Under the pieces are notes generated by a model. That model saw nothing but the letters and a program-made list of their open reading frames with translations, was not told the DNA's origin and did no database searches. Source: Acidobacteriota bacterium (GTDB lineage Bacteria > Acidobacteriota > Holophagae > Holophagales > Holophagaceae). Taken from it: a DNA stretch of 64,000 nt. Within the stretch, counting starts at the first letter, position 1. Each line of letters opens with the position of its first letter. Where the stretch lies: assembly GCA_016213735.1 (NCBI GenBank), contig JACQZU010000024.1, positions 124,001 through 188,000 of the forward strand. Direction: 5' to 3'. Shown here in pieces: positions 1 through 64,000 of the stretch. The position numbers were made by a program, and so were the translations under genes.

Positions 1-1
1 G

Positions 2-463
2 GCCACCACGGCGGGGTTCCTCTTTCCCCTGGCCTACCTCCGGAAGGGGGGCGTCACCTCGAGGGAGGGCTATTTTTCTGGCTCCTTCTTCACCGGCAGC
101 CACGACGCCGCCATCGCCGCGGTGCTGGAACACAAGGCGGACCTGGGCGCCGCCAAGCACAGCGTCTACGATCGCGTGCGCCGGGCGGACCCCCGGGTGG
201 ACCGCGACCTGGTCATCCTGGCGGAGAGCCCCTGGGTTCCCTCCAATGGACTCTGCGTGCGGAAGGACCTTCCCCCCGAACTGCGGCGACGAATCAAGGC
301 CGCCCTCCTGGAACTGCACGAACGGCCCGGGGGGCCGGAGGTCCTGAGCCGCTTCGGGGCCCTGCGCTTCATCGAGACCACCGCGGCGGACTACGCGCCC
401 GTGGCCGAGATGGCGAAACAGGCTGGAATCGACATGAGCACCTATGACTACCAGAACCGCTGA
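2..463 (+). CDS. PhnD-like ABC transporter substrate-binding protein (5' end outside window)
   Basis: The frame is open from the first bases of the window, so only the C-terminal ~153 residues are present. The segment GSFFTGSHDAAIAAV followed by KADLGAAKHSVYD resembles the hinge and ligand-binding part of phosphate/phosphite/phosphonate binding proteins (PhnD family), in which a Gly-Ser-His-Asp run precedes a conserved alpha helix. The family delivers oxyanions to an ABC permease in the periplasm; the ligand cannot be deduced here. It ends 30 bp before the GTG start of the diguanylate cyclase. PhnD-like domains in bacteria are often wired to signalling proteins, so this one may feed a sensor rather than a transporter. 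No permease or ATPase gene is visible beside it. Confidence 0.75.
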   Translation, partial: ATTAGFLFPLAYLRKGGVTSREGYFSGSFFTGSHDAAIAAVLEHKADLGAAKHSVYDRVRRADPRVDRDLVILAESPWVPSNGLCVRKDLPPELRRRIKAALLELHERPGGPEVLSRFGALRFIETTAADYAPVAEMAKQAGIDMSTYDYQNR

Positions 464-493
464 GCCCCGCCGGGCCCGGGGAGGGCCCCGCCG

Positions 494-2989
494 GTGAAGC
501 GCCGGATCGTCCTGTCCCTGCTTTTCCTGGTGGGCTGCTCGGTGGTGGGCGCCCTCGTGGCGGTGCGCTCCATCCGGGAAACCCGGGAGGAGCTCCAGAG
601 CCTCATCCGCCTCCACCAGATCGAGGAGATGCGGCAGGCGCTGATGATCGCCATCCAGGCAAGCCAGTCGGACCTCCTCAGCCTGAACACCAGCCTGGGG
701 AGGAAGGCCGACGCCATCACCGACAACGTCCTCCACCTGGAGCGTTCGGCCCGGAAATGCACGACCTGCCACCATGAGCCCCAAGTCGCCGCCCGGATCG
801 ATGCGCTCAACCGGCAGGTCTCCCACTTCGAGGCGGACCTCAGCTACTTCATCACCGCCTCGGCCGACGAGGGGCGCATCGAAAAGCTGAAGGCCGAAGC
901 CGCGGTGGCCGGCATGCAGCTCCTGAAGATGACCGAGCAGATGTCGGTGGAGGCCACCCTCCGCCTGGAACAGCGCACCGAGCGGGCCATGCGGCGGATC
1001 TACGAGGTGGAGGTGCTCCTGAAGGGCGTCAGCCTTGCGGTCATTCTCCTGGCGGTGGGAGTGGCGGTGTCGCTCACCCGGACCGTCACCCGCCCCGTGG
1101 CCCGGCTCATCCAGGCCACCCGGGCCATCGCCGCCGGGCAGCTGGGCTTCGAGACCCCGGTGCAGGACCGCACCGAGTTCGGGGAACTGGCCAAGCACTT
1201 CAACAAGATGAGCCGGGGCCTCAAGGAGATGTACGAGGAGTTGCAGGGACAGATCCAGGTCCGGGTGCAGGCGGAGGAGGCCCTCCGGAAGAGCGAAGAG
1301 CGTTACGCCCTGGCCGCCCGGGGCGCCAACGACGGCCTCTGGGACTGGAACCTTCGCACCCAGGCCGTGTTCTACTCGACCCGCTGGAAAGAGATGCTGG
1401 GCTGGGCCGACCACGAGGTGGGGACCGCCCCGGAGGAATGGCTGGGACGGATCCACCCCGAGGACCGGGCCCGGGTGGACGCCCTCCTCGCCTCCCGCCT
1501 GAAGGGGGGAGAGGAGAGTTTCGCCACGGAATACCGCATCCGCCACCGCGACGGCACCGACCTCTGGGTGATGTGCCGGGGCATCGTGGTCCCCGACGAA
1601 ACCGGTTCCCCGGTCCGGATCGCCGGATCCCAGACGGACATCACCGCCCGCAAGAAGGCTGAGGAGCAGCTCCTCTTCGACGCCCTTCACGACACCCTGA
1701 CGGGCCTGGCGAACCGCGCCCTCTTCCACGACCGCCTGGAGCGGGCCCTTGCCGCGGCCCGCCGGCACGGAGGCCGCACCTCGGGCGTGCTGTTCGTGGA
1801 CCTGGACCGTTTCAAGGTCCTGAACGACACCCTGGGCCATGTCACGGGGGACCACATCCTCGTGGAGGTGGCCCACCGCCTGATCGGGACCATGCGCCCC
1901 GGCGACACCGTGGCCCGCTTCGGCGGGGATGAATTCGCCATCCTGGTGGAGAACATCACGGGGCTGCCCGAGGCCCTGGGGGTGGTGGAACGGCTCCAGG
2001 AGGACCTGGGAAAGGGCTTCACGGTGGACGGCCACGAGGTGTTCGTGAAGGCGAGCATCGGGGTCGCCCTCTGCTCGGACCGTCACGAGCGCGCCCTCCA
2101 GGTGCTCCGGGATGCGGACATCGCCATGTACCAGGCCAAGGCCCGGGGGGGCAGCACCCACGAGGTCTTCGACGCCTCCATGCACGAGAGCGTCCTGGAC
2201 CGTCTTCGGCTAGAGGCGGACCTTCGGCGCGGCCTCGAGCACGAGGAGTTCGTGCTCCACTACCAGCCCATCGTGGAGGGAGACAGCGGGAAACCCGTGG
2301 CCATGGAAGCCCTCCTCCGCTGGAAGCACCCCGAGCGCGGCCTGATCCAGCCCTCCGACTTCATCCCCATCGCCGAGGTCAGCGGGGCCATCGTCCCCAT
2401 CGGGGAGTGGGCCCTCCGCACCGCCTGCCGGGACATGCGGGCCTGGACCGAGCGCAATCCCCGCCTCGCCTCCGTCCGCCTCAGCATGAACATGTCCGGC
2501 CGGCAGTTCCGGCAGCCGGACATCGTCACCCGGGTGTGCGACATCCTGCAGGAGACCCGCCTGGACCCGAACCAGCTCTGCCTCGAGGTCACCGAGACCA
2601 TGATCATGGGGGACGTGGACGCAGGGCGCGCCAAGCTCGACGCCCTGAGGGCCCTCGGCGTGCACGTGCACCTCGACGACTTCGGCACGGGCTACTCCTC
2701 CCTGAGCTACCTCCACCGCTTCCCCATCAACGCCCTGAAGATCGACCAGTCCTTCGTCGCACGGCTGGGGCGGGAGGACGGCAGCGAGTCCCTGATCCTG
2801 GCCATCGTCTCCATCGCCGCCAGCCTCGGCCTGGAAGTCATCGCCGAGGGCGTGGAGGATCCTTCGCAACTCGAGCACCTCAGGGAGTTGGGGTGCCAGA
2901 TCATCCAGGGCTTCCATTTCGCCCACCCCATGCCCGCCGAGGCCGCGGAGGCCTACTTCCAGGAGGGGTTGCCCGCGCCGCCGGCCTAG
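494..2989 (+). CDS. Membrane diguanylate cyclase/phosphodiesterase (HAMP-PAS-GGDEF-EAL) with periplasmic c-type haem motif
   Basis: 831 residues, GTG start with a GGGGAGGG ribosome site just upstream. An N-terminal membrane helix (about 5-25) and a second one (about 175-198) enclose a periplasmic helical region. That region holds Cys-Thr-Thr-Cys-His at residues 89-93, a c-type haem attachment motif. A HAMP segment, a PAS domain (about 265-385), GGDEF (477-481) and EAL (EALLRW from 605) follow. The inhibitory site RPGD lies exactly five residues before GGDEF, and both catalytic motifs look intact, so the protein could both make and degrade cyclic di-GMP. Haem in the periplasm suggests sensing of redox state or a diatomic gas; this is inference. 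It shares strand with the PhnD-like gene 30 bp upstream, and the two may be co-transcribed. Confidence 0.92.
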
Positions 2990-3001
2990 GGATCCCTAGG
3001 C
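2984..3001. other. Perfect 18-bp palindrome overlapping a stop codon
   Basis: The arms GCCTAGGGA and TCCCTAGGC meet without a loop and contain the TAG stop of the diguanylate cyclase gene. It lies in the short gap between two convergent genes. A GC-rich imperfect hairpin follows at about 3015-3045. Together they could end transcription from both sides, but no T-run is present, so the role is uncertain. Confidence 0.3.
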
Positions 3002-3065
3002 TGAACGACGACCCCGGAGGGCGGCCCGCCGCGAACCGCCTCCCCGGCCCCTCAGGGTGGCCGCT

Positions 3066-5405
3066 TCAGTTCGAAGCGCTGCCGCTTCCAGACCACGACC
3101 CCCCGCCGCCCGAACCGCTCCAGGTCCCTGTGGCCGTCAGCTGGCTGCCGTTCTTCTGGAAGGTGCCCGTCCAGGCGATGCCCCCGCTCCCGCCGCCCGA
3201 ACCCGCGGTGTAGTTCCCGGAATTGTCGACCTGCCCGGAGATCGTTCCGGAGGAACTGCCGGAATAGGATCCCGTGACCGCCCCGGTGGCGGAGATGGTG
3301 ATGCTGAAGGTGCCATTCACAGGGATCGCCTGGGCCTGCGTGCCGCCCGGGGCCAGGTTGACGTTGCCCGCCCAGGTGCCCGCCAGGTTGCCCTGGAAAC
3401 GGTTGGGGGCCTCCACGATCACGCTCGATAACCCGCAGTCCTCGGCGCCCACCAGGTCGATGATGCAGACCCGGAATGAATAGGTCCCGGCCTGGGAGGG
3501 GGTGCCCGTCAGGAACCCGTTCAGGTCCACGCCAGTGCCCATCGGCGGGGAGCCATAGGCCAGGCTGTCGATGGCGAAGTGGCAGGGGCCCGTACCGCAC
3601 CTTTCGCTTGCAGCGACCAGAACAGCACCGGCCACGCCCACGGTCATTTTCTGATTCTGGTAGGTAATGACCTGGGGTTTCTCCGCCACGATCGTGACCC
3701 GTAGTTCCAGATCCACATGGGCCCCTGCCGCATCGGTCACCCTCACGATGAAGGGCGCGGAAATGAGCCGCGTCTGTCCGCTGCCGAGCGTGGGAGCACG
3801 GCCAGAAAGGGTCCCGTCGGGGGCGAAGACGAGGCCGTTTGGGGGAGCGCCGGAGAGGAGCTGCCAGCGGTAGGCGGGAGGCGCCGCGAAGGGGGTTCCC
3901 CCTACCGCGCCGAGGGTGACGGAGCCGGACTGCCCGGAAGTCCAGTTCGGAAGGGCCGGTGTCGGGCTCCACAGAATGCTCGCATTGGCCATGCCGACCT
4001 GGATGGGGCCGCTCGCGATGGGAAAGGTCCCCAGGTTTGTGCGGTTCAAGGGACTGTTGGCGAAATCGTTGATCGCGGCCTGGAGTGCGGGCACCGGGGG
4101 AGGGTCGGCGAGGAGCATGGCCACCCGCCGGGTCTCCGGGCCTTCGAGCGACCCCCCCGGGTCGGGGATTGGAATGACGGTGCCGCCGTTCTTGCCGTCC
4201 AGGATCCCGTCCTCCAGGTCCAGGGCCAGGCTCTTCGAGAGATCGATGGCACGGATCCCCCGGGAGGAGGCGTACTGGGAGATCCCCGCCAACACCAGGC
4301 TGTAGTTCCGGTCCTCCCGGTTGGTGACCTGCATGGCCAGGGGGTCCCGGGCCGACTTCGGGGCGGCGGCGAGGATGTCGGGCAGGTTGAACTGGCTGGC
4401 CACGCCGATGTTGGAGGAGAGCACCGCGAGGCCGAGGGGCGCCCCGCCCCGGGCCAGGGCCCGGGCGCGCGCCGCCGCCATGGTGGTGAGGGGCGTGATG
4501 GCGCACTGGGCGGTGCCTGGAGGCAGGACCGCTTCCAGGGAGTCGCCGGCGAGGAGGGGCACGCTGATCCCCTTGACCTCGTCCACGTATGCGCCGCCAG
4601 TGGCCTGCACCAGGAAGGGGGTGGTGGGGGCCGGGGTGAGGACCAGGCCGAAGTTTCCGGAGGCGTCGGTGGTGGTGGTGCCCAGGAGGGATCCAGTGCC
4701 GCCGGTGCTGGTCAGGGCGTAGAAGCGGACCGTGGCCCCCGCCACCGGGGCGTCCACGACGCTGCCGCCGACCGAGAGCGAGGCGGGTCCGCCCACCGTG
4801 ACCGTGGCGGTGCGCGTCACCGGGCCCCCGATGCCGTTGGCCGTAAGGGTGTAGGTGGTGGTGGTCCCTGGCAGGTCGAAATAGGACACGCCGCTCACCA
4901 CGGCTCCCACCCCGTGGTCCACGCTGGCCGAGGTGGCGTTGGAGAAGACGGCGGTCAGGGTGACGGGCTGGCCGGCCGTGACGGACGAAGGGCTCACCGT
5001 GAAGGAGGAGATGGCGACGCCGGTGGCTTGGGAGACCGTGATGATGGCGGTGTCGCTCTTGCTGGGGTCTGCAACGCTGACGGCCTTCACCCAAAAGGAC
5101 CCTGGGGTGGCCGGAGCGGTCCAAACGCACTGTTGGTTCGTCGCATTGCCGATGGACCCTCCGTTGGTGGACCAGGTGACCCAGGCGTTGAAGCTCCCGG
5201 TCCCGGTCACCGACGCGCCGAATGCTTGGGACTGGCCGGGGCCCAGGGTCACTGGATTGGGGGTGACCTGGACTGCGGTAACGCCGGCCGTGGGCCCGGA
5301 AGGAGCCGCCGGGGATGAGGACGAGGGCCCCGGGCAGCCCAGGAGGGCCGAGAGGGCCAGCAGAAGAATGGGTGCCTGGAGGGATCGGGGGCTGGGTAGG
5401 TTCAT
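3066..5405 (-). CDS. Secreted lipoprotein with Ig-like domains
   Basis: 779 residues from the ATG at 5405, chosen because it has a GGAAGGAAC ribosome site and begins a lipoprotein signal peptide (MNLPSPRS, a hydrophobic run, then LLGCPG with the lipobox Cys near residue 24). The frame stays open further upstream but that part looks non-coding. Repeated beta-rich segments resemble bacterial Ig-like folds: about 40-130 (VTPNPVTLGPGQSQAF), about 130-220, a carboxypeptidase-regulatory-like unit at about 220-310 (VDAPVAGATVRFYAL), and putative-Ig repeats at about 500-640. The last ~110 residues are rich in Gly and Ser. It is probably an outer-membrane-anchored surface protein, perhaps adhesive. 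The ligand and exact function are unknown. Confidence 0.8.
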   Translation of the reverse strand: MNLPSPRSLQAPILLLALSALLGCPGPSSSSPAAPSGPTAGVTAVQVTPNPVTLGPGQSQAFGASVTGTGSFNAWVTWSTNGGSIGNATNQQCVWTAPATPGSFWVKAVSVADPSKSDTAIITVSQATGVAISSFTVSPSSVTAGQPVTLTAVFSNATSASVDHGVGAVVSGVSYFDLPGTTTTYTLTANGIGGPVTRTATVTVGGPASLSVGGSVVDAPVAGATVRFYALTSTGGTGSLLGTTTTDASGNFGLVLTPAPTTPFLVQATGGAYVDEVKGISVPLLAGDSLEAVLPPGTAQCAITPLTTMAAARARALARGGAPLGLAVLSSNIGVASQFNLPDILAAAPKSARDPLAMQVTNREDRNYSLVLAGISQYASSRGIRAIDLSKSLALDLEDGILDGKNGGTVIPIPDPGGSLEGPETRRVAMLLADPPPVPALQAAINDFANSPLNRTNLGTFPIASGPIQVGMANASILWSPTPALPNWTSGQSGSVTLGAVGGTPFAAPPAYRWQLLSGAPPNGLVFAPDGTLSGRAPTLGSGQTRLISAPFIVRVTDAAGAHVDLELRVTIVAEKPQVITYQNQKMTVGVAGAVLVAASERCGTGPCHFAIDSLAYGSPPMGTGVDLNGFLTGTPSQAGTYSFRVCIIDLVGAEDCGLSSVIVEAPNRFQGNLAGTWAGNVNLAPGGTQAQAIPVNGTFSITISATGAVTGSYSGSSSGTISGQVDNSGNYTAGSGGGSGGIAWTGTFQKNGSQLTATGTWSGSGGGGSWSGSGSASN

Positions 5406-5590
5406 CGGAGTTCCTTCCGTGCGGCGTGCAGAACCTAGGCGAGGGCTGGATCCCGGGCTGGATGGTCGGCGGAACCCCGACTGAAAGGAAGCGATCCTCG
5501 GCCGGGAACGGGAGGGTCTTCCTGCGATAGGACCACTCGGGAGGTTTCCCGGGGTCTGGATACCCCAAGGGTTGGGGTGGTTGGGAGGTG

Positions 5591-5627
5591 CCCTTGACAA
5601 TAACCCTCGCCAGAGGTGGGTCAAGGG
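5591..5627 (-). promoter_or_regulatory. Candidate promoter of the lipoprotein gene inside an inverted repeat
   Basis: On the minus strand TTGACC (5624-5619) and TATTGT (5602-5597) are spaced by 16 bp, a plausible sigma-70 promoter for the lipoprotein gene. The same bases lie in a perfect 8-bp inverted repeat, CCCTTGAC at 5591-5598 and GTCAAGGG at 5620-5627, which could be an operator. Transcription would give a leader of about 180 nt. The leader could form small hairpins, for example GGGG/CCCC near 5550-5570. Confidence 0.4.
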
Positions 5628-5664
5628 ACGGCGCAGGATCCGATTCGAGGCCCTGTGATCCACA

Positions 5665-6813
5665 ATGGAGAGGATGCCCCTTCCCGAACTTCCCCCCGCC
5701 GTTCCCCTGGCCCTCTTCGCGCTTTTCGGGGCTGAGTGGCTGCTGACCCAGTCCAGGGTGCGAAGCCTGGAGGACCTCCCGGAAACCGCCGGGGACCGAG
5801 TTCTCCCCGGGACCTGCCTCTGCATTCCGGCCCGGAACGAGGCCGCCGAGGTCGGCCCGGCCCTGGACTCCTGGCTCGCCCAGGATCATCCGGCCCTGCG
5901 CGCCGTCGTGGTGGACGACGGCAGCACCGATGGCACTTCGGAGATCCTGGCGGTCCGGGCCCGGGCCCACCCCGGGCGGCTCCGGGTGATCCGCAACGAG
6001 GGCCTGCCCCCTGGGTGGCTGGGGAAGAACCACGCCCTCAGCCTGGCGGTGGCCGCGCCGGAGGCCCGGGAATCGGAGTGGCTGATCTTCGCGGACGCCG
6101 ACGTCCACGCGGAGCCCGGCCTCCTGCGGAGGGCCTTCGCCTACCTCGAGGCGAACCCCTGCGACGTCCTGGCCCTCATTCCAGCCGTGGACCTGGGGAG
6201 CTTCGGGGAGCGCCTGGCGCTGCCCATCGGATCCATGGGTTTCCTCTGGTTGGTACCGCCCCGACGCGTGGCGGACCCGAACAGCGCCTTCTTCTGCGGC
6301 GTGGGGGCCTGCACGTTCATGCGCCGCGCCGCGTATGAGGCCATCGGGGGCCACGCCGCCGATCCCATGGAGGCGGTGGACGACATGATGCTGGCCCGCC
6401 GGGCCAAGGCCTCCGGCTTCAAAAACCGCGTGGCCTGCGGGGGGCCCGACCTTCACCTGAGGATGTATTCCGGGCTCTGGGACCTCGTGCGGAGCATGCG
6501 GAAGAACGCCCTGGCCTTTCCGCTCCTCTCCGCCCTGGCGCCCCTTTGGATCCTGGCCATCCTGGCGCTCTTCCTCTCGCCGGTGCTCCTCGCGCTCTTC
6601 GGCTGGCCTCTGACCGGATTCGCCCTCTGGCTGCTGTGGCCCGCCATGGTGGCGGAGGCCACCCAGCGCATCACCCGGCGGGCGGTGGAGCCCGCCTGGA
6701 TGCTGTGGCCCCTGGTGGGCCCGGTGCTCGCCCTGGGTCTGGCCTGGGCCTTCCTGGACCGCCTGCGGGGCGTCAACCACTGGCGCGGGCGCGAGGTAAA
6801 GCTGAGGGTCTGA
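5665..6813 (+). CDS. Membrane-associated family 2 glycosyltransferase (HpnB-like)
   Basis: 382 residues. An N-terminal hydrophobic segment (about 10-28) precedes a GT-A domain. The domain has the nucleotide-binding start CIPARNEAAEV (about 52-62), VVDDGSTDGTSE (about 88-99) and the metal-binding FADADVH (about 141-147). The C-terminal ~100 residues are very hydrophobic and hold three or four predicted membrane helices. The fold and length match family-2 glycosyltransferases, including the hopene-associated HpnB type, but no hopanoid gene is nearby. Donor and acceptor sugars cannot be told. It is divergent from the lipoprotein gene and its stop is followed at once by the dispersed repeat at 6820. 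The second in-frame ATG at 5674 is a possible alternative start. Confidence 0.82.
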   Translation: MERMPLPELPPAVPLALFALFGAEWLLTQSRVRSLEDLPETAGDRVLPGTCLCIPARNEAAEVGPALDSWLAQDHPALRAVVVDDGSTDGTSEILAVRARAHPGRLRVIRNEGLPPGWLGKNHALSLAVAAPEARESEWLIFADADVHAEPGLLRRAFAYLEANPCDVLALIPAVDLGSFGERLALPIGSMGFLWLVPPRRVADPNSAFFCGVGACTFMRRAAYEAIGGHAADPMEAVDDMMLARRAKASGFKNRVACGGPDLHLRMYSGLWDLVRSMRKNALAFPLLSALAPLWILAILALFLSPVLLALFGWPLTGFALWLLWPAMVAEATQRITRRAVEPAWMLWPLVGPVLALGLAWAFLDRLRGVNHWRGREVKLRV

Positions 6814-6819
6814 TACCTA

Positions 6820-6963
6820 GGGGCGATCAACACAAAAAAAAGCAATATTCACCGCCAAGACGCCAAGACGCCAAGACGCCAAGAAGTGCATGAGCATTTG
6901 ATTCCCTTTTCCTGGCGTCTTGGATTCTTGGCGGTGAGTTTTTCATCTTTGAACGCCCATTCG
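6820..6963. repeat. Dispersed hairpin repeat, copy A
   Basis: This ~144-bp stretch has a second copy at 31085-31222 in the same orientation. The shared right-hand half is nearly identical: TGCATGAG, then CTTGGATTCTTGGCGGTG, then TTCATCTTTGAACGCCCATTCG. The element forms a long imperfect hairpin: a left arm starting CACCGCCAAG at 6850 can pair with the right arm ending CTTGGCGGTG near 6936. In this copy the left arm consists of four perfect 8-bp units CGCCAAGA (6853-6884). It lies between two convergent genes and may work as a bidirectional terminator. No protein-coding signal was recognised. Confidence 0.8.
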
Positions 6964-6972
6964 GTTGATGCC

Positions 6973-7027
6973 TCAGTAGAACCCCTCGTCCTTCGCGGGG
7001 GGATAATCCTTCCCGAACTTATTCTTC
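6973..7027 (-). pseudogene. Duplicated 3' tail of the cupredoxin gene
   Basis: Read on the minus strand this fragment encodes KNKFGKDYPPAKDEGFY and a TGA stop. It matches the C-terminus of the intact gene at 7076 (KNKFGKDYPPAKDEGSY) except for one residue. The nucleotide match is about 55 bp, with substitutions at largely silent positions, and stops abruptly where the palindromic unit at 7026 begins. There is no start codon or upstream part, so it is a remnant rather than a gene. Confidence 0.75.
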
Positions 7028-7075
7028 TCGGTATCTGCTTCGCCGATACGCGAGACCTCCCGTCGGGGTCGTCCC
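7026..7075 (+). repeat. Palindromic unit between two copies of a gene tail
   Basis: TCTCGGTATC (7026-7035) and CGATACGCGAGAC (from about 7043) form a hairpin with one bulge. A second small hairpin, GACC/GGTC, follows. The same head, TCTCGGTATC and CGATACGCGAGAC, occurs on the minus strand at the 51.5 kb locus. The unit sits between the intact 3' end of the cupredoxin gene and its duplicated tail. Confidence 0.6.
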
Positions 7076-7744
7076 CTAGTAGGATCCTTCGTCCTTCGCG
7101 GGAGGGTAGTCCTTGCCGAACTTGTTCTTGTGGGGCTCGAAGGGGGGGAGGGTGGCGCCCAGGGACCACTCCCCCCGGGTCGTGCCCTCCCCGATGGTGA
7201 CGGGGAAGCTGCGTTCCCCGCTCTCCGGGTGCCACAGGCGCAGGGTGTAGCCCCCGGCAGGAAGGTCCTGGAAATCCAGGCCAGTCTTCCCGTCCAGCAC
7301 CAGGGCCCAGGGCGTCTCCACCACCCAGAGGAAGGCGTTCATCCTGTGGTGCACGTTGCAGTAGAGCTTCATGAGGCCGGGCTTGTTCACCTTCGTGCGG
7401 GGGCTGTCCCCGGGCTCGTAGTGGCCCGTGTCGAAGGGGTTGGCACAGCAGACGCTGAACACGTTGTGCAGGATGCTGTCCTGGTTGGGAAAGGCCACCT
7501 CGCTGCCCGGGGTGGTCCAGGCCACCCGGGGGACGAAGCGTTTCCCCGCCGTTCGGATCCGCAGGAGGGGACGGGCCGGGGCCGGTGCCTTGCGCGCCGG
7601 CTCCAGGATGGCGATGACGTCCCTCAGCCCCTCCCTGGGACGGCCGTCCTTTTCCAGGAGCCGGACCGGCCCCTGGAGAGACCCCGCCCAGGCGGCCCAC
7701 CCGAGCAGCAGGAGGCCTCCCGTCCGTCCCCGAGAGGGACTCAT
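7076..7744 (-). CDS. Exported cupredoxin-domain (blue copper) protein
   Basis: 222 residues with an N-terminal signal-like hydrophobic segment (about 8-24). A plastocyanin-type copper site is visible: His93 in ILHNVF, then Cys129, His132 and Met135 in KLYCNVHHRM. This is the ligand set of type-1 copper proteins and of the methylamine-utilisation-like cupredoxins. A C-terminal beta-rich part (about 150-200) resembles a carboxypeptidase-regulatory-like domain. It probably carries electrons or binds copper in the periplasm. Its ATG overlaps the stop of the ferritin-like gene by 4 bp, so the two are translated from one message. The last ~17 codons are repeated downstream at 6973-7027, separated by a palindromic unit. 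Confidence 0.82.
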   Translation of the reverse strand: MSPSRGRTGGLLLLGWAAWAGSLQGPVRLLEKDGRPREGLRDVIAILEPARKAPAPARPLLRIRTAGKRFVPRVAWTTPGSEVAFPNQDSILHNVFSVCCANPFDTGHYEPGDSPRTKVNKPGLMKLYCNVHHRMNAFLWVVETPWALVLDGKTGLDFQDLPAGGYTLRLWHPESGERSFPVTIGEGTTRGEWSLGATLPPFEPHKNKFGKDYPPAKDEGSY

Positions 7745-8316
7745 CCCTCGTCCTCCTCGAGCTGGGTGAAGAAGGCGACGGGCTTCCGGCCCAGGGCGGT
7801 GCGGAACACCACCGCGTGGCTCACCTCGTCCCCCAGGATCCGCGCGGCGGGTCCGGGCAGCAGGGGGGAGCGGAACAAGGGGATGGCGTTCTGGTAGGCC
7901 CGCGCCGCCTTCATCTCCAGAAAAAGGCCGAGGAGCAGCAGGTCCCGCTCGGACTTGAGGTCGAAGGCGCCGAACTCGTAGGTGGGCTTGGGCGGGATCG
8001 GGGAGCCGCCGAGTTCCTGGATCACGCGGACGAGGGTATCGCGGTGGCGCTCGTGGCTCCCGCGGAAGATCCCTCCCGTCTCCAGGAGCTTGATGGAAAG
8101 CACCCCGCTGCCGCCCACCAGGCCGTAGGCGTGGATGGCCGTGTGCTCCAGCTCCAGGGCGGTGTTCAGCAGGGCCACGTCGGAGGGGGCCCCCCGCTCG
8201 GGCCGGGGCGCGGGGCGGAGGCGGGGTCGGGCAGCCTCGAGAAGCCCGGAGGGCGACAGGGCGGCCAGGGCCGCACCGCCCAGAAGACCTCCCAGGAATC
8301 GCCTTCGCGGATGCAT
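7741..8316 (-). CDS. Tat-exported ferritin-like (DUF4439-type) protein
   Basis: 191 residues from the ATG at 8316, chosen because it starts a twin-arginine signal, MHPRRRFLGGLLGG, followed by a hydrophobic stretch and an Ala-rich cleavage region. The mature part is a four-helix ferritin-like domain with spaced carboxylate/His pairs: ALELEHTAIHAY, RGSHERH, LFLEMKAARAY and LGDEVSHAVV. These can form a di-metal site. Tat export suggests it is folded with its metal before leaving the cytoplasm. It overlaps the cupredoxin gene by 4 bp (ATGA), which points to a shared periplasmic metal or electron-transfer role. The substrate is unknown. Confidence 0.8.
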   Translation of the reverse strand: MHPRRRFLGGLLGGAALAALSPSGLLEAARPRLRPAPRPERGAPSDVALLNTALELEHTAIHAYGLVGGSGVLSIKLLETGGIFRGSHERHRDTLVRVIQELGGSPIPPKPTYEFGAFDLKSERDLLLLGLFLEMKAARAYQNAIPLFRSPLLPGPAARILGDEVSHAVVFRTALGRKPVAFFTQLEEDEG

Positions 8317-8403
8317 GGGTCCTCCAAGAATGACGGCCCGTCGCTTGGCCGATGGGTGGAAACCCCTATGATCGGAACAGGGTATCCCGGTTCGAGGTCC
8401 ACC

Positions 8404-10566
8404 ATGGCCACACGCCTCCCCTGGCACCAGCGACTGGCCTGGAAATTCTTCCTTCGCATGGCGCTGGCCCTCCTCCTTGCCCTGGCCGGGGTTCTCGCCG
8501 TGGCCGTCCGGGTGGCGGAACGCAGCGCCCGCCAGAGCGCGGGCGCCAGCCTGCGGCGGGCGGTGCAGATCGTGGATGGAGCCTTCTCGCAGCAGGCCCG
8601 GATCATGGACGCGGGCCTGGAGGTCTTCACCCAGTACTCGGGGAACCAGTCCAACATCGAACGGGCCATGCAGACCGCGGACCACGCGAGCCTCGCCGAC
8701 ACCCTGAAGGAGAACCTGGGGCGCCTCAACGCCGAAATGGCCGTGGTCGTCCATCCCGATGGCCACTGGTTCTCCTGCACCACCGACGGCATGAAGCAGG
8801 ACTATTCGGAGGTGGGGATCATCCACCGGGCCCTCAACCCCGAAGCCGCCGCTGCGGAAGGATTCCGCCCGCCCTACCGGGGCTTCTTCCGCATCGAAGC
8901 CGGGGCCTTCAAGGGCACCTACCACGCCGTGGCCCGTTCCCTGAGGCTGCCGGGAGGAGCCACCCTCGGGGCCATGCTGGTGGGGCGCCGCCTGGACCAG
9001 GGCGCGGCCAAAACCCTCCAGGAACTTGCCCTTCCTTCGGCCAGGGCCACTCCCAGCCACCTGGCCTTCCTCAGCCACTTCCAGGTCCTGGGCGCCAGCG
9101 GTGGGGAAGGGGGCCTGGACCGGCTGTTGTCGGAGGCTCCGGACTTCCCCCTGGCGAAGGAGCGGGTGCTGAAGGGCACCCCCAGCGAGGCCATCCCCCT
9201 GGCCCTGGGGGGGCGGCCTCACCTGGCGATGCTCTCTCCCCTCCGGGGGGCGAACGCGCTCGACCTGGAAATGGCCCACCTGCTGCTCCTTCCCCTGGAC
9301 CCGCTGCTGGAACCCTTTCGGGCGGTGCAGCGGGCGGTTCTCCTGGCAGGGGCCGGAGGCCTCCTCCTCGCGCTCCTCCTGGCGCTCCAGTCCGCCCGTC
9401 GGGTGACGGCCCCCCTGGGGCGGCTCGCCGCCGCCACCGCCGCGCTGGCCGAGGGAGAACGCCCCGAGTTGCCGCCCGCCGACAGCAGGGACGAGGTGGG
9501 CCAGCTCACCCAGGGCTTCCAGGCCCTGCTCAGCGAACTCAAGGCGAAGGAGGACCTCCTGGCGGCCCTGGAGCAGGTGCGGAACCAGGCCCCGGAATCC
9601 CCCGCGAGCCAGATGGCGCCCAGTCGCCTGAGCATGAGCGCCGTGGACCTGGACGCCACGGTCCTGGTGCCCTCCGCGAGCCAGGTGGCCGCCGGGGCCG
9701 GGCCCCAGCTCCAGCGCCGCAGGGTGACCCTGCGGGAGGGGGAGATCTTCGCCGGCCGCTACCGCATCGAGAGCATCCTGGGCCGGGGCGGCATGGGGGT
9801 GGTCCTGAAGGCACGGGACCGGCAGCTGGACGAGGAGGTGGCGCTGAAGGTGATCCGCCCCGAGCACGAGCTCACCCCGGCCTTCCTGGAACAGCTCAAG
9901 CAGGAGATCCGCCTGGCGCGGAAGATCACCCACCGGCACGTGATCCGAACCCACGATTTCGGGGAGTCCGATGGCATCCCCTTCGTCAGCATGGAGTACC
10001 TGCGGGGCGTCACCCTCAAGCAGCTGCTGGACGACCGAGGCAGCCTCCCCGCGCCGCTGGTTCTGCGCATCGGGCGCCAGGTGGCCGAGGGGCTGGAGGC
10101 GGCCCACGCGGTGGGGGTGGTGCACCGGGACATCAAGCCCCTCAATGTCCTCTTCGACGCCCGGGGCGACGCAAAGCTCATGGACTTCGGCCTGGCGGCC
10201 CCGGTGTCGGCGCGGGGCACCAACGAGGAGGGCCAGGTTTTCGGGACGCCGCGGTACATGGCCCCGGAGCAGGTTCGCGGGGAGCGGGTGGACCCGCGCA
10301 CCGACCTTTACGCCCTCGGGATCATGCTCTACGAACTTTGCACCGGCGCCCCGCCCTACGACCACCGGGAAGTCACGGAGCTGCTCCGGATGCAGCTTGC
10401 CGCCCCCGTGCCCAGCCTGGCGGCGGCTCCGGGCCTCCCCGAGGGCCTCGGCACCCTCCTGGAACGCCTCATGGCCAAGGCCATGGACGACCGTCCCGGC
10501 TCCGCGGCGGAGGTGGTGGAGATCCTGAAGGTCATCTCGAGCGGAGGGGACACGCGGCGGATGTAG
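8404..10566 (+). CDS. Membrane Ser/Thr protein kinase with N-terminal periplasmic sensor and HAMP
   Basis: 720 residues from the ATG at 8404, which has a GAGG ribosome site; the frame is open upstream but has no coding character. Helix 1 (about 15-38) and helix 2 (about 312-335) enclose a periplasmic sensor of about 270 residues, probably Cache-like. HAMP and a short coiled-coil linker follow. The kinase domain (about 448-715) has an intact glycine loop LGRGGMGVV, the ATP lysine in VALKVI, the catalytic loop VVHRDIKPLN, DFGLA and GTPRYMAPEQ. It is a working Hanks-type kinase with the topology of a sensor histidine kinase, reversed relative to PknB, where the kinase is N-terminal. Targets are unknown. 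The divergent partner is the ferritin-like/cupredoxin operon. Confidence 0.9.
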   Translation: MATRLPWHQRLAWKFFLRMALALLLALAGVLAVAVRVAERSARQSAGASLRRAVQIVDGAFSQQARIMDAGLEVFTQYSGNQSNIERAMQTADHASLADTLKENLGRLNAEMAVVVHPDGHWFSCTTDGMKQDYSEVGIIHRALNPEAAAAEGFRPPYRGFFRIEAGAFKGTYHAVARSLRLPGGATLGAMLVGRRLDQGAAKTLQELALPSARATPSHLAFLSHFQVLGASGGEGGLDRLLSEAPDFPLAKERVLKGTPSEAIPLALGGRPHLAMLSPLRGANALDLEMAHLLLLPLDPLLEPFRAVQRAVLLAGAGGLLLALLLALQSARRVTAPLGRLAAATAALAEGERPELPPADSRDEVGQLTQGFQALLSELKAKEDLLAALEQVRNQAPESPASQMAPSRLSMSAVDLDATVLVPSASQVAAGAGPQLQRRRVTLREGEIFAGRYRIESILGRGGMGVVLKARDRQLDEEVALKVIRPEHELTPAFLEQLKQEIRLARKITHRHVIRTHDFGESDGIPFVSMEYLRGVTLKQLLDDRGSLPAPLVLRIGRQVAEGLEAAHAVGVVHRDIKPLNVLFDARGDAKLMDFGLAAPVSARGTNEEGQVFGTPRYMAPEQVRGERVDPRTDLYALGIMLYELCTGAPPYDHREVTELLRMQLAAPVPSLAAAPGLPEGLGTLLERLMAKAMDDRPGSAAEVVEILKVISSGGDTRRM

Positions 10567-10571
10567 CAGGG

Positions 10572-11210
10572 TCAGGAGGCTTCCCACCCCCGCCGGGCGA
10601 ATTCTCGGAGCCGCTCCTCCGAGCCCTGGAGCTGGCGGGCCCTCTCGACATAGCGGGCGATGGGGTCCGCCTCCAGGTGCACCGGGTCGCCTCGGCGCAG
10701 CCCGTCCAGGGCGGTGCGGCGCACGGTCTCCGGGATCAGGGCCACGCTGAACCCGTCCGGGCCGACCTCCACCACCGTGAGGGAAATGCCGTCCACGGCG
10801 ACGCTGCCCTTGGGGGCCAGCAGGGCCGCCAGGGCCGGAGGAAAGGCGAAGCGCCAGAGGCCCTCGCCGCCGGGCCGCTCCAGGAGGCGACCCAGCCCGT
10901 CCACGTGGCCCATCACGAAGTGCCCGTCCAGGGGATCCCCGACCCGGAGGCTGGGCTCCAGGTGCAGGCGGGTGCCGGGAGCCATGTCTCCGAAGCGGGT
11001 CCGGGCCAGGGTCTCCTCGGAGAGTTCCACCTCGAAGGTCGTTCCGTCCCTGGCCACGCTGGTGAGGCAGGCGCCGTGGACACAGACGGAAGCCCCGGGC
11101 TCGGCCCGATCCAGCAGCTCCGAGGGGGCGGCGAGGCGGAGCCCCAGGCCTCCCCGCCGAGCCTGCCGGGATTGCAGGGTGCCCAGATGCCGGATCAGGC
11201 CCGTGAACAT
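10572..11210 (-). CDS. ribE: Riboflavin synthase (alpha chain)
   Basis: 212 residues. The enzyme converts two molecules of 6,7-dimethyl-8-ribityllumazine to riboflavin and the ribitylamino-pyrimidinedione. The typical start MFTGLI and two lumazine-binding repeats are visible: repeat 1 has GASVCVHGACLTSV and DGHFVMGHVDG, repeat 2 has KGSVAVDGISLTVVEV. Length is normal for the family. It overlaps the stop of the upstream amino-acid permease by one base (TGATG), so it is translationally coupled to that gene, an unusual partnership. No other riboflavin gene is in the window. Its stop is 5 bp from the convergent end of the Ser/Thr kinase gene. Confidence 0.95.
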   Translation of the reverse strand: MFTGLIRHLGTLQSRQARRGGLGLRLAAPSELLDRAEPGASVCVHGACLTSVARDGTTFEVELSEETLARTRFGDMAPGTRLHLEPSLRVGDPLDGHFVMGHVDGLGRLLERPGGEGLWRFAFPPALAALLAPKGSVAVDGISLTVVEVGPDGFSVALIPETVRRTALDGLRRGDPVHLEADPIARYVERARQLQGSEERLREFARRGWEAS

Positions 11211-12775
11211 CAGGTCTCCCGGGAGCCCAGGCGGCTCTTGCGCCACCCGTAGGCGAAGTACACGACGAGGCCGAGGCCCAGCCAGGCGAAGAAGCGGTAC
11301 CAGGTGAGGGCGGGGAGTCCCCTCGCGATCCACACGCAGCCCAGGATGCCGGCCGGCGCGATGAGCCAGGGCAGGGGCATTCGGAATTTCCGGGGGGCCT
11401 CCGGGCGCCGGCGGCGGAGGATGAGAACCGCCCCGCACACGATCACGAAGGCGAAGAGGGTTCCGATGTTGGCGAGCTCCACCACCTCGTCGATGTTCAG
11501 CAGGGCGGCGGGGACCGCCACCAGGAAGCCGGTGAGGATCGTGGCGTTGGAAGGGGTCCTGAAGCGCGGGTGGATCCGGCTGAACCAGGGCCCCAGCAAG
11601 CCGTCACGGCTCATGCTCATGAAGATGCGCGGCTGTCCCACCTGGTAGACCAGCAGGGCCGCGGTGGTGGCGATGACCGCGCCGAAGGAGATGAACCCCG
11701 CCGCGACGGTCATCCTCTGCTGGGTGAAAATGTAGGAAAGAGGGTCCGCAATCCCGCCCAGCCTGGTGTAGTGCACCATGCCCGTCACCACCAGGGCCAC
11801 CCCTGCGTAGATGAAGGTGCAGATGAGGAGGCTCGCCAGGATGCCCCGGGGGAGGTCCTTCCCCGGATCCCTGCACTCCTCGGCGGTGGTGCTGACCGCG
11901 TCGAACCCGATGAAGGCGAAGAAGATGATGGCAGCCCCGGCCTGGATGCCGGGCCACCCGTGGGGGACGAAGGGAGTCCAGTTCGTCGTCTGGACGAAGC
12001 GGGCCCCCAGGCCCACCACCGTGAGGAGGATGAGCACCTTCAGCACCACCATCACCCCGTTGGCCCGGGCGCTCTCCCGGATGCCGATGTAGCAGAGCCA
12101 GGTGATGATCACGGTGATGACCACCGCCAGGAAGTTGACGGTGACCGGGAAACCGCCGAGGGTGGGGGCGTTCCTGAGGACTTCCCAGTTGGTGAAGACC
12201 GCCGCCCCGTTGGCCAGACCCGCCTTGGCCTGGGCCACCAACTCAAGCTTGGCCCCGAGGGTCATGGGGGCGACTCCCTCCGCAAGCTTGAAGGCGCTGC
12301 GGGGGTCCATGGCGAGCCAGCCGGGGATGTTCACGTGGAAGACGCTGGAGAGGAAGCTTCGGGCGTAGTCGCCCCAGGAGATCGCCACCGCGACGTTGGA
12401 GATGGCGTATTCCAGGAGCAGGTCCCAACCGATGATCCAGGCCATCAGCTCGCCCAGGGTGGCGTAGGCGTAGGTGTAGGCGCTGCCGGAGACGGGGATC
12501 ATGGAGGCCATCTCGGCATAGGCCAGGGCCGTAAAGCCGCAGATGAGGGCCACGATCAGGATGCTGAGGACGAGGGCGGGTCCCGCGGGACTGCGCCCGC
12601 CCGCCAGGTTGCCCGCAGCCGCGGTGCCGATGGAGCTGAAGATCCCCGCCCCGATGATGGCGCCGATGCCGAACATGGTGAGGTCCAGAGCCCCCAGGTT
12701 CTTCTTGAGCTGGTGCTCGGGTTCCTCCGCGCTGGCCTTGAGCTGCTCGAGGGTCTTGGTCCGGAACAATCGCAT
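11210..12775 (-). CDS. APC-family amino acid permease
   Basis: 521 residues from ATG 12775 (MRLFRTKTLEQL). The N-terminal cytoplasmic stretch is followed by the family signature GIGAIIGAGIF in helix 1 and about 12-14 hydrophobic segments. The sequence FFAFIGFDAVSTTAEECRDP is the conserved helix 6 region of cationic amino acid and related APC transporters. It should import an amino acid across the inner membrane; the substrate cannot be set from sequence. The ribE start is coupled to its stop by a 1-bp overlap. The start lies 89 bp from the divergent DUF58 gene, with an AT-rich repeat between that may serve both promoters. Confidence 0.88.
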   Translation of the reverse strand: MRLFRTKTLEQLKASAEEPEHQLKKNLGALDLTMFGIGAIIGAGIFSSIGTAAAGNLAGGRSPAGPALVLSILIVALICGFTALAYAEMASMIPVSGSAYTYAYATLGELMAWIIGWDLLLEYAISNVAVAISWGDYARSFLSSVFHVNIPGWLAMDPRSAFKLAEGVAPMTLGAKLELVAQAKAGLANGAAVFTNWEVLRNAPTLGGFPVTVNFLAVVITVIITWLCYIGIRESARANGVMVVLKVLILLTVVGLGARFVQTTNWTPFVPHGWPGIQAGAAIIFFAFIGFDAVSTTAEECRDPGKDLPRGILASLLICTFIYAGVALVVTGMVHYTRLGGIADPLSYIFTQQRMTVAAGFISFGAVIATTAALLVYQVGQPRIFMSMSRDGLLGPWFSRIHPRFRTPSNATILTGFLVAVPAALLNIDEVVELANIGTLFAFVIVCGAVLILRRRRPEAPRKFRMPLPWLIAPAGILGCVWIARGLPALTWYRFFAWLGLGLVVYFAYGWRKSRLGSRET

Positions 12776-12816
12776 GGGGGTCCGTTGGAAGGGTCCAGGG
12801 TACGGCTCCGCCCCGG

Positions 12817-12850
12817 AAATTCGAAAATCGAAATTCGAAATTCGAAAATA
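12817..12850. repeat. Short AT-rich tandem repeat (7-bp unit AAATTCG)
   Basis: Four and a half units: AAATTCG, AAAATCG, AAATTCG, AAATTCG, AAAATA. It is the only AT-rich stretch in the 89-bp divergent gap between the amino-acid permease and the DUF58 gene. It runs straight into TACACT (12849-12854), a possible -10 box about 10 bp before the DUF58 ATG. Confidence 0.75.
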
Positions 12851-12863
12851 CACTGTCCCCCTC

Positions 12864-13793
12864 ATGTACCTCTGGAAGGACCGGCGCCTCCGCCTGAACC
12901 TCACCCGCCTGGGAATGGAGTACCTTGCCGCCACGGTCGCGGTGGGGCTCTTCGCCATGAACAGCGGGAACAACCTGCTGTACCTGGTGTTCTCCCTGAT
13001 GATGGGCCTCTTCCTGGTCTCCGGCTTGGTGAGCCGTTCCGCCATCCGGGACTTGGGGCTGGAGGCCATCGAGGAGGGCAACCTCTTCGCCCGGGTGCGG
13101 GGGGGCATCCGCATCCGCCTCCGGGACCGCCGGCCGGGGCGCTTCAGGGCCCTTGAACTTCGCCTGGAAGTGGAGGACGGACGCACCGAGCCCGCCTTCT
13201 TCGGAGGGGGCCAGGGCGGTTCCACCGAGGCCCTCGCGGTCCTCCACGCCCGGCTCGAGCGAAGGGGATGGTCCCGGCTGAGGAGCCTGGAAGTCCGGAC
13301 CGGTTTCCCCTTCGGCTTCATCCAGAAGAGCTGGACCTTCCCCCTCGACCAGAAGGTCCTCGTGCTGCCGCACCCCCGCACCACCACCCTGACCCTGGAT
13401 CTTGCCGGCGAACTGCGCCGGACCCGGCCTGCCCAGGGGGACGCCAGTCCCATCGGCGCCCGTCCCTTCCGTGCCGGGGACCCCCTCGGGCGCGTCCACT
13501 GGAAGCGGACCGCCCAGCGCGGCGCCCCCTGGGTCCGGACCTTCGAGGGAGAACAGGCCTCCGGCCTGCACCTCGTCCTGGACCAGACCCGCTGGCCCCC
13601 CGGGCGCGACTTCGAGCGGGAACTGGAGCGGCTTTCAGGGGCGATCCTCCAGGCGCGCCTCCAGCGGCGGGAGGTGAGCCTGGAGCTCCGTTCCCTCGAG
13701 GGAGTCCGGGAGCACGAGGGGCACACCCCCTGCTGGCGCGCCCTGGCCCTGGCCCAGGCCCAGGGCCTGGACGACCCGCTGCCGGGCGGTTGA
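12864..13793 (+). CDS. DUF58 domain membrane protein
   Basis: 309 residues from ATG 12864. Two adjacent membrane helices (about 22-58, FAMNSGNNLLYLVFSLMMG) are followed by a soluble part. That part includes the DUF58 core, IGARPFRAGDPLGRVHWKRTAQ (about 195-216), in which the Asp and the His-Trp-Lys run are hallmark positions. DUF58 proteins usually sit beside MoxR ATPases and transglutaminase-like proteins and resemble von Willebrand A-fold proteins; here neither partner is adjacent. No ribosome site precedes the ATG, and a TACACT box ends 10 bp before it, so the message may be leaderless. The precise job is unknown. Confidence 0.85.
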   Translation: MYLWKDRRLRLNLTRLGMEYLAATVAVGLFAMNSGNNLLYLVFSLMMGLFLVSGLVSRSAIRDLGLEAIEEGNLFARVRGGIRIRLRDRRPGRFRALELRLEVEDGRTEPAFFGGGQGGSTEALAVLHARLERRGWSRLRSLEVRTGFPFGFIQKSWTFPLDQKVLVLPHPRTTTLTLDLAGELRRTRPAQGDASPIGARPFRAGDPLGRVHWKRTAQRGAPWVRTFEGEQASGLHLVLDQTRWPPGRDFERELERLSGAILQARLQRREVSLELRSLEGVREHEGHTPCWRALALAQAQGLDDPLPGG

Positions 13794-13873
13794 TCGGCCT
13801 GGGTCCGGGCAGGTCCGGGGGGACCCCCGGCCGCCCGGGAACCCCAAGGCCCAAGCGGGCTTATGCTGTCCCC

Positions 13874-14314
13874 ATGGCCATCCCTGACTTCACCCGCGCC
13901 GATTCGCCCGACTGGGCCCCCCTCCTCGAGGCCGCCTGGGCGGCCCGGGCGCACGCCCACGCCCCCTACTCGGGATTCCGTGTCGGGGCGGCCCTCCTCT
14001 GGAGCGGGGACCGGATCGAGTCCGGATGCAACGTGGAGAACGCCGCCTACCCCCTCACGGTCTGCGCCGAGCGGAACGCCATGGCTGCGGCCGTGGCGAA
14101 AGGGCTCCGGGACGGGGACCCCGTGGCCCTCGTGGTGGTGACCGAGGCCGCCACCCTCACCCCTCCCTGCGGGGGTTGCCGGCAGGTCCTGGCCGAGTTC
14201 GCCTCCCGCCTGCCCGTCCTGTTGGCCAACCGTGGAACGCGAAGCCTCCACGACCTGGCCGACCTGCTTCCCCACGCCTTTACGGGGCGGAATTTGACCT
14301 CTGGGACCCTCTAA
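13874..14314 (+). CDS. cdd: Cytidine deaminase
   Basis: 146 residues from ATG 13874; the frame is open further upstream through the previous gene region, but the family begins here. It deaminates cytidine and deoxycytidine to uridine forms in pyrimidine salvage. The zinc site is complete: Cys64 and catalytic Glu66 in TVCAERNA, then Cys99 and Cys102 in PPCGGCRQ. The substrate-binding NVENAAY is also present. The length is that of the small tetrameric type. It follows the DUF58 gene by 80 bp on the same strand. Confidence 0.96.
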   Translation: MAIPDFTRADSPDWAPLLEAAWAARAHAHAPYSGFRVGAALLWSGDRIESGCNVENAAYPLTVCAERNAMAAAVAKGLRDGDPVALVVVTEAATLTPPCGGCRQVLAEFASRLPVLLANRGTRSLHDLADLLPHAFTGRNLTSGTL

Positions 14315-14383
14315 GCTGTTCAACCCGGGGTGGGATCTCTAAACTGAGCAGACCCATCCCACCCACCGATCCCAGAGGCGGGC

Positions 14384-17140
14384 ATGCCCATCGACCGAGC
14401 CAAAGTCTCCAAGGAAGCCGAGAAGCTCCTGGCCGCGGGCAGGGTGGACCGGGCCATCGAGGAATTCCGGAAGGTCCTGGACGACAAGCCGGACGACCCG
14501 ATCCTCATGAACAAGATCGGGGATCTGTGCCTCCAGGCGGGCCGGACCCCCGAGGCCGTGGACCTCTTCAAGCGTCTGGCCCTTTCCTACGAGCGGGGGG
14601 GCTTCGCCCAGAAAGCCACCGCCATCTTCAAGAAAGCCCTCCGGGCCGCCCCGGACGACGTGGACATGAGCCAGCGCCTGGCGGATCTCTACCGGCAAAC
14701 GGGCATGCTCAAGGACGCGGTCGGGGTCCACCTGCAGGTGGCCGAGCACTTCACCAAGAAGGGACTCATCAAGCGGGCCCTGGAGGAGTTCACCAAGGTC
14801 GTCGAGCTGGACCCCAAGAACCTGAAAATGAAGATCAAGCTCGCGGACACCTACAACAAGGAGGGCATGAAGGACCGCGCCGCCGCGATCTACCTGGAGG
14901 TCGCCGAGGCCCTGGCGATCGAACAGATGCACACCGAGGCCGGCCAGATCCTGGAGCGGGCCAAGGCCATGGTGAGCACCCCCCAGGTCTACCTCACCCA
15001 GAGCCGCCTCTGTGTCATCCAGAAGGACCTCGCGGGCGCCTCGTCCCATCTCCGGGAGGGCCTGGCCACCAATCCCCGCAGCACGGAACTCCTGGAGGCC
15101 CTCGCCGAGGTGGAACTGCAGGCCAAGAGCCCCGAGAAGGCGCTGGAGGCCATGAGCCAGATCCCGCAGATGCCCGAGAAGGCGGTCAACCTCTGCGAGC
15201 GGGCCCTCCGGGAGATGGTGAAATCCGGCCGGGTGGACGAAGGTCTCGCCCTCTTCAAGTCCATCGGCCGCGAGCTGGCCCGCCGGGGCATGGGGGAGGC
15301 CGCCACCAAGATCCTCCGGACGGCCATGCAGGGCCAGTTCACGACCGAGTCCTGGATCCAGCTGGCGGAAATCGCCCACCAGGGGGGCAACCGTCCGGAC
15401 CAGATCAGCGCGCTCCAGAACGCCTACTCCCTGGCCCAGCAGACCAACGACCAGACCCTCTCCGACTGGGTCCTGGAGCGCCTGCGGGAGATCGGGGCCG
15501 CCCCCGGACAGAGCGCCGGCGCCACTCCCGGCACCCGCCCCGGCACCCAGCCGATCCCCATCCTGGCGCCCCAGGAGCACACCCTCCCGGGGACCGACAC
15601 CACCTTCACGGACCTGGACCCGTTGAAGCGCATGCAGATCGAACAGCTGGAGCGGGAAGCCGAGTCCCTGGTGCGCATCCGGTCGGGAGACCGGGCGGTG
15701 GAGGTCTACAAGAAGATCCTGGACCTGGATCCCACCTACCCGGCGGCCATCGAGCGAATCGCCGACATTCACCGCGCCAGCGGCATGCTCACCAAGGTCC
15801 AGATGCACTACGTGGGCATGGCGACCCAACTGGCCAAGCTTGGCAAGCGGCGCCTCGCCTCGGAGCTGCTGGACAAGGCGGAGGCGCTCTTCCCCGGTTC
15901 CACCCGGATGCACCGCCGGCAGCTGGGCCTCATGGATGTCGGAGGACCGGCTGCCGCCCCGGAGCCCCTCGTCCCTCCGGCCGCGGCCCCCATCGCCCTG
16001 GGCACCGGCGTCCCCGGACCCGCGGGAGTCGGTGAAGCCCTCGATTCCGGCCCCGACACCGAGGGACTCATCCCCCTGGATCTCCCCGGCGCCGAGGCGC
16101 CCCTGACCTTCAAGGGCACCCAGCCCATGCCGATCTCCGGCGTGCCCTGGTCCCCCGAGGAGGCCCTGCCGGTGGTGCCCTTCGAGGTCCCGGCCCCGGG
16201 TCAGGCCCCTGGGGCCCCGCCGGCCCCCGAGCTGGACTGGGGGGACATGGGTGAATTCCCGCCCCTGGAATCGGAATTCGGCCAGGCGGCCGCCACGGTC
16301 GCCCTCCCCGCCTCCCCGCTGCCCCCGACGGTCCCCGCCGAGTTCCAGGAAATCCCCGATTTCCTCCAGGCACCGCCGCCCGAGCTTTCGCCCACCCCCG
16401 TCCTTGCGGCTGGACCTGCGGCCCCCGTGGACGACGAACTGACCTCCCTCCTGTCCGACGTGGACTTCCAGCTGGACTACGGAAGCCCTGAGGAAGCCAA
16501 GATCGAGATCGAGAACGCCCTCCAGTCCTGGCCCGAGCATCCTGAACTCCTGAAGCGCCTCGGGGTCGCGGAGGAGGCCCTGCGCAAGCTCGGCCACGCT
16601 CCTGCCGCCGGCCCGGCCATCGGGGAGCCCGAGCACTCCTTCTTCGACCTGACCGATGTGCTGGGCGAGGCCCTGCTGGACGCCGGCGAGGGCGAGGAGA
16701 TGCACGACGCCACCAGCGTGGTCGAGAAGGTTCAGAGCGTGGAGGAGCTCTTCGACGCCTTCCGGGAGGGGGTCGAACAGCAGGTGAAGGCCGACGACTA
16801 CGACACGCACTACAACCTGGGCATCGCCTACAAGGAGATGATGCTGTTGGAACCGGCCATGGAAGAGTTCAAGAAGGCCATGGCGGACCCCGAGCGCACC
16901 CTGGAGTGCTGCTCCATGCTCAGCATCTGCGAACAGAGCCAGGGGAACATGGACCAGGCCATCGACTGGCTCCAACAGGGGATCACGGCCCCGGGCTTTC
17001 CCCCCGAGGATTCCATTGGCCTTCGGTACGACCTGGGGGAGATTTTCCTCCTGCTGGGCCGGAACAACGAGGCCCTGGAGCAGTTCCAGCGCGTCTACGA
17101 CATGGACCCTGAGTACCGCGAGGTCGCCAGCAAGGTCTGA
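14384..17140 (+). CDS. Large tetratricopeptide-repeat protein
   Basis: 918 residues, cytoplasmic (no signal peptide). Residues 1-400 are a run of TPR-like helical pairs, for example RVDRAIEEFRKVLDDKPDDP and KRALEEFTKVVELDPKN. A short TPR block recurs at about 425-510 (AVEVYKKILDLDPTYPAAIERIADI). Residues about 525-690 are Pro/Ala-rich and probably disordered. A second helical block ends the protein (about 690-915), with TPR units such as DDYDTHYNLGIAYKEMM. The layout resembles scaffold proteins that assemble gliding or pilus machinery in deltaproteobacteria and acidobacteria, but nothing nearby confirms this. A GAGG ribosome site precedes the ATG. Confidence 0.85.
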   Translation: MPIDRAKVSKEAEKLLAAGRVDRAIEEFRKVLDDKPDDPILMNKIGDLCLQAGRTPEAVDLFKRLALSYERGGFAQKATAIFKKALRAAPDDVDMSQRLADLYRQTGMLKDAVGVHLQVAEHFTKKGLIKRALEEFTKVVELDPKNLKMKIKLADTYNKEGMKDRAAAIYLEVAEALAIEQMHTEAGQILERAKAMVSTPQVYLTQSRLCVIQKDLAGASSHLREGLATNPRSTELLEALAEVELQAKSPEKALEAMSQIPQMPEKAVNLCERALREMVKSGRVDEGLALFKSIGRELARRGMGEAATKILRTAMQGQFTTESWIQLAEIAHQGGNRPDQISALQNAYSLAQQTNDQTLSDWVLERLREIGAAPGQSAGATPGTRPGTQPIPILAPQEHTLPGTDTTFTDLDPLKRMQIEQLEREAESLVRIRSGDRAVEVYKKILDLDPTYPAAIERIADIHRASGMLTKVQMHYVGMATQLAKLGKRRLASELLDKAEALFPGSTRMHRRQLGLMDVGGPAAAPEPLVPPAAAPIALGTGVPGPAGVGEALDSGPDTEGLIPLDLPGAEAPLTFKGTQPMPISGVPWSPEEALPVVPFEVPAPGQAPGAPPAPELDWGDMGEFPPLESEFGQAAATVALPASPLPPTVPAEFQEIPDFLQAPPPELSPTPVLAAGPAAPVDDELTSLLSDVDFQLDYGSPEEAKIEIENALQSWPEHPELLKRLGVAEEALRKLGHAPAAGPAIGEPEHSFFDLTDVLGEALLDAGEGEEMHDATSVVEKVQSVEELFDAFREGVEQQVKADDYDTHYNLGIAYKEMMLLEPAMEEFKKAMADPERTLECCSMLSICEQSQGNMDQAIDWLQQGITAPGFPPEDSIGLRYDLGEIFLLLGRNNEALEQFQRVYDMDPEYREVASKV

Positions 17141-17237
17141 CCCCCCGGGCGGGCCGGCGCCGGCCATCGTCGCCGGGGATGCCCGTCCAGGCGCCTCGGG
17201 GAAGGGACGCGGGCTGGTTCCCCGGGGATTTGGATTC

Positions 17238-17266
17238 TTGACCTTCCCCGCCTGCCGCGATAGGGT
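17238..17266 (+). promoter_or_regulatory. Candidate sigma-70 promoter for rplM-rpsI
   Basis: TTGACC (17238-17243) and TAGGGT (17261-17266) are separated by the ideal 17 bp. They lie about 70 bp before the rplM ATG, in the gap after the TPR gene. Confidence 0.5.
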
Positions 17267-17335
17267 GTTCTTTCTGCGACCCGGTCCATGGGCCGGATCG
17301 TCGTGTCGCGGAATCCCGCGAGCCCGGAGCGCTTC

Positions 17336-17770
17336 ATGAGCACCTATTTCCCCAAGAGCCAGGACATCCAGCGCAAGTGGTATCTGGTGGACGCCACCGG
17401 CGTTCCCGTCGGACGGCTGGGCACCGTGGTGGCCGAAGTGCTGATGGGCAAGAACAAGCCGACCTGGACCCCCTTCCTCGACACCGGCGACCACGTGGTG
17501 GTGATCAACGCCGAGAAGGCCGTCCTCACGGGCAAGAAGGCTTCCCAGAAGATGTACCGCCGCGTTACCCCCCAGCCCGGTTCCATGAAGGAGATCCGGG
17601 CCGAAGTCATGGTCCAGACCTTCCCGGCCCGGATCATCGAGGAGGCCGTCAAGTGCATGCTCCCCAAGGGTCCCCTGGGGCGCCAGATGTACCGGAAGCT
17701 GAAGGTCTATGCGGGCGCCGAGCATCCCCAGGCCGCCCAGAAGCCCGAACCCCTGAGCATCAAGCTGTAA
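17336..17770 (+). CDS. rplM: Ribosomal protein L13 (uL13)
   Basis: 144 residues from ATG 17336, preceded by GGAG; the frame is open upstream but L13 proteins start here ([10 protein letters not shown]). Family segments [32 protein letters not shown] and [20 protein letters not shown] are all present. It is an early-assembling large-subunit protein. It forms the usual pair with rpsI, 16 bp downstream. Confidence 0.98.
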
Positions 17771-17786
17771 TTCGAGAGGCGATTCC

Positions 17787-18179
17787 ATGGCGATGAACCA
17801 GCAGTACGGAACGGGCCGCCGCAAGACCAGCACCGCGCGGGTCTTCCTGCGTCCCGGCAGCGGCCGGATCAAGGTGAACGGGCGGGAGCTCGAGGTCTAT
17901 TTCCCCAATGCCGTGCTTCGAATGGTGGTCCACCAGCCCCTGGCCCTCGCGGACCTCGAGGGCAAATTCGACCTCCACGTCACCGTGGGCGGCGGCGGTC
18001 CTTCCGGACAGGCTGCGGCCATCCGGCTGGGCGTCAGCAGGGCCCTGCTCCGCTACAACGAGCAGCTCAAGGCCTCCCTCCGGGCTGCGGGCCTCCTCAC
18101 CCGCGATCCGCGCATGAAGGAACGCAAGAAGCCCGGCCTGAAGGCTGCGCGCCGCCGCTTCCAGTTCAGCAAGCGTTGA
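17787..18179 (+). CDS. rpsI: Ribosomal protein S9 (uS9)
   Basis: 130 residues with the GAGAGG ribosome site 8 bp before the ATG. The start [17 protein letters not shown], the [21 protein letters not shown] core and the basic tail ending FQFSKR, which reaches the ribosomal P site, are all normal. It is co-transcribed with rplM. Confidence 0.98.
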
Positions 18180-18227
18180 TTTCTTTTCTATTCGTCGAAA
18201 CGCTTTAATTTTCAGCAGTTTATGAAT

Positions 18228-18261
18228 TTATTTTTTTGCGGCGAAAGCGGCAAAAAAATAA
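18228..18261 (+). terminator. Hairpin terminator between rpsI and rpsB
   Basis: TTATTTTTTTGCGGC (18228-18242) and GCGGCAAAAAAATAA (18247-18261) pair around a GAAA loop with one G-G mismatch. The stem is symmetrical, so it carries a T-run on both strands. It lies in the AT-rich 170-bp gap between rpsI and rpsB, which probably also holds the rpsB promoter; no single promoter there is convincing. Confidence 0.6.
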
Positions 18262-18350
18262 CGGGCCGCCGCAGGCGGTCGAATCGGGGCGGAACCCGCC
18301 CTTCATCCCCAACCGCGGGACCGTCCCGCAACGATTGAGGAGGCCATTCC

Positions 18351-19109
18351 ATGGCTGCCATCCAGATGAAGGAACTGCTCGAAGCCGGCGTCCACTTCGG
18401 GCACCAGACCAAGCGCTGGAACCCCAAGATGAAGAAGTACATCTTCGGGGCCCGCAACAGCATTTACATCATCGACCTGCAGAAGACCCTCCGCCTCTGG
18501 AACCAGGCCTCCACCTTCCTCACCCGTGCGGCCACCGAGGGCAAGACCTTCCTCTTCGTGGCCACCAAGCCCCAGGCCCAGGACGTCATCCGGGAGCAGG
18601 CGGAGCGCTGCGGCGCCTACTACGTGAACAACCGCTGGCTCGGCGGCATGCTCACGAACTTCGCCACCATCAAGCGCTCCCTGGAGAAGCTGCGGGAGAT
18701 GGAGGCCACCCTCACGGATCCCGCCAAGACCGCCTCCATGAGCAAGAAGGAGATCCTCCACCTCAACCGGGCCAAGGCCAAGCTCGAGGCCTCCTTCGCC
18801 GGCATCCGCGAGATGCGCCAGGTCCCCGACGTGATCTTCGTGATCGATCCGCACCGCGAGGACATCGCCGTGACCGAAGCCAACGTCCTGGGGATCCCGG
18901 TGGTGGGCGTGGTGGACACGAACTGCGACCCGGACAAGATCAACTTCGTGATCCCCGGCAATGACGATGCGATCCGCTCCATCCTGCTGTTCGCCGAGCG
19001 CGTGGCCGATTCCATCCTGGAGGGCCGCCAGTCCTTCAAGGACAAGGCCGACACCGCCGGCATGAAGGCCATGATGGCCGAGAAGGTCCATGAGGGTGCC
19101 GAGGCCTGA
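18351..19109 (+). CDS. rpsB: Ribosomal protein S2 (uS2)
   Basis: 252 residues with a GAGGAGG ribosome site. The family start MKELLEAGVHFGHQTKRWNPKM and the segments NRWLGGMLTNFATI and GIPVVGVVDTNCDP are intact. It is the head protein of the small subunit. The rpsB-tsf order is the common bacterial arrangement. Confidence 0.98.
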   Translation: MAAIQMKELLEAGVHFGHQTKRWNPKMKKYIFGARNSIYIIDLQKTLRLWNQASTFLTRAATEGKTFLFVATKPQAQDVIREQAERCGAYYVNNRWLGGMLTNFATIKRSLEKLREMEATLTDPAKTASMSKKEILHLNRAKAKLEASFAGIREMRQVPDVIFVIDPHREDIAVTEANVLGIPVVGVVDTNCDPDKINFVIPGNDDAIRSILLFAERVADSILEGRQSFKDKADTAGMKAMMAEKVHEGAEA

Positions 19110-19203
19110 CACCCGGCTGGGCCCCGACCCGGGGCGGACCCCGCAGGGGGGAGCTTGTTCCGGCGCGGGGCATTGAACCAACCAACGATTCGAGGAGCAC
19201 GAC

Positions 19204-19863
19204 ATGGCATTCACCGCCCAGGACGTGAAGGCGCTGCGCGAGGCCACGGGCCTCGGGATGATGGACTGCAAGAAGGCCATGGAGGAGAACGACGGCAACA
19301 TGGAGAAGGCCATCGAATGGCTCCGCAAGAAAGGCCTTGCCGCCGCCGAGAAGAAGGCCGACCGCGTGGCGGCCGAAGGGATCGTGGAAGCCTACATCCA
19401 CCCCGGAGGCCGCGTGGGCGTCCTGGTGGAGGTCAACTGCGAGACGGACTTCGTGGCCAAGGCGGAGGGCTTCCAGCGCTTCGTCAAGGAGATCGCCATG
19501 CACGTGGCGGCGGCCGACCCGGCCCCGCGCTTCGTGGACAAGAGCGAGGTGACGGCCGACTTCATCGAGAAGGAGAAGGACATCGCCCGGGCCCAGGCCC
19601 TGGCCACCGGCAAGCCCGAGGCCATCGTCGAGAAGATCGTCGAGGGCAAGATGAACAGCATCTACAAGGACGTCTGCCTGCTCGAACAGCCCTTCATCAT
19701 GAACCCCGACCTGACCGTGCAGCAGTACCTGTCCTCCAAGATCGCCGAGATCGGCGAGAAGCTGGCGGTCCGCCGCTTCCAGAAGTTCGTCATGGGGGAG
19801 GGCCTGGAGAAGCGCAAGGACAACTTCGCCGAGGAAGTGGCAGCCCAGATGGGCACGAAGTGA
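19204..19863 (+). CDS. tsf: Elongation factor Ts
   Basis: 219 residues, the short form of the family. It releases GDP from EF-Tu. The N-terminal UBA-like domain has [16 protein letters not shown], followed by the TDFV core segment ([12 protein letters not shown]), which contacts EF-Tu. An AGGAG site lies just before the ATG. The gene ends 97 bp before a strong terminator at 19960. Confidence 0.98.
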
Positions 19864-19867
19864 TGTT

Positions 19868-19900
19868 CCGGGGGGCACCGCCTTCGGCTCGGCCCCCCGG
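19868..19900. repeat. Strong palindrome after tsf
   Basis: CCGGGGGGC (19868-19876) and GCCCCCCGG (19892-19900) form a perfect 9-bp stem directly after the tsf stop. No T-run follows. It may protect the mRNA 3' end or be a REP-like element; I see no second copy in the window. Confidence 0.5.
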
Positions 19901-19959
19901 ACCCCACTCGCTCAGGCCGGGCCGAGCCCGTCCTTCGCTTCCGAACCGTTTTCCACCAG

Positions 19960-19989
19960 AATGGAGCAGCATCCAGCTGCTCCATTTTT
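19960..19989 (+). terminator. Rho-independent terminator of rpsB-tsf
   Basis: The arms ATGGAGCAGC (19961-19970) and GCTGCTCCAT (19976-19985) form a perfect 10-bp stem with loop ATCCA, followed by a run of T. The T-run ends 16 bp before the pyrH ATG. pyrH therefore either has its own promoter overlapping this site or depends on read-through. Confidence 0.85.
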
Positions 19990-20005
19990 GCGCCCGGAGC
20001 CTCCC

Positions 20006-20710
20006 ATGAAGTACCGCCGCATCCTCCTCAAGCTCTCCGGCGAAGCCCTCATGGGCGACCAGAAGGGGGGCATCGATCCGGGCGTCGTGTCCATGGTCGG
20101 GGAGCAGGTGAAGGAGATCCGGAAGCTGGGCGTGGACGTGGGCCTGGTGATCGGCGGGGGCAACATCTTCCGCGGCGTCGCCGGAGCCACCAAGGGCATG
20201 GACCGCGTCACCGCGGACCACATGGGGATGCTGGCCACCATGATCAATGCCCTGGCGCTCCAGGACGCCCTGGAGCAGAAGGGCGTGCAGACCCGCGTGC
20301 TCAGCGGCATCGAAATGCCCAAGGTGGCGGAGAGCTACATCCGGCGGCGGGCGGTGCGGCACCTGGAGAAGGGCCGCGTGGTGATCTTCGGCAGCGGGAC
20401 CGGGAACCCCTACTTCAGCACGGACACGGCCGCGGCCCTGCGGGCCAACGAGATCAACGCCGACATCGTCATGAAGGCCACCAAGGTGGACGGAGTCTAC
20501 TCCTCGGATCCCATGAAGGATCCCGGAGCCCGGAAGTTCGACCGCATCAGCTACCAGGAGGTCCTGGAGAAGGGCCTCAAGGTGATGGACGCCGCCGCCA
20601 TCGCCCTCTGCATGGACAACAGGCTGCCGATCATCATCTTCGACCTCAACGTGCCCGGGAACCTCGTGGCGGCCGTGAAGGGGGACGTGGTGGGGACCCT
20701 GGTGGGCTGA
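20006..20710 (+). CDS. pyrH: UMP kinase
   Basis: 234 residues from ATG 20006, preceded by CGGAG. It phosphorylates UMP to UDP and belongs to the amino-acid-kinase fold. The start [15 protein letters not shown], the GGGNIFRG nucleotide loop and the [17 protein letters not shown] segment are typical. Gene order tsf-pyrH is common; frr does not follow here, as purE lies convergent 16 bp away. Confidence 0.97.
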
Positions 20711-20726
20711 GGGCCCGGGAACGGCA

Positions 20727-21221
20727 TCAAAGTTTGGGTCGGGGGGCGCCCAGCACCTTTTCCTTCTGTTTCTCCCGGTAGGAGGACAGCTTCTGGGCCA
20801 GGAGGGGGTCCGACAGGGCCAGGATGGCTGCGGCGAAAAGGGCCGCATTGACCGCGCCGGCCTTCCCGATGGCCAGGGTTCCCACGGGAATGCCCGCCGG
20901 CATCTGGACGATGGAGAGCAGGGAGTCCATCCCATTCAGCGCCTTGCTCTGGACGGGCACGCCCAGGACGGGAAGGGGCGTGAGGGCCGCCGTGACCCCG
21001 GGAAGGTGGGCCGCCCCTCCCGCCCCGGCGATGACGACCTTGAGTCCGCGGCCCTGGGCTTCCTGGCAGTAGGCCTGGTGCCGCTCGGGAGTGCGGTGCG
21101 CGCTGATGACCTCCACCTCGAAGGGGATTCCCAACTGCTTCAGGGTCTCCGCCGAGTGGATCATGGTGTCCCAGTCCGAACTGGAGCCCATGATGATTCC
21201 GACCTTGGGCGCGGCTTCCAT
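20727..21221 (-). CDS. purE: N5-carboxyaminoimidazole ribonucleotide mutase
   Basis: 164 residues from ATG 21221, which has a CGGAGG ribosome site. It moves the carboxyl group from N5-CAIR to C4 in purine synthesis. The class I signature [13 protein letters not shown], the catalytic SAHRTPE and the [11 protein letters not shown] loop are all intact. purK is not adjacent. The 241 bp upstream (21222-21462) hold no gene. A possible -10 box TAGAAT (minus strand, 21247-21242) is visible but has no good -35. Confidence 0.97.
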
Positions 21222-21462
21222 GACTGCCTCCGGAAGGCCCCATTCTAGAGCACACCTCCCATAACCGCTGTTGGAAGGGAACGCCGGCGAGGGCCGCCCC
21301 TCCTGCGGGGCTTGGTTCCTTTGGGGTCTGCCTGGAAGGGCATGTTTGGGCAACCCACCCAGGAAGGTGACCGACCTCCCCGGGACCTTGGGCCAAACGC
21401 TGTTTCGCCTCCGCACGCCGTGGTCCTCGTTCCTCAGGCGGGCGATGGGCGGCCGGGTCCGC

Positions 21463-24072
21463 CTAGGCGCCGGGTGCCAGGGCCTCTGCGACGGCGCGGA
21501 GGAGGTCCCTTCCCCTGTAGGGCTTCTGGAGGAATCCGGACAGCTGGCCTTCGCCGAAGGCCTCTCCGGCCTCCTGTCCACCCCACCCGCTGGCCAGGAT
21601 GACCTTCAGGTCGGCACGCAGTTGACGCAGGCGGCGGAAGCATTCCCGGCCGTCCATCACCGGCATGGTGAGGTCCAGGAGCACGAGGGAGAAGGCATCG
21701 GGGCCCTCCAGGAAGCGTTCGATCGCCACGGCCCCGTTCTGGGCCCAGACCACCTCGTGACCGGCCCGCTGGAGGATCTGCATGGTGGCCTCGGCCAGAG
21801 CCTCCTCATCCTCCACCAGCAGGATCCGGGAACCCCCCGAGGCAGGGAGCGGCGCTTGGGACCCCGAATTCCCTCGGGCGGGGGGAGGGGCCGCCGGGGA
21901 CGGCTGGGCGGGGAAAAAGACCCTGAAACGACTCCCCTTCCCGGGTTCGCTCTCCACCTGGATGGCGCCCCGGTGACCCTGCACGATGCCCTGCATGGCA
22001 GCCAGCCCCAGGCCCCGCCCTGCGAACTTCGTGCTGAAGAAGGGATCGAAAATCTTGGCCAGGGTGGCTTCGTCCATCCCCCGGCCCTGGTCGGCAACCT
22101 CAAGGCACACGAAGGACCCGGGGGCGGTTCCCTGGGCCGCCGCGAGCCCGTGGAGATCCGCGGCGCCGAGAAGCCGGGTGGAAGTCCGGATCTTGATTTC
22201 CCCGGGACCTTCCATGGCCTCGGCCGCATTGGTCACCAGGTTCATCACGACCTGGTGGAGCTGGCCGGCGTCCCCCTGGATGGTGGGCAGGGGCTCCTGG
22301 AGTTCCAGCCTGATGGCGGTGTCCTTGGAAACGGACACATCCAGGAGGCTGCGGATGTCCCGCACGTGCTGGTTCAGGTCCAGGGGCTCGACCACGAAGG
22401 TCCCTCGCCCAGAGTATGCCAGCAGCTGCCTCGAGAGGTTCGCCGCATGCAGGGTCGTCTCCCGGATCGTCTCGATGTGCCGGCGTCCGGGGTGGTCCGC
22501 CGGAAGACTCCCTTTCGCTAGGCTGACATGACCGAGGACGGCACCGAGCAGGTTGTTGAAATCGTGGGCGATGCCCCCCGCCAGGAGCCCCAGGCTCTCC
22601 AGACGCTGGGTTTCGAACATCTTCCGTTCGATCTGGAGGCGGGCCTCCACCGCCCGGACCCGTTCGGTGACGTCGAACACCGTGGCCATTCCCAGCGTCC
22701 GTTCGCCCCAGGCGATCTTCCCTGCCGTGAAGTCCACCCAGTGAACCTCCCCCTCCCCGTCCACCAGGCGGAATTCGTAGGTCTCAGATACCTGTTCTCC
22801 GCGGATCCTCGCCAGGCCCCGCTGCTTGACCATGTCGCGGTCATGGGGATGGACGAAGCTCCAGAAGGGTTTCCCGAGAATGTCGTCCACCTTCATTTTC
22901 ATGAACTGGCATCCGAAATCGTTCACGTACTCGATGACATCCGAATAGAGGACGATGATGCACGCCGTGGTATTGGCGAGCATGCGGAACCGGGTCTCGC
23001 TGTCCCGAAGCGCTCGGGCGAGTTCCTCAGCCCTGCCCCGGGCGAGCTGCTGGGTGCGCACGAAGGCGAAGAGGAGCCCTGTGAACACCAATCCCGTGGC
23101 CAGAATCGTGGGGGGCCCCCAATCCCCGAACCCCTTCCCGAAACCCGGCAAGGCTGTGCATTGCATCACCCAGATCCGCTGACCAATGGGGAATTCCACC
23201 GCCCGCTCGAAGCCCCATCCTCCGGCCGGGAATTCCGCGGGGTAGGTGTCCAGCAGCCGGGGACCGCCGCCCGCGGCCCTGTCTTCCACACGGATGGCGA
23301 TGTCCCGGGTGTCCCGGGCCGCCCCTCCGATGAGAAGGTCCGAGAGGAAGGATCCGTACACGACCCCCTGCACGGCGGCCTCACGTTCTTCTGGGGTTGC
23401 GGCGGGCAGGTTGCGCTTGTAAACGGGCAGGTAGAGGATCACCCCGGGGTGCTGATCATAGAGCTCCGTATCCTGCCCCCGGAGGGTGACGGGCCGGGTG
23501 GCGGCGACGGTCCCCGTGCGCACCGCCCGGAGAAGGGCCTCCGCCCTGAGCGGCTCAAAGGCCAGGTCAATCCCGAGGAGTTCGTTCCTGAAATTCAGAA
23601 GTTCCGGTTCCATGAAAAGGAGCGGGAAATGGAGAGGCCGGGGCTGGAGGGGCTTTTCCCCGTGAAGGCGGACCGGGAGGCCCCAGAGTTCGGTGGCCCT
23701 CGCCTCGAAGGCCCGGGTCTCCCCTTCCCGCACGACGGCCGCATAACCCAGGCTGCGCATCCCGGGAAAGCGCTGCCTGGGGTTGAGGCGGCGAACGAAG
23801 GCCTTCCAGTGTTCCTGCCTCACGGTTCCCGAGGCGTCAAAGAGCCCGTAGCAGCCTTCCATGGCCACCACGGGGGCTTCCAGCCGGCCCCGGAGGTTTT
23901 CCTGGATCCGCTGTACTTCCGCCTCGAAGGCCGCCCGTGCCTCCCGCCGAACCTGCCGGGAAGCGTAGCTCCACAGCGCGAGGGTAAGGAGCAGGCCCGC
24001 AAGAAGGGCGAACCAGGGAGCCGGGCCGGAACGGGGCCGACCCTGGAGGCCTGGAATGGTGGGCATGGACAT
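21463..24072 (-). CDS. Hybrid sensor histidine kinase (CHASE-PAS-HisKA-HATPase-REC)
   Basis: About 869 residues if started at ATG 24072; ATGs at 24066 and 24084 are alternatives, and none has a clear ribosome site. A membrane helix (about 16-34) precedes a periplasmic CHASE domain (about 60-240), then a second helix (about 300-320) and a PAS domain (about 335-450). The kinase core has the phospho-acceptor His near 502 in [11 protein letters not shown] and intact G-box glycines ([22 protein letters not shown]). A C-terminal receiver domain (about 748-868) has its Asp near 799 in [12 protein letters not shown]. It probably autophosphorylates and passes phosphate to its own receiver. No output regulator is adjacent. 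The signal is unknown. Confidence 0.9.
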
Positions 24073-24124
24073 CGGAACCCACATTGTGCCCGAGCGGCCG
24101 GAGTGCCGCTGGCAGACTTGCTCC

Positions 24125-25462
24125 ATGGAAATCCTCCGCCGCATCCCCGAGACTCGGGTCCTGGTGGGACCCGAGGACCTGGAACCCTACCGCCGGGACG
24201 AAAGCCATGTGGCGGGGTCCGCCCCCCTGGCGGTCGTGCAGCCCCGGAGCCGGGCCGCCCTGCGGGAATTGGTCCGGGTGGCGGCCGCGGAGGGCTGGGG
24301 GCTGGTTCCTCGCGGGGCGGGCACCGGCAAGGCGGGGGGCTGCGTCCCCACACCGGGGACCGTGGTGGTGGACCTCTCCGCCTGGCCCCGGGAGATGGTC
24401 CTCTCACGGACCGACCTCACCCTGAGGGCCTCCGCCAGCGCGTCCTTGAGGGAGGTCAAGGCCGCCGCGGCCAAGGGCGGGCTCTTCTACCCTCCGGACC
24501 CCAATTCCTGGGAGTCCTGCGCCTTCGGGGGCACCCTGGCCACCAACGCCGGGGGCCCCAACGCCTGCAAGTACGGCATGACCCGCCACTGGGTGCTGGC
24601 CGTGGAGGCCCTGATGGCCGACGGGGAGGTCCACGCCTTCGGCATCGGGTCGGTCAAATCCAACACCGGGCCCAGCCTGGCCCAGCTCCTGGTGGGCAGC
24701 GAGGGGATCTTCGGGATCATTCTGGGGGCCACCGTCCGGCTCCTGCCGGCTCCGACGGATTTCCTCACCCTGCTTCTCCCCGCCCAGAGCTGGACCGACC
24801 TGCTGGACGTACCGGAGCGTCTCTTCGCCTCGGGACTCCTGCCCTCGGCCTTCGAGTTCTTCGATCCCGCCGTGCTGGAAGACCTGCGCCGCCACGGCCC
24901 CGAGGAGGCCCGGCGCCTGCCGGGCGAGGCCCTGGCGGTCCTGGAATTCGACGACCGGGGCTGCACCGCGGAGCCCTTTCTCGCAGCCCTGACGGAGCTT
25001 CTGGGCCCCATCGCCCAAGGACTCCAGCTGGCCACGGACGCCCGCCAGCGGGAGGCCATCTGGTCCGTCCGGCGCAAAACCTCCGCCCACCTCAAGGAGC
25101 GCTATCCGAAAAAGGTCAGCGAGGACATCGTGGTCCCCCGCTCCCGCATCCGGGACTTCTTCGAGGGCCTGGGGCGCCTGGAAATCCCCGCCGTCACCTA
25201 CGGCCACCTGGGCGACGGGAACCTGCACACCAACCTCCTGGCCGCAGGGGAGACGGATCCCCAGGCGCTGGAGGGCCAACTCATGGATCTTTTCCGCCTG
25301 TGCCTCTCCCTGGGGGGCGGCCTCAGCGGCGAGCACGGCATCGGCCTCGCCAAGCGCGACGCCTTCCTCCGCCTCTCGGACCCCTACCAGGTCGAGGCCC
25401 TGCGCGGGATCAAGCGGGCCCTGGACCCGAAGGGGATCTTCAACCCGGGGAAGGTGATCTAG
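24125..25462 (+). CDS. FAD-linked oxidase (GlcD / D-lactate dehydrogenase type)
   Basis: 445 residues from ATG 24125. The FAD-binding PCMH domain has VPRGAGTGKAGGC (about 60-72) and FGGTLATNAGGPNACKYG (about 137-154). The C-terminal FAD-oxidase domain has YGHLGDGNLHTNLL and GLSGEHGIGLAKR with the conserved His residues. The family oxidises 2-hydroxy acids (glycolate, D-lactate, 2-hydroxyglutarate). The exact substrate is not deducible, and no GlcE/GlcF partners are present. It starts 52 bp from the divergent hybrid kinase and ends 3 bp from the convergent thrC stop. Confidence 0.9.
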   Translation: MEILRRIPETRVLVGPEDLEPYRRDESHVAGSAPLAVVQPRSRAALRELVRVAAAEGWGLVPRGAGTGKAGGCVPTPGTVVVDLSAWPREMVLSRTDLTLRASASASLREVKAAAAKGGLFYPPDPNSWESCAFGGTLATNAGGPNACKYGMTRHWVLAVEALMADGEVHAFGIGSVKSNTGPSLAQLLVGSEGIFGIILGATVRLLPAPTDFLTLLLPAQSWTDLLDVPERLFASGLLPSAFEFFDPAVLEDLRRHGPEEARRLPGEALAVLEFDDRGCTAEPFLAALTELLGPIAQGLQLATDARQREAIWSVRRKTSAHLKERYPKKVSEDIVVPRSRIRDFFEGLGRLEIPAVTYGHLGDGNLHTNLLAAGETDPQALEGQLMDLFRLCLSLGGGLSGEHGIGLAKRDAFLRLSDPYQVEALRGIKRALDPKGIFNPGKVI

Positions 25463-25465
25463 GCG

Positions 25466-26752
25466 CTAACCCAGCGCCGCCTTCAGCGCCTCGAAATCGT
25501 TGGGAAGATCCTTCGAGAGCAGGGGCTTCGCCACGGCCTGCGCCAGCGCGGCGGGCAATTCGACCTCCGTGCCGAGGATCGGTCCCAGGCGGTCGGCGAA
25601 CTTGGCGGGGTGGGCGGTGCCCAGGAAGAGGCCCGTCTCGGTGATGCCCAGCCGCTCCCGCATGACGCCGTAGGCCACGGCGGCGTGGGGATCCGCCTGG
25701 TAGCCCAGGCCCTTCAACTCCCGGAGCACGAAGCCGGTCTCCGCGTCGGAGAGGTGGCCCCAGCGGAAGGCCTGGCGAAGGGCGGAAGGGTCGTCGCCGT
25801 GCAGCCGGGAGATCCGCTCCCAGTTGTTCGGCGCCCCCACGTCCATGGCGTTGGAAAGGGTCTCCACGGAGGCCCGGGGGCTGTACGCCCCGCCGTCCAG
25901 GTAGTCCGGCACGGTGGTGTTGGCGTTGGTGGCGATGACGAAGGCCCGCACGGGCAGGCCCATGCGGTGGGCCAGCACGCCGGCGCAGAGGTTTCCGAAA
26001 TTGCCGCTGGGCACCACGAAGACGGGAGGATCGCCGATCCCCGCGTCCCGCAGGAGGGCGACCCCATCCCAGTAGTAGAGCACCTGGGCCAGGAGGCGGG
26101 CGATGTTGATGCTGTTGGCGGAGGTGAGGCCGAGCCGGGCGCTGAGCTCGGCGTCCGCGAAGGCCGCCTTGGCCAGGGCCTGGCAGTCGTCGAAGCTCCC
26201 GTCCACCGCCAGGGCCTGGACGTTGCCGCCCAGGGTGGCGAACTGGCGCTCCTGCAGCTCCGAGATGCGGCCCTTGGGGTAGAGCACCACGGCCCGGAAT
26301 CCCGGCAGACCGTGGAAGGCCGATGCCACCGCGCTGCCCGTGTCGCCGCTGGTGGCCGTGAGGATGGTGCGGTCCTTTCCGTCCCGGGCCCGCAGCCAGG
26401 CCAGCACCCGGGCCAGGAATCGGGCGCCGAAATCCTTGAAGGCCAGGGTGGGCCCGTGGAAGAGCTCCAAGGCGTAGCAGCGGGGGGCCACCCGCACGAG
26501 GGAGACGGGAAAATCGAAGGCTGAGGCGGAGATGGCGCCCAGGTCGTCCAGGCCCATCTCGTCCCCCAGGAGGCGCCCGAGGATCTCCTTCCGCCGCGCC
26601 TGGGGAGACAGGTGCTCCAGGAGGTGGTCCGGGTCCGCGAAGCAGGGGACGGGGTCGGGCAGGTAGAGTCCCCCCCCCGGCGCCAGGCTGCGCCCCACGG
26701 CCTCCAGGAAGGTGGCGCGGTGCTTCGGGTCCCGGGTGCTGACGAGGCGCAT
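25466..26752 (-). CDS. thrC: Threonine synthase
   Basis: 428 residues. It converts O-phosphohomoserine to threonine with PLP. The PLP lysine is in the segment GPTLAFKDFGARF (about 100-112). ATSGDTGSAVASAF and the GNFGNLCAG phosphate-binding loop are intact. Its ATG overlaps the thrB stop by 1 bp (TGATG), so it is the last gene of a coupled thrABC operon. Confidence 0.97.
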   Translation of the reverse strand: MRLVSTRDPKHRATFLEAVGRSLAPGGGLYLPDPVPCFADPDHLLEHLSPQARRKEILGRLLGDEMGLDDLGAISASAFDFPVSLVRVAPRCYALELFHGPTLAFKDFGARFLARVLAWLRARDGKDRTILTATSGDTGSAVASAFHGLPGFRAVVLYPKGRISELQERQFATLGGNVQALAVDGSFDDCQALAKAAFADAELSARLGLTSANSINIARLLAQVLYYWDGVALLRDAGIGDPPVFVVPSGNFGNLCAGVLAHRMGLPVRAFVIATNANTTVPDYLDGGAYSPRASVETLSNAMDVGAPNNWERISRLHGDDPSALRQAFRWGHLSDAETGFVLRELKGLGYQADPHAAVAYGVMRERLGITETGLFLGTAHPAKFADRLGPILGTEVELPAALAQAVAKPLLSKDLPNDFEALKAALG

Positions 26753-27708
26753 CAGAGGATTCTCGCCCCAAGTGCGTCGAGATGACAGATCCAGGCATGG
26801 CTCTCCAGGCCGTGACCCCGGAACGCGGCCTGCATGGACCCCTGCACGGCCTCGGCCCGGTCCTCCCCGGCCACGGCGAAGGCGGAGGGTCCGCTGCCGC
26901 TGAGGCTTGCGCCGAAGGCCCCCTCCGCCAGGGCCCGGGCCTTGGCCTCGGGGAAGCCCGGAACCAGGCCCGCCCGGTGGGGCTCCACGAGCAGGTCCCG
27001 GAGGCTCAGGGCCAGCAGGGCGCGGTCCCTCGTATGGAGCGCGTGCACGAGGGCGGCGAGGTTCTGGCCCCAGGCCACGGTCTTCCCCAGGGGCACGGCC
27101 GGGGGCAGCACCGCCCGGCTGCGGGCGGTGGGAAGTTCGAAATCAGGATGCACCACCACCACCTGCAGGTCCTCGAACCAGGGCAGGGAGCGGCTGGCCA
27201 GGGGCTGCCCGGGGCGCCGGCCCGGAACGATGAGCTGCAGGCCCCCGGCGAGGCTGGGGGCCACGTTGTCCAGGTGGACGCCCCCGGAGAAGATGCCCTC
27301 CGCCCGGCCCGCCAGGTCCAGGACCTCGTTGCGGGCCAGGGGCTCGCCGGCGGCGGCCTGGAGCGCCGTCAGGGCGGCCACGATGGAGCTGGCGCTGGAG
27401 CCCAGGCCGGAATTCACTGGAAGGTTCTTGTGCAGGACGAAGCGCGCCGGCCCCGCCTCCAGGCCCCTGGACCGGAGGGCCTCGGCGTAGAGGCGGGCGG
27501 TGCGGAGGACCAGGTTGTCCTCGGGAGGACCCGGCAGGGTGGCGGCGTAGGGGCCCAGGATCTCCAGGCTGTCGGCCTCCGCGGGATGGACTTCCACCAG
27601 ATCGCCTAAAAGGCTGCCGTCCCGGGGAGCCAGGGCGGCCCCCAGGAGGTCGAAGCCCGCGGCGAAATTGCCGATGCTGGCCGGGGCGTAGGCCCGGAGG
27701 GAGCTCAT
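26752..27708 (-). CDS. thrB: Homoserine kinase
   Basis: 318 residues, GHMP kinase family. It phosphorylates homoserine before ThrC. The ATP-binding motif LPVNSGLGSSASS is clear near residue 95, and a C-terminal Gly-rich loop GASLSGSGPSAFAV is present. It overlaps thrA by 4 bp upstream (ATGA) and thrC by 1 bp downstream. Confidence 0.96.
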   Translation of the reverse strand: MSSLRAYAPASIGNFAAGFDLLGAALAPRDGSLLGDLVEVHPAEADSLEILGPYAATLPGPPEDNLVLRTARLYAEALRSRGLEAGPARFVLHKNLPVNSGLGSSASSIVAALTALQAAAGEPLARNEVLDLAGRAEGIFSGGVHLDNVAPSLAGGLQLIVPGRRPGQPLASRSLPWFEDLQVVVVHPDFELPTARSRAVLPPAVPLGKTVAWGQNLAALVHALHTRDRALLALSLRDLLVEPHRAGLVPGFPEAKARALAEGAFGASLSGSGPSAFAVAGEDRAEAVQGSMQAAFRGHGLESHAWICHLDALGARIL

Positions 27709-30164
27709 CGCAGCCCCAGTCCCAGCCGCAGCACGTCCGAGAGGACCCCTGCGGCGGTGACTTCCGCGCCGGCGCCGTAGCCGCGGATCACCATGGGTCG
27801 CGGGCTGTAGTGGGCCGTGAGGACGGAGAGGGCGTTCTCGCCGCCCTGAATCGGGAAGAGGGGATGATCAGGCCCCGCCTCCAGCAATCCTGTGCGGGCG
27901 CCGTCGGGGCCCACGCTCCCGGCGTAGCGGAGCACCTTGCCCTGGGCCCGGAGGGCCTCCACGCGTTTCCGGAAGGGCTCGTCCAGCTGGGGCAGCCGCG
28001 CCACGAAGGAATCCACGCTGCCGGAGTCGTCGAAGTCGGCGGGCAGCAGGCCCTCCAGCTTCACGTCCGAGGGCTCCAGCATCATGCCTGCCTCCCGGGC
28101 CAGGATCAGGACCTTTCGGGCCACGTCCGCGCCGCTGAGGTCGTCCCGGGGGTCGGGCTCGGTGAAACCCTTCTGCATGGCGTCCTTCACCGCATCCGAA
28201 AGGAGCACCCCCTCCCCCAGGCGTCCCAGGATGTAGCTCAAGGAGCCCGAAAGGACTCCCTCGAAGCGCAACAGCCGGTCCCCCGCGGCCATGAGTCCCT
28301 TCACCGTGTCGATGACCGGCAGGCCTGCGCCCACGTGGGTCTCGTAGTAGAAGCGGCGGCGGGACCGGGCGGACGCCTCCCGGATGGCGCGGTAGAGCGC
28401 GAGGCTCCCGGCGTTGGCCTTCTTGTTCGCGCTCACGGCGTGCAGCCCGGCGGCGATGATCCCCGGGGTGGCCTCGGCGAGCACGGGGCTGGCGCTGCAG
28501 TCCACGAAGACCGCCACCTCGGGCCGGCGGACCCCGATGGAGCTTCGCAGCCGCTCCAGGCTGGAGGGTTCCTCCGAAGCCTGGAGGCGGGCCCTGGCCT
28601 CGCCTGGGGCGATGCCGGCCTCCTCCAGCACCATGCGGCGGGAATTGGCCACGCCGCACAGGCGCAGGTCCAGCCCGGCGGCGGCCAGCTCGGGAATCTG
28701 CCGGTCCAGGAGCTCCAGGAGCTTGCTGCCCACCAGGCCCACGCCGAAGAGGTAGAGTTCCAGCGTCTCCCGCGTGCCGAAGCAGCGGCGGTGGGCGGCC
28801 CGCAGGCCCCGGGGTCCGTCCTCCCCGGAGAGCACGAGGGAGATGTTGCGCTCCCCGCTGCCCTGGGCGATGGCGATGATGTTGCATCCCGCGTCCGCCA
28901 TGGCGGAGGTGAAGGCCGCGGCCATTCCCACCCGGGTCCGCATGCCGTCGCCCACGGCGCTGAGGATGCCCAGCCCTGGCCGCAGCTCCACCTTCTCCAC
29001 CATCCCCGCCGCCAGCTCGGCCCGGAAGGCCTCCTGCAGGGCCTGGGCGGCGCGTTCCCCGTCCGACTCCTTCACCACGATGCAGATGCTCACCTCGCTG
29101 CTGCCCTGGGTGATGAGGACGACGCTGATCTCCTGCCTCGCCAGGGCTCCGAAGGCCCGTGCCGCCACGCCGGGGACGCCGGGCATGCCGGGCCCCCGCA
29201 GGTCCACCAGGGCCAGCCCCGGCAGCCAGCTGAGGCCCCGAACCCCCTGGGGGGGATCTCCCGCCTTGGCCGTCACCAGGCTGCCCGGCAGCTGGGGCCG
29301 GAAACTGTCCCGGATGCTCACGGGGATGCCCTTCTCCCGGGCCGGGGCGATGGTCTTGGGATGAAGCACCTTCGCGCCGAAGTGGGCCAGCTCCATGGCC
29401 TCCTCGAAGCTCAGCTCGGGAAGGGGGAAGGCTTCGGGCACGATGCGGGGGTCGGCGCTGTAGATCCCGTCCACGTCGGTCCAGATTTCCAGAAGGGCCG
29501 CGTCCAGGGCCGAGGCGGCCAGGGCGGCGCTGAAGTCCGAGCCGCCCCGCCCCAGCAGGACGACCTTGCCCGAGGCATCCCCCCCGAAGAAGCCCGGCAG
29601 AAGCACCAGCCGGTCTCCCCCGTCCCGAAGGGGCCCGAAGCGCTCGCGGATCCCCTCCAGCTGCGGGGTGGCCTCCAGGGGGTCCCCCGCGCAGAGGACC
29701 AGGTCCCTGGGGTCCAGCAGCCTCGCCGGCAGCCCCCGCTGCCGCAGCAGTTCCGCCAGGAGGGCGCAGGAGGCCCGTTCCCCGAAGGAGTAGAGCAGGG
29801 CCGTCACGCCCGGGCTGCACTCCTGGAGCAGGCTGATCCCCCGCAGCAGCTTGGCCAGGTCGGCGCCCAGGGCCTCGAGGGCCTCGCCGCAACGCTGTTC
29901 CAGGCCCAGGCTCCGGGCCAGCTCCTCGTGGCGGGCCCGGAAGGTCGAAAGGGGACCCTCCGGGTCCTCTCCCTTCGCCGCGCCCTCCGCAGCCTGCACC
30001 AGCAGGTTGGTCACCCCGGCCAGGGCCGAGGCCACCAGACAGACGCGGCCCTCCTTCAGGGCGGCCTCCGCCAGGTCGGCGATGGTGTTCATGCGCTCCG
30101 GGCCGTTGACGGAGGTGCCGCCGAACTTCATGACGCGCCAGGACTGTTTCGCGGAGGGATTCAT
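27705..30164 (-). CDS. thrA: Bifunctional aspartokinase / homoserine dehydrogenase
   Basis: 819 residues, the usual length of ThrA. The aspartokinase part has KFGGTSV (13-19) and FGGDASGKVVLLGRGGSDFSA with the substrate-binding residues. ACT-type regulatory repeats are at about 315-460. The homoserine dehydrogenase part starts near 465 (LYLFGVGLVGSKLLELL) and has VSANKKANAG and the catalytic-region EPDPRDDLSGADVARK. It catalyses the first and third steps from aspartate towards threonine. Feedback by threonine is expected from the ACT domains. Transcription is probably controlled by the attenuator at 30185-30329. Confidence 0.97.
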   Translation of the reverse strand: MNPSAKQSWRVMKFGGTSVNGPERMNTIADLAEAALKEGRVCLVASALAGVTNLLVQAAEGAAKGEDPEGPLSTFRARHEELARSLGLEQRCGEALEALGADLAKLLRGISLLQECSPGVTALLYSFGERASCALLAELLRQRGLPARLLDPRDLVLCAGDPLEATPQLEGIRERFGPLRDGGDRLVLLPGFFGGDASGKVVLLGRGGSDFSAALAASALDAALLEIWTDVDGIYSADPRIVPEAFPLPELSFEEAMELAHFGAKVLHPKTIAPAREKGIPVSIRDSFRPQLPGSLVTAKAGDPPQGVRGLSWLPGLALVDLRGPGMPGVPGVAARAFGALARQEISVVLITQGSSEVSICIVVKESDGERAAQALQEAFRAELAAGMVEKVELRPGLGILSAVGDGMRTRVGMAAAFTSAMADAGCNIIAIAQGSGERNISLVLSGEDGPRGLRAAHRRCFGTRETLELYLFGVGLVGSKLLELLDRQIPELAAAGLDLRLCGVANSRRMVLEEAGIAPGEARARLQASEEPSSLERLRSSIGVRRPEVAVFVDCSASPVLAEATPGIIAAGLHAVSANKKANAGSLALYRAIREASARSRRRFYYETHVGAGLPVIDTVKGLMAAGDRLLRFEGVLSGSLSYILGRLGEGVLLSDAVKDAMQKGFTEPDPRDDLSGADVARKVLILAREAGMMLEPSDVKLEGLLPADFDDSGSVDSFVARLPQLDEPFRKRVEALRAQGKVLRYAGSVGPDGARTGLLEAGPDHPLFPIQGGENALSVLTAHYSPRPMVIRGYGAGAEVTAAGVLSDVLRLGLGLR

Positions 30165-30184
30165 GGGAGCACCTGAAATACGAA

Positions 30185-30237
30185 GGCCCCGCGTCTGCGG
30201 GGCCGGTCGGGGGAGGAGAGCGTCCTAGACCAGCCCC
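30185..30237 (-). promoter_or_regulatory. thr operon attenuator: antiterminator and terminator arms
   Basis: On the minus strand the terminator stem is GGCCCCGC (30204-30197) with GCGGGGCC (30192-30185) around a 4-nt loop, ending 20 bp before the thrA ATG. The segment GACCGGCCCC (30208-30199), which includes the left terminator arm, can instead pair with GGGGCTGGTC (30237-30228). The latter is made of the last codons of the leader peptide, with one G-U pair. These two structures exclude each other, as in classical attenuation. The T-run after the terminator is weak (TTCGTATTT). Confidence 0.75.
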
Positions 30238-30329
30238 TGGATCCGAATGCCGGTGGTGGTATTGCCGGACAGGCCCCTTCCGCGGTGCCCGTGGGCGCCT
30301 CCGGCGGGGCAGGGGCAGATCGAACGCAT
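30225..30329 (-). CDS. thrL: thr operon leader peptide
   Basis: 34 codons on the minus strand, start ATG 30329 with GAAGGTAGAG upstream and stop TAG at 30227-30225. The C-terminal part is GNTTTGIRIQGLV: three ACC threonine codons in a row, then two isoleucine codons, Leu and Val. Stalling at these codons when threonyl- or isoleucyl-tRNA is scarce would leave the segment at 30237-30228 free to form the antiterminator. It lies 60 bp before thrA. It resembles the E. coli thr leader in logic (Thr and Ile codons) but not in sequence. Confidence 0.75.
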   Translation of the reverse strand: MRSICPCPAGGAHGHRGRGLSGNTTTGIRIQGLV

Positions 30330-30423
30330 GACTCTACCTTCGCTGAACCGGGGCCCGGGCGTCAACCCGGCTGCCCTCGTGGATCTTTCCACCCCTGCTA
30401 CGCTCGAATCCCGGAGGCGCGCC

Positions 30424-31071
30424 ATGTCCCTGGTCCTCGGCCACCGCGGCCTCTCCTCGCAGCACCTGGAGAACAGCATGGAGGCTTTCCGGGCCGCCCT
30501 GGCGGCGGGCATGGACGGCTTCGAACTGGACGCCCAGCCCACCGCCGACGGCGTCTGCGTGGTGATGCACGACGAGGATTTCCGGCGCACCTGCCGCGGC
30601 GCCGGCTCTGTGCGCTCAGCCAGGGCCGGGTCCATGCCCCTGCTGAAGAACGGCGAGTCCATCCCCCGCCTCGTGGACGCGCTGGAGCTTCCGGCCAGGC
30701 TCGTCAACGTCGAGCTGAAGGGAGAGCCCGGGTGGCAGCAGGCCCTTGCGGCGGTGGAAGCCGCCGACGCCCTGGACCGCGTGCTCTTCAGCAGCTTCGA
30801 GCCCAGCGAAGTGCTCCAGCTCTGGAACGCCTGTCCCCGCGTCCGCTGCGGGTTCCTCTGGGACCGCGCCGAGGCCCTGGACCTCACCCCCGAGGAACTG
30901 GCCGACCTTCCTGCTGCCCTCTGGCTGCACCCTCCACTCAAGGCCGTGATGGCCCGCCCCGCCCAGTGGGCGCCCTACGCATCCCGCCTCGCCGTGTGGG
31001 GCATGACGTCCGCCGCCGAAGCCAAGGCCCTGCCCTTCGAGCCCGCGGTGGTCATCGCCGACGGTTGGTGA
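30424..31071 (+). CDS. Glycerophosphodiester phosphodiesterase
   Basis: 215 residues from ATG 30424, with GGAGG 7 bp upstream. The family start LGHRGLSSQHLENSMEAF carries the catalytic His-Arg and metal Glu. The segments GFELDAQPTADGVCVVMHDE and VNVELKG complete the active site (Glu/Asp and His). It hydrolyses glycerophosphodiesters to glycerol-3-phosphate and an alcohol. No signal peptide, so it is cytoplasmic. An extended -10 like TGCTACGCT at 30396-30404 may drive it. It is divergent from thrA and convergent with the Npt-like transporter. Confidence 0.93.
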   Translation: MSLVLGHRGLSSQHLENSMEAFRAALAAGMDGFELDAQPTADGVCVVMHDEDFRRTCRGAGSVRSARAGSMPLLKNGESIPRLVDALELPARLVNVELKGEPGWQQALAAVEAADALDRVLFSSFEPSEVLQLWNACPRVRCGFLWDRAEALDLTPEELADLPAALWLHPPLKAVMARPAQWAPYASRLAVWGMTSAAEAKALPFEPAVVIADGW

Positions 31072-31084
31072 GGCCTCATGCCAA

Positions 31085-31222
31085 GGGGCGGTCAATTCAA
31101 AATAAAGACAATACTCACCGCCAAGGTCCCAAGCACGCCAAGAACTGCATGAGTATTGGATTTCCTATTCTTGGCGTCTTGGATTCTTGGCGGTGGGTTA
31201 TTCATCTTTGAACGCCCATTCG
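31085..31222. repeat. Dispersed hairpin repeat, copy B
   Basis: Second copy of the element at 6820-6963, same orientation. It fills nearly the whole gap between the convergent glycerophosphodiesterase and Npt-like transporter genes, ending 2 bp before the transporter stop. The right arm CTTGGATTCTTGGCGGTG and the tail TTCATCTTTGAACGCCCATTCG match copy A with very few changes. The left arm is more divergent (CACCGCCAAGGTCCCAAG) and lacks the 8-bp tandem. Confidence 0.8.
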
Positions 31223-31224
31223 TA

Positions 31225-32550
31225 TCATGGGGCCTCCGCGTCCTTCCCCAGCATCCGGCCCGCCCACTTCCCCAGCCAGGCCCCGCTTCCGAGCCACAGG
31301 GCCGAGAGCACAAGGGCCGCGGGCGCGAAACCCGCGCCGAGCCGGGCAAGAAGGGTGGGGATCCAGGCGCCGGCGATGTCGCCTGTCCGGTACACGAAGG
31401 TGTCGATGAAGGGCTTGCTCTTGTACTTCTCGCCGGGACCCAGGGGGATGTACAGCAACTCCCGCGCCGGGCGGTCCACCGCGTGGTGCAGACCTCGGCG
31501 CGCCACCATCACGGCCCCCAGGGTGACGAAGCTCGGCCAGAGAGCCAGGGCCGCAAATCCCCCGAGCGTGAGAAGGGGCAGGAGGCAGAGCACGATCCCG
31601 ATGCCGATGCGGCGCAGGATCCTCCCCGTGAAGAGAAGTTGGGTGCCCAGCGTGAGCAGGTTCGTCCAGAGGTCCAGCCTGGCGAACGCGGCCGTCCGGG
31701 CGGCCGTTCCGCTGAAGGTCTTCGCGACGATGCGGCCCTGCTCCAGGTAGAGCAGGGTGGAGGTGATCGTGAACAGCAGCAGGTAGGCGGCCATGAGGCG
31801 GAGGTAGGGCGAGGAGCCCAGCAGGCGCAGGCCCTCGAGGGCGCCCGGACCCGGTTCACGCGCTTCGCCCGCCCGGTCGCCCAGACCCCGGCGGTCGCAG
31901 AGCCCGTGCACGCACCACACCGTGCCCTCCAGGACCAGGGCCGCGAAGAGCAGAAGCACGGGGGTGCCCGCCTGAAGTTGAAGGGCGCCGAGGTGGATCC
32001 CGCTGCTGAGGGCCGCGGCCACCCAGGCCCCCGTGATGGCCCCGGCGCTTCCCCCCAGGGCGACGATCCCGAAGAGCCGGCGCCCCTGCTCCTCGGTGAA
32101 GAGGTCCGTCATGAAGCCCCAGAAAAGGGAGACCACGAAGAGATTGAAGACACTCAACCAAACGTAGAAGGTGTAGCCCAGCCAGGGGGAGGGTCTGCCT
32201 GACGACAGCACCAGGGCCAGGAAGAACACCACGATGGTTGCGCAAAAGACCCGGGTGGCTCCGGGGATGAAGCGGCGGCGGGGGAAGCGGGACACCAGGG
32301 CCCCGAAGAGCGGGTTCACCGCCAGCATGGCCACCAGGGTGCCGCTCATGAGCCAGGGCAGGTTGTCGGCTCCACGGGCGATGCCGAAGGTCTCCCGCAT
32401 GGGGCGCAGGAGGTAGTAGCCCAGCAGGAGGAGGAAGAAATACCCTCCCGAGAGAAGCAGCAGGGGGCCCTCCCCGGGGCGCACAAGAACGAGGCCCGCG
32501 GCCCATCGGGAGACCCGGCCCTCAGGGCGATGCTCGGGATGCTCAGACAT
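31225..32550 (-). CDS. Npt1/TlcC-like NTP/NDP or MFS-fold transporter
   Basis: 441 residues from ATG 32550 (MSEHPEHRPEG). About 11-12 hydrophobic segments are present. Segments such as YYLLRPMRETFGIARGADNLPWLM, WGFMTDLFTEEQGRRLFG and FGIVALGGSAGAITG match the acidobacterial and bacteroidete branch of the ATP/ADP exchange transporter family (TlcC/Npt), which has an MFS-like fold. In free-living bacteria this branch is not shown to exchange nucleotides, so the substrate is left open. It stands alone on the minus strand, with the dispersed repeat directly after its stop. Confidence 0.8.
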   Translation of the reverse strand: MSEHPEHRPEGRVSRWAAGLVLVRPGEGPLLLLSGGYFFLLLLGYYLLRPMRETFGIARGADNLPWLMSGTLVAMLAVNPLFGALVSRFPRRRFIPGATRVFCATIVVFFLALVLSSGRPSPWLGYTFYVWLSVFNLFVVSLFWGFMTDLFTEEQGRRLFGIVALGGSAGAITGAWVAAALSSGIHLGALQLQAGTPVLLLFAALVLEGTVWCVHGLCDRRGLGDRAGEAREPGPGALEGLRLLGSSPYLRLMAAYLLLFTITSTLLYLEQGRIVAKTFSGTAARTAAFARLDLWTNLLTLGTQLLFTGRILRRIGIGIVLCLLPLLTLGGFAALALWPSFVTLGAVMVARRGLHHAVDRPARELLYIPLGPGEKYKSKPFIDTFVYRTGDIAGAWIPTLLARLGAGFAPAALVLSALWLGSGAWLGKWAGRMLGKDAEAP

Positions 32551-32723
32551 CAGGGGGCGGCTCCTTGTACCTATATTGCAACACGAGGTATGACCCCCTG
32601 GGGGTCCCTTCGAACGATTTCCGCGGGCCACCTCCTACCTGCCATCCTGCCGTGACGCCCCCCGGACCCTCATCCTTCCTGACCTTGCTCTCTGCCCGGG
32701 GACACCCGGACCCCGGAGCCCCC

Positions 32724-32948
32724 ATGTGCCACCCCGCCACCATCGGCCAAGCGACCCTGGCCCCGGACGGCACGGTCATCCTGGATCTGCGGGCCCAGGG
32801 CTCCGGAGCCTTGGGCGATGCCCAGTTCCGCTATCCCCCCGGGCATCCGGAACGGGAAGGGGTCCTGCGGCACCTTGGGGGGCTTGCCCCCGGGGAGGTC
32901 AAACCGGTGCCCCCGTGGGAATTCGGAAGGACCTTCAATCCACCTTGA
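32724..32948 (+). CDS. Small conserved-looking hypothetical protein
   Basis: 74 residues from ATG 32724, with CCGGAGCC upstream. The sequence (MCHPATIGQATLAPDGTVIL, then LGDAQFRYPPGHPE) has normal composition and no signal peptide. Its 3' end overlaps the convergent kdpE stop by 14 bp. I do not recognise a family. A -35/-10 pair TTGTAC/TATGAC spaced by 18 bp lies about 120 bp upstream. Confidence 0.45.
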   Translation: MCHPATIGQATLAPDGTVILDLRAQGSGALGDAQFRYPPGHPEREGVLRHLGGLAPGEVKPVPPWEFGRTFNPP

Positions 32949-33630
32949 GCCGGTAGCCCACACCGAGTTCCGTGAGCAGGTGCTTCGGCCGGGCGGGGTC
33001 GGTTTCCAGTTTGTGACGGAGCTGGGCCATGTAGACGCGAAGGTAGTGGGGCTGGGCCGCGGCCACGCCACCCCAGACCTCCCGCAGCAATTGGGGATGG
33101 GTCAGCACCTTTCCGGCGTGCCGGGCCATGACGGCCAGGAGCTTGAACTCGTTGGGGGTGAGGTGGACTGGGGATCCCCCCCGGCGGACCTCCCGGGAGG
33201 CTGGATCGATTTCGACGTCACCCCAGCGAAGGGGGGCCTCCTGGTCCGGGCCGGACCCCCGGGCATGGCGCAGGGCGACGCGGATCCGTGCCAGGAGTTC
33301 GCCGGTGCCGAAAGGCTTGGTGAGGTAGTCGTCCACCCCGAGGTCCAGGGCTTTCACCTTGTCCTCCTCCCGACCCCGGGCGCTGACCACGATGATGGGA
33401 ACCTGGCTCCATTCCCGGATCCGGCGTCCCACCTCGAGGCCATCCAGGTCGGGCAGGCCAAGATCGAGGAGGATCACGTCCGGGTGGAGGGAGGTGGCCA
33501 GGCGCATGCCCTGAGCTCCGTCCACCGCCTCCTCCACCCTGTACCCGTGGGAACCCAGCGCGGTGCGGAGGAAGCGGCGGAGCTGGGGCTCGTCCTCGAC
33601 CACGAGCACCAGGGGGGCGGATTCATCCAT
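32935..33630 (-). CDS. kdpE: Response regulator KdpE
   Basis: 231 residues, OmpR family. The receiver domain (1-120) has the acidic pair at VVEDE, the phospho-acceptor Asp in VILLDLGLPDLDG and the Lys in LTKPFG. The winged-helix DNA-binding domain (about 130-228) has LTPNEFKLLAVMARHAGKVLT. It activates kdpFABC when KdpD signals low potassium. Its ATG lies 8 bp inside the kdpD 3' end. Confidence 0.96.
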   Translation of the reverse strand: MDESAPLVLVVEDEPQLRRFLRTALGSHGYRVEEAVDGAQGMRLATSLHPDVILLDLGLPDLDGLEVGRRIREWSQVPIIVVSARGREEDKVKALDLGVDDYLTKPFGTGELLARIRVALRHARGSGPDQEAPLRWGDVEIDPASREVRRGGSPVHLTPNEFKLLAVMARHAGKVLTHPQLLREVWGGVAAAQPHYLRVYMAQLRHKLETDPARPKHLLTELGVGYRLKVD

Positions 33631-36316
33631 GATCCACGTCCTCGGAAGGGGGGCCCTCGGGGGGGCTGGGATGGGGCAGGCCGATGAGGAAGTGGGCCCC
33701 GCCCTCCGGCCGGTTCGACGCCGAGATCCACCCCCCGTGGGCCTTCACGAGCCCGCGGCAGATGGCCAGCCCCAGGCCGGCGCCCGGACGCGCGGTGGGC
33801 GCCGACCCCCGGACGAGCTTCTCGAAGATTTTCTCCTCCTCCCCGGGCTGGATTCCGGGCCCCGAATCCGTGAGGGAGAGCAGCAGGAAGTCTCCCTCCA
33901 GCCTGGAGGCCAGCCCAAGGGGACTCCCGGGGGAGCTGTACTTGAGGGCGTTCTCCAGGAGGTTCACCAGAACCTGCTCGATGAGGATGGGATCCACGGC
34001 CACGAGGGTGTCCGTGAGGTCCAGCCGCACGGGCCGATCTCCCAGGGATGCCTCCATGCGCGCCAGAGCCGATCCGATCACCTCTTCCAGTGGGACCCAC
34101 TCCTTCTGCACCTTGAGGGTTCCCGATTCCAGGCGGGTGAGGTCCAGAAGGTTGATCACCAGGCGGTGAAGCCGCTGGGATTCCTCCTGGATGGTGCTGA
34201 GGAGGTCGCGCCGGCCCTCGGGGGTCAGGGCCTCCGGAGGGTCCAGGAGGGTGCTCGCGGCTCCCGTGATGGCCCCGAGAGGTGTCCGCAGGTCGTGGGA
34301 GATGCTGCTGAGCAGGACATTGCGCATCTGCTCCCGGTCCACCTCCCGGCGCGCCTGGGCCCGCTCCTCGGCCAGCCGCGCCCGTTCCAAGGTGAGGGCG
34401 GCCTGGCTCGCGAGGGCTTCCAGGAGATGCCGCTGCCCCTGGTCCAGGTCCGGCCTTTCCTTGGGCAGGAGCAAGCCTAGAACACCCACTGGGCCCTCCG
34501 TTCCCAGCAACGGCAGGTAGCTGCCCCGGGCCCCCGGGAGGGTGTCGGTCCCCCGGCCCGCCGGGGCCTGGTGGTCGAAGGCCCACTGGGCCACGGCCAG
34601 TTCCTCTTCGCCCTTCAGGCTTCCCGAGGAATCGGGTGCCAGCTGCCCGGAAGCCTCGGGAAGCAGCAGGGCCACCGGGCATCCGAAACGCTGGGAGATC
34701 CTCTCCCGGGCGGCATCCCGGACCTTGCCGGCCTCGCCCTCCCGGGCCAGGTCCGCACTGAAGTGGTACAGCTCCTGGGCGTGTTGCTCCCGATCCCGCG
34801 CCATCCTGGCCTGGGCCCGGATGCGCTCCGCCATGTCCCCGATGGCGAGGCCCACCCCGAGCATGATCGCGAAGGTCCCCACGTGCTTCATGTCCTCCAC
34901 GGCGAAGGTGTAGTAGGGCGGGACGAAGAGGAAATCCAGGGCGGCCACGGCCATCACCGAAGTGCCCAGGGCCGTCCAGCGTCCGAAACGGGCCGCCATG
35001 ACGGCGATGCAGAGCAGGTACAGCATCGTCATGTCGGCGAGGTCCAGGTGGCCCCGGAGCAGGTGATTGAGCGCCGAGCAGAGGGCGACCGCGGCGGCGG
35101 CCATCCCCAGGCCCGCCCAGGAAGGGAGCCCCAGGGCCGGGAGCAGCGTCAGGCGATCCTTTCTGGAGGTCCCTTCCCCCGCCACCACGTGGATATCAAT
35201 GTCTCCGCTCCGGTGCACCAGGTCCATCACCAGGGAACTCGAGAAGCGTTCCACCCAGGGTGCCCTGGAGGGCTTGCCGACCACGATCTTGGTGGCGCGC
35301 CGGGCGCGGGCAAAGGCCAGCAGGTCCTCCACCGCGTGGAGCCCCTCGGGAGGGGCATCCACCACCTCCGCCCCCAGGCGCTCGGCGAGGCGGAGGGCCT
35401 CCTGGACCCGGGCCTCGGCCTCCGCCGAGTGGAGCAGCCCCCGGAACCGTTCGACGTGGACCGCCATCCAAGGAGCCCCCAGGGCGGCGGCCATTCGGGC
35501 GGTGTACCGAACCAGGCGGGTGCCCTCGGGAGAGGCCCCGACCGCCACCAGGATCCGTTCAGCCGCGGGCCAGGTCTGGTGGATTCCCTCGGCCTCCATG
35601 TACCGGCGCATTTCCGCGTCCACGCGTTCCGCGGTCTTCCGGAGGGCCATTTCACGAAGGGCCAGGAGGTTTCCCTTCCTGAAAAATCGGTCCGCAGCCT
35701 GTTTCGCCTGCTCCGGAAGGTAAACCTTCCCGTCCCGGAGGCGCTGCTGCAGGACCTCCACCGGCAGGTCCACGAGCTCGATCTCGTCGGCCCGTTCCAG
35801 GACGGTGTCGGGAACCGTCTCCCGCACAAGAACGCCCGTGATCTTGGCCACGGCGTCGCGATGGGTCTCGATGTGCTGGATGTTGACGGTGGTGAAGACC
35901 TCGATGCCCGCGTCGAGCAGCTCCATCACGTCCTGCCACCGCTTGTCGTGCCGGCCCCCGGGGGCGTTGGTGTGGGCCAGTTCGTCCACCAGGAGCAGGG
36001 CGGGCTTCCGGGCCAGGGCCCCGTCCAGGTCGAACTCCTCCAGGGAGACGCCGCGGTAGGGGACCTGTTTGCGGGGCAGGAACTCCATTCCCTCGAGGAG
36101 GGCGGCCGTCTCGCTGCGGCCGTGGGTCTCCACCACCCCGGCGACCACCTCGCCTCCCCCGGCCTGGCGGGCCCTTGCCTCCTGGAGCATGGCGAAGGTC
36201 TTCCCGACCCCGGGGGCGGCCCCGAGAAAGACCTTCAGGCGGGCCCGACCCTGCAACCGTTCCGCGGCCTGCACCTGACGGAGCAGGTGATCGGGATCCG
36301 GACGGCGATGCTCCAA
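33623..36316 (-). CDS. kdpD: Osmosensitive potassium channel sensor kinase KdpD (canonical copy)
   Basis: About 897 residues if started at the TTG at 36316, which sits 8 bp after AGGAGG; an in-frame TTG at 36388 without such a site is less likely. The KdpD domain has an intact Walker A, GAAPGVGKT (Lys about 39), and Walker B LLLVDELAHTN. A Usp domain follows (about 245-370, [23 protein letters not shown]). Then come four membrane helices (about 395-495), a GAF-like region and a histidine kinase core with ISHDLRTPLG, NLLENALKYS and GAGLGLAICRG. All catalytic motifs look functional. It phosphorylates KdpE. Confidence 0.95.
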   Translation of the reverse strand: MEHRRPDPDHLLRQVQAAERLQGRARLKVFLGAAPGVGKTFAMLQEARARQAGGGEVVAGVVETHGRSETAALLEGMEFLPRKQVPYRGVSLEEFDLDGALARKPALLLVDELAHTNAPGGRHDKRWQDVMELLDAGIEVFTTVNIQHIETHRDAVAKITGVLVRETVPDTVLERADEIELVDLPVEVLQQRLRDGKVYLPEQAKQAADRFFRKGNLLALREMALRKTAERVDAEMRRYMEAEGIHQTWPAAERILVAVGASPEGTRLVRYTARMAAALGAPWMAVHVERFRGLLHSAEAEARVQEALRLAERLGAEVVDAPPEGLHAVEDLLAFARARRATKIVVGKPSRAPWVERFSSSLVMDLVHRSGDIDIHVVAGEGTSRKDRLTLLPALGLPSWAGLGMAAAAVALCSALNHLLRGHLDLADMTMLYLLCIAVMAARFGRWTALGTSVMAVAALDFLFVPPYYTFAVEDMKHVGTFAIMLGVGLAIGDMAERIRAQARMARDREQHAQELYHFSADLAREGEAGKVRDAARERISQRFGCPVALLLPEASGQLAPDSSGSLKGEEELAVAQWAFDHQAPAGRGTDTLPGARGSYLPLLGTEGPVGVLGLLLPKERPDLDQGQRHLLEALASQAALTLERARLAEERAQARREVDREQMRNVLLSSISHDLRTPLGAITGAASTLLDPPEALTPEGRRDLLSTIQEESQRLHRLVINLLDLTRLESGTLKVQKEWVPLEEVIGSALARMEASLGDRPVRLDLTDTLVAVDPILIEQVLVNLLENALKYSSPGSPLGLASRLEGDFLLLSLTDSGPGIQPGEEEKIFEKLVRGSAPTARPGAGLGLAICRGLVKAHGGWISASNRPEGGAHFLIGLPHPSPPEGPPSEDVDHG

Positions 36317-36332
36317 GGAAAGGACCTCCTGT

Positions 36333-36518
36333 TCAATACTGCGCCCGCCACTGGCTGAGGATCCAGGCGAGGGTGGGAATCCAGGCAAGGATCAGCAGGA
36401 GCCACCAGTCTCGGCACCTGCGGTCCCTCGAAGCCATCCTGCGCCGAAGGACCCCCTCCCGGGTGCATAGGCCCCCGACCAGGAGTCCCAGGGGGAAGAA
36501 CCAGGGCGTTCGGATCAC
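36333..36518 (-). CDS. Small two-helix membrane protein in the kdp operon
   Basis: 61 residues, GTG start overlapping the kdpC stop by 4 bp (GTGA). Its own stop is followed at once by the AGGAGG ribosome site of kdpD, so it fits the operon exactly. Residues about 5-18 (PWFFPLGLLVGGLC) and 38-57 (DWWLLLILAWIPTLAWILSQ) are hydrophobic, separated by a strongly basic loop (RRRMASRDRRCR). I do not recognise a family. KdpF is elsewhere in the operon, so this is not KdpF. Confidence 0.65.
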   Translation of the reverse strand: MIRTPWFFPLGLLVGGLCTREGVLRRRMASRDRRCRDWWLLLILAWIPTLAWILSQWRAQY

Positions 36519-37099
36519 CGCATGGATTCCAGGGCCAAGTTCAGTTCGAGGACATTCACACAGGGCTCCCCGATGAACCCGAGGGTCCGATCCCTGGTAT
36601 GGGCCCGGACCAGGGTCCGAAGCTTTTCGGGATCCAGGTGGCGGACCCGGGCAACCCTTGGCACCTGGTAGGCCGCCGCTGCCGGGCTGATGTGGGGGTC
36701 CAACCCGCTGGCGGAGGCTGTGACCAGGTCCGCCGGCACGGTCGAAGTGTTGGACGGGTCCGCCTGGCGAAGGGCCGCGATCCTTCGTTCGGCATGTTTC
36801 CTGAGCTCCGGATGGCTGGGAGCCAGGTTGGAGCCCGAGCTGTTGGCGGCGTTCGTCGGCAAGGGCCGGCCCTCGGCGTCCTGGGTGGCCGAGAGGCGTC
36901 CCCAGAAATACCCCGGGTCCTCCGTGTGCTGGCCGATCAGTTCGCTGCCTCGCAGGCGGCCCTCGCGGACCAGGAGACTGCCACGGGCCTGACGGGGGAA
37001 GGCCACCAGCCCGATCCCCGTGACGGACAGGGGGTAGGCCAGCCCGCAGAGGACCGAAAAGGCAGCGGCGAAGACGAGGGCGGGGCGAAGCAGGGCCAT
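36515..37099 (-). CDS. kdpC: Potassium-transporting ATPase KdpC subunit
   Basis: 194 residues. One N-terminal membrane helix (about 5-30), then a periplasmic domain with GSELIGQ and FWGRLSAT, and the C-terminal SGLDPHISPAAAAYQ motif near 133-147, as in all KdpC. It stabilises the KdpFABC complex. The gap to kdpB is 7 bp. Confidence 0.97.
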   Translation of the reverse strand: MALLRPALVFAAAFSVLCGLAYPLSVTGIGLVAFPRQARGSLLVREGRLRGSELIGQHTEDPGYFWGRLSATQDAEGRPLPTNAANSSGSNLAPSHPELRKHAERRIAALRQADPSNTSTVPADLVTASASGLDPHISPAAAAYQVPRVARVRHLDPEKLRTLVRAHTRDRTLGFIGEPCVNVLELNLALESMR

Positions 37100-37106
37100 G
37101 GGGTCC

Positions 37107-39203
37107 TCAGGCGAGACGGGTCGCGACCAGGATCAGGTCGATGAGCTTGATGCCCAGGAAGGGCACGAGGAGGCCCCCCAGGCCATAGAGCGCCAGGTTC
37201 CGCCGGAGGACGGTGCTCGCGCCCAGGGGCTGGTAGGCCACGCCCCGAAGCGCCAGGGGGATGAGGCAGACGATGATGAGCGCATTGAAGATGACCGCCG
37301 AGAGGATGGCGCTTTCGGGACTATGGAGGCCCATGACATTGAGGATGCCCAGCTGGGGGTAGGTCATCACGAAGGCCGCCGGGATGATGGCGAAATATTT
37401 GGCGACGTCATTGGCGATGCTGAAGGTGGTGAGGCTGCCCCGGGTCATGAGCAGTTGCTTGCCGATCCGGACGATCTCGATGAGCTTGGTGGGATTGGAG
37501 TCGAGGTCCACCATGTTCCCCGCCTCCTTGGCAGCCTGGGTCCCGCTGTTCATGGCCACCGCCACGTCGGCCTGGGCCAGGGCCGGGGCGTCGTTGGTGC
37601 CGTCGCCGGTCATGGCCACGAGGCGCCCCCCCGCCTGGTACTCCCGGATGAGCTTCAGCTTGGCCTCCGGGGTGGCCTGGGCCAGGAAATCGTCCACCCC
37701 CGCCTCCGCGGCAATGGCCGCGGCGGTCAAGGGGTTGTCCCCCGTGATCATGACGGTCTTGATGCCCATCTGCCGGAGCTCGGCGAATCGCTCCTTGATT
37801 CCGCCCTTCACGATGTCCTTGAGCTGGATGGCCCCCAGGGCCCGGGCCGTTCCGCCCTGGGATTCTGCCACCACCAGGGGCGTCCCTCCGGCACGGGAGA
37901 TGGCATCCACCTCGCTCCTCAGGGCTTCGGGAAAGTGCCCGCCCCGCCCGGTCACGTAGGCTTCGATGGCGTCCACGGCCCCCTTACGGATCTCCCGACC
38001 CCCCAGGTCCACCCCGCTCATCCGGGTCTGAGCCGAGAAGGGCACGAAGCGGGCCCCCAGGGTCCGGAGGTCCCGCTCCCGGAGGCCGTAGCGCTCCTTG
38101 GCCAGGACCACGACGCTTCGTCCTTCGGGAGTCTCGTCCGCCAGGCTGGCCAGCTGGGCCGCGTCGGCCAGGCGGTCCGGGTCCACGCCCGCCACCGGCA
38201 GCAGGGCTACCGCCTCCCGGTTCCCGAGGGTGATGGTGCCCGTCTTGTCGAGCAGCAGCACGTCCACATCCCCCGCCGCCTCCACCGCCCGCCCGGAGGT
38301 GGCGATGACGTTGGCCTGCACCATCCGGTCCATGCCGGCAATCCCGATGGCGCTGAGCAGGCCGCCAATGGTCGTGGGAATGAGGCAGACCAGGAGCGCC
38401 ACCAGCACGGTGATGGTGACGGGGCTGCCCTGTCCCGCGGCCCTCACGCTGTAGATCGAATAGGGCAGCAGGGTCGCCGTGGCCAGCAGGAAGATGATGG
38501 TGAGGGCCGCCAGGAGGATGTCCAGGGCGATCTCGTTGGGGGTCTTCTGGCGCTTGGCCCCTTCCACCATGGCGATCATCCGGTCCAGGAAGGTCTCGCC
38601 CGGATTGCTGGTGATCCGCACCACGATCCAGTCGGAGAGCACTTGTGTGCCTCCCGTGACGGCGCTGCGATCCCCCCCGGACTCCCGGATCACCGGCGCC
38701 GACTCCCCCGTGATGGCCGCCTCGTTCACGGAGGCGACGCCTTCCACCACTTCCCCGTCCCCGGGGATGGTGTCCCCGGCCTCCACCAGCACCAGGTCCC
38801 CCACCCGCAGGGCCGCGGCCCCCACCGCCTCCCAGTCCCGGCCCGGGACCTTGTCCTTCAGGCGCTTGGCCCCCACATCCTGCCGGGACCTCCGCAGGCT
38901 GTCCGCCTGGGCCTTTCCCCGGCCCTCCGCCATCGCCTCTGCGAAATTGGCGAAGAGCAGCGTGAACCAGAGCCACAGGGCGATGGCCAGAATGAACCCA
39001 GGGCGGGCCTCACCGTGACCCCCCAGGGCCTGAATCCACAGGAGGGTGGTGAGGGCTGAGCCGATCCACACCGTGAACATCACGGGATTCCGAAGCTGGT
39101 GCAGGGGATTCAGCTTCCGCCCCGCCTCCACCAAGGCGCGACGGAGGATGGGTCCGTGGAAGAGGCTCAGAGGCTGGGTGGTGGAAGGGGTCGGATGGGT
39201 CAT
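37107..39203 (-). CDS. kdpB: Potassium-transporting P-type ATPase KdpB subunit
   Basis: 698 residues from ATG 39203. It is the ATP-hydrolysing subunit. The phosphorylation motif DKTGTITLG is near residue 320, the actuator motif ITGESAPVI near 165 and the hinge [12 protein letters not shown] near 530. The P-type membrane helices are in their usual places. It sits 4 bp after the kdpA stop. Confidence 0.98.
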
Positions 39204-39207
39204 GGGA

Positions 39208-40962
39208 TCACCCCCGAAGGGCCAGGTGTTCGGCGATGGGGCCGAGGGCCAGGGCAGGAAGGAAGGTGAGGGCACCCACCAGGAGCACCACCGCCACCAG
39301 CATCACGACGAAGAGCGGGCCATGGGTGGGCAAGGTTCCGGGGCCGGGAGGGGTGCGCTTCTTCGAGGCCAGGGAGCCCGCGATGGCCAGTACCGGGAGG
39401 AGCGTCCCGAAGCGCCCCAGGAGCATGGCGATCCCGGTGGCCGAGTTGTAAAAGGGGGTGTTTGCTCCCAGTCCGGCAAAGGCGCTGCCGTTGTTGTTGG
39501 AGGCGCTGCTGAAGGCATAGAGGGCCTCGCTGAAACCGTGGGCGCCGGGGTTGGACAGGCTCGCGAGGGCGGCCGGGAGGAGGACCGCGAGGGCGGTGCC
39601 CACCAGCACGGAGGCCGCGGGGATGAGGATCACCAGGGAGGCCATCTTGGTCTCGAAGGCTTCGATCTTCTTGCCGAGGTACTCGGGAGTGCGGCCCACC
39701 ATGAGGCCCGCCATGAACACGGCCAGGATGGCGAAGACGAGCATGGTGTAGAGACCGGAGCCCACTCCGCCGAAGACCACTTCCCCCAGCTGCATGAGCA
39801 GCAGCGTGACCAGGCCCCCGAGGGGAGTGAAGGAATCGTGCATGCCGTTCACGGCCCCGCAGGAGGTGCCCGTCGTCGCGGTGGCGTAAAGGGTCGTCCC
39901 CGTGATGCCGAAACGGCTCTCCTTGCCCTCCAGGTTTCCGCCGGGGTGCTCGGCTCCAGGCTGGTCCGCGAGGACCTGGGTCACCGGAAGCCCCCGGAGG
40001 GCCGGATTGCCGCGCTGCTCCGCCCAGTGCAGGGCGCCCAGGGCCATGAGGAACAGAAGGGTCATGGCGGAAAGCAGCGCCAGGCCCTGTCGGCGATCCC
40101 TCACCATCCTGCCGAAGCTGAAGCACAGGCTGGCGGGGATCAACAGGATGCCGAGCACCTGGAGCAGGCTGGAGAGGGCCGAGGGGTTCTCGAAAGGGTG
40201 GGCCGAGTTGCTGTTGAAGAAGCCTCCGCCGTTGGTCCCCAAGATCTTGATGGCCTCCTGGCTGGCCACGGGCCCCACGGCGAGTACCTGGTGGAGCACC
40301 GGCTTTCCGTCGACCCCCTGGATCGGGGAAAGCAGGGTCGCCACGGGGTTCGGCCCCAAGGTCTGAACGACGCCCAGGGCGATCAGCACCACGGCGAAGA
40401 GCATGGACAGGGGCAGAAGGATGTAGAGGGTGATCCTCGTGAGGTCCACCCAGAAGCTGCCCAGGTTGGTCGCCTTGCGCCGGCGCAATCCCCGGGCCAG
40501 GGCGGCCAGCACGGCGATGCCCTTGGCGGCCGAAAGGAAGTTCTGGACCGTCAGGCCCAGCATCTGGGTGAGATGGCTCATCGTGGATTCGCCGGCGTAG
40601 GCCTGCCAGTTGGTGTTGGTGACAAAGCTGAGGGCGGTGTTCAAGGCCACCCCCCAGGGAAGCGGAGGCTGGCGCTGGGGATTGAAGGGGAGGAGGTGCT
40701 GGGTCCGGAAGAGCGCCAGGAGCGCCACCAGGCCCACCCCGCTGAAAACCAGCACCGCGAGGGCGTAGCCCTTCCAGTCCATCCGGTCCTCCGCCTCGAT
40801 CCCCGCCAGCCGGTAGAGGCCCCGTTCCAGGGGCTTCACCAAGGGATCCAGGAAGACCGCTTCCCGCTCGAGGACCCGGCCCATGTACTCCCCCAGGGGC
40901 CTGGCCAGGAGAAGCAGGACACCAAGGACCGCCGCGAACTGCAGGAGGCTGTTGAAGGTCAT
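39208..40962 (-). CDS. kdpA: Potassium-transporting ATPase KdpA subunit
   Basis: 584 residues, about ten membrane helices. It is the channel-like subunit that binds potassium with four selectivity-filter loops, seen at segments such as [47 protein letters not shown] and [13 protein letters not shown]. The start ATG overlaps the kdpF stop (ATGA). Confidence 0.98.
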
Positions 40963-41051
40963 TGGAACCTCTCCGGCTTCAGCAGGGCAAAGCTGAGGTA
41001 GGCCAGAAGGCCCAGGGCCAGCAGTGCGGCGAGGACCGTCATTCCACCCAT
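40959..41051 (-). CDS. kdpF: KdpF small membrane subunit
   Basis: 30 codons: start ATG 41051 with AGGAGG six bases upstream, stop TGA overlapping the kdpA ATG. The sequence begins MGGMTVLAALLALGLLAYLS and ends LLKPERFQ. It is one membrane helix with the Lys-Pro-Glu-Arg-Phe tail typical of KdpF. In E. coli the 29-residue KdpF stabilises the complex. The start at the second Met (41042) is an alternative. Confidence 0.88.
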   Translation of the reverse strand: MGGMTVLAALLALGLLAYLSFALLKPERFQ

Positions 41052-41104
41052 CGGGACCCTCCTGGGATCAGGACGTCCCAGCTTCCGCTCCCCGCTCTCA
41101 AGGC

Positions 41105-41146
41105 GGCGTAGGGATGAAGGCCCCCCGCATCAAGAACGCATCAAGA
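41105..41146 (-). promoter_or_regulatory. Candidate KdpE operator and kdpFABC promoter
   Basis: On the minus strand TCTTGATGCG occurs twice, at 41146-41137 and 41135-41126, with an 11-bp period. This is the direct-repeat spacing bound by OmpR-family regulators. The second copy contains TTGATG (41133-41128), which with TACGCC (41110-41105) 17 bp on makes a weak sigma-70 promoter. It lies between the kdpD2 stop and kdpF, in a 106-bp gap with no other purpose visible. Confidence 0.5.
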
Positions 41147-41157
41147 CGGGGCGATCC

Positions 41158-43818
41158 CTACTCCTTGATCTCGTCCGGCAAGCGCTGCGTCGTGGGCCTG
41201 CCCTCCACGGGCAGGGTCACCAGGAATTGGGCCCCGCCCTGGGGCCGCGTGTGGGCTTGGATCCGCCCCACGTGGGCTTCCACGATGCCGTGGCAGATGG
41301 CCAGGCCCAGGCCCCCGCCGGGGCGGCTGGACATGCGGGTGCCTTTCACCAGTTTCTGGAAGATGTCGTTTTCCTCGCCCTCGGGGATTCCGGGGCCCCG
41401 GTCCGCCACCGCGAAGGTGAGGGTGTCTCCCACGGTCCAGCCCTTGACTTCCACGGGACTGCCCGGAGGGGAGAAGCGCAAGGCATTGTCCAGCAGGTGG
41501 ATGAAGACCTCCTCAAGGAGGTCGGGGTCCACCGGGACCGGTGATTCGGGCAGGGAGGCCGAAAAAGCCCGGCCCTCCAGGGCGGCGGAAAGGGCCTCCT
41601 TCGCGCGATCCAGGATGGGCGCCAGCGGGGTCCATGTCTTCTGGATGCGCAGGGCGCCTCGCTCCAGATCCGTGAGGCGGATGAGGCTGGCCACCAGCCG
41701 ATGCAGGCGGCGGGCCTCGTGGTGGACGGCGTCCACCTGTTCCCGGCCTTGGCGGCCCCTCATGGTCACCCGAAGGTCCGCCGCTTGGTCCGAGAGGCTT
41801 CGAAGAGGGTTTTCCAGGGAGTGGGCCAGGCTGGCCAGAAGGGCCGTGCGCAGCTCCTCCCGGGCCATGCGGTCCCGCACCTCCACGCTCTGCTCCGCCA
41901 GAAGGGCGCGTTCCAGGGCCAAGGCGGCCTGCCGGGCGAAGGCGTCCAGGAGCTGGCGCTGAGGGGGGCCGTAGCGCTTGGAGGCCCGGACACCCTTCAG
42001 GGCCAGCACCCCCACCGGGCCGGTGCTGCCCAGAAGGGGCAGGTAACAGCCTTCGCAATCCGGAAAATTCTCCTGGCCGGTGCCGGCTGCGCTGCCGTGC
42101 TCGAAGGCCCACTGGGCGGCCTCGGCCTCCAGGCCTTCCGGGCCCGGTCCGTGGTGAAGTCCGAGCGTTCCGTCCTCCCGCGGGAGGACCACCCGGGCCT
42201 CCAGGCCGAAGACCTCCGCGAGGTGCCTGACGGCGACCTCCGTGAGCCGCGAGGAAGCCCCGCCCCTCGCAAGTTCAAGCCCGAAGCGGAGGAGGGCCTG
42301 GGTGCGCTGTTCCCGTTCCAGGGAGAACTTGGCCTGGCGGCGCAGCCGCTCGGACAGCTCGCCCACGAGCAGGCCAAGGGCCAGGAGCATGGCCAGGAGG
42401 GCCGCATCCAGGATTCCAGAGGGGCGCAGGTGGTAGGCCGGAACCATCCAGATCCAGCGGAAGCCGAGGGCGGCCAGGAGGCTGGTCAAGAGGCCTGGGT
42501 AGCGTCCGAAAGCCGCGGACATGAGCACCACCAGGCCTGCGTAGGCTGCGAAGGCCGGCAGGGGCGCGAGCCAGGGGGCCAGGCCCAGGAGCAGGAAGGT
42601 CAACAGAACTGGGGCCACCAGGCCGGCGAGCATGTTGAGCGCGACGATCGGGGCCTTGGGAATCTTGAGGGAGTCCCGCGTGCCCTTGCCGGACTCGCCC
42701 GCGATGACGAACACATCGATGTCACCGCCCTTGCGGACCAGGTCCTCGAGCACGGACCCGGTGAGGGCGTCCAGCCAGCGGGAACGGCCGGGCTTGCCGA
42801 CGACGATCTTGGTGACCTGGCGGCTGCGGGCGAACGAGAGCAGGTCCTCGCTGGCGCGGAGTCCCGCCTTTTCGATGGTGACCACCTCGCCCCCCAGGTG
42901 CTCCGCAAGGCGCAGGTTGGCGTCCAGGCCCTCCCGGGCCTTGAGGCTCCGGGACCAGCGCCGGCTGCGCTCGACGTACACTGCGATCCAGGGGGCATTC
43001 AGGGCCGAAGCCAGCCGCGCGGTGGCCCGGATCAGCTCCGCCGAGGCGCTGCGGGGACCGATGGCCACCAGGAGCCGCTCTCCCGCGTGCCAGGGTTCCT
43101 GGATGGCCTCCTGCTCGCGGTAGCGCTGCAACTCTGCGTCCACCCTCTCGGCGGTCTTGCGAAGGGCCATCTCCCGGAGGGCCAGGAGGTTGCCTTTCCG
43201 GAAGAAGCGGTCCGTGGCGTAGGCGAATTGCTGGGGAAGCCGCGCCTTTCCCTGGCGGTGCCGCTCCAGCAGTTCCTCCGCGGGCAGGTCCACCAGGTGG
43301 ATCTCGTCGGCCCTGGCCAGCAGGGCGTCAGGCACCGTGGCGGGCACCTTCAGGCCCGTGATGCGGGCGACGGCGTCCCGAAGGCTCTCCATGTGGGTGA
43401 TGTCCACCGCCGCGAAGACATCGATTCCCGCGTCCAGAAGTTCCTGCACGTCCTGCCACCGGTAGGCGTGGCGGGCGGCCCGGGGGTTGCCCGTGTGCAG
43501 GTCCTCCACCAGCACCAGCCCCGGCTTCCGCCGGATGAGGCCTTCCACATCCAGGGTCTCGACCAGTTCTCCCATGGCCCTCAGCATCCGCGGAGGAAAG
43601 GCCTCGAAGGCATCCAGCAGGGAGGCCACCTCCTCCCGACCCCGGGGCCGGACCAGGGTGGCCACCACGTCCAGCCCGGCCTTCTGGCGCTCGAAGGCCT
43701 CCCGCAGCATGGCGCTGGTGAGTCCCACTCCCGGCGCCGAGCCGAAATAGATCTTCAGCCGCGCCCTGGGCGGTGATTCCGGTGGCCCTGGGACGGGCTC
43801 GGGCGATTTCGGATCCAT
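41158..43818 (-). CDS. KdpD-like sensor kinase, second copy with degenerate N-terminal ATPase
   Basis: 886 residues with the same domain order as KdpD (KdpD, Usp, four membrane helices at about 385-495, GAF, kinase). The Walker A loop reads GSAPGVGLT with Leu33 in place of the essential Lys, and the Walker B segment is [10 protein letters not shown] instead of VDELAHTN. The kinase core keeps the His in [10 protein letters not shown], but the usual acidic residue next to it is Ser. The N-box [10 protein letters not shown] and G-boxes DRGPGIPEG and [11 protein letters not shown] are intact. It stands upstream of kdpF and is separated from it by the candidate operator. It may tune KdpE or sense a different input; this is inference. 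Confidence 0.85.
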
Positions 43819-43907
43819 GCAGGGGACATTATGGGGGGGAATCGGGACCCCCTGGGCCGGCTTCGAAGAAAATAGGCCCGAGGGCCTGGGCCCTCAGGGG
43901 AGTCCCC

Positions 43908-44342
43908 ATGAAATCCCACCGAAAAGTCCTCACCCTCCGCCTTCCGGACCGCACGGGCTTCGTGAACCTGACCGAGGAGGTGGCCGCAGCCGTCCGGGAG
44001 AGCGGGGTGCAGGAGGGGCTGTGCCTGGTGAACTCCATGCACATCACCTCCAGCGTCTTCATCAACGACGAGGAGTCCGGGCTCAAGCAGGACTACCTGC
44101 GCTGGCTGGAGCGGCTGGCGCCCTTCAATCCCGGCAGCGATCCCAAACAGGGTGGATACCTCCACAACCGCACCGGCGAGGACAACGGAGACGCCCACCA
44201 CAAGCGGCAGGTCATGGGCCGGGAGGTGGTGGTGGCGATCACGAAGGGGAGGTTGGATTTCGGGCCTTGGGAGCAGATCTTCTACGGCGAGTTCGACGGG
44301 CGGCGCGACAAGAGGGTGTTGATCAAGATCCTGGGGGAGTAG
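43908..44342 (+). CDS. YjbQ/UPF0047 family protein
   Basis: 144 residues from ATG 43908, just after CAGGGGAG. The family (secondary thiamine-phosphate synthase activity reported for YjbQ) is recognised by the conserved His/Asn segments [15 protein letters not shown] and [16 protein letters not shown], and by the ending [20 protein letters not shown]. The native role is not settled. It is divergent from kdpD2. The last 77 bp of the gene are repeated after an inserted palindromic pair at 44386-44542. Confidence 0.88.
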
Positions 44343-44385
44343 GCCCGAAACTGGCTCGGCCTGGGCCGCAGGGGATTTCGGGCCC

Positions 44386-44542
44386 TCCGTCTATCGCAGG
44401 CTCCACTGGAGCCTGCTCCCAATCGCTTGCTCCTTTGGAGCTGTGCTCTTGGAGGCGGAGCCTCCCGCCTATCGCAGGCTCCACTGGAGCCTGCTCCCAA
44501 TCGCTTGCTCCTTCGGAGCTGCGCTCTTGGAGGCGGAGCCTC
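44386..44542 (+). repeat. Two tandem 78-bp palindromic units
   Basis: The unit begins CTATCGCAGG at 44391 and again at 44469. Each holds a perfect 9-bp hairpin, GCAGGCTCC/GGAGCCTGC around ACT, and a second hairpin GCTCC/GGAGC. The pair lies inside a duplicated 3' end of the YjbQ gene. The gap 44343-44694 is otherwise free of genes. Confidence 0.8.
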
Positions 44543-44619
44543 GGGAGCAGATCTTCTACGGCGAGTTCGACGGGCGGCGCGACAAGAGGGTGCTGATCAA
44601 GATCCTGGGGGAGTAGGCC
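44543..44619 (+). pseudogene. Duplicated 3' tail of the YjbQ gene
   Basis: These 77 bp repeat 44269-44345 with a single base change and end at the same stop codon context. They encode [20 protein letters not shown] and the final residues, but have no start or upstream frame. The duplicated piece follows the palindromic pair directly. Confidence 0.85.
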
Positions 44620-44694
44620 GGGAAATGGAGACTGGACATTCCAGTCCTGCCATTCCGGGTTTCTCCCCGCAGGCCCCAGGGAGGCCCCTCGTCC

Positions 44695-45597
44695 TCACTG
44701 CTCGTCCGGCTCTACGAAAAGGTGCCGGATCCGGGGGAAGCGCTCCCGGAGGCGGCGCTCCAGGGTGTTGATGGCCTCCACGAGGGCGTGGCCGCTGCTC
44801 TGCTCACGGAAGCGCACCTTGAGGCTCACCATAAGCTGCTCAGGGCCCACAATGACGGCGATGAGGTGGAGAACCCGGTCTACCTGGGGGTCCTCGTCCA
44901 CCGCGGCTCGGAGGGCGGCCCGCACCGCCAGGGGCGGGGCCTCGTTCATGAGCAGGCTGGTCACCTCCACCCCCACGAAGAGCGCCACGCCGATGAGCAC
45001 GAGGCCGATGGCGACGCTTCCGACCCCATCCCACACGGGATTGCCCGTGACCATCACCAGCAGGACCGCGGCCAGGGCCAGGAGGAGGCCCGCCAGGGCG
45101 GCGATGTCCTCCGCCAGCACCACCACCAACTCGGTGCTGGAGGACTGGCGCAGGAAGCGCAGAAGGGAGCGCCGGCCCCTTTCGCCCTTCGCAGCCTTCA
45201 GGGCCCCCGCCAGGGACCAGCCTTCGAGCCCCGAGGCGAAGACCAGGAGGCCCACCGCCCAGCCCAGGTGGTGGGGGTGCTCCGGGTGGCGGATTTTGGC
45301 GAGGCCCTCCGCCACGGAGTAGATGCCTCCCACGCTGAAGAGGAGGAGGGCCACCAGAAAGCTGGCCACGAAGGCCGCCTGGCCTTTTCCGAGGGGGTGC
45401 CGGGCATCGCCGGCCTTCCGGCCCTGGTGCATGCCCAGGAAGAGCAGGAGCTGATTGGCGCAGTCCGCGAAGGAGTGGATGGCCTCCGTCAGCAGGCTGC
45501 TGCTGCGGGTCACCAGGAAGACCGCCACCTTGGACAGCGCGATCCCCAGGTTGGCGGTGAGGGCCAGGGCAATGGCGCGGGAAGAGGCGGCGGACAT
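44695..45597 (-). CDS. Cation diffusion facilitator family transporter
   Basis: 300 residues from ATG 45597. Six membrane helices are visible. The metal-binding His/Asp pairs are in TEAIHSFADCANQLLL (helix 2) and VVVLAEDIAALAGLLLALA (helix 5). The C-terminal ~90 residues form the cytoplasmic ferredoxin-like dimer domain (VRAALRAAVDEDPQVDRV). CDF proteins export zinc, iron, manganese or cobalt against protons. The helix 5 motif differs from the common HxxxD, which is seen in the SLC30A9-like branch, so the metal is uncertain. Confidence 0.85.
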   Translation of the reverse strand: MSAASSRAIALALTANLGIALSKVAVFLVTRSSSLLTEAIHSFADCANQLLLFLGMHQGRKAGDARHPLGKGQAAFVASFLVALLLFSVGGIYSVAEGLAKIRHPEHPHHLGWAVGLLVFASGLEGWSLAGALKAAKGERGRRSLLRFLRQSSSTELVVVLAEDIAALAGLLLALAAVLLVMVTGNPVWDGVGSVAIGLVLIGVALFVGVEVTSLLMNEAPPLAVRAALRAAVDEDPQVDRVLHLIAVIVGPEQLMVSLKVRFREQSSGHALVEAINTLERRLRERFPRIRHLFVEPDEQ

Positions 45598-45674
45598 CCC
45601 ATCAATGTAGCGGACCCGTTCCCTGGAACGGGCGGGGCCCTCGGCGGTTCCCAAGGGCCATCCCGCCTTGGGGT

Positions 45675-46391
45675 TCAGCGGCGCTCGAGGTAGACCGTGT
45701 CCGGGCGGTCGCCCGGTTGCCTCTCTGTCTCGATGATCTCCACCCGGGCCACCCCGGCGGACAGGAGGGAGCGCCGAAGGGCTTCCACTCTCGCCGTGCG
45801 GACCTGTCCGGGCAGGAGGCGATCGGTGGGGATGGCCAGGATCCAGCGCCCCCCTGCGCCCCACTGGGTCACGGCCTGCCGGACCTTGTCGTGGCCCTTG
45901 GGGCTGAGGACCCCGTCGTTTTCGAGGAAGTAGATGGGCTCGCGGCGGGTGGGGGCAGCCTGGGGAAGAGGAGTCGCCGGGGATGATTGGGCCACCGGGG
46001 GGGCCCCCGAGGGTGTCTCTCCTCGGGGCAGCAGAAGGCGGAGGTCCGCGGCTTCCTGGACGATGGGGAGGAGGGGCAGGCCGTTGGCCCGCACCGGTTC
46101 TGCCAGATCTCCTCGCAGGGGGTAGCCCGTCCCCCGGAATTCCAGCACCGCCTCGGCCCGCTCGTTCCCTGTCCGGAGCACCTTCAGGCGCCCGGGGTCC
46201 ACCCGCTCTCCACCGCGCCGCAATTGGAGTGTTTCTCCGATCCGCAGGGCCGCCACCCCCTCGCCCACCAGGACGTAAATGCGCCGGTCGTCCTCGTAGG
46301 GCGGCCACCCGCGCCGTTCAACCGCGGCGATGGAGAGTGGCTTGGCTGCCAGCAGGGGCAGACCCACGGCGAGGAAGAGGGCCATGTTCAT
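45675..46391 (-). CDS. Exported protein of unknown function
   Basis: 238 residues from ATG 46391 (MNMALFLAVGLPLLAAKP, a signal peptide); ATG 46385 is an alternative. The middle part (about 40-110) is beta-rich, and a Pro/Ala linker (about 125-150) joins it to a C-terminal segment, GVLSPKGHDKVRQAV and RTARVEALRRSLLSAGV, that looks like a reduced OmpA-like fold. I do not recognise the family. It ends 77 bp from the start of the CDF gene on the same strand. Confidence 0.6.
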   Translation of the reverse strand: MNMALFLAVGLPLLAAKPLSIAAVERRGWPPYEDDRRIYVLVGEGVAALRIGETLQLRRGGERVDPGRLKVLRTGNERAEAVLEFRGTGYPLRGDLAEPVRANGLPLLPIVQEAADLRLLLPRGETPSGAPPVAQSSPATPLPQAAPTRREPIYFLENDGVLSPKGHDKVRQAVTQWGAGGRWILAIPTDRLLPGQVRTARVEALRRSLLSAGVARVEIIETERQPGDRPDTVYLERR

Positions 46392-46643
46392 GCAGGACTC
46401 ATCGGCGAAAAGGACGGGAACTTCAGTGCCGTGTCTTAGGGGTTCGTGGCTCCCCGGCCCCGGCCTTGCCGGGGTGGGGTCTGTGAGCCGCACCTCAAGC
46501 GGAACATCGCCAGGGATGGTCTGGATTCCAGCGCCAAGCTGACCGGGAAGTGCTCTGCCTTGATCCTTCCAGCCCCCGTGCCCCAGTCCTAGAATCGTCC
46601 TCTGGTCTCGAGGACCCCGCGGGCCTCGCCGAGGAGTTCCCCC

Positions 46644-47018
46644 ATGAAGATCGCCGCCGTCATCGTTCGCAGCTTGATGGGACTGCTCTTCCTCTTCGCG
46701 TCCATCACATTCTTCTTCAAGCTCATCACCCCGCCTCCACCCATGGGGGCCATGAAGGTGTTCACCGAGGGGCTCGCGGCGTCCAGGTACCTCCTTCCCA
46801 CCTCCAAGCTGATCGAGCTCGTCTGCGGATTGGCCTTCCTGACCGGCCGTTTCGTCCCCCTGGCCACGGTCCTGATCGCCCCCATCATTGTGAACATCGC
46901 CCTGATCCACGCCTTCATGGATCCCCAGGGGCTCCCTGTTGCGATCGCCCTGGTGCTGGCCAACGGCTTTCTGGCCTACCACCATCGGGAGAGCTTCCGG
47001 CCCCTGCTGAAGCCTTAG
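46644..47018 (+). CDS. DoxX-like small membrane protein
   Basis: 124 residues with four predicted membrane helices (about 5-25, 45-65, 70-90, 95-115) and the pattern ASRYLLPTSKLIELVCGLAF typical of DoxX/DUF417-like proteins. The function is unknown; some relatives affect redox or sulfur metabolism. A GAGGAG site precedes the ATG. A GC hairpin CGGACCC/GGGTCCG follows at 47033-47050. The 252 bp upstream to the divergent exported protein hold no gene. Confidence 0.75.
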   Translation: MKIAAVIVRSLMGLLFLFASITFFFKLITPPPPMGAMKVFTEGLAASRYLLPTSKLIELVCGLAFLTGRFVPLATVLIAPIIVNIALIHAFMDPQGLPVAIALVLANGFLAYHHRESFRPLLKP

Positions 47019-47108
47019 GGCGGCCTGAGCCGCGGACCCGGGCGGGTCCGGGATCTGTCCCGGCCCCGCGCCTTCAGGTGAGATAATCCCCTTATCCGGA
47101 GGCGCCCC

Positions 47109-47606
47109 ATGGCCCAGATCACCTTCAAGGGAAACCCGATCCACACGGCCGGGGAACTGCCCGCGCTGGGGAGCCCCGCGCCGAACTTCACCCTCACCGG
47201 CACGGACCTGGGGGCCCTCAGCCTGGGACAGTACCAGGGCCAGCGGGTGGTCCTGAACATCTTCCCCAGCCTCGACACCGGGGTCTGCGCCACGAGCGTG
47301 CGGCAGTTCAACGCCCGGGCGAGCCAGGCCGCCAACACCACGGTGCTCTGCGTCAGCGCCGACCTGCCCTTCGCCGCCAAGCGCTTCTGCGTGGCCGAAG
47401 GCCTCGACAAGGTGGTGCCCGCCTCCACCTTCCGCAGCCCCGACTTCGGCCAAACCTTCGGCCTCGCCATGGTGGACGGCCCCCTGCGCGGCCTCCTGGC
47501 GCGGGCGGTCCTCGTGCTGGACGAGGGGGGCAAGGTGATCCACCGGGAACTCGTTCCCGAGATCACGCAGGAGCCGGACTACGACGCCGCGATGAAGGCG
47601 CTGTAG
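47109..47606 (+). CDS. tpx: Thiol peroxidase
   Basis: 165 residues, atypical 2-Cys peroxiredoxin. It reduces hydroperoxides using thioredoxin. The peroxidatic Cys60 is in FPSLDTGVCATS, and the resolving Cys94 in AAKRFC, both at the usual places for Tpx. A possible -10 box GATAAT and a CCGGAGG ribosome site lie just upstream. Confidence 0.96.
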   Translation: MAQITFKGNPIHTAGELPALGSPAPNFTLTGTDLGALSLGQYQGQRVVLNIFPSLDTGVCATSVRQFNARASQAANTTVLCVSADLPFAAKRFCVAEGLDKVVPASTFRSPDFGQTFGLAMVDGPLRGLLARAVLVLDEGGKVIHRELVPEITQEPDYDAAMKAL

Positions 47607-47684
47607 GTCCTCGCCCTTCCTTTCCCGATCGAGGGGGGGCGAAGCCCCGGGACCCTGGGGGTCCTTGGGGGGCCCTGGAGGACC

Positions 47685-48818
47685 CTACAAGTTCCTCAGC
47701 TTGCGGAGTTCCGGGGAGGACCAGGCGGTGGCGGCCACCACCACCAGGGTCATCGCGCCGCCGAACACCACGCTGGGCACCAGGCCCAGCAGGCGGGCGG
47801 CGACGCCGGATTCGAAGGCGCCCAGCTCGTTGCTGCTGCCGATGAAGAAGCTGTTCACGGCCGACACGCGGCCCATGAGCTCCTGGGGGGTGAAGATCTG
47901 CACCAGGGTGGCGCGCAGGACCACCGAGACATTGTCGAAGGCGCCGCTGAGTGCCAGGAGCAGGATGGAGAGGGCGAAGGAGCGGGAAAGGGCGAAGGCG
48001 ATCCAGCAGGCCCCGAAGGCCGCGACACAGAGGAGCATGGCGCGGCCCGCCCTCCGGAGGGGGGGAAGGTGCGCCAGCAGGAGGGACATCAGGATGGAGC
48101 CAAGGGCCGGCGCGGCGCGAAGGAGGCCGAAGCCCAGACCGCCGACCCGGAGGATGTCCCTCGCGAAGGCGGGGAGCAGGGCCGCGGCGCCGCCGAAGAG
48201 CACCGCGAAGAGGTCCAGGCTGAGGGCACCCAGCACCACCTTCTCCCGGAGCACGAAGCGCACGCCCTCCAGGATCCCGGAGCTCCCGGGGCGGCTTTCC
48301 GGCGGGCGCGGCCGGGGCCGGAGGAAGGCGAAGGCGGCCAGCCCGAGGATCATGAGGGCCGCCTCCACCCCGTAGGCCACTCGGGGGCTCCAGGCCACGA
48401 GGAGGCCGCCCAGGGCGGGCCCCGCCACCATGGCCGTGTGGAACATGGCGCTGCGCCAGGTGGCCGCGTTGGCGTAGGCCTCCCGCGGCACGATCTCGCT
48501 TCCCAGGGCCGCACTGGCGGGACGGTGGAAGGCCCGGCCCACCCCGGCGAGCACCTGGGCGGCGTAGAAGATCCACACTTGGCGGGGCGGGGTACCCAGG
48601 TTCACCGCCAGGAGCCACAGCGCCCCCCCCAGGATGGGGAAGGCGGAGAGGACGGCCAACAGGCGGCGGTCCATGAGGTCCGCGGCCTGTCCGCCCCAGA
48701 GGGTGAGGGCCAGGAAGGGCAGGGCTTCCGCCAGGCCGATGAAACCCAGGCTGAGGGGGTCCCCCGTGAGGGCGTAGACCTGCCAGCCCAAGGCCACCGT
48801 CTGGATCTGGGTGCCCAT
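47685..48818 (-). CDS. MFS transporter (drug/siderophore exporter-like); N-terminus uncertain
   Basis: 377 residues from the first conventional start, ATG 48818. About 11 hydrophobic segments and motifs such as ALGWQVYALTGDPLSLGFIGL and GRVSAVNSFFIGSSNELG match the enterobactin-exporter-like MFS branch. However, the frame continues 29 codons further up (DPYLALRHGEYRWFLGGAFA). That is the typical N-terminal half of helix 1, and no ATG, GTG or TTG precedes it. A CTG at 48905, six bases after the permease stop, may be the real start. The substrate is unknown. Confidence 0.82.
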   Translation of the reverse strand: MGTQIQTVALGWQVYALTGDPLSLGFIGLAEALPFLALTLWGGQAADLMDRRLLAVLSAFPILGGALWLLAVNLGTPPRQVWIFYAAQVLAGVGRAFHRPASAALGSEIVPREAYANAATWRSAMFHTAMVAGPALGGLLVAWSPRVAYGVEAALMILGLAAFAFLRPRPRPPESRPGSSGILEGVRFVLREKVVLGALSLDLFAVLFGGAAALLPAFARDILRVGGLGFGLLRAAPALGSILMSLLLAHLPPLRRAGRAMLLCVAAFGACWIAFALSRSFALSILLLALSGAFDNVSVVLRATLVQIFTPQELMGRVSAVNSFFIGSSNELGAFESGVAARLLGLVPSVVFGGAMTLVVVAATAWSSPELRKLRNL

Positions 48819-48911
48819 GAAAAGGGCGAAGGCGCCTCCGAGGAACCACCGGTACTCCCCGTGCCGAAGCGCGAGGTAGGGGTCAGGGGCGCGACCGGTT
48901 TCCAGGGCCGG

Positions 48912-50135
<1,224 letters not shown>

Positions 50136-50216
50136 CGTGGTCTCCGGGGGACCCTTGCGGATTCCCACTCTACTCCCGGGCCAGGAGGGGAGGAGGCCGT
50201 CAACCGGTGACCGAGG

Positions 50217-51434
<1,218 letters not shown>

Positions 51435-51631
51435 GGATCACCCCGCTGCCGGAATCAAGAGATCGCAACGGAGTCTCCCGTATCGCCCGCAGGGCGATAC
51501 CGAGAGGAGGGCAAGTTTGAGGAATTCCCACAGAGCCACGGATCACCCCGCTGCCGGAATCAAGAGATCGCAACGGAGTCTCGCGTATCGCCCGCAGGGC
51601 GATACCGAGAAGAGGGCCAGTTTTTGGAACA

Positions 51632-51670
51632 CCATGCATCGCACCCTGCCCCGCAGGGTGCGATGCATGG
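51632..51670. repeat. Perfect 18-bp-stem palindrome
   Basis: CCATGCATCGCACCCTGC (51632-51649) pairs perfectly with GCAGGGTGCGATGCATGG (51653-51670) around a CCC loop. It lies inside the outermost duplicated copy of the permease gene start, 29 bp after the adaptor stop. No T-run follows on either strand. Confidence 0.85.
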
Positions 51671-51698
51671 CGCCTCCCCACAGGGCCACGGCGCGCTC

Positions 51699-53396
51699 CT
51701 AGCGGCGCCCGCCGCCGCCCATGCCGCCCATGGGGGCTGCCGCTGGGGCGGTGGAGGGTCGGGACGCCTCGACGCCCACGAGGACCTGCATGCCCTCGCT
51801 GAGGCCTTCGCCGGTGATCTCCGTGGACTGGCCGTCGGTGATGCCCGCCTTGACGGTGATGGCCTTGGGCTTCCCGTTCTCCAGGATCCAGATGCGGTCC
51901 TCCCGACGCATGGCCATGCCCTTGGCGCTGGGGCCGCCCCCCTGGCCGCCGGGCCGCTGGCCGCCGCCGGGGAACATTCCCATGCCCAGCGGCTGTCCGA
52001 GGCCGCCGGCCTTGGGAGCGTCCTTCCTCGTTTCATCCTTGAGGAAGGCGTTGGGGTTGAATCGAAGGGCCGCGTTGGCCACTTTGAGGACCCCCTCCTT
52101 GCGGTTGGTGATGATGGTGACGTTGGCGGTCATTCCCGGCCTCAGGGCCAGGTTGCCGGAAAAGGTGGGTCCGCCGAGGCGGGCGGCGCCGCCGGGCGTC
52201 CGGGCCATGGCCTGCCGGTCGGAATTCGAGGCGTTGGCGGGAGCCTTGGGGGCCTCGGCGGGCGCGCCTGCGCCCCTGCCGCCCCAGGGGCTGCCGCCCG
52301 GGGCGCCCGCTCCGGGGCCTCCCTGGCGCTGGGCCATGCGCTCCTTCATGCGCTTGAGCCACTCCTCCTTGGTCATCCCGGGATTCCGCTCGAGGATGCG
52401 GTCCTTGTTCATCTCCCACATCTTGTCGGGGTTGAAGTCCCCCCCCGGTCCCCCCGGGAACCCGCCGCCGGGCCTCTCCGGCCGGGGGGTGGGCGGGGCG
52501 CCCGCGGCCGGAGCGGCGTGGGGGCGGCCAGGACGGCCGCCCTGGGCAGGCTCGGCGGGCCGTTCGCCGGCGCCCTCGGCACCGGGCAGGGGTTCGTTGG
52601 GAACCTCGATCACGACCTTGTAGGTCACCACGTTCTGGGTGGTGATGGGCTCCAGGCGGACCTGGCTGACCGTGGCGATGAACTGCTTCTCTGGAAGGCT
52701 GTCCACGGTGAAGAAGGCGCGCTGTCCCACCTTCACCTCGTCGATGTCCGCCTCGTCGATGGAGATCTCCACCTTCATCTTCGAAAGGTCCTGGGCGATC
52801 TGGAACAGGTTGGGGGTGGAGAAGCTGGCGGCCACCGTCTGGCCCACGTCGGCCAGGCGCGAGATCACCACGCCGTCCACCGGGGCCGTGATGTTGCAGT
52901 AGGCCAGGTTGGCCTTGGCCCGCTCCAGGGCGGCCTTGGCATTCTCGAAGTTGGCGGCCGAGCTGCGGAAGGCCGTCTCCTTGGCATCCAGGTCCTGTTC
53001 GGCCAGGAGCTTCTCGGAGGCCAGGCGCTTCGCGCGGTCGTACTGCCGCTTGGCGTCCTCCATGGTGGTCCGGGAGCGCTCCAGGCTGGCCTCCGCGTCC
53101 CTGAGATTGGTCTCCCAGACCGTCGGGTCGATCTGGGCGATGAGGTCGCCCTTCTTCACGATGCTGTTGTAGTCGGCGTAGAGGGCCGAGATGACGCCCG
53201 AGACCTGGGTTCCCACGGCCACCTGCACCACGGGGGCCACGGCCCCGGTGGCGCTGATCCGCTGAGTGATGGCGCCCCGGTCCAGCTTCGCCGTTCGCCA
53301 CTTGACCTCATCCTTGCCCCGGCGGAGGAAGGCCGCGCCGCCCCCGGCGGCCACGAGCAGGACGGCGCCGGCAATGATCCACGTCTTCTTTTTCAT
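51699..53396 (-). CDS. MacA-like periplasmic adaptor with large central insertion
   Basis: 565 residues from ATG 53396, with a GAGG site upstream. A short N-terminal helix (4-22) anchors it. The barrel-sandwich/lipoyl region has VAVGTQVSGVISALYAD and ITAPVDGVVISR around an alpha-hairpin (about 90-175), as in HlyD/MacA adaptors. Between EVPNEPLPG (about 268) and LRPGMTANVTI (about 417) lies an insertion of ~140 residues. It is rich in Pro and Gly, with one charged helix-like segment (MTKEEWLKRMKERMAQRQ). Such loops are usually a few residues long. A second Gly-rich stretch is at about 455-490. It precedes the two permeases in one operon. Confidence 0.9.
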   Translation of the reverse strand: MKKKTWIIAGAVLLVAAGGGAAFLRRGKDEVKWRTAKLDRGAITQRISATGAVAPVVQVAVGTQVSGVISALYADYNSIVKKGDLIAQIDPTVWETNLRDAEASLERSRTTMEDAKRQYDRAKRLASEKLLAEQDLDAKETAFRSSAANFENAKAALERAKANLAYCNITAPVDGVVISRLADVGQTVAASFSTPNLFQIAQDLSKMKVEISIDEADIDEVKVGQRAFFTVDSLPEKQFIATVSQVRLEPITTQNVVTYKVVIEVPNEPLPGAEGAGERPAEPAQGGRPGRPHAAPAAGAPPTPRPERPGGGFPGGPGGDFNPDKMWEMNKDRILERNPGMTKEEWLKRMKERMAQRQGGPGAGAPGGSPWGGRGAGAPAEAPKAPANASNSDRQAMARTPGGAARLGGPTFSGNLALRPGMTANVTIITNRKEGVLKVANAALRFNPNAFLKDETRKDAPKAGGLGQPLGMGMFPGGGQRPGGQGGGPSAKGMAMRREDRIWILENGKPKAITVKAGITDGQSTEITGEGLSEGMQVLVGVEASRPSTAPAAAPMGGMGGGGRR

Positions 53397-53483
53397 GCAG
53401 ACCTCAATCCCTTGGCCGGGACACACCTACCTTGACATACGATGCATCCGGCACCCAAATGGTTTACGCTCCCGGAACATTCC

Positions 53484-54962
53484 TCAACGGAAAGCGTCCA
53501 GGGCCCGCAGGGCAAAGTCGTTCATGAGGCGGGGGTGGATCAGGCCCGCCAGGATCACCAGGAAGCCGCAGACCAGGAGGGTGGCCCCGGCGAAGGGGGC
53601 GTGCACGGCGGGGGCTTCCCCGGCCTCCCGGGCCTGGCCTGGTCGCGGGGCCTCCATGAAGAGGACCACCATCACCCGCAGGTAGTAGTAAACGGACACC
53701 AGGCTGGCCAGGACTCCCAGGAGGGCCAGGCCGACGTGGCCGGTTCCGATGAGTTCCTTGAAAATCATGTACTTGCCGTAGAAGCCTGCGGTGGGGGGGA
53801 TCCCGGCGAGGCTGAACATGCACAGGGAGGCGGCGAGGGCGACCCCCGGCCGTTTCCAGCCCAGACCCCGGAGGTCGTCGTAATGGGTGCGGTCCCCCAC
53901 GAGGCCGAAGACCGTGAGCAGGCCGAAGGCGCCCATGTTCATGGCCAGGTAGACGGCCAGGTAGAACAACATGCCGGCCTGGGCATTGGGGGTGCCCGCC
54001 ACCAGGCCCAGGAGCAGGTAGCCCGCGTGGCTGATGCTGGAGTAGGCCAGCATGCGCTTGACGTTGGTCTGGGACAGCGCCGAAAGGTTGCCCAGGACCA
54101 GGGTGGCGGCGGCGAGGATGGCCACGGCCATCCGGACCTTGGCGCCCAGGGGCTCGCCCATGGAGAGGGCCCCGGGGAAGACCCGGAGCAGGGCGATGAG
54201 GGCGGCGCCCTTGGTGGCCACGGACATGAACCCGGCGATGGGGTGGGGGGCGGCCTCGTAGGCGTCCGGGGTCCACTGGTGGAAGGGAACAGCGCTGATC
54301 TTGAAAAGGAATCCCAGGAGGAGAAGGGCCGCCCCAAGGAGGGCCAGGGGCTCGGGATTCCGGTTCAGGGCCGCGCCGATCACCCCCACGTCCAGGGAGC
54401 CGGTGAAGCCGTAGAGAAGGACGGCCCCCATGAGGAAGCAGCTGGCCGCCACGGCGCCCGTGAGGAAATACTTGAGGCCGCCCTCCACGGCCTGGGGGCG
54501 CGTGCGGACCGTGGCGGTGAGGGCGTAGAGGGGGATGCTGAGAAGCTCCAGCCCGAGGAAGAGCAGCAGAAGGTGGCTGGTGGAGGCGAAGACCACCATG
54601 CCCACGCAGCTGAAGAGCAGCAGGGAAAGGCTCTCGCCCCGGACCCAGCCTTCGTGGTGGAGGTGGTCCCAGAGCTGGAGGATGGCCAGGGCAGCGGCCA
54701 CCATGACGAAAATCCCGGTGAACTGGGCCAGGCGGTCCATGCGCAGGTGGCCGATGGACGGCTGGAAACCCTGGGCCCAGAGGCCCGTGAAGTAGTGGAA
54801 GCTCAGTCCCACGGCGAAGAGGGCAACGGCGAAGAGGGCCCCCCGGATCCACTTGGTGCTTTTCTGGTCCCGGTCCAGCGCCGCGATGGGGAGCAGGCAG
54901 GCGGCGAGCGCCGGGAAGAAGAGCGGGAGGAGGGCCTGGATTTCAGAGGCCGAGAGCTTCAT
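53484..54962 (-). CDS. nuoN: NADH-quinone oxidoreductase subunit N
   Basis: 492 residues, about 14 membrane helices. It is an antiporter-like subunit of the complex I membrane arm. The proton-path lysine region SQTNVKRMLAYSSISHAGYLL and LFLGLELLSIPLYAL are typical. Its ATG overlaps the nuoM stop by 4 bp. It is the last of the seven nuo genes here. Confidence 0.97.
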   Translation of the reverse strand: MKLSASEIQALLPLFFPALAACLLPIAALDRDQKSTKWIRGALFAVALFAVGLSFHYFTGLWAQGFQPSIGHLRMDRLAQFTGIFVMVAAALAILQLWDHLHHEGWVRGESLSLLLFSCVGMVVFASTSHLLLLFLGLELLSIPLYALTATVRTRPQAVEGGLKYFLTGAVAASCFLMGAVLLYGFTGSLDVGVIGAALNRNPEPLALLGAALLLLGFLFKISAVPFHQWTPDAYEAAPHPIAGFMSVATKGAALIALLRVFPGALSMGEPLGAKVRMAVAILAAATLVLGNLSALSQTNVKRMLAYSSISHAGYLLLGLVAGTPNAQAGMLFYLAVYLAMNMGAFGLLTVFGLVGDRTHYDDLRGLGWKRPGVALAASLCMFSLAGIPPTAGFYGKYMIFKELIGTGHVGLALLGVLASLVSVYYYLRVMVVLFMEAPRPGQAREAGEAPAVHAPFAGATLLVCGFLVILAGLIHPRLMNDFALRALDAFR

Positions 54963-56560
54963 CGGTGGACCTCCGCGGCGGGCCGGTGGGCCCCTTGGGC
55001 CTCTATGGGCGCGGGCTTGGCCGCGGGCAGGGCCGGGCCCCTGGGCTGGGGAGCCCGGATGTCCGCCAGGAGCCTGGCCACGGGAGCTTCCGAGATCCAG
55101 GTGAAGGTCCGGTGGTGCAGGCCCATCCAGAAGATGAAGAGGACGATGGGGAGGAGAACCACCACTTCCCGGGCTCCGAGGTCCGCGTGCAGATGGGCGG
55201 TGCCGCTGTCCTCGTCCTTGTTCTCCGGGCCCCAGAAGACCCGCTTGACCATCCAGAGCATGTACACCGCGCCCAGGAGGACCCCCAGGCTGGCGACGCC
55301 GGAGGCAAGGCGGCCCCAGGAGAAGCCGCTCACCCAGGTTCCGTTCAGGATGAAGAACTCGCCGAGGAAGCCGTTGGTGAGGGGCAGCCCGATGCTGGAA
55401 AGGGTCACGATCATGAAGAAGGCCGTGAACACGGGCATCTTCACCGCGACGCCGCCGAAGTCGGCGATCATGCGGGTGTGGGCCCGGTCGTAGACCATGC
55501 CCACCAGGAGGAAGAGCGCGCCTGTGCTGATGCCGTGGTTCAGCATCTGCAGCATCGCGCCCTGGACCCCCAGGGGTGTCATGGCGGCGATGCCCAGCAT
55601 CACGAAGCCCATGTGGCTGACGGAGGAGTAGGCCACCAGCTTCTTGATGTCCCGCTGGACCATGGAAACCAGGGCCCCGTAGATGATGGCGATCACGGAG
55701 AGCACGGCCAGGGGCTTGGCGTAGTGGACCGCCGCCTGGGGCAGGATGGGGATGGCGAAGCGCAGGAGGCCGTAACCCCCGAGCTTCAGCAGCACGCCCG
55801 CCAGGATGACCGACCCTGCGGTGGGGGCCTGGACGTGGGCGTCCGGCAGCCAGGTGTGCAGGGGGAAGAGGGGAACCTTGATGGCGAAGGCCAGGGCGAA
55901 GGCCAGGAAGAGCCAGCACTGGGTGCTGAAGGGCAGGCCCAGGGCCGCCTGGGCCATGAGGGGGGCCGCGAAGCTGCCGGCCTTGGCGGCCAGGTAGAGC
56001 AGGGCCACCAGCCAGAGCAGGGAGCCGGCCAGGGTGTAGAGGAAGAACTTGTTCGCCGCGTACTTCCGCTCGTCGCCGCCCCAGACCCCGATCATGAAGT
56101 ACATCGGGATGAGCATGGCCTCCCAGAAAAGGTAGAAGAGGAAGAGGTCCTGGGCCACCAGGGCGCCGAGCATGGCGCACTCCAGCAGCAGGAAGAGCCC
56201 GTTGAAGGCACCTTCGCGCTTCGAGACGCTGTTCCAGGTGCCCAGCATGGTCAGGGGCACGAGGAAGGTGGTCAGGAGGATGAGCCAGAAGTTGAGGCCG
56301 TCAGCGGCCAGGTGGTACTCCACGGGGATTCCGACCACGGTGAACCACTTGAACCGCTCGGCGAAGACCAGGCTGGTGGCGGGATCCGGACTGAGCCGGA
56401 GCAATTGGAGGACGCTGATGACGAAGATGCCCGCGGCCCCGAGGAGGGCCAGCAGCTTGGCCAGGCGGGCCTGCCGCTCGGGCATGGCGAGCACCAGGGC
56501 GCCCCACAGAAGCGGGGCGAAGACCAGGAAGCTCAGGAGGTGGGAATTGATCCAGGCCAC
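54959..56560 (-). CDS. nuoM: NADH-quinone oxidoreductase subunit M
   Basis: 533 residues. Antiporter-like proton-pumping subunit with LLLECAMLGALVAQDLFLFYLFWE, FPLHTWLPDAHVQAPT and RDIKKLVAYSSVSHMGFVML, the last holding the conserved Lys. The C-terminal tail is unusually long and Pro/Ala-rich (about 505-533). It starts 9 bp after nuoL. Confidence 0.97.
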   Translation of the reverse strand: MAWINSHLLSFLVFAPLLWGALVLAMPERQARLAKLLALLGAAGIFVISVLQLLRLSPDPATSLVFAERFKWFTVVGIPVEYHLAADGLNFWLILLTTFLVPLTMLGTWNSVSKREGAFNGLFLLLECAMLGALVAQDLFLFYLFWEAMLIPMYFMIGVWGGDERKYAANKFFLYTLAGSLLWLVALLYLAAKAGSFAAPLMAQAALGLPFSTQCWLFLAFALAFAIKVPLFPLHTWLPDAHVQAPTAGSVILAGVLLKLGGYGLLRFAIPILPQAAVHYAKPLAVLSVIAIIYGALVSMVQRDIKKLVAYSSVSHMGFVMLGIAAMTPLGVQGAMLQMLNHGISTGALFLLVGMVYDRAHTRMIADFGGVAVKMPVFTAFFMIVTLSSIGLPLTNGFLGEFFILNGTWVSGFSWGRLASGVASLGVLLGAVYMLWMVKRVFWGPENKDEDSGTAHLHADLGAREVVVLLPIVLFIFWMGLHHRTFTWISEAPVARLLADIRAPQPRGPALPAAKPAPIEAQGAHRPAAEVHR

Positions 56561-56569
56561 GGCGCGCTC

Positions 56570-58492
56570 CTACTTCAGGAAGATCCAGGCCAGTGCCAGG
56601 ATCCCGAAGCCCATGCCCAGGGCGTAGTTGCGGACGCGTCCGGTCTGGAGGAGGGAGACGAAGTCCCCCGCCACCCGGGTCAGGGCGCCGGGGAGGTTGA
56701 CCCCCACCCCGTCGATGAGGATCACGTCCCCCAGCTTCCAGAGCAGGTTGCCGAACCACCGGAAGGGGCGCAGCAGGTAGCCTTCGATGGCCTCGTCCAC
56801 GAAGTACTTGTTCAGGAGCACCAGGTGCAGGCCGGGCACGCGCGCGGCCAGGGCCTCGGCCCGGGCCAGCCCGTCCTTGTAGAGGAAGAAGCCCGCCAGG
56901 GCGGCCGCGAGGCCCAGCCCGGTGGAAATCACCGCCAGGAGCACGGCGGGGCCTGCGTGGTGGCCTCCGTGGGCGCCGTGGGTCTGGCCGAAGGTGAGGG
57001 CCGGCTCGAGGAACTTCCCGATGGCGAAGTGCCCCCCGAAGGCCTCGGGCACCCCCAGGAAGCCTCCCAGGGCCGAGCCCAGGGCCAGGATCCCCAGGGG
57101 CAGGGTCATCTGCCAGGGACTCTCGTGGGCGTGCTCGAAGGCGTGGTGGTCCCGGGGCTCGCCCCAGAAGGTGAGGGCCATGAGGCGCCACATGTAGAAG
57201 GCGGTGCAGCAGGCCCCCACGACGCCGATGGCCCAGAGCCAGGGGCTCTTGAGGAAGGCCAGGTAGAGGATCTCGTCCTTGCTGAAGAACCCGGAGAAGG
57301 GCGGCAGCCCCATGATGGCCAGGGTGGCGATGAGCATGGTCCAGAAGGTGATGGGCAGCTTGTCCTTGAGGCCGCCCATGCGGAACAGGTCCTGCTCGTG
57401 GTGGAGGGCGTGGATCACGCTTCCGGCGCCCAGGAAGAGCAGGGCCTTGAACCAGGCGTGGGTGAAGACGTGGAAGAATCCGGCGGCGAACCCGGCGGCG
57501 CCGAGGCCCAGGAACATGTAGCCGAGCTGCGAGACCGTGCTGTAGGCCAGGACCTTCTTGATGTCCCGCTGGACCAGCCCGATGGTGGCGGCGAAGAGGG
57601 CCGTGGCCGCGCCGGTCCAGGCCACCACGTTCATGGTGACGGGAGAGAGGAGGAAGAGGGGGGCCATCCGGCAGAGGAGGAAGATGCCCGCGGTGACCAT
57701 GGTGGCGGCGTGGATCAGGGCGGAGACGGGGGTCGGACCCGCCATGGCGTCCGGGAGCCACACATAGAGCGGGATCTGGGCGCTCTTGCCCGTGGCTCCC
57801 ACGAAGAGCATGAGCGTGGCGAAGCCGAGGATTCCGAAGGAGGTCTCGGGGCTGAGGTGACCGGCCTGGGCGAGGATGTCCCCCACCGTCAGGGTCCCGA
57901 AGTGGGCGAAGAGGGCCATCATCCCCACCGCCATCCCCAGGTCGCCGACGCGGTTGGTGAGGAAGGCCTTGAGGCCCGCGTCCGGGGCGTAGTCGGTCTC
58001 GAAGTAGTACCCGATGAGCAGGTAGGAGCAGAGTCCCACCCCCTCCCAGCCGACGAAGAGCAGGGGGAGGCTGGACCCCAGGACCAGGGTGAGCATGAAG
58101 AAGACAAAGAGGTTCAGGTAGCTGAAGTACCGGGCGAAGCCCTCCTCCTCCCACATGTAGCCCACGGAATACAGGTGGATGAGGGCGCCGATGCCCGTGA
58201 CCACGAGCATCATGGTTCCCGACAATGGATCCACCACCAGTCCGAAGGGCACGCTGAGGGCCCCGGGGGTGCCGGGGGTGCCCACGGCCATCCAGGTTCC
58301 GTAGAGGAGGTCCAGGCGCTGGCCGGGGGCGGCCTTCATCGCGAAGAAGGTGGCCAGTGCGACCAGGAAGGCGGCGAAGACCACCCCCACCGAGACCACC
58401 GCGGTGGCGAGCTTCCCGAGGCGCCTGCCCAGGAGCCCGCTGAACGCGCAACCCAGCAGGGGAAGGATGGGGATCAGCCAGGCGAGCTTCAT
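56570..58492 (-). CDS. nuoL: NADH-quinone oxidoreductase subunit L
   Basis: 640 residues. The distal antiporter-like subunit, with FVGWEGVGLCSYLLIGYY, MAGPTPVSALIHAATMVTAG and RDIKKVLAYSTVSQLGYMFL. The C-terminal lateral helix region is present. It lies 7 bp after nuoK. Confidence 0.98.
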   Translation of the reverse strand: MKLAWLIPILPLLGCAFSGLLGRRLGKLATAVVSVGVVFAAFLVALATFFAMKAAPGQRLDLLYGTWMAVGTPGTPGALSVPFGLVVDPLSGTMMLVVTGIGALIHLYSVGYMWEEEGFARYFSYLNLFVFFMLTLVLGSSLPLLFVGWEGVGLCSYLLIGYYFETDYAPDAGLKAFLTNRVGDLGMAVGMMALFAHFGTLTVGDILAQAGHLSPETSFGILGFATLMLFVGATGKSAQIPLYVWLPDAMAGPTPVSALIHAATMVTAGIFLLCRMAPLFLLSPVTMNVVAWTGAATALFAATIGLVQRDIKKVLAYSTVSQLGYMFLGLGAAGFAAGFFHVFTHAWFKALLFLGAGSVIHALHHEQDLFRMGGLKDKLPITFWTMLIATLAIMGLPPFSGFFSKDEILYLAFLKSPWLWAIGVVGACCTAFYMWRLMALTFWGEPRDHHAFEHAHESPWQMTLPLGILALGSALGGFLGVPEAFGGHFAIGKFLEPALTFGQTHGAHGGHHAGPAVLLAVISTGLGLAAALAGFFLYKDGLARAEALAARVPGLHLVLLNKYFVDEAIEGYLLRPFRWFGNLLWKLGDVILIDGVGVNLPGALTRVAGDFVSLLQTGRVRNYALGMGFGILALAWIFLK

Positions 58493-58499
58493 CGTGCCC

Positions 58500-58829
58500 T
58501 CACTGCTTCAGCAGGTCCGCGCGGTCCGCGTCGGTGCTCTCACGGAGCCGGTGGAGCACCACCACCAGGGCCAGGCCCACCGCCGCCTCGCAGGCCGCGA
58601 CGCCGATGATGAAGAGGTAAAAGGCCGTGGCCTGGACCTCGCCCCCGCGGAACCGCCCGAAGGCGAGGAGAGCCAGGTTGGCTGCGTTGAGCATCAATTC
58701 CACCCCCATGAACTGCATGAGGAGGGTCCGGCGCAGAAGCACGGTGGCCAGGCCGATGACGAAAAGCAGGAGGGCCACCAGGATGTAGCCCTGGAGTCCG
58801 CCGCTGAGGATGGCTTGGACGGGGGTCAT
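58500..58829 (-). CDS. nuoK: NADH-quinone oxidoreductase subunit K
   Basis: 109 residues, three membrane helices. The conserved membrane Glu residues are in MQFMGVELMLNAANLAL and GVAACEAAVGLALVV, as expected for proton transfer near the E-channel. It starts 10 bp after nuoJ. Confidence 0.97.
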   Translation of the reverse strand: MTPVQAILSGGLQGYILVALLLFVIGLATVLLRRTLLMQFMGVELMLNAANLALLAFGRFRGGEVQATAFYLFIIGVAACEAAVGLALVVVLHRLRESTDADRADLLKQ

Positions 58830-58839
58830 GGGTGGCTCC

Positions 58840-59328
58840 TCACAGCTTTCGCTTGGCGATGCTGACGGCCGCGATCATGGCCGCCAGGAGGAGGAGGCCC
58901 ACCACCTCGAAGGCCACGAGGTGTTCGGAGAAGATCTGGACCCCGAGCTTGTTCAGGGTGATGGGAGCGGGCACGGGCGATGCCCCGAGTTCGTGGAGGG
59001 TCCTGGACTGAAGAACCAGCTTCACGGCTCCCACCCCGAGCACGGCGGCGAGGAGAGCCCCGCCCCAGGCCTGGACGAGCCGTCCGGACTGGGCGGGCTC
59101 CTCCTCGTGGCTGTTGAGCAGCATGATCACGAAGAGCACCAGGACCATGATGGCGCCGCTGTACACGATGATCTGGAGGGCGGCGGCCACGGGGTTCGCC
59201 AGCAGCACGAAGAGGCCGGCGACGCCGAAGAAGGTGAGCACCATGCAGAGCCCCGCGACCACCACGTTCCGCTGGCGGAACATGGCGAGGGCCCCGAGGA
59301 GGGTGATGAGGGCGAAAACGAGGAACAT
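58840..59328 (-). CDS. nuoJ: NADH-quinone oxidoreductase subunit J
   Basis: 162 residues, five membrane helices. The family segment ALQIIVYSGAIMVLVLFVIML in helix 3, with the pi-bulge region, is intact. It follows nuoI by 10 bp. Confidence 0.97.
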   Translation of the reverse strand: MFLVFALITLLGALAMFRQRNVVVAGLCMVLTFFGVAGLFVLLANPVAAALQIIVYSGAIMVLVLFVIMLLNSHEEEPAQSGRLVQAWGGALLAAVLGVGAVKLVLQSRTLHELGASPVPAPITLNKLGVQIFSEHLVAFEVVGLLLLAAMIAAVSIAKRKL

Positions 59329-59338
59329 GGACAGGCTC

Positions 59339-59902
59339 CTAGACCGCGATGGTGCGGCGGGGCACCGCCGGAGTGGGGTCCTGGGTGATCACCGCCTTGC
59401 CGTCCGCAGAGGCGTAGGTGTTCATCAGGTCCCACTTCCCGAAATTCAGGGACAGGCGGTCGTAGTCCGCCACCTCGTAGTCATTGCGCAGCCAGATCGC
59501 ATCCTTGGGGCACGCCTCCTCGCACATGCCGCAGTAGATGCACCGCAGCATGTCGATCCGGAAGACCTTCGGCCGCTTCTCCTCGAAACCCTGGTGGGCA
59601 TTGAGGTCGCCGAACTCCTCGGCCTCGATGGTGATGCAGCGGGCTGGGCAGGCCTCGGCGCACATGAAGCAGGCCACGCACTTGATGGCTCCCCCCTCGA
59701 AGCGCTTCAACTCGTGGAGTCCGCGGTACCCGGGGGCGACCTCCCGCTTCATGTCGGGGTATTGGATCGTGAAGCGGCGGGCGGTGGGGGTGAGCAACTG
59801 GCGGATGAAGTGGCCGAAGGTGATCGCCATGCCCTTGGCCACGGGCCAGACATAGGTCCGGTCCAGCCAGCCGAGCTCCACCTTCTTGACGATGACGCCC
59901 AC
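59339..59902 (-). CDS. nuoI: NADH-quinone oxidoreductase subunit I
   Basis: 187 residues. Two [4Fe-4S] ferredoxin motifs, CVACFMCAEACPARCI and CIYCGMCEEACPKDAI, carry electrons towards the quinone site. The N-terminal amphipathic helix and length fit NuoI. It links the membrane arm to the peripheral arm, yet the other peripheral-arm genes are not adjacent. Confidence 0.97.
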   Translation of the reverse strand: MGVIVKKVELGWLDRTYVWPVAKGMAITFGHFIRQLLTPTARRFTIQYPDMKREVAPGYRGLHELKRFEGGAIKCVACFMCAEACPARCITIEAEEFGDLNAHQGFEEKRPKVFRIDMLRCIYCGMCEEACPKDAIWLRNDYEVADYDRLSLNFGKWDLMNTYASADGKAVITQDPTPAVPRRTIAV

Positions 59903-59912
59903 GGGGGACTCC

Positions 59913-61001
59913 TTACGCGATGCCCCGGCCGTGCATCAGCCAGGCCTGGAGGAGGAGGTTCGCCATGGAGAGGGGAAGCATGACCTTCCACCCCAGGAAC
60001 ATCAGCTGGTCATAGCGGAATCTGGGGATGGTCCAGCGCACCCAGACGAAGACCCAGCAGAGGAAGAGCAGCTTGGCCAGGAATGCGGCCACGGAAAGCA
60101 GGACCCCAGGGTTCGGAACGAAGGGAATCCGCCAGCCCCCCAGGTAGAGGGTGACCAGGAGGGCGGAGGCCGTGACGATGTGGATGTACTCCGAGAGCTG
60201 CAGCAGGGCGAACTTCATGGAGCTGTATTCGGTGTGAAAGCCGGCCACGATCTCGCTCTCGCCCTCCGCGAAGTCGAAAGGCAGGCGGTTGGTCTCGGCG
60301 AACATGCAGGTGAAGAACACCAGGAAGCCCAGGGGCTGGCGGACCGCGAACCAGAGGCCCTCCTGGGCCTCCACGATGCGGTGGGGGTCGTAGGCCTCGA
60401 GGGTGACGGGGGAGCCCACGGGGCTGTTTCCCGCTGCCATGAAGATGCTGATGACCGCCAGGCTCATTCCCAGCTCGTAGCTCACCATGTTGGCGCCGGA
60501 GCGCATGCCGCCCAGGATGGCCCACTTGTTGTTGCTGCTCCAGGAGGCGACGAGGATGCCATAGACGGCCATGGAGCCGATGGCCAGGGGGTAGAGCATC
60601 CCCATTCCGTTGCCCGGGTCCAGCAGGCTCAGGTGGTAGGCCTGGCCGCCGCTGCTGAAGCTCTGCCCGAAGGGAATGACCGCGAAGCCGAGCATGGCGG
60701 GGACGAAGGCCAGGGCCGGAGCCAGGGTGAAGAGCAGGCGGTTGCCGTGGGGGGGGACCACGTCCTCCTTGAGGAAGAATTTGATGCCGTCGGCCGCCAG
60801 CTGGACGAGGCCGAGGAGGGTGATGCCCTTGACCCCGGCCCGGTTGGGCCCGATGCGGTCCTGCATCATCGCCGCCCCCCGGCGCTCCACCCAGGTGAGC
60901 ACCGCCGCGATGCCCATCACGCCGCCGATCACGATGAGAAGCTTGAGCGCCATCCAGGCCAGGGGCGGCGACAGATGCAGCAGGCGGGCAAAGGAGTCCA
61001 T
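59913..61001 (-). CDS. nuoH: NADH-quinone oxidoreductase subunit H
   Basis: 362 residues, eight or nine membrane helices. The quinone-chamber subunit with RRGAAMMQDRIGPNRAG, ETNRLPFDFAEGESEIVAGFHTEY, and EYIHIVTASAL. It is the first gene of this nuo group. The upstream gap holds an inverted ACCTT/AAGGT repeat near 61040 but no clear promoter. Confidence 0.97.
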   Translation of the reverse strand: MDSFARLLHLSPPLAWMALKLLIVIGGVMGIAAVLTWVERRGAAMMQDRIGPNRAGVKGITLLGLVQLAADGIKFFLKEDVVPPHGNRLLFTLAPALAFVPAMLGFAVIPFGQSFSSGGQAYHLSLLDPGNGMGMLYPLAIGSMAVYGILVASWSSNNKWAILGGMRSGANMVSYELGMSLAVISIFMAAGNSPVGSPVTLEAYDPHRIVEAQEGLWFAVRQPLGFLVFFTCMFAETNRLPFDFAEGESEIVAGFHTEYSSMKFALLQLSEYIHIVTASALLVTLYLGGWRIPFVPNPGVLLSVAAFLAKLLFLCWVFVWVRWTIPRFRYDQLMFLGWKVMLPLSMANLLLQAWLMHGRGIA

Positions 61002-61132
61002 CGGGCGGCTTCCAGCGGGGCTCGGCGGGGATTCCGAACCTTATGAAGGTATCAGAAATCGTGCGGGGACACCGGCTGCGCCCGGGCCCCCGTACGCCCC
61101 TCGGGTCCCAACCTGACGCCAGCCTGGAAGGC

Positions 61133-61552
61133 CTATTGACCCGGGCGGTCCAGGGTCCACCACGCGCACTCGGGGGTCGGCTGGAGCGTGAAACCCTGCT
61201 GCAATTCGAGGATGCGCATGAAGAGGGTGGCCCCCCCAAGGTGGTGGCCCGTGGTGATCTCCCCCGGACCCGAGCGCACCCCGAACAGGAAGTCGCTCCC
61301 TTCCAGGCCGGTGCGCCGGATCACGTCCTGGAGGGCTTCCCGGTGGTCCAGGCCCTCCGGGATCCCCTGGATCACCTGGACCTGTTCACCGACGATCAGG
61401 GTCGGAGCATAGCTCGCGAAACCGTTCTCCGACGCCACCGCCAGGGTGATGTGCGTGAATTCGTCCAGGTCCATGCGTTCCGTCCGCCCTTCCTCTCCCT
61501 CGCCCGCGCCGGTCCCTTCCCGGGGACCGTCCGGCTCCCTGGATTCTCGCAT
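61133..61552 (-). CDS. Hypothetical protein
   Basis: 139 residues from ATG 61552, which has CCGGAG upstream; a shorter form from ATG 61474 (MDLDEFTHITLAVASENGF) is possible. The N-terminal ~25 residues are Gly/Glu/Arg-rich. The rest is a compact domain with GEQVQVIQGIPEGLDHREAL and FGVRSGPGEITTGHHLGG. No signal peptide or membrane segment is visible. I do not recognise the family. It is 15 bp after the monooxygenase-like gene on the same strand. Confidence 0.55.
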   Translation of the reverse strand: MRESREPDGPREGTGAGEGEEGRTERMDLDEFTHITLAVASENGFASYAPTLIVGEQVQVIQGIPEGLDHREALQDVIRRTGLEGSDFLFGVRSGPGEITTGHHLGGATLFMRILELQQGFTLQPTPECAWWTLDRPGQ

Positions 61553-61567
61553 GGCCGCTCCGGGGCG

Positions 61568-61915
61568 TCATGGCCGGGTGCCCCCGTGGAACTGGAAGTG
61601 GGTGACCCGGGGTTCGAACTCCAGCAGGAAATCCGCATCCTCCGGGTAGTACTTGGCGCGGGTGATGTCCGACCCCGCGAAGGAGGCGATGGCAGCCTCG
61701 GATTCCCAGAAGGTGAGCGCCAGGAAGTGGGCCTCCTCCCCCTCCAACCGCATCAGGAGGTAGGCTCCCAGGTTGCCCGGCGTGCCTTGGTAGTCCGGAA
61801 GGGCGCGCTGCCGGAGAAAGGCCATGTAGGCGTCGGCACGGTCGGCGGGCGTCCGTCCGTGCCAGAGGCGGGCCAGGCCCGGGCGGGGCGGCGGGGCAGG
61901 GACAGGGGTGGTCAT
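61568..61915 (-). CDS. Antibiotic biosynthesis monooxygenase-like (ABM/Dabb fold) protein
   Basis: 115 residues from ATG 61915, with GGGAGA upstream; a GTG at 61942 overlapping the previous stop (GTGA) would add nine residues. The pattern ARLWHGRTPADRADAYMAFL, then AYLLMRLEGEEAHFLALTFWE, and SDITRAKYYPEDADFLLEFEP fits small ferredoxin-like-fold ABM proteins, which form dimers. The substrate is unknown; many members act on quinones or haem. Confidence 0.7.
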   Translation of the reverse strand: MTTPVPAPPPRPGLARLWHGRTPADRADAYMAFLRQRALPDYQGTPGNLGAYLLMRLEGEEAHFLALTFWESEAAIASFAGSDITRAKYYPEDADFLLEFEPRVTHFQFHGGTRP

Positions 61916-61938
61916 TCCGGATCTCCCTTCCAAAGGCT

Positions 61939-64000
61939 TCACAATCGTACGAGGGCCTCGGCCACCGACAGGGAGGCTGCCCGGCGGGCGGGCAGGAGGG
62001 TCGCGGCCAGGGTCACGAGCCCAAGGATGCCCAGCCAGAGGGCCATGGGCCCCGCGGAAAGGATGAAGGGCAGGGGCGCCACGAAGCCCAGGCGGCCGAT
62101 CAGGGCGTCCAGCCAGGCGGTGAGGGGAACGGAGAGGAGGAGGGCCGCGACCCAGCTCAGCGCCCCCATGAAGAGGGCCTCCTGGACCACCTGGCGGGTG
62201 ACCCGGGCCGGGGTGGCTCCCAGGGTCTTCATGACGGCGAATTCCCGGGTCCGCTCCAGGACGCTTGTGCCCATGGTGGAGCTCAGGCCCAGGGCGCCCA
62301 CGGTGGCGATGACCACGGCCATCGCCGCCAGGGAGCGGATCAGGATCGAAATGTGGTCCGCCATGGCGGTGCGCAGCTCGGCCAGGGGCCAGGCGGTCTC
62401 GACGCCGGCCCCGACCTCCGCGAGCTTGCGCTCGATGGCGCGGATGCGGTGCTGGCGGACTTCAGGCGTGGTCGCCTCCGTGGCGATGCGAAGGAGGCGG
62501 GCCCGGCCCCGGGTTCCGGCCAGCCGTGCGAAGGCATGATCCGTGACGTAGGCCGCGCCCGGGGAACCGATCTCCTCCACGATGCCCGCCAGGCGCCAGG
62601 TGGTGGCCTTCCCGCCGAGGGACAGGTTGAGCGGGTCCCCGATCCTGAGCCCAGGCCGGGCGGCCGCGGCCGTGTGGTTGAGCACCACGGCGTCACGGTC
62701 ATCCTCCCGCAGCCACCGGCCGGCCAGCACCGGAAAGCGTATGAGCTGCGTCCCCGGGGGTGGGGCCATCACGGAGAAACTGGCGTGGCCGCGGTCCGGG
62801 TAGGTGCGAACCACGTCCACTTGGCCCGGCCGGGAGAAGGCCGAAGGACTGTAGCCCCAGGCTTCCACGGCCCGCACGCCCGGGAGGCCCTGGATGGCCT
62901 CCGCCACCGTCTCGGGCTGGGCCTCGTGGAAGCGCACTTCGATGTCGTAGTGGCGGGTCTCGTAAACCTTGGCGACGTTGCGCTCCCACCCGGCGGAGAC
63001 GTTGAGGGCGGTCATGAACATGGCCCCCCCTCCGGCCAGGAGGACCACGGTGAGGGCGAGACGGGCGGGTCGGCGCAAGGCGTTGCGCAGAGGCCAGGGC
63101 AGGCGCGGGGACAGCGCTCCCAGGGCGTCGGCGCTGGCGCCATGCCGTTCGATGGCCTGGCGGACGCTCAACCGGGTGGCCTGCCGGATGGGAAGGGCGG
63201 CCACCGCGAGGGGAACAAGGATCCCCGCAGCTGCCTGGACGGCGTAGACCCACCAGGGAACCCCGCGGGCCGTGAGGGTGAAGTTCAGCAGGTCGGCGAT
63301 GGCCCCCGCCAGCACCTGGGCCCCGCCGTACCCTGCGGGAAGGGCCGCCACCACCGCCACCGCGCCGAGGGCCGCCACCAGCGCGGCGTACATCCCGGCC
63401 AGCTGGGAGGCGGTGGCACCGAGGGTCTTCATCACCCCGATCTCCCGGACCTGCCGGGCCAGCATGGCCGACAGGGAGGTCGCCACCAGCACGCCGCTGA
63501 GGCCCAGGGCCATGAAGCTGAAGGCCAGCATCATGAAAAGGATGGTCTGCATCTGCCTCTGGTGGGGATGCTGCCGCGGCGGAGGGACGCGGATCTCGTG
63601 GACCTCCCGGCCTTCGGCCTCGAGAGCCTTGGCCAACCCAGCGGCGCAGGCCTCGATGGCCGGAAGGCCGGCCTGGGCGTCGGCCAGGGTGATGCGCAAT
63701 TCGTGCAGGACCGCAGGCTCGCCGAGCAGGGGCAGGGTCTCGCGGGCGATGTAACCGTAGCCCGAGCGCTCCTGGGTGGCCGGGGCCAGGCCCGGATCGT
63801 GGACGAGGCCGCTCACCGGCAGTTCGACCCCCGGGCCGTGGGCCGTTCTCACCCGCACCCTGCCGCCAAGTCCCGCGGCCAACACGGGCACCGCCGTCCG
63901 CTCCACCAGCATGCCCCCGGGGGGCGGCGGCCAGGCCCCGGCCGTGGGGGTGAAGGTGTTCACCTGCAGGGCCCGGAAATCCTCCACGACGAAGAGCAGG
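61939..64000 (-). CDS. FtsX-family ABC transporter permease (5' end outside window)
   Basis: At least 687 residues; the frame is open to the window edge. Two FtsX domains are visible. The first has FMALGLSGVLVATSLSAMLARQVREIGVMKTLGA, the second VLERTREFAVMKTLGATPARVTRQVV, each followed by three membrane helices. A MacB-like periplasmic domain lies between. It is unrelated in layout to the two shorter permeases at 48.9-51.4 kb. ABC permeases of this type extract lipoproteins or act in mechanotransduction. The ATPase gene would lie beyond the window. Confidence 0.85.
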   Translation of the reverse strand, partial: LLFVVEDFRALQVNTFTPTAGAWPPPPGGMLVERTAVPVLAAGLGGRVRVRTAHGPGVELPVSGLVHDPGLAPATQERSGYGYIARETLPLLGEPAVLHELRITLADAQAGLPAIEACAAGLAKALEAEGREVHEIRVPPPRQHPHQRQMQTILFMMLAFSFMALGLSGVLVATSLSAMLARQVREIGVMKTLGATASQLAGMYAALVAALGAVAVVAALPAGYGGAQVLAGAIADLLNFTLTARGVPWWVYAVQAAAGILVPLAVAALPIRQATRLSVRQAIERHGASADALGALSPRLPWPLRNALRRPARLALTVVLLAGGGAMFMTALNVSAGWERNVAKVYETRHYDIEVRFHEAQPETVAEAIQGLPGVRAVEAWGYSPSAFSRPGQVDVVRTYPDRGHASFSVMAPPPGTQLIRFPVLAGRWLREDDRDAVVLNHTAAAARPGLRIGDPLNLSLGGKATTWRLAGIVEEIGSPGAAYVTDHAFARLAGTRGRARLLRIATEATTPEVRQHRIRAIERKLAEVGAGVETAWPLAELRTAMADHISILIRSLAAMAVVIATVGALGLSSTMGTSVLERTREFAVMKTLGATPARVTRQVVQEALFMGALSWVAALLLSVPLTAWLDALIGRLGFVAPLPFILSAGPMALWLGILGLVTLAATLLPARRAASLSVAEALVRL

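Follow-up and report, generated by a model that had tools for sequence, protein, structure and literature searches.

A long hairpin between two convergent genes in an Acidobacteriota genome (3.59 Mb, 97.2% complete) probably belongs to a class of mobile elements, as a MITE-like, non-autonomous copy with no gene of its own; the coding members of the class contain a gene for a GxxExxY nuclease. In the best reading of the data, elements of this class have inverted arms of about three 7-nt units each, of the form CRCNRAK and with a period of about 8 bp, and the unit in the hairpin described here is CGCCAAG. The hairpin lies in the window, by which we mean the whole stretch of 64,000 nucleotides that was analyzed (G000:C16:124001-188000, G000 being the source genome).

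The left arm of the window hairpin (6850-6884, forward strand) consists of CAC followed by CGCCAAGA in 4.0 copies, which TRF placed at 6853-6884 with 100% matches. When 6810-6975 was folded as RNA, the arms formed a predicted stem of 25 bp, made of 14 and 11 bp on either side of a 2/2 internal loop, with an energy of -66.7 kcal/mol and a z of -6.73, and none of 200 shuffled sequences was equally stable. The loop (6885-6910, forward strand) is in part paired into a small inner helix in the model, and the right arm (6911-6937, forward strand), read by eye, holds three inverted 7-nt units, CTTGGCGT, CTTGGATT and CTTGGCGG, the middle one being degenerate. Upstream lies a family 2 glycosyltransferase gene on the forward strand (5665-6813; Pfam PF00535, 1.9e-19), and downstream, on the reverse strand, a convergent ORF of 222 aa (7076-7744) with no Pfam match. 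Rfam, searched at the gathering score, gave no known structured RNA family in the window. The initial annotation had described a hairpin with this fourfold tandem at a convergent junction, and TRF, the fold and the ORF calls bore this out. Its claim that the microsatellite is confined to one arm did not survive, since the right arm also holds three copies of the 7-nt unit, and the suggestion that the arms evolve at different rates stands only to the extent that the window copy has four perfect units in its left arm.

The window copy and four others could be aligned over positions 1-154 of the query 6810-6975 (6-154 in one of them), and these long copies have related outer inverted ends of about 20 bp, TGATAC(n4)GGGCGWTCAA. 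Because of this alignment and these ends, we take the whole long-form element in the window, with its outer ends, arms and loop, to span ~6811-6970. Its left outer end, TGATACCTAGGGGCGATCAA (6811-6830, forward strand), begins with the TGA stop codon of the upstream glycosyltransferase ORF, which forms the first three bases of the element, and its right outer end (6950-6970, reverse strand) is related to the left one in inverted orientation. A second copy at 31075-31222 (forward strand), also at a convergent junction, is 82% identical over query positions 1-154 and nearly the same in its right half, as had been claimed of a copy 24 kb away. When the outer ends were searched with a regular expression, 9 of 78 ends matched versus 6 of 1560 shuffled ones, and the window copy was missed, probably through a poor anchor; the outer ends given above rest on the alignment of the long copies, not on this expression.

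A search of the source genome for CGCCAAGACGCCAAG with at most 2 mismatches gave 51 forward and 42 reverse places, versus 4 and 4 for a control pattern. When pattern and alignment matches were merged, 44 places were obtained, four of them chance single-site matches inside genes, and the hairpin family, counted with these four left out, comprises about 40 places in the source genome. Judged by eye, each arm of the common form is built of about three 7-nt units; some places have one arm only, and at others (C12:25568, C13:93806) the units are CACCAAG or CGCAAAG, with both arms altered alike. Five elements share the same second palindrome (TCTCGGTATCGGC...) at an identical point of one arm, as if a composite had multiplied; this palindrome is found at C12:159953, C13:232506, C15:62601, C15:152118 and C22:63822 of G000. 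In the window, a lone second palindrome (TCTCGGTATCGGC..GCCGATACGCGAGA) lies downstream of the hairpin at 7026-7050, and by eye there seem to be two copies of the 3' end of the 222-aa ORF, at ~6975-7024 and 7076-7130, with this palindrome between them.

The 44 places comprised 19 at convergent junctions, 19 between co-directional genes, none at divergent junctions, 5 inside ORFs (the four single-site chance matches and one arm of a GxxExxY element) and 1 at a contig edge, to be set beside 31 convergent, 109 co-directional and 20 divergent junctions in a background that is itself biased, having been obtained with a crude gene caller from the window and these same loci. By comparison, convergent junctions seem enriched and divergent ones seem to be avoided. 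The bias toward convergent gene ends that the initial annotation had proposed as a check is thus supported in part, by the 19 convergent and 0 divergent places of the 44, though not by the 19 co-directional ones. Copies within operons, which it had regarded as evidence to the contrary, were encountered in part, in that the co-directional places include carA-carB and argS-pyrG (gene names assigned by eye from the sequence). That co-directional genes flank half of the copies speaks against a simple terminator, and because copies sit between operon-type genes we consider a plain terminator unlikely. A terminator scan of 6700-7100, confined to loops in the range 3-8, called a sole site at 6996-7015 and none at the hairpin, and a TTTTT begins 4 bases past the right arm.

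Beyond the source genome, at least 118 stretches of named genomes contain the exact core, CGCCAAGACGCCAAG(10-40)CTTGGCGTCTTGGCG. Among the matches listed there were, by title, Acidobacteriota, Planctomycetota, Alpha-, Beta- and Gammaproteobacteria, delta-type and myxobacterial MAGs, Verrucomicrobiota, Lentisphaerota, Chloroflexota, Gemmatimonadota and one cyanobacterium. After removal of shifted frames of the same array and of identical flanks, 94 elements from these stretches were used to evaluate arm covariation, which the initial annotation had proposed as a check. At positions -1, -2 and -3 beside the core, 84, 83 and 62 of the 94 were paired, versus shuffled means of 55.7, 51.9 and 35.7, and at each position none of 1000 shuffles reached the observed pairing. 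Pairing was weak at -4 (36 versus 25.3, 9 of 1000 shuffles) and at -5 (42 versus 33.8, 36 of 1000), and there was none further out. Covariation is thus clear in these cross-phylum copies for the three pairs next to the core, and indicates that the palindrome is either under a pairing constraint or generated in a way that preserves the likeness of its arms; the pattern of pairing places its end some 3-4 bp beyond the first unit. The idea that hairpin loops at terminators are the target, read by eye from five flanks, was dropped, there being no general pairing beyond ~4 bp. When the ORFs that surround 80 of these 118 stretches were compared all-against-all, only two families, an ABC ATPase and a histidine kinase, occurred in four or more loci, suggesting that a partner gene does not usually adjoin the gene-less copies.

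That genes of the GxxExxY family may have repetitive flanks was the lead to a partner. The source genome has three PF13366 matches, and one of these genes (C12:159570-159914) lies between CGCCAAG arms, in an element that spans 159478-160012 and whose ORF runs into one arm. Three coding elements that were measured are 437, 487 and 535 bp long. A flanking inverted repeat with a score of at least 15 was present at 47 of 60 GxxExxY loci (21 of 30 in relatives, 26 of 30 cross-phylum) and missing at this threshold from 13, while it was seen at 11 of 596 random positions, 8 of those 11 in loci of the GxxExxY type; in two of the loci above the threshold (L241, L247), arms made of units are not obvious. 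The arms are inverted 7-nt CRCNRAK units with a period of about 8 bp, and the units vary by locus (CACAGAG, CACGAAG, CACGGAG, CGCAGAG, CGCAAAG, CGCCAAG, CGCCGAT and others, mostly of CRCNRAK form). Under a stricter test, which demands that each side hold at least two CRCNRAK units, 33 of 59 GxxExxY loci passed (11 of 29 relatives, L249 being omitted as it had no domain in the local search, and 22 of 30 cross-phylum) and 26 failed. None of 27 PF05635 loci and none of 24 pyrG loci passed this test, and random windows passed in 61 of 4000 and 13 of 4000 cases.

The association was also seen at the level of whole genomes. From the hairpin list 43 genomes were picked, of which 42 were searchable; GxxExxY was present in 33 of these 42 and not found in 9, genome completeness not being given. 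Among 297 Acidobacteriota, PF13366 was present in all 13 genomes with an exact hairpin versus 99 of the 284 others, and in the window's own family in 10 of 10 hairpin genomes versus 16 of 22 without a hairpin, which is a weak contrast. The largest number of exact CGCCAAG hairpins among the 297 genomes, 57, was found in an Acidobacteriota of another family (G106). Two GxxExxY loci with CGCCAAG arms (L157, L223) surfaced unsought among the at least 118 stretches, and both have a lone left arm, the gene, one or more further left arms and then an inverted right arm, indicating that composite elements exist. Both relatives that were found on viral contigs carry such arms, by eye. Eight plasmid records were found, and four of the five that were inspected have such arms too, with Treponema below threshold; the one GxxExxY query that was used matched 0 of 50,697 phage records and 8 of 72,556 plasmid records.

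One relative, G004, has 49 PF13366 matches, mostly inside a high-copy, about 99%-identical IS-like repeat, and PF13366 fragments lie there between CGCGGAG-type arms in varied states of internal deletion (L256-L271, L275). We rejected the possibility that these are the element's own deletion derivatives, as the 17 stretches taken are mostly in the high-copy repeat; PF13366 within an IS-like repeat has no bearing on the element's own mobility.

Four arm-enclosed proteins scored 133.4-148.9 bits with the GxxExxY model TIGR04256 (cut-off 35) and 130-148.2 bits with PF13366 (PDDEXK_3; cut-off 22), far above the cut-offs, and they belong to this family. Both models are named by motif and fold only. 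An AF2 model, built on three sequences and with one of five models confident, had a pLDDT of 83.8, and its best structure match was lambda exonuclease at a Foldseek E of 2.9e-3, with none reaching 0.001. Further matches included LHK-Exo, restriction enzymes, Hjc and SSO0001 (101 aligned residues, rmsd 6.0, and a Z of 9.2 on a scale where values under 8 may reflect a common arrangement). The top ten in both structure lists are, judged by title, nucleases or domains of the PD-(D/E)XK superfamily, with lower rows mixed; by sequence, the best match in the PDB had an E of 0.16. Residues D66, E76 and K78 and the glutamate of GxxE are invariant in 25 sequences. The model and the structure matches, which are of middling strength, and the invariant residues place the arm-enclosed protein in the PD-(D/E)XK nuclease superfamily.

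The arms change along with the protein. In a tree built from 56 GxxExxY domains with arms (nine unarmed of 65 rows were left out, and nine of the 56 arm labels were set by hand from inverted repeats), which has many open forks and rests on a short alignment, the division between CRCNRAG-type arms and all others (GAT-type etc.) called for 3 changes versus a shuffled mean of 11.9, and none of 500 shuffles was as low. CGCCAAG versus the rest required 6 changes versus 9.4 (1 of 500 as low). Arm type therefore follows protein clade. Finer labels fit less well: the full unit required 40 versus 43.4 (18 of 500), the second unit letter 13 versus 17.3 (12 of 500) and letters 4-5 together 27 versus 31.7 (9 of 500).

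To follow insertion history, we compared orthologous junctions. The argS-pyrG junction was comparable in 13 of 25 genomes, G012, the unreadable G006 and ten genomes with an upstream gene other than argS being left out. By eye, it holds a gene-bearing CGCCAAG element in the window genome and in G013, a truncated gene with CACCAAG arms in G005, and hairpins that lack a gene and belong to other arm families in G002, G009 and G015, and it is empty in G003, G004, G007, G008, G010, G011 and G014. The window glycosyltransferase was matched in 28 of 41 genomes, from which 20 loci were taken, four of them unreadable. Behind the orthologue there is a CACCAAG hairpin in G155, a CGCGGAAG hairpin in G002 and arms of period 7 in G009 and G146; of the 15 relatives that could be read, 10 have none of these, and G005 has another kind of repeat. 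In G010, a PF05635 gene is interrupted by a CGCCAAG hairpin, with profile positions 2-33 and 30-84 matched on either side, and ACTTG at both sides of the insertion is no more than suggestive of a target-site duplication. In Sphingomonas parapaucimobilis, a GxxExxY gene with CGCGAAG arms forms a 437-bp stretch between the annotated genes fabD and fabG, and S. paeninsulae has no such stretch from fabD to the matching start of fabG. No target-site duplication was established at these sites, the empty site of S. paeninsulae being too diverged to read one.

These observations would fit a scheme in which the GxxExxY protein is the enzyme that moves the elements. The nuclease would recognize its own arms, probably in the form of a DNA hairpin or cruciform, cut at them and drive copying into new sites, which under a presumed target rule would often lie just behind stop codons. 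Gene-less hairpins would arise by internal deletion and then be moved in trans, and the long stem might allow operons to withstand insertions, for instance if it is cut out of the mRNA. We regard movement by GxxExxY as having about the same chance of being right as of being wrong. The wider proposal, of a new multi-phylum mobile class in which a PD-(D/E)XK GxxExxY protein recognizes hairpins of 8-bp period, protein and arms co-evolve, gene-less hairpins are non-autonomous copies and PF05635 genes with period-7 arms form a parallel class, stands in our judgment evenly poised. The most economical account of the data is a class of mobile elements with coding and gene-less members. Counting against this account, no target duplication was established, 9 of 42 genomes lack a GxxExxY gene, 13 of 60 loci have no strong flanking repeat, and the one query that was used gave no vector between phyla.

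The main competing explanation makes the hairpins a host gene-end feature, a terminator or an mRNA 3' stabilizer, with the GxxExxY genes as parasites that enter their loops. Such a feature would account for the very stable stem, for 19 of 44 places being convergent and none divergent, and for two GxxExxY genes that lie beside a complete hairpin, not between two single arms. However, hairpins also separate genes of operon type (carA-carB and argS-pyrG by eye, fabD-fabG as annotated), the same junction is empty or occupied by different arm families in relatives, and arm type tracks protein clade, and we consider this explanation unlikely. Somewhat less probable still is a MITE of an ordinary DDE transposon with outer TGATAC ends, in which the inner hairpin and GxxExxY would be passengers. 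Although the window copy and four others have common outer inverted ends of ~20 bp, and GxxExxY fragments hitchhike in the IS-like repeat of G004, cross-phylum pairing is clear only to ~3 bp outside the core, so that the outer ends look local, and the arms accompany GxxExxY in distant phyla.

REP and REPIN sequences are short, dispersed, intergenic palindromes that are non-autonomous and have a single-gene partner, RAYT. An element of this kind, moved by a RAYT (Y1 HUH) transposase, would resemble the hairpins in all of these general respects, including the tens of copies dispersed between genes and the single-gene partner in the genome. It is nevertheless a very improbable identity, and we rejected it on the absence of any PF01797 (Y1_Tnp) match at E <= 0.001 in the 97.2% complete source genome, a control search with PF01797 having given matches in 5 of 14 known genomes. 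Unlike REP/REPIN, the hairpins have arms of tandem 7-nt units, a partner gene between the arms and one core sequence that is common to many phyla. REP palindromes are reported to have a GTAG/CGTC-type tetranucleotide at their foot (PMC3733652).

In the gene-less, mobile-class reading, the window hairpin works like a MITE with a partner, and it shares with MITEs inverted ends that are common to a gene-bearing element, here the CGCCAAG arms around a GxxExxY gene of the same genome. MITEs, including the bacterial RUP, BOX and RU elements, are gene-less and share their inverted ends with a gene-bearing partner. The hairpins differ in having multi-unit arms that fold as one hairpin and a partner of PD-(D/E)XK type, not a DDE transposase, and in that no target duplication is shown. 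In 23S rRNA intervening sequences, too, a small gene lies within a hairpin formed by inverted arms. Free PF05635 four-helix-bundle genes have tandem-unit arms too, but with a period of 7 and a different protein, and CRCNRAK arms on both sides, as seen around GxxExxY, occur at none of the 27 PF05635 loci. In relatives, by eye, 10 of 27 PF05635 loci (L307-L309, L311, L312, L315, L317, L318, L321 and L323) have inverted arms, mostly of period 7 (GGCTGGA, GTGATGG, AGTCCTT, GATTTTT and others).

With ends and enzyme unmatched to any described family, the element class is apparently undescribed. In the open-access literature, a scope that limits the weight of the absence, we found nothing on the hairpin repeat or on a link of GxxExxY to repeats or mobile elements; a passage of one paper (PMC8934634) mentions GxxExxY only as a reverse transcriptase neighbor. 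GxxExxY genes are common and annotated by motif alone, and their tie to unit-armed hairpins gives them a testable function and explains a class of intergenic repeats with an exact core that recurs across phyla. If the element really moves in the way proposed, a common protein family of unknown function would acquire a job, and a nuclease with the fold of restriction enzymes, Cas4 and the R2 endonuclease might be able to drive a minimal element of ~500 bp. The natural pairs of arm sequence and protein are material for studying how recognition changes.

Other repeats were seen in the window. A period-7 array, GAAATTC in 4.6 copies at 12816-12847, is possibly a period-7 arm. At 44387-44542 there is a 78-bp tandem duplication with many small palindromes, and at 51399-51623 a 105-bp unit occurs twice in tandem, with CCACAGAG- and CCGTATCGCC..GGCGATACC-like stretches.

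Follow-up and report, generated by a model that had tools for sequence, protein, structure and literature searches.

A predicted leaderless, ribosome-mediated threonine attenuator upstream of thrABC is conserved across the Holophagaceae

The window, a stretch of 64,000 nucleotides from a member of the Holophagaceae, carries a thrABC operon on its minus strand, preceded by a short ORF with clustered Thr codons and by two alternative RNA stems. From the sequence it is very probable that thrABC is controlled by ribosome-mediated transcription attenuation, responding to the supply of threonyl- (and isoleucyl-) tRNA. A sequence-only reading of the window had proposed this, namely an attenuator of the E. 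coli thr type in a probable acidobacterium. Conservation and covariation in 8 genera support the proposal, and the source was rightly recognized, as Holophagaceae belong to Acidobacteriota.

The genes of the operon were identified with NCBIfam equivalog models:
25466..26752, minus strand: thrC, threonine synthase (TIGR00260, 258.9 bits, cut-off 167)
26752..27708, minus strand: thrB, homoserine kinase (TIGR00191, 222.5 bits, cut-off 168)
27705..30164, minus strand: thrA, bifunctional aspartokinase/homoserine dehydrogenase I (NF006959, 921.6 bits, cut-off 726)
30424..31071, plus strand: divergent GDPD-family gene (PF03009, 75.5 bits)

Because the GDPD-family neighbor is divergent, there is no co-directional upstream gene that a terminator in front of thrA could serve. 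The genome, like those of most relatives, has no homoserine dehydrogenase besides ThrA, so that the supply of Thr, Ile and Met hinges on this enzyme there. The following elements lie between the two divergent genes:
30225..30329, minus strand: leader peptide ORF of 34 codons plus TAG, MRSICPCPAGGAHGHRGRGLSGNTTTGIRIQGLV (direct reading; C-terminal Thr/Ile-rich part kept in 55/56 relatives)
30252..30260, minus strand: Thr control codons ACC ACC ACC (read from the sequence)
30248-30246 and 30242-30240, minus strand: Ile codons ATT and ATC (read from the sequence)
30228..30237, minus strand: region 2, the 5' strand of the antiterminator, GGGGCTGGTC, last 10 coding nt of the leader (duplex energy against shuffles)
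30199..30208, minus strand: region 3, GACCGGCCCC, overlapping the left arm of the terminator (pairing with region 2)
30185..30204, minus strand: intrinsic-terminator-like hairpin GGCCCCGC-AGAC-GCGGGGCC (-18.3 kcal/mol; terminator at the equivalent place in 55/55 leaders)

The leader ORF runs from the ATG at 30329-30327 to the TAG at 30227-30225, has the C-terminal part …GNTTTGIRIQGLV and ends 60 nt upstream of thrA. It is the 34-codon leader with three consecutive Thr codons of the sequence-only reading. The two Ile codons reported to follow the Thr run are present, but adjoin neither each other nor the run, the codon order after the ACC codons being Gly, Ile, Arg, Ile. The leader had also been said to end inside 30237-30228; this segment comprises its last 10 coding nt, but the ORF stops just past it. 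Region 2 forms nine Watson-Crick pairs and one G-U pair with 30208-30199, a segment previously described as the left arm of the terminator. It overlaps that arm, whereas the stem itself, a perfect 8-bp GC stem with the loop AGAC, is 30204-30197/30192-30185. The two pairings are indeed mutually exclusive, since the 30237-30228/30208-30199 duplex precludes the terminator stem. An interrupted T tract, TTCGTATTT (30184-30176), lies directly 3' of the terminator.

A terminator search in the window leader found one terminator vs 0.2 expected in shuffles, and the antiterminator had an energy of -25.2 vs -17.8 kcal/mol in dinucleotide shuffles (p 0.003). The single-sequence fold energy of the leader is weakly unusual (z -1.71), and the case therefore rests on comparison.

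The comparison set consisted of 76 further genomes of the same family, none of them from the window genome's own genus, and the upstream regions of all 56 full-length thrA loci of the family (8 genera) were read. The same anatomy, with a Thr/Ile(/Met)-rich leader, a terminator and an antiterminator at the leader stop, was observed in 55 of these loci. Examples of the leaders are NGITTTTHTAVRGT (genus g3), GTIMMIGTRPARG (g4), ATTTTTTTAHMARPV (g6), SMTMIMTTNLPPGLA (g7) and IMTTTTTGTHPGAGTA (g9). The leader stop lies 60-104 nt upstream of thrA and 17-36 nt upstream of a GC-rich hairpin, whose tail is T-rich in nearly all 55 and poor in three related MAGs (L045, L048, L049). The sole exception among the 56 is genome G053, in which thrA has no leader and directly adjoins what, by eye, looks like the end of a metX gene. 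Note that the thrA matches of G053 and G054 (genus g5; L194, L195) contain one in-frame TGA; a Thr leader is present upstream of thrA in G054, unlike in G053.

Codon usage was analyzed in a control zone, defined as the 16 codons preceding the last four leader codons. Across the family, Thr, Ile and Met account for 0.30, 0.08 and 0.07 of the codons in the leader frame; the two remaining frames gave 0.07/0.03/0.01 and 0.01/0/0. The three amino acids together had 57 codons in a set of eight genus representatives vs 15.9 +/- 3.6 in shuffles (maximum 28 in 2000).

Of the 55 leaders, 49 had an antiterminator stronger than that of their dinucleotide shuffles (p < 0.05), always around the leader stop; the pairing was not significant in one of two g4 members, in the g7 and g10 members and in one g3 member. 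As a test of covariation independent of alignment choices, we compared matched with swapped pairs. Region 2 paired with its own region 3 at -22.8 kcal/mol and at -18.2 kcal/mol when regions were swapped between genera, with 0 of 20,000 permutations as good. Column-by-column covariation on a MAFFT alignment was set aside, as the register of the antiterminator differs among genera. Conservation of the control codons and covariation of both stems, named in the sequence-only reading as a check on its proposal, were found across the 8 genera.

Ahead of the leader there are two promoter-like elements, not mentioned in the sequence-only reading:
30360..30365, minus strand: -35-like element TTGACG (TTGAC conserved in 53/55 family loci)
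30336..30341, minus strand: -10-like element GAAGGT (N-A-N-N-N-T), 6 nt before the leader ATG (conserved position)

TTGAC occurs in 53 of the 55 upstream regions vs 9% in shuffles (TTGAC alone). Counted from the first T of TTGAC, the in-frame leader ATG follows after exactly 35 nt in 42 loci and after exactly 36 nt in 9, making 51/55 in all. Two of the remaining four loci have -35 boxes of the TTGCGG/TTGCGA type with the ATG at the same distance by eye, and one reaches the contig end. GAAGGT is a poor match to TATAAT; the relatives have GATGAT, AAAAGT, GATGGT, CAGGCT and similar hexamers at this position, and its conservation points to a -10 element. Since the 35/36-nt spacing fits the usual sigma-70 spacing, +1 would coincide with the A of the AUG or with a neighboring nucleotide. 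Transcription in the window is predicted to start at or next to 30329, and the leader mRNA is likely leaderless, starting at its own AUG. Leaderless genes make up ~13% in Acidobacteria according to a survey (PMC3160421). A transcription start downstream of the leader had been considered evidence against attenuation; the only conserved promoter-like signal is upstream of it.

The same attenuator might instead be led by a Shine-Dalgarno sequence and transcribed from a more upstream promoter, the leaderless geometry in the window being coincidental. An AAGG (30340-30337) lies 7 nt ahead of the ATG, and the poor -10 hexamer would be in keeping with such an arrangement. However, the TTGAC-ATG spacing of 35-36 nt recurs in 51/55 relatives, most of them without AAGG at that place, and in the trpE leader of the same genome a TTGACA precedes the ATG by exactly 35 nt. 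We therefore give this version a small, though not negligible, chance.

In the leaderless attenuation model, RNA polymerase would initiate at or beside the leader AUG, and a 70S ribosome would begin leader translation at the 5' end of the mRNA. With charged tRNA plentiful, the ribosome at the TAG would mask region 2, allowing region 3 to join the terminator, and transcription would end upstream of thrA. A shortage of Thr or Ile would make the ribosome stall at ACC ACC ACC or at the Ile codons, and region 2 would stay unmasked; 2:3 pairing would then precede synthesis of the right terminator arm, resulting in read-through into thrABC. All the sequence-level features of classical attenuators that were examined are present: the control codons are clustered in a short ORF upstream of a biosynthetic operon, the exclusive stems are placed so that a stop-bound ribosome prevents the antiterminator, and the predicted promoter is upstream of the leader ORF. 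The ORF, the codons, the alternative stems, the promoter geometry, the conservation and the covariation are all seen in the sequence. From them we infer leader translation, termination, the Thr/Ile response with its dependence on leader translation, and the exact start site.

In a fold of the full window leader RNA, region 2 pairs with an upstream segment (1:2 stem), and thus the terminator is favored by default. In an equilibrium model of the window that contains both arms, the terminator prevails although region 2 is left free (P 0.99), so that switching needs a kinetic, co-transcriptional argument. For the family as a whole, switching was likewise not reproduced by equilibrium folds that included both terminator arms (21/55), and a co-transcriptional version was used instead. 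With the ribosome modelled on the Thr codons, the left arm was sequestered before the right arm existed with a mean P of 0.84, compared with a mean of 0.20 for the ribosome at the leader stop. Switch-like behavior resulted in 54/55 leaders. In 44/55, including the window (-23.9 vs -18.3 kcal/mol), the antiterminator equaled or exceeded the terminator in stability. As the terminator often wins at equilibrium, the outcome depends on timing, just as in the textbook model.

Could the short ORF not be sensed at all, and instead boost thrA translation by reinitiation or coupling, with the hairpin serving as an mRNA-end or processing element? Short upstream ORFs close to genes are common in Acidobacteria (PMC4833913), but the 60-104 nt between leader stop and thrA are outside the reinitiation peak of 10-13 nt, a terminator stands in between, and the Thr/Ile codon bias is confined to the leader frame, making this very unlikely. 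A ligand- or protein-controlled attenuator (riboswitch, T-box or RNA-binding protein) with an incidental ORF is slightly less likely still. Terminator and antiterminator by themselves fit any attenuator, but neither a T-box or known riboswitch nor any other Rfam family matched the window at gathering score, and the leader had no relevant match even at E values up to 10. Moreover, the Thr/Ile bias is in frame and the position of the stop codon is locked to region 2. Chance formation of a Thr run and hairpins in GC-rich sequence, for which the modest fold z-score of the window leader might be cited, has a negligible probability, being already refuted by the 55/56 relatives, the covariation and the promoter geometry.

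The attenuator is well supported by comparison. Its principle is known, its place, the Holophagaceae, is new, and the predicted leaderless design is the most informative detail. A search of the open literature gave no description of a Thr attenuator from Acidobacteriota; an earlier prediction in subscription reviews is possible. The window shares with the E. coli thrL type (RF00506) the thrABC genes, the Thr/Ile control codons, region 2 at the leader stop and a terminator overlapping region 3, but the leader peptides differ. RF00506 (Thr_leader; >55 bits needed) had no match in the window or in the loci L006, L014, L023, L026, L108 and L109, and does not match Shewanella either; the positive control, Yersinia (L123), scored 108.7 bits. 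A complete, covarying Thr attenuator that runs through an acidobacterial family and is matched there by one for Trp escapes the Rfam model. The fixed distance between promoter and AUG provides a search rule: TTGAC, 35-37 nt, ATG, clustered codons, terminator.

The predicted promoter abuts the AUG in 51/55 Holophagaceae leaders vs 8/71 gamma-proteobacterial thr leaders (L113-L187). In these eight, among them the Alteromonas type, TTGAC and the leader ATG are likewise 35-36 nt apart. A leaderless design unique to the family was rejected in view of these eight and of examples in Actinobacteria and Sinorhizobium. In the trpL attenuator of Sinorhizobium meliloti, the leader mRNA starts with the leader peptide AUG (PMC7298713), as predicted for the window; it differs in sensing Trp rather than Thr, in belonging to an alpha-proteobacterium and in having a product that also acts in trans. 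The leuL1, trpL2 and thrL (before thrS) of S. lividans (PMC8079986) and the mycobacterial Cys uORFs (PMC4633059) are leaderless short ORFs with codons for the controlled amino acid. These belong to other genes and phyla, and several have no clear intrinsic terminator, unlike the window. Predicted leaderless translation would be linked here to amino-acid control beyond Actinobacteria and Rhizobia.

In the window's own genome, trpE is preceded by a Trp leader, MVRRPCSPSAAASKAWWWCAGSDGASEAL, with WWW codons, a terminator and TTGACA 35 nt before the ATG. This leader (AWWWCAGSDGASEAL), on contig C21 near 43.3-46.0 kb (L214, L218), looks leaderless. WWW leaders occur upstream of trpE in most trpE-bearing relatives, many with the 35-37 nt spacing. 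No leader was seen before leuA, hisG or ilvB at the places read in the same genome.

Beyond the Holophagaceae, most of the Acidobacteriota thrA loci read have no Thr leader. One exception, f82 (L095), has the Thr leader MMRPRELAIGAGCMTSTTTTPRASGGTGLA with TTGACA 36 nt before the ATG and a terminator. Another, family f24 (L098, L100, L107), has a Thr-rich leader upstream of thrA, e.g. TITRTTITTGDHSSG; its terminator, GGCCATCATCCGC…, is of unrelated sequence and complementary to GCGGATGA at the leader stop, possibly reflecting an independent origin.

Among named genomes, the closest ThrA outside the phylum are those of Myxococcus vastator and Pyxidicoccus (58-59% identical). In the ThrA tree, Holophagaceae group with Myxococcota and f82 (99% SH-aLRT), apart from the other Acidobacteriota tested, and this group is sister to the gamma-proteobacteria (100%). 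M. vastator and Pyxidicoccus (L108, L109) also have a Thr-rich leader, …TTTTTTSTTPRRARAV, ending in ARAV, with a GC-rich terminator, as here, and with TTGACT 37-38 nt before the ATG; they differ in phylum and in their longer Thr runs of up to 11 consecutive Thr codons. Thus, the Holophagaceae attenuator is not isolated, a comparable one accompanying a related ThrA in Myxococcaceae. As related ThrA and Thr leader occur together there, operon and attenuator probably moved together, and lateral exchange of both, in either direction, would be the simplest reading.

In the control zones of the eight representatives, 9 Met codons were counted, whereas shuffles gave 1.1. Met codons are enriched in several genera, though the leader of the window shows no such enrichment, and they are interleaved with Thr and Ile codons in several lineages (MTMIMTT, TIMMIGT, MTGMTGMT). 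As a trait of Holophagaceae only they were rejected, as some gamma-proteobacterial thr leaders have Met among their Thr and Ile codons (0.046 of codons). Nor do Met codons track the number of homoserine dehydrogenases in the genomes compared. Met sensing besides that of Thr and Ile is offered as a hypothesis only. More broadly, and quite tentatively, leaderless leaders might be the standard sensor of amino-acid operons in Holophagaceae (thr and trp at least), with some lineages reading Thr, Ile and Met together and the thr operon exchanged with Myxococcaceae along with its attenuator. In genus g3, the near-complete genomes G014, G024, G032, G033 and G036 are without a homoserine dehydrogenase match, which suggests Thr/Met auxotrophy within this genus.
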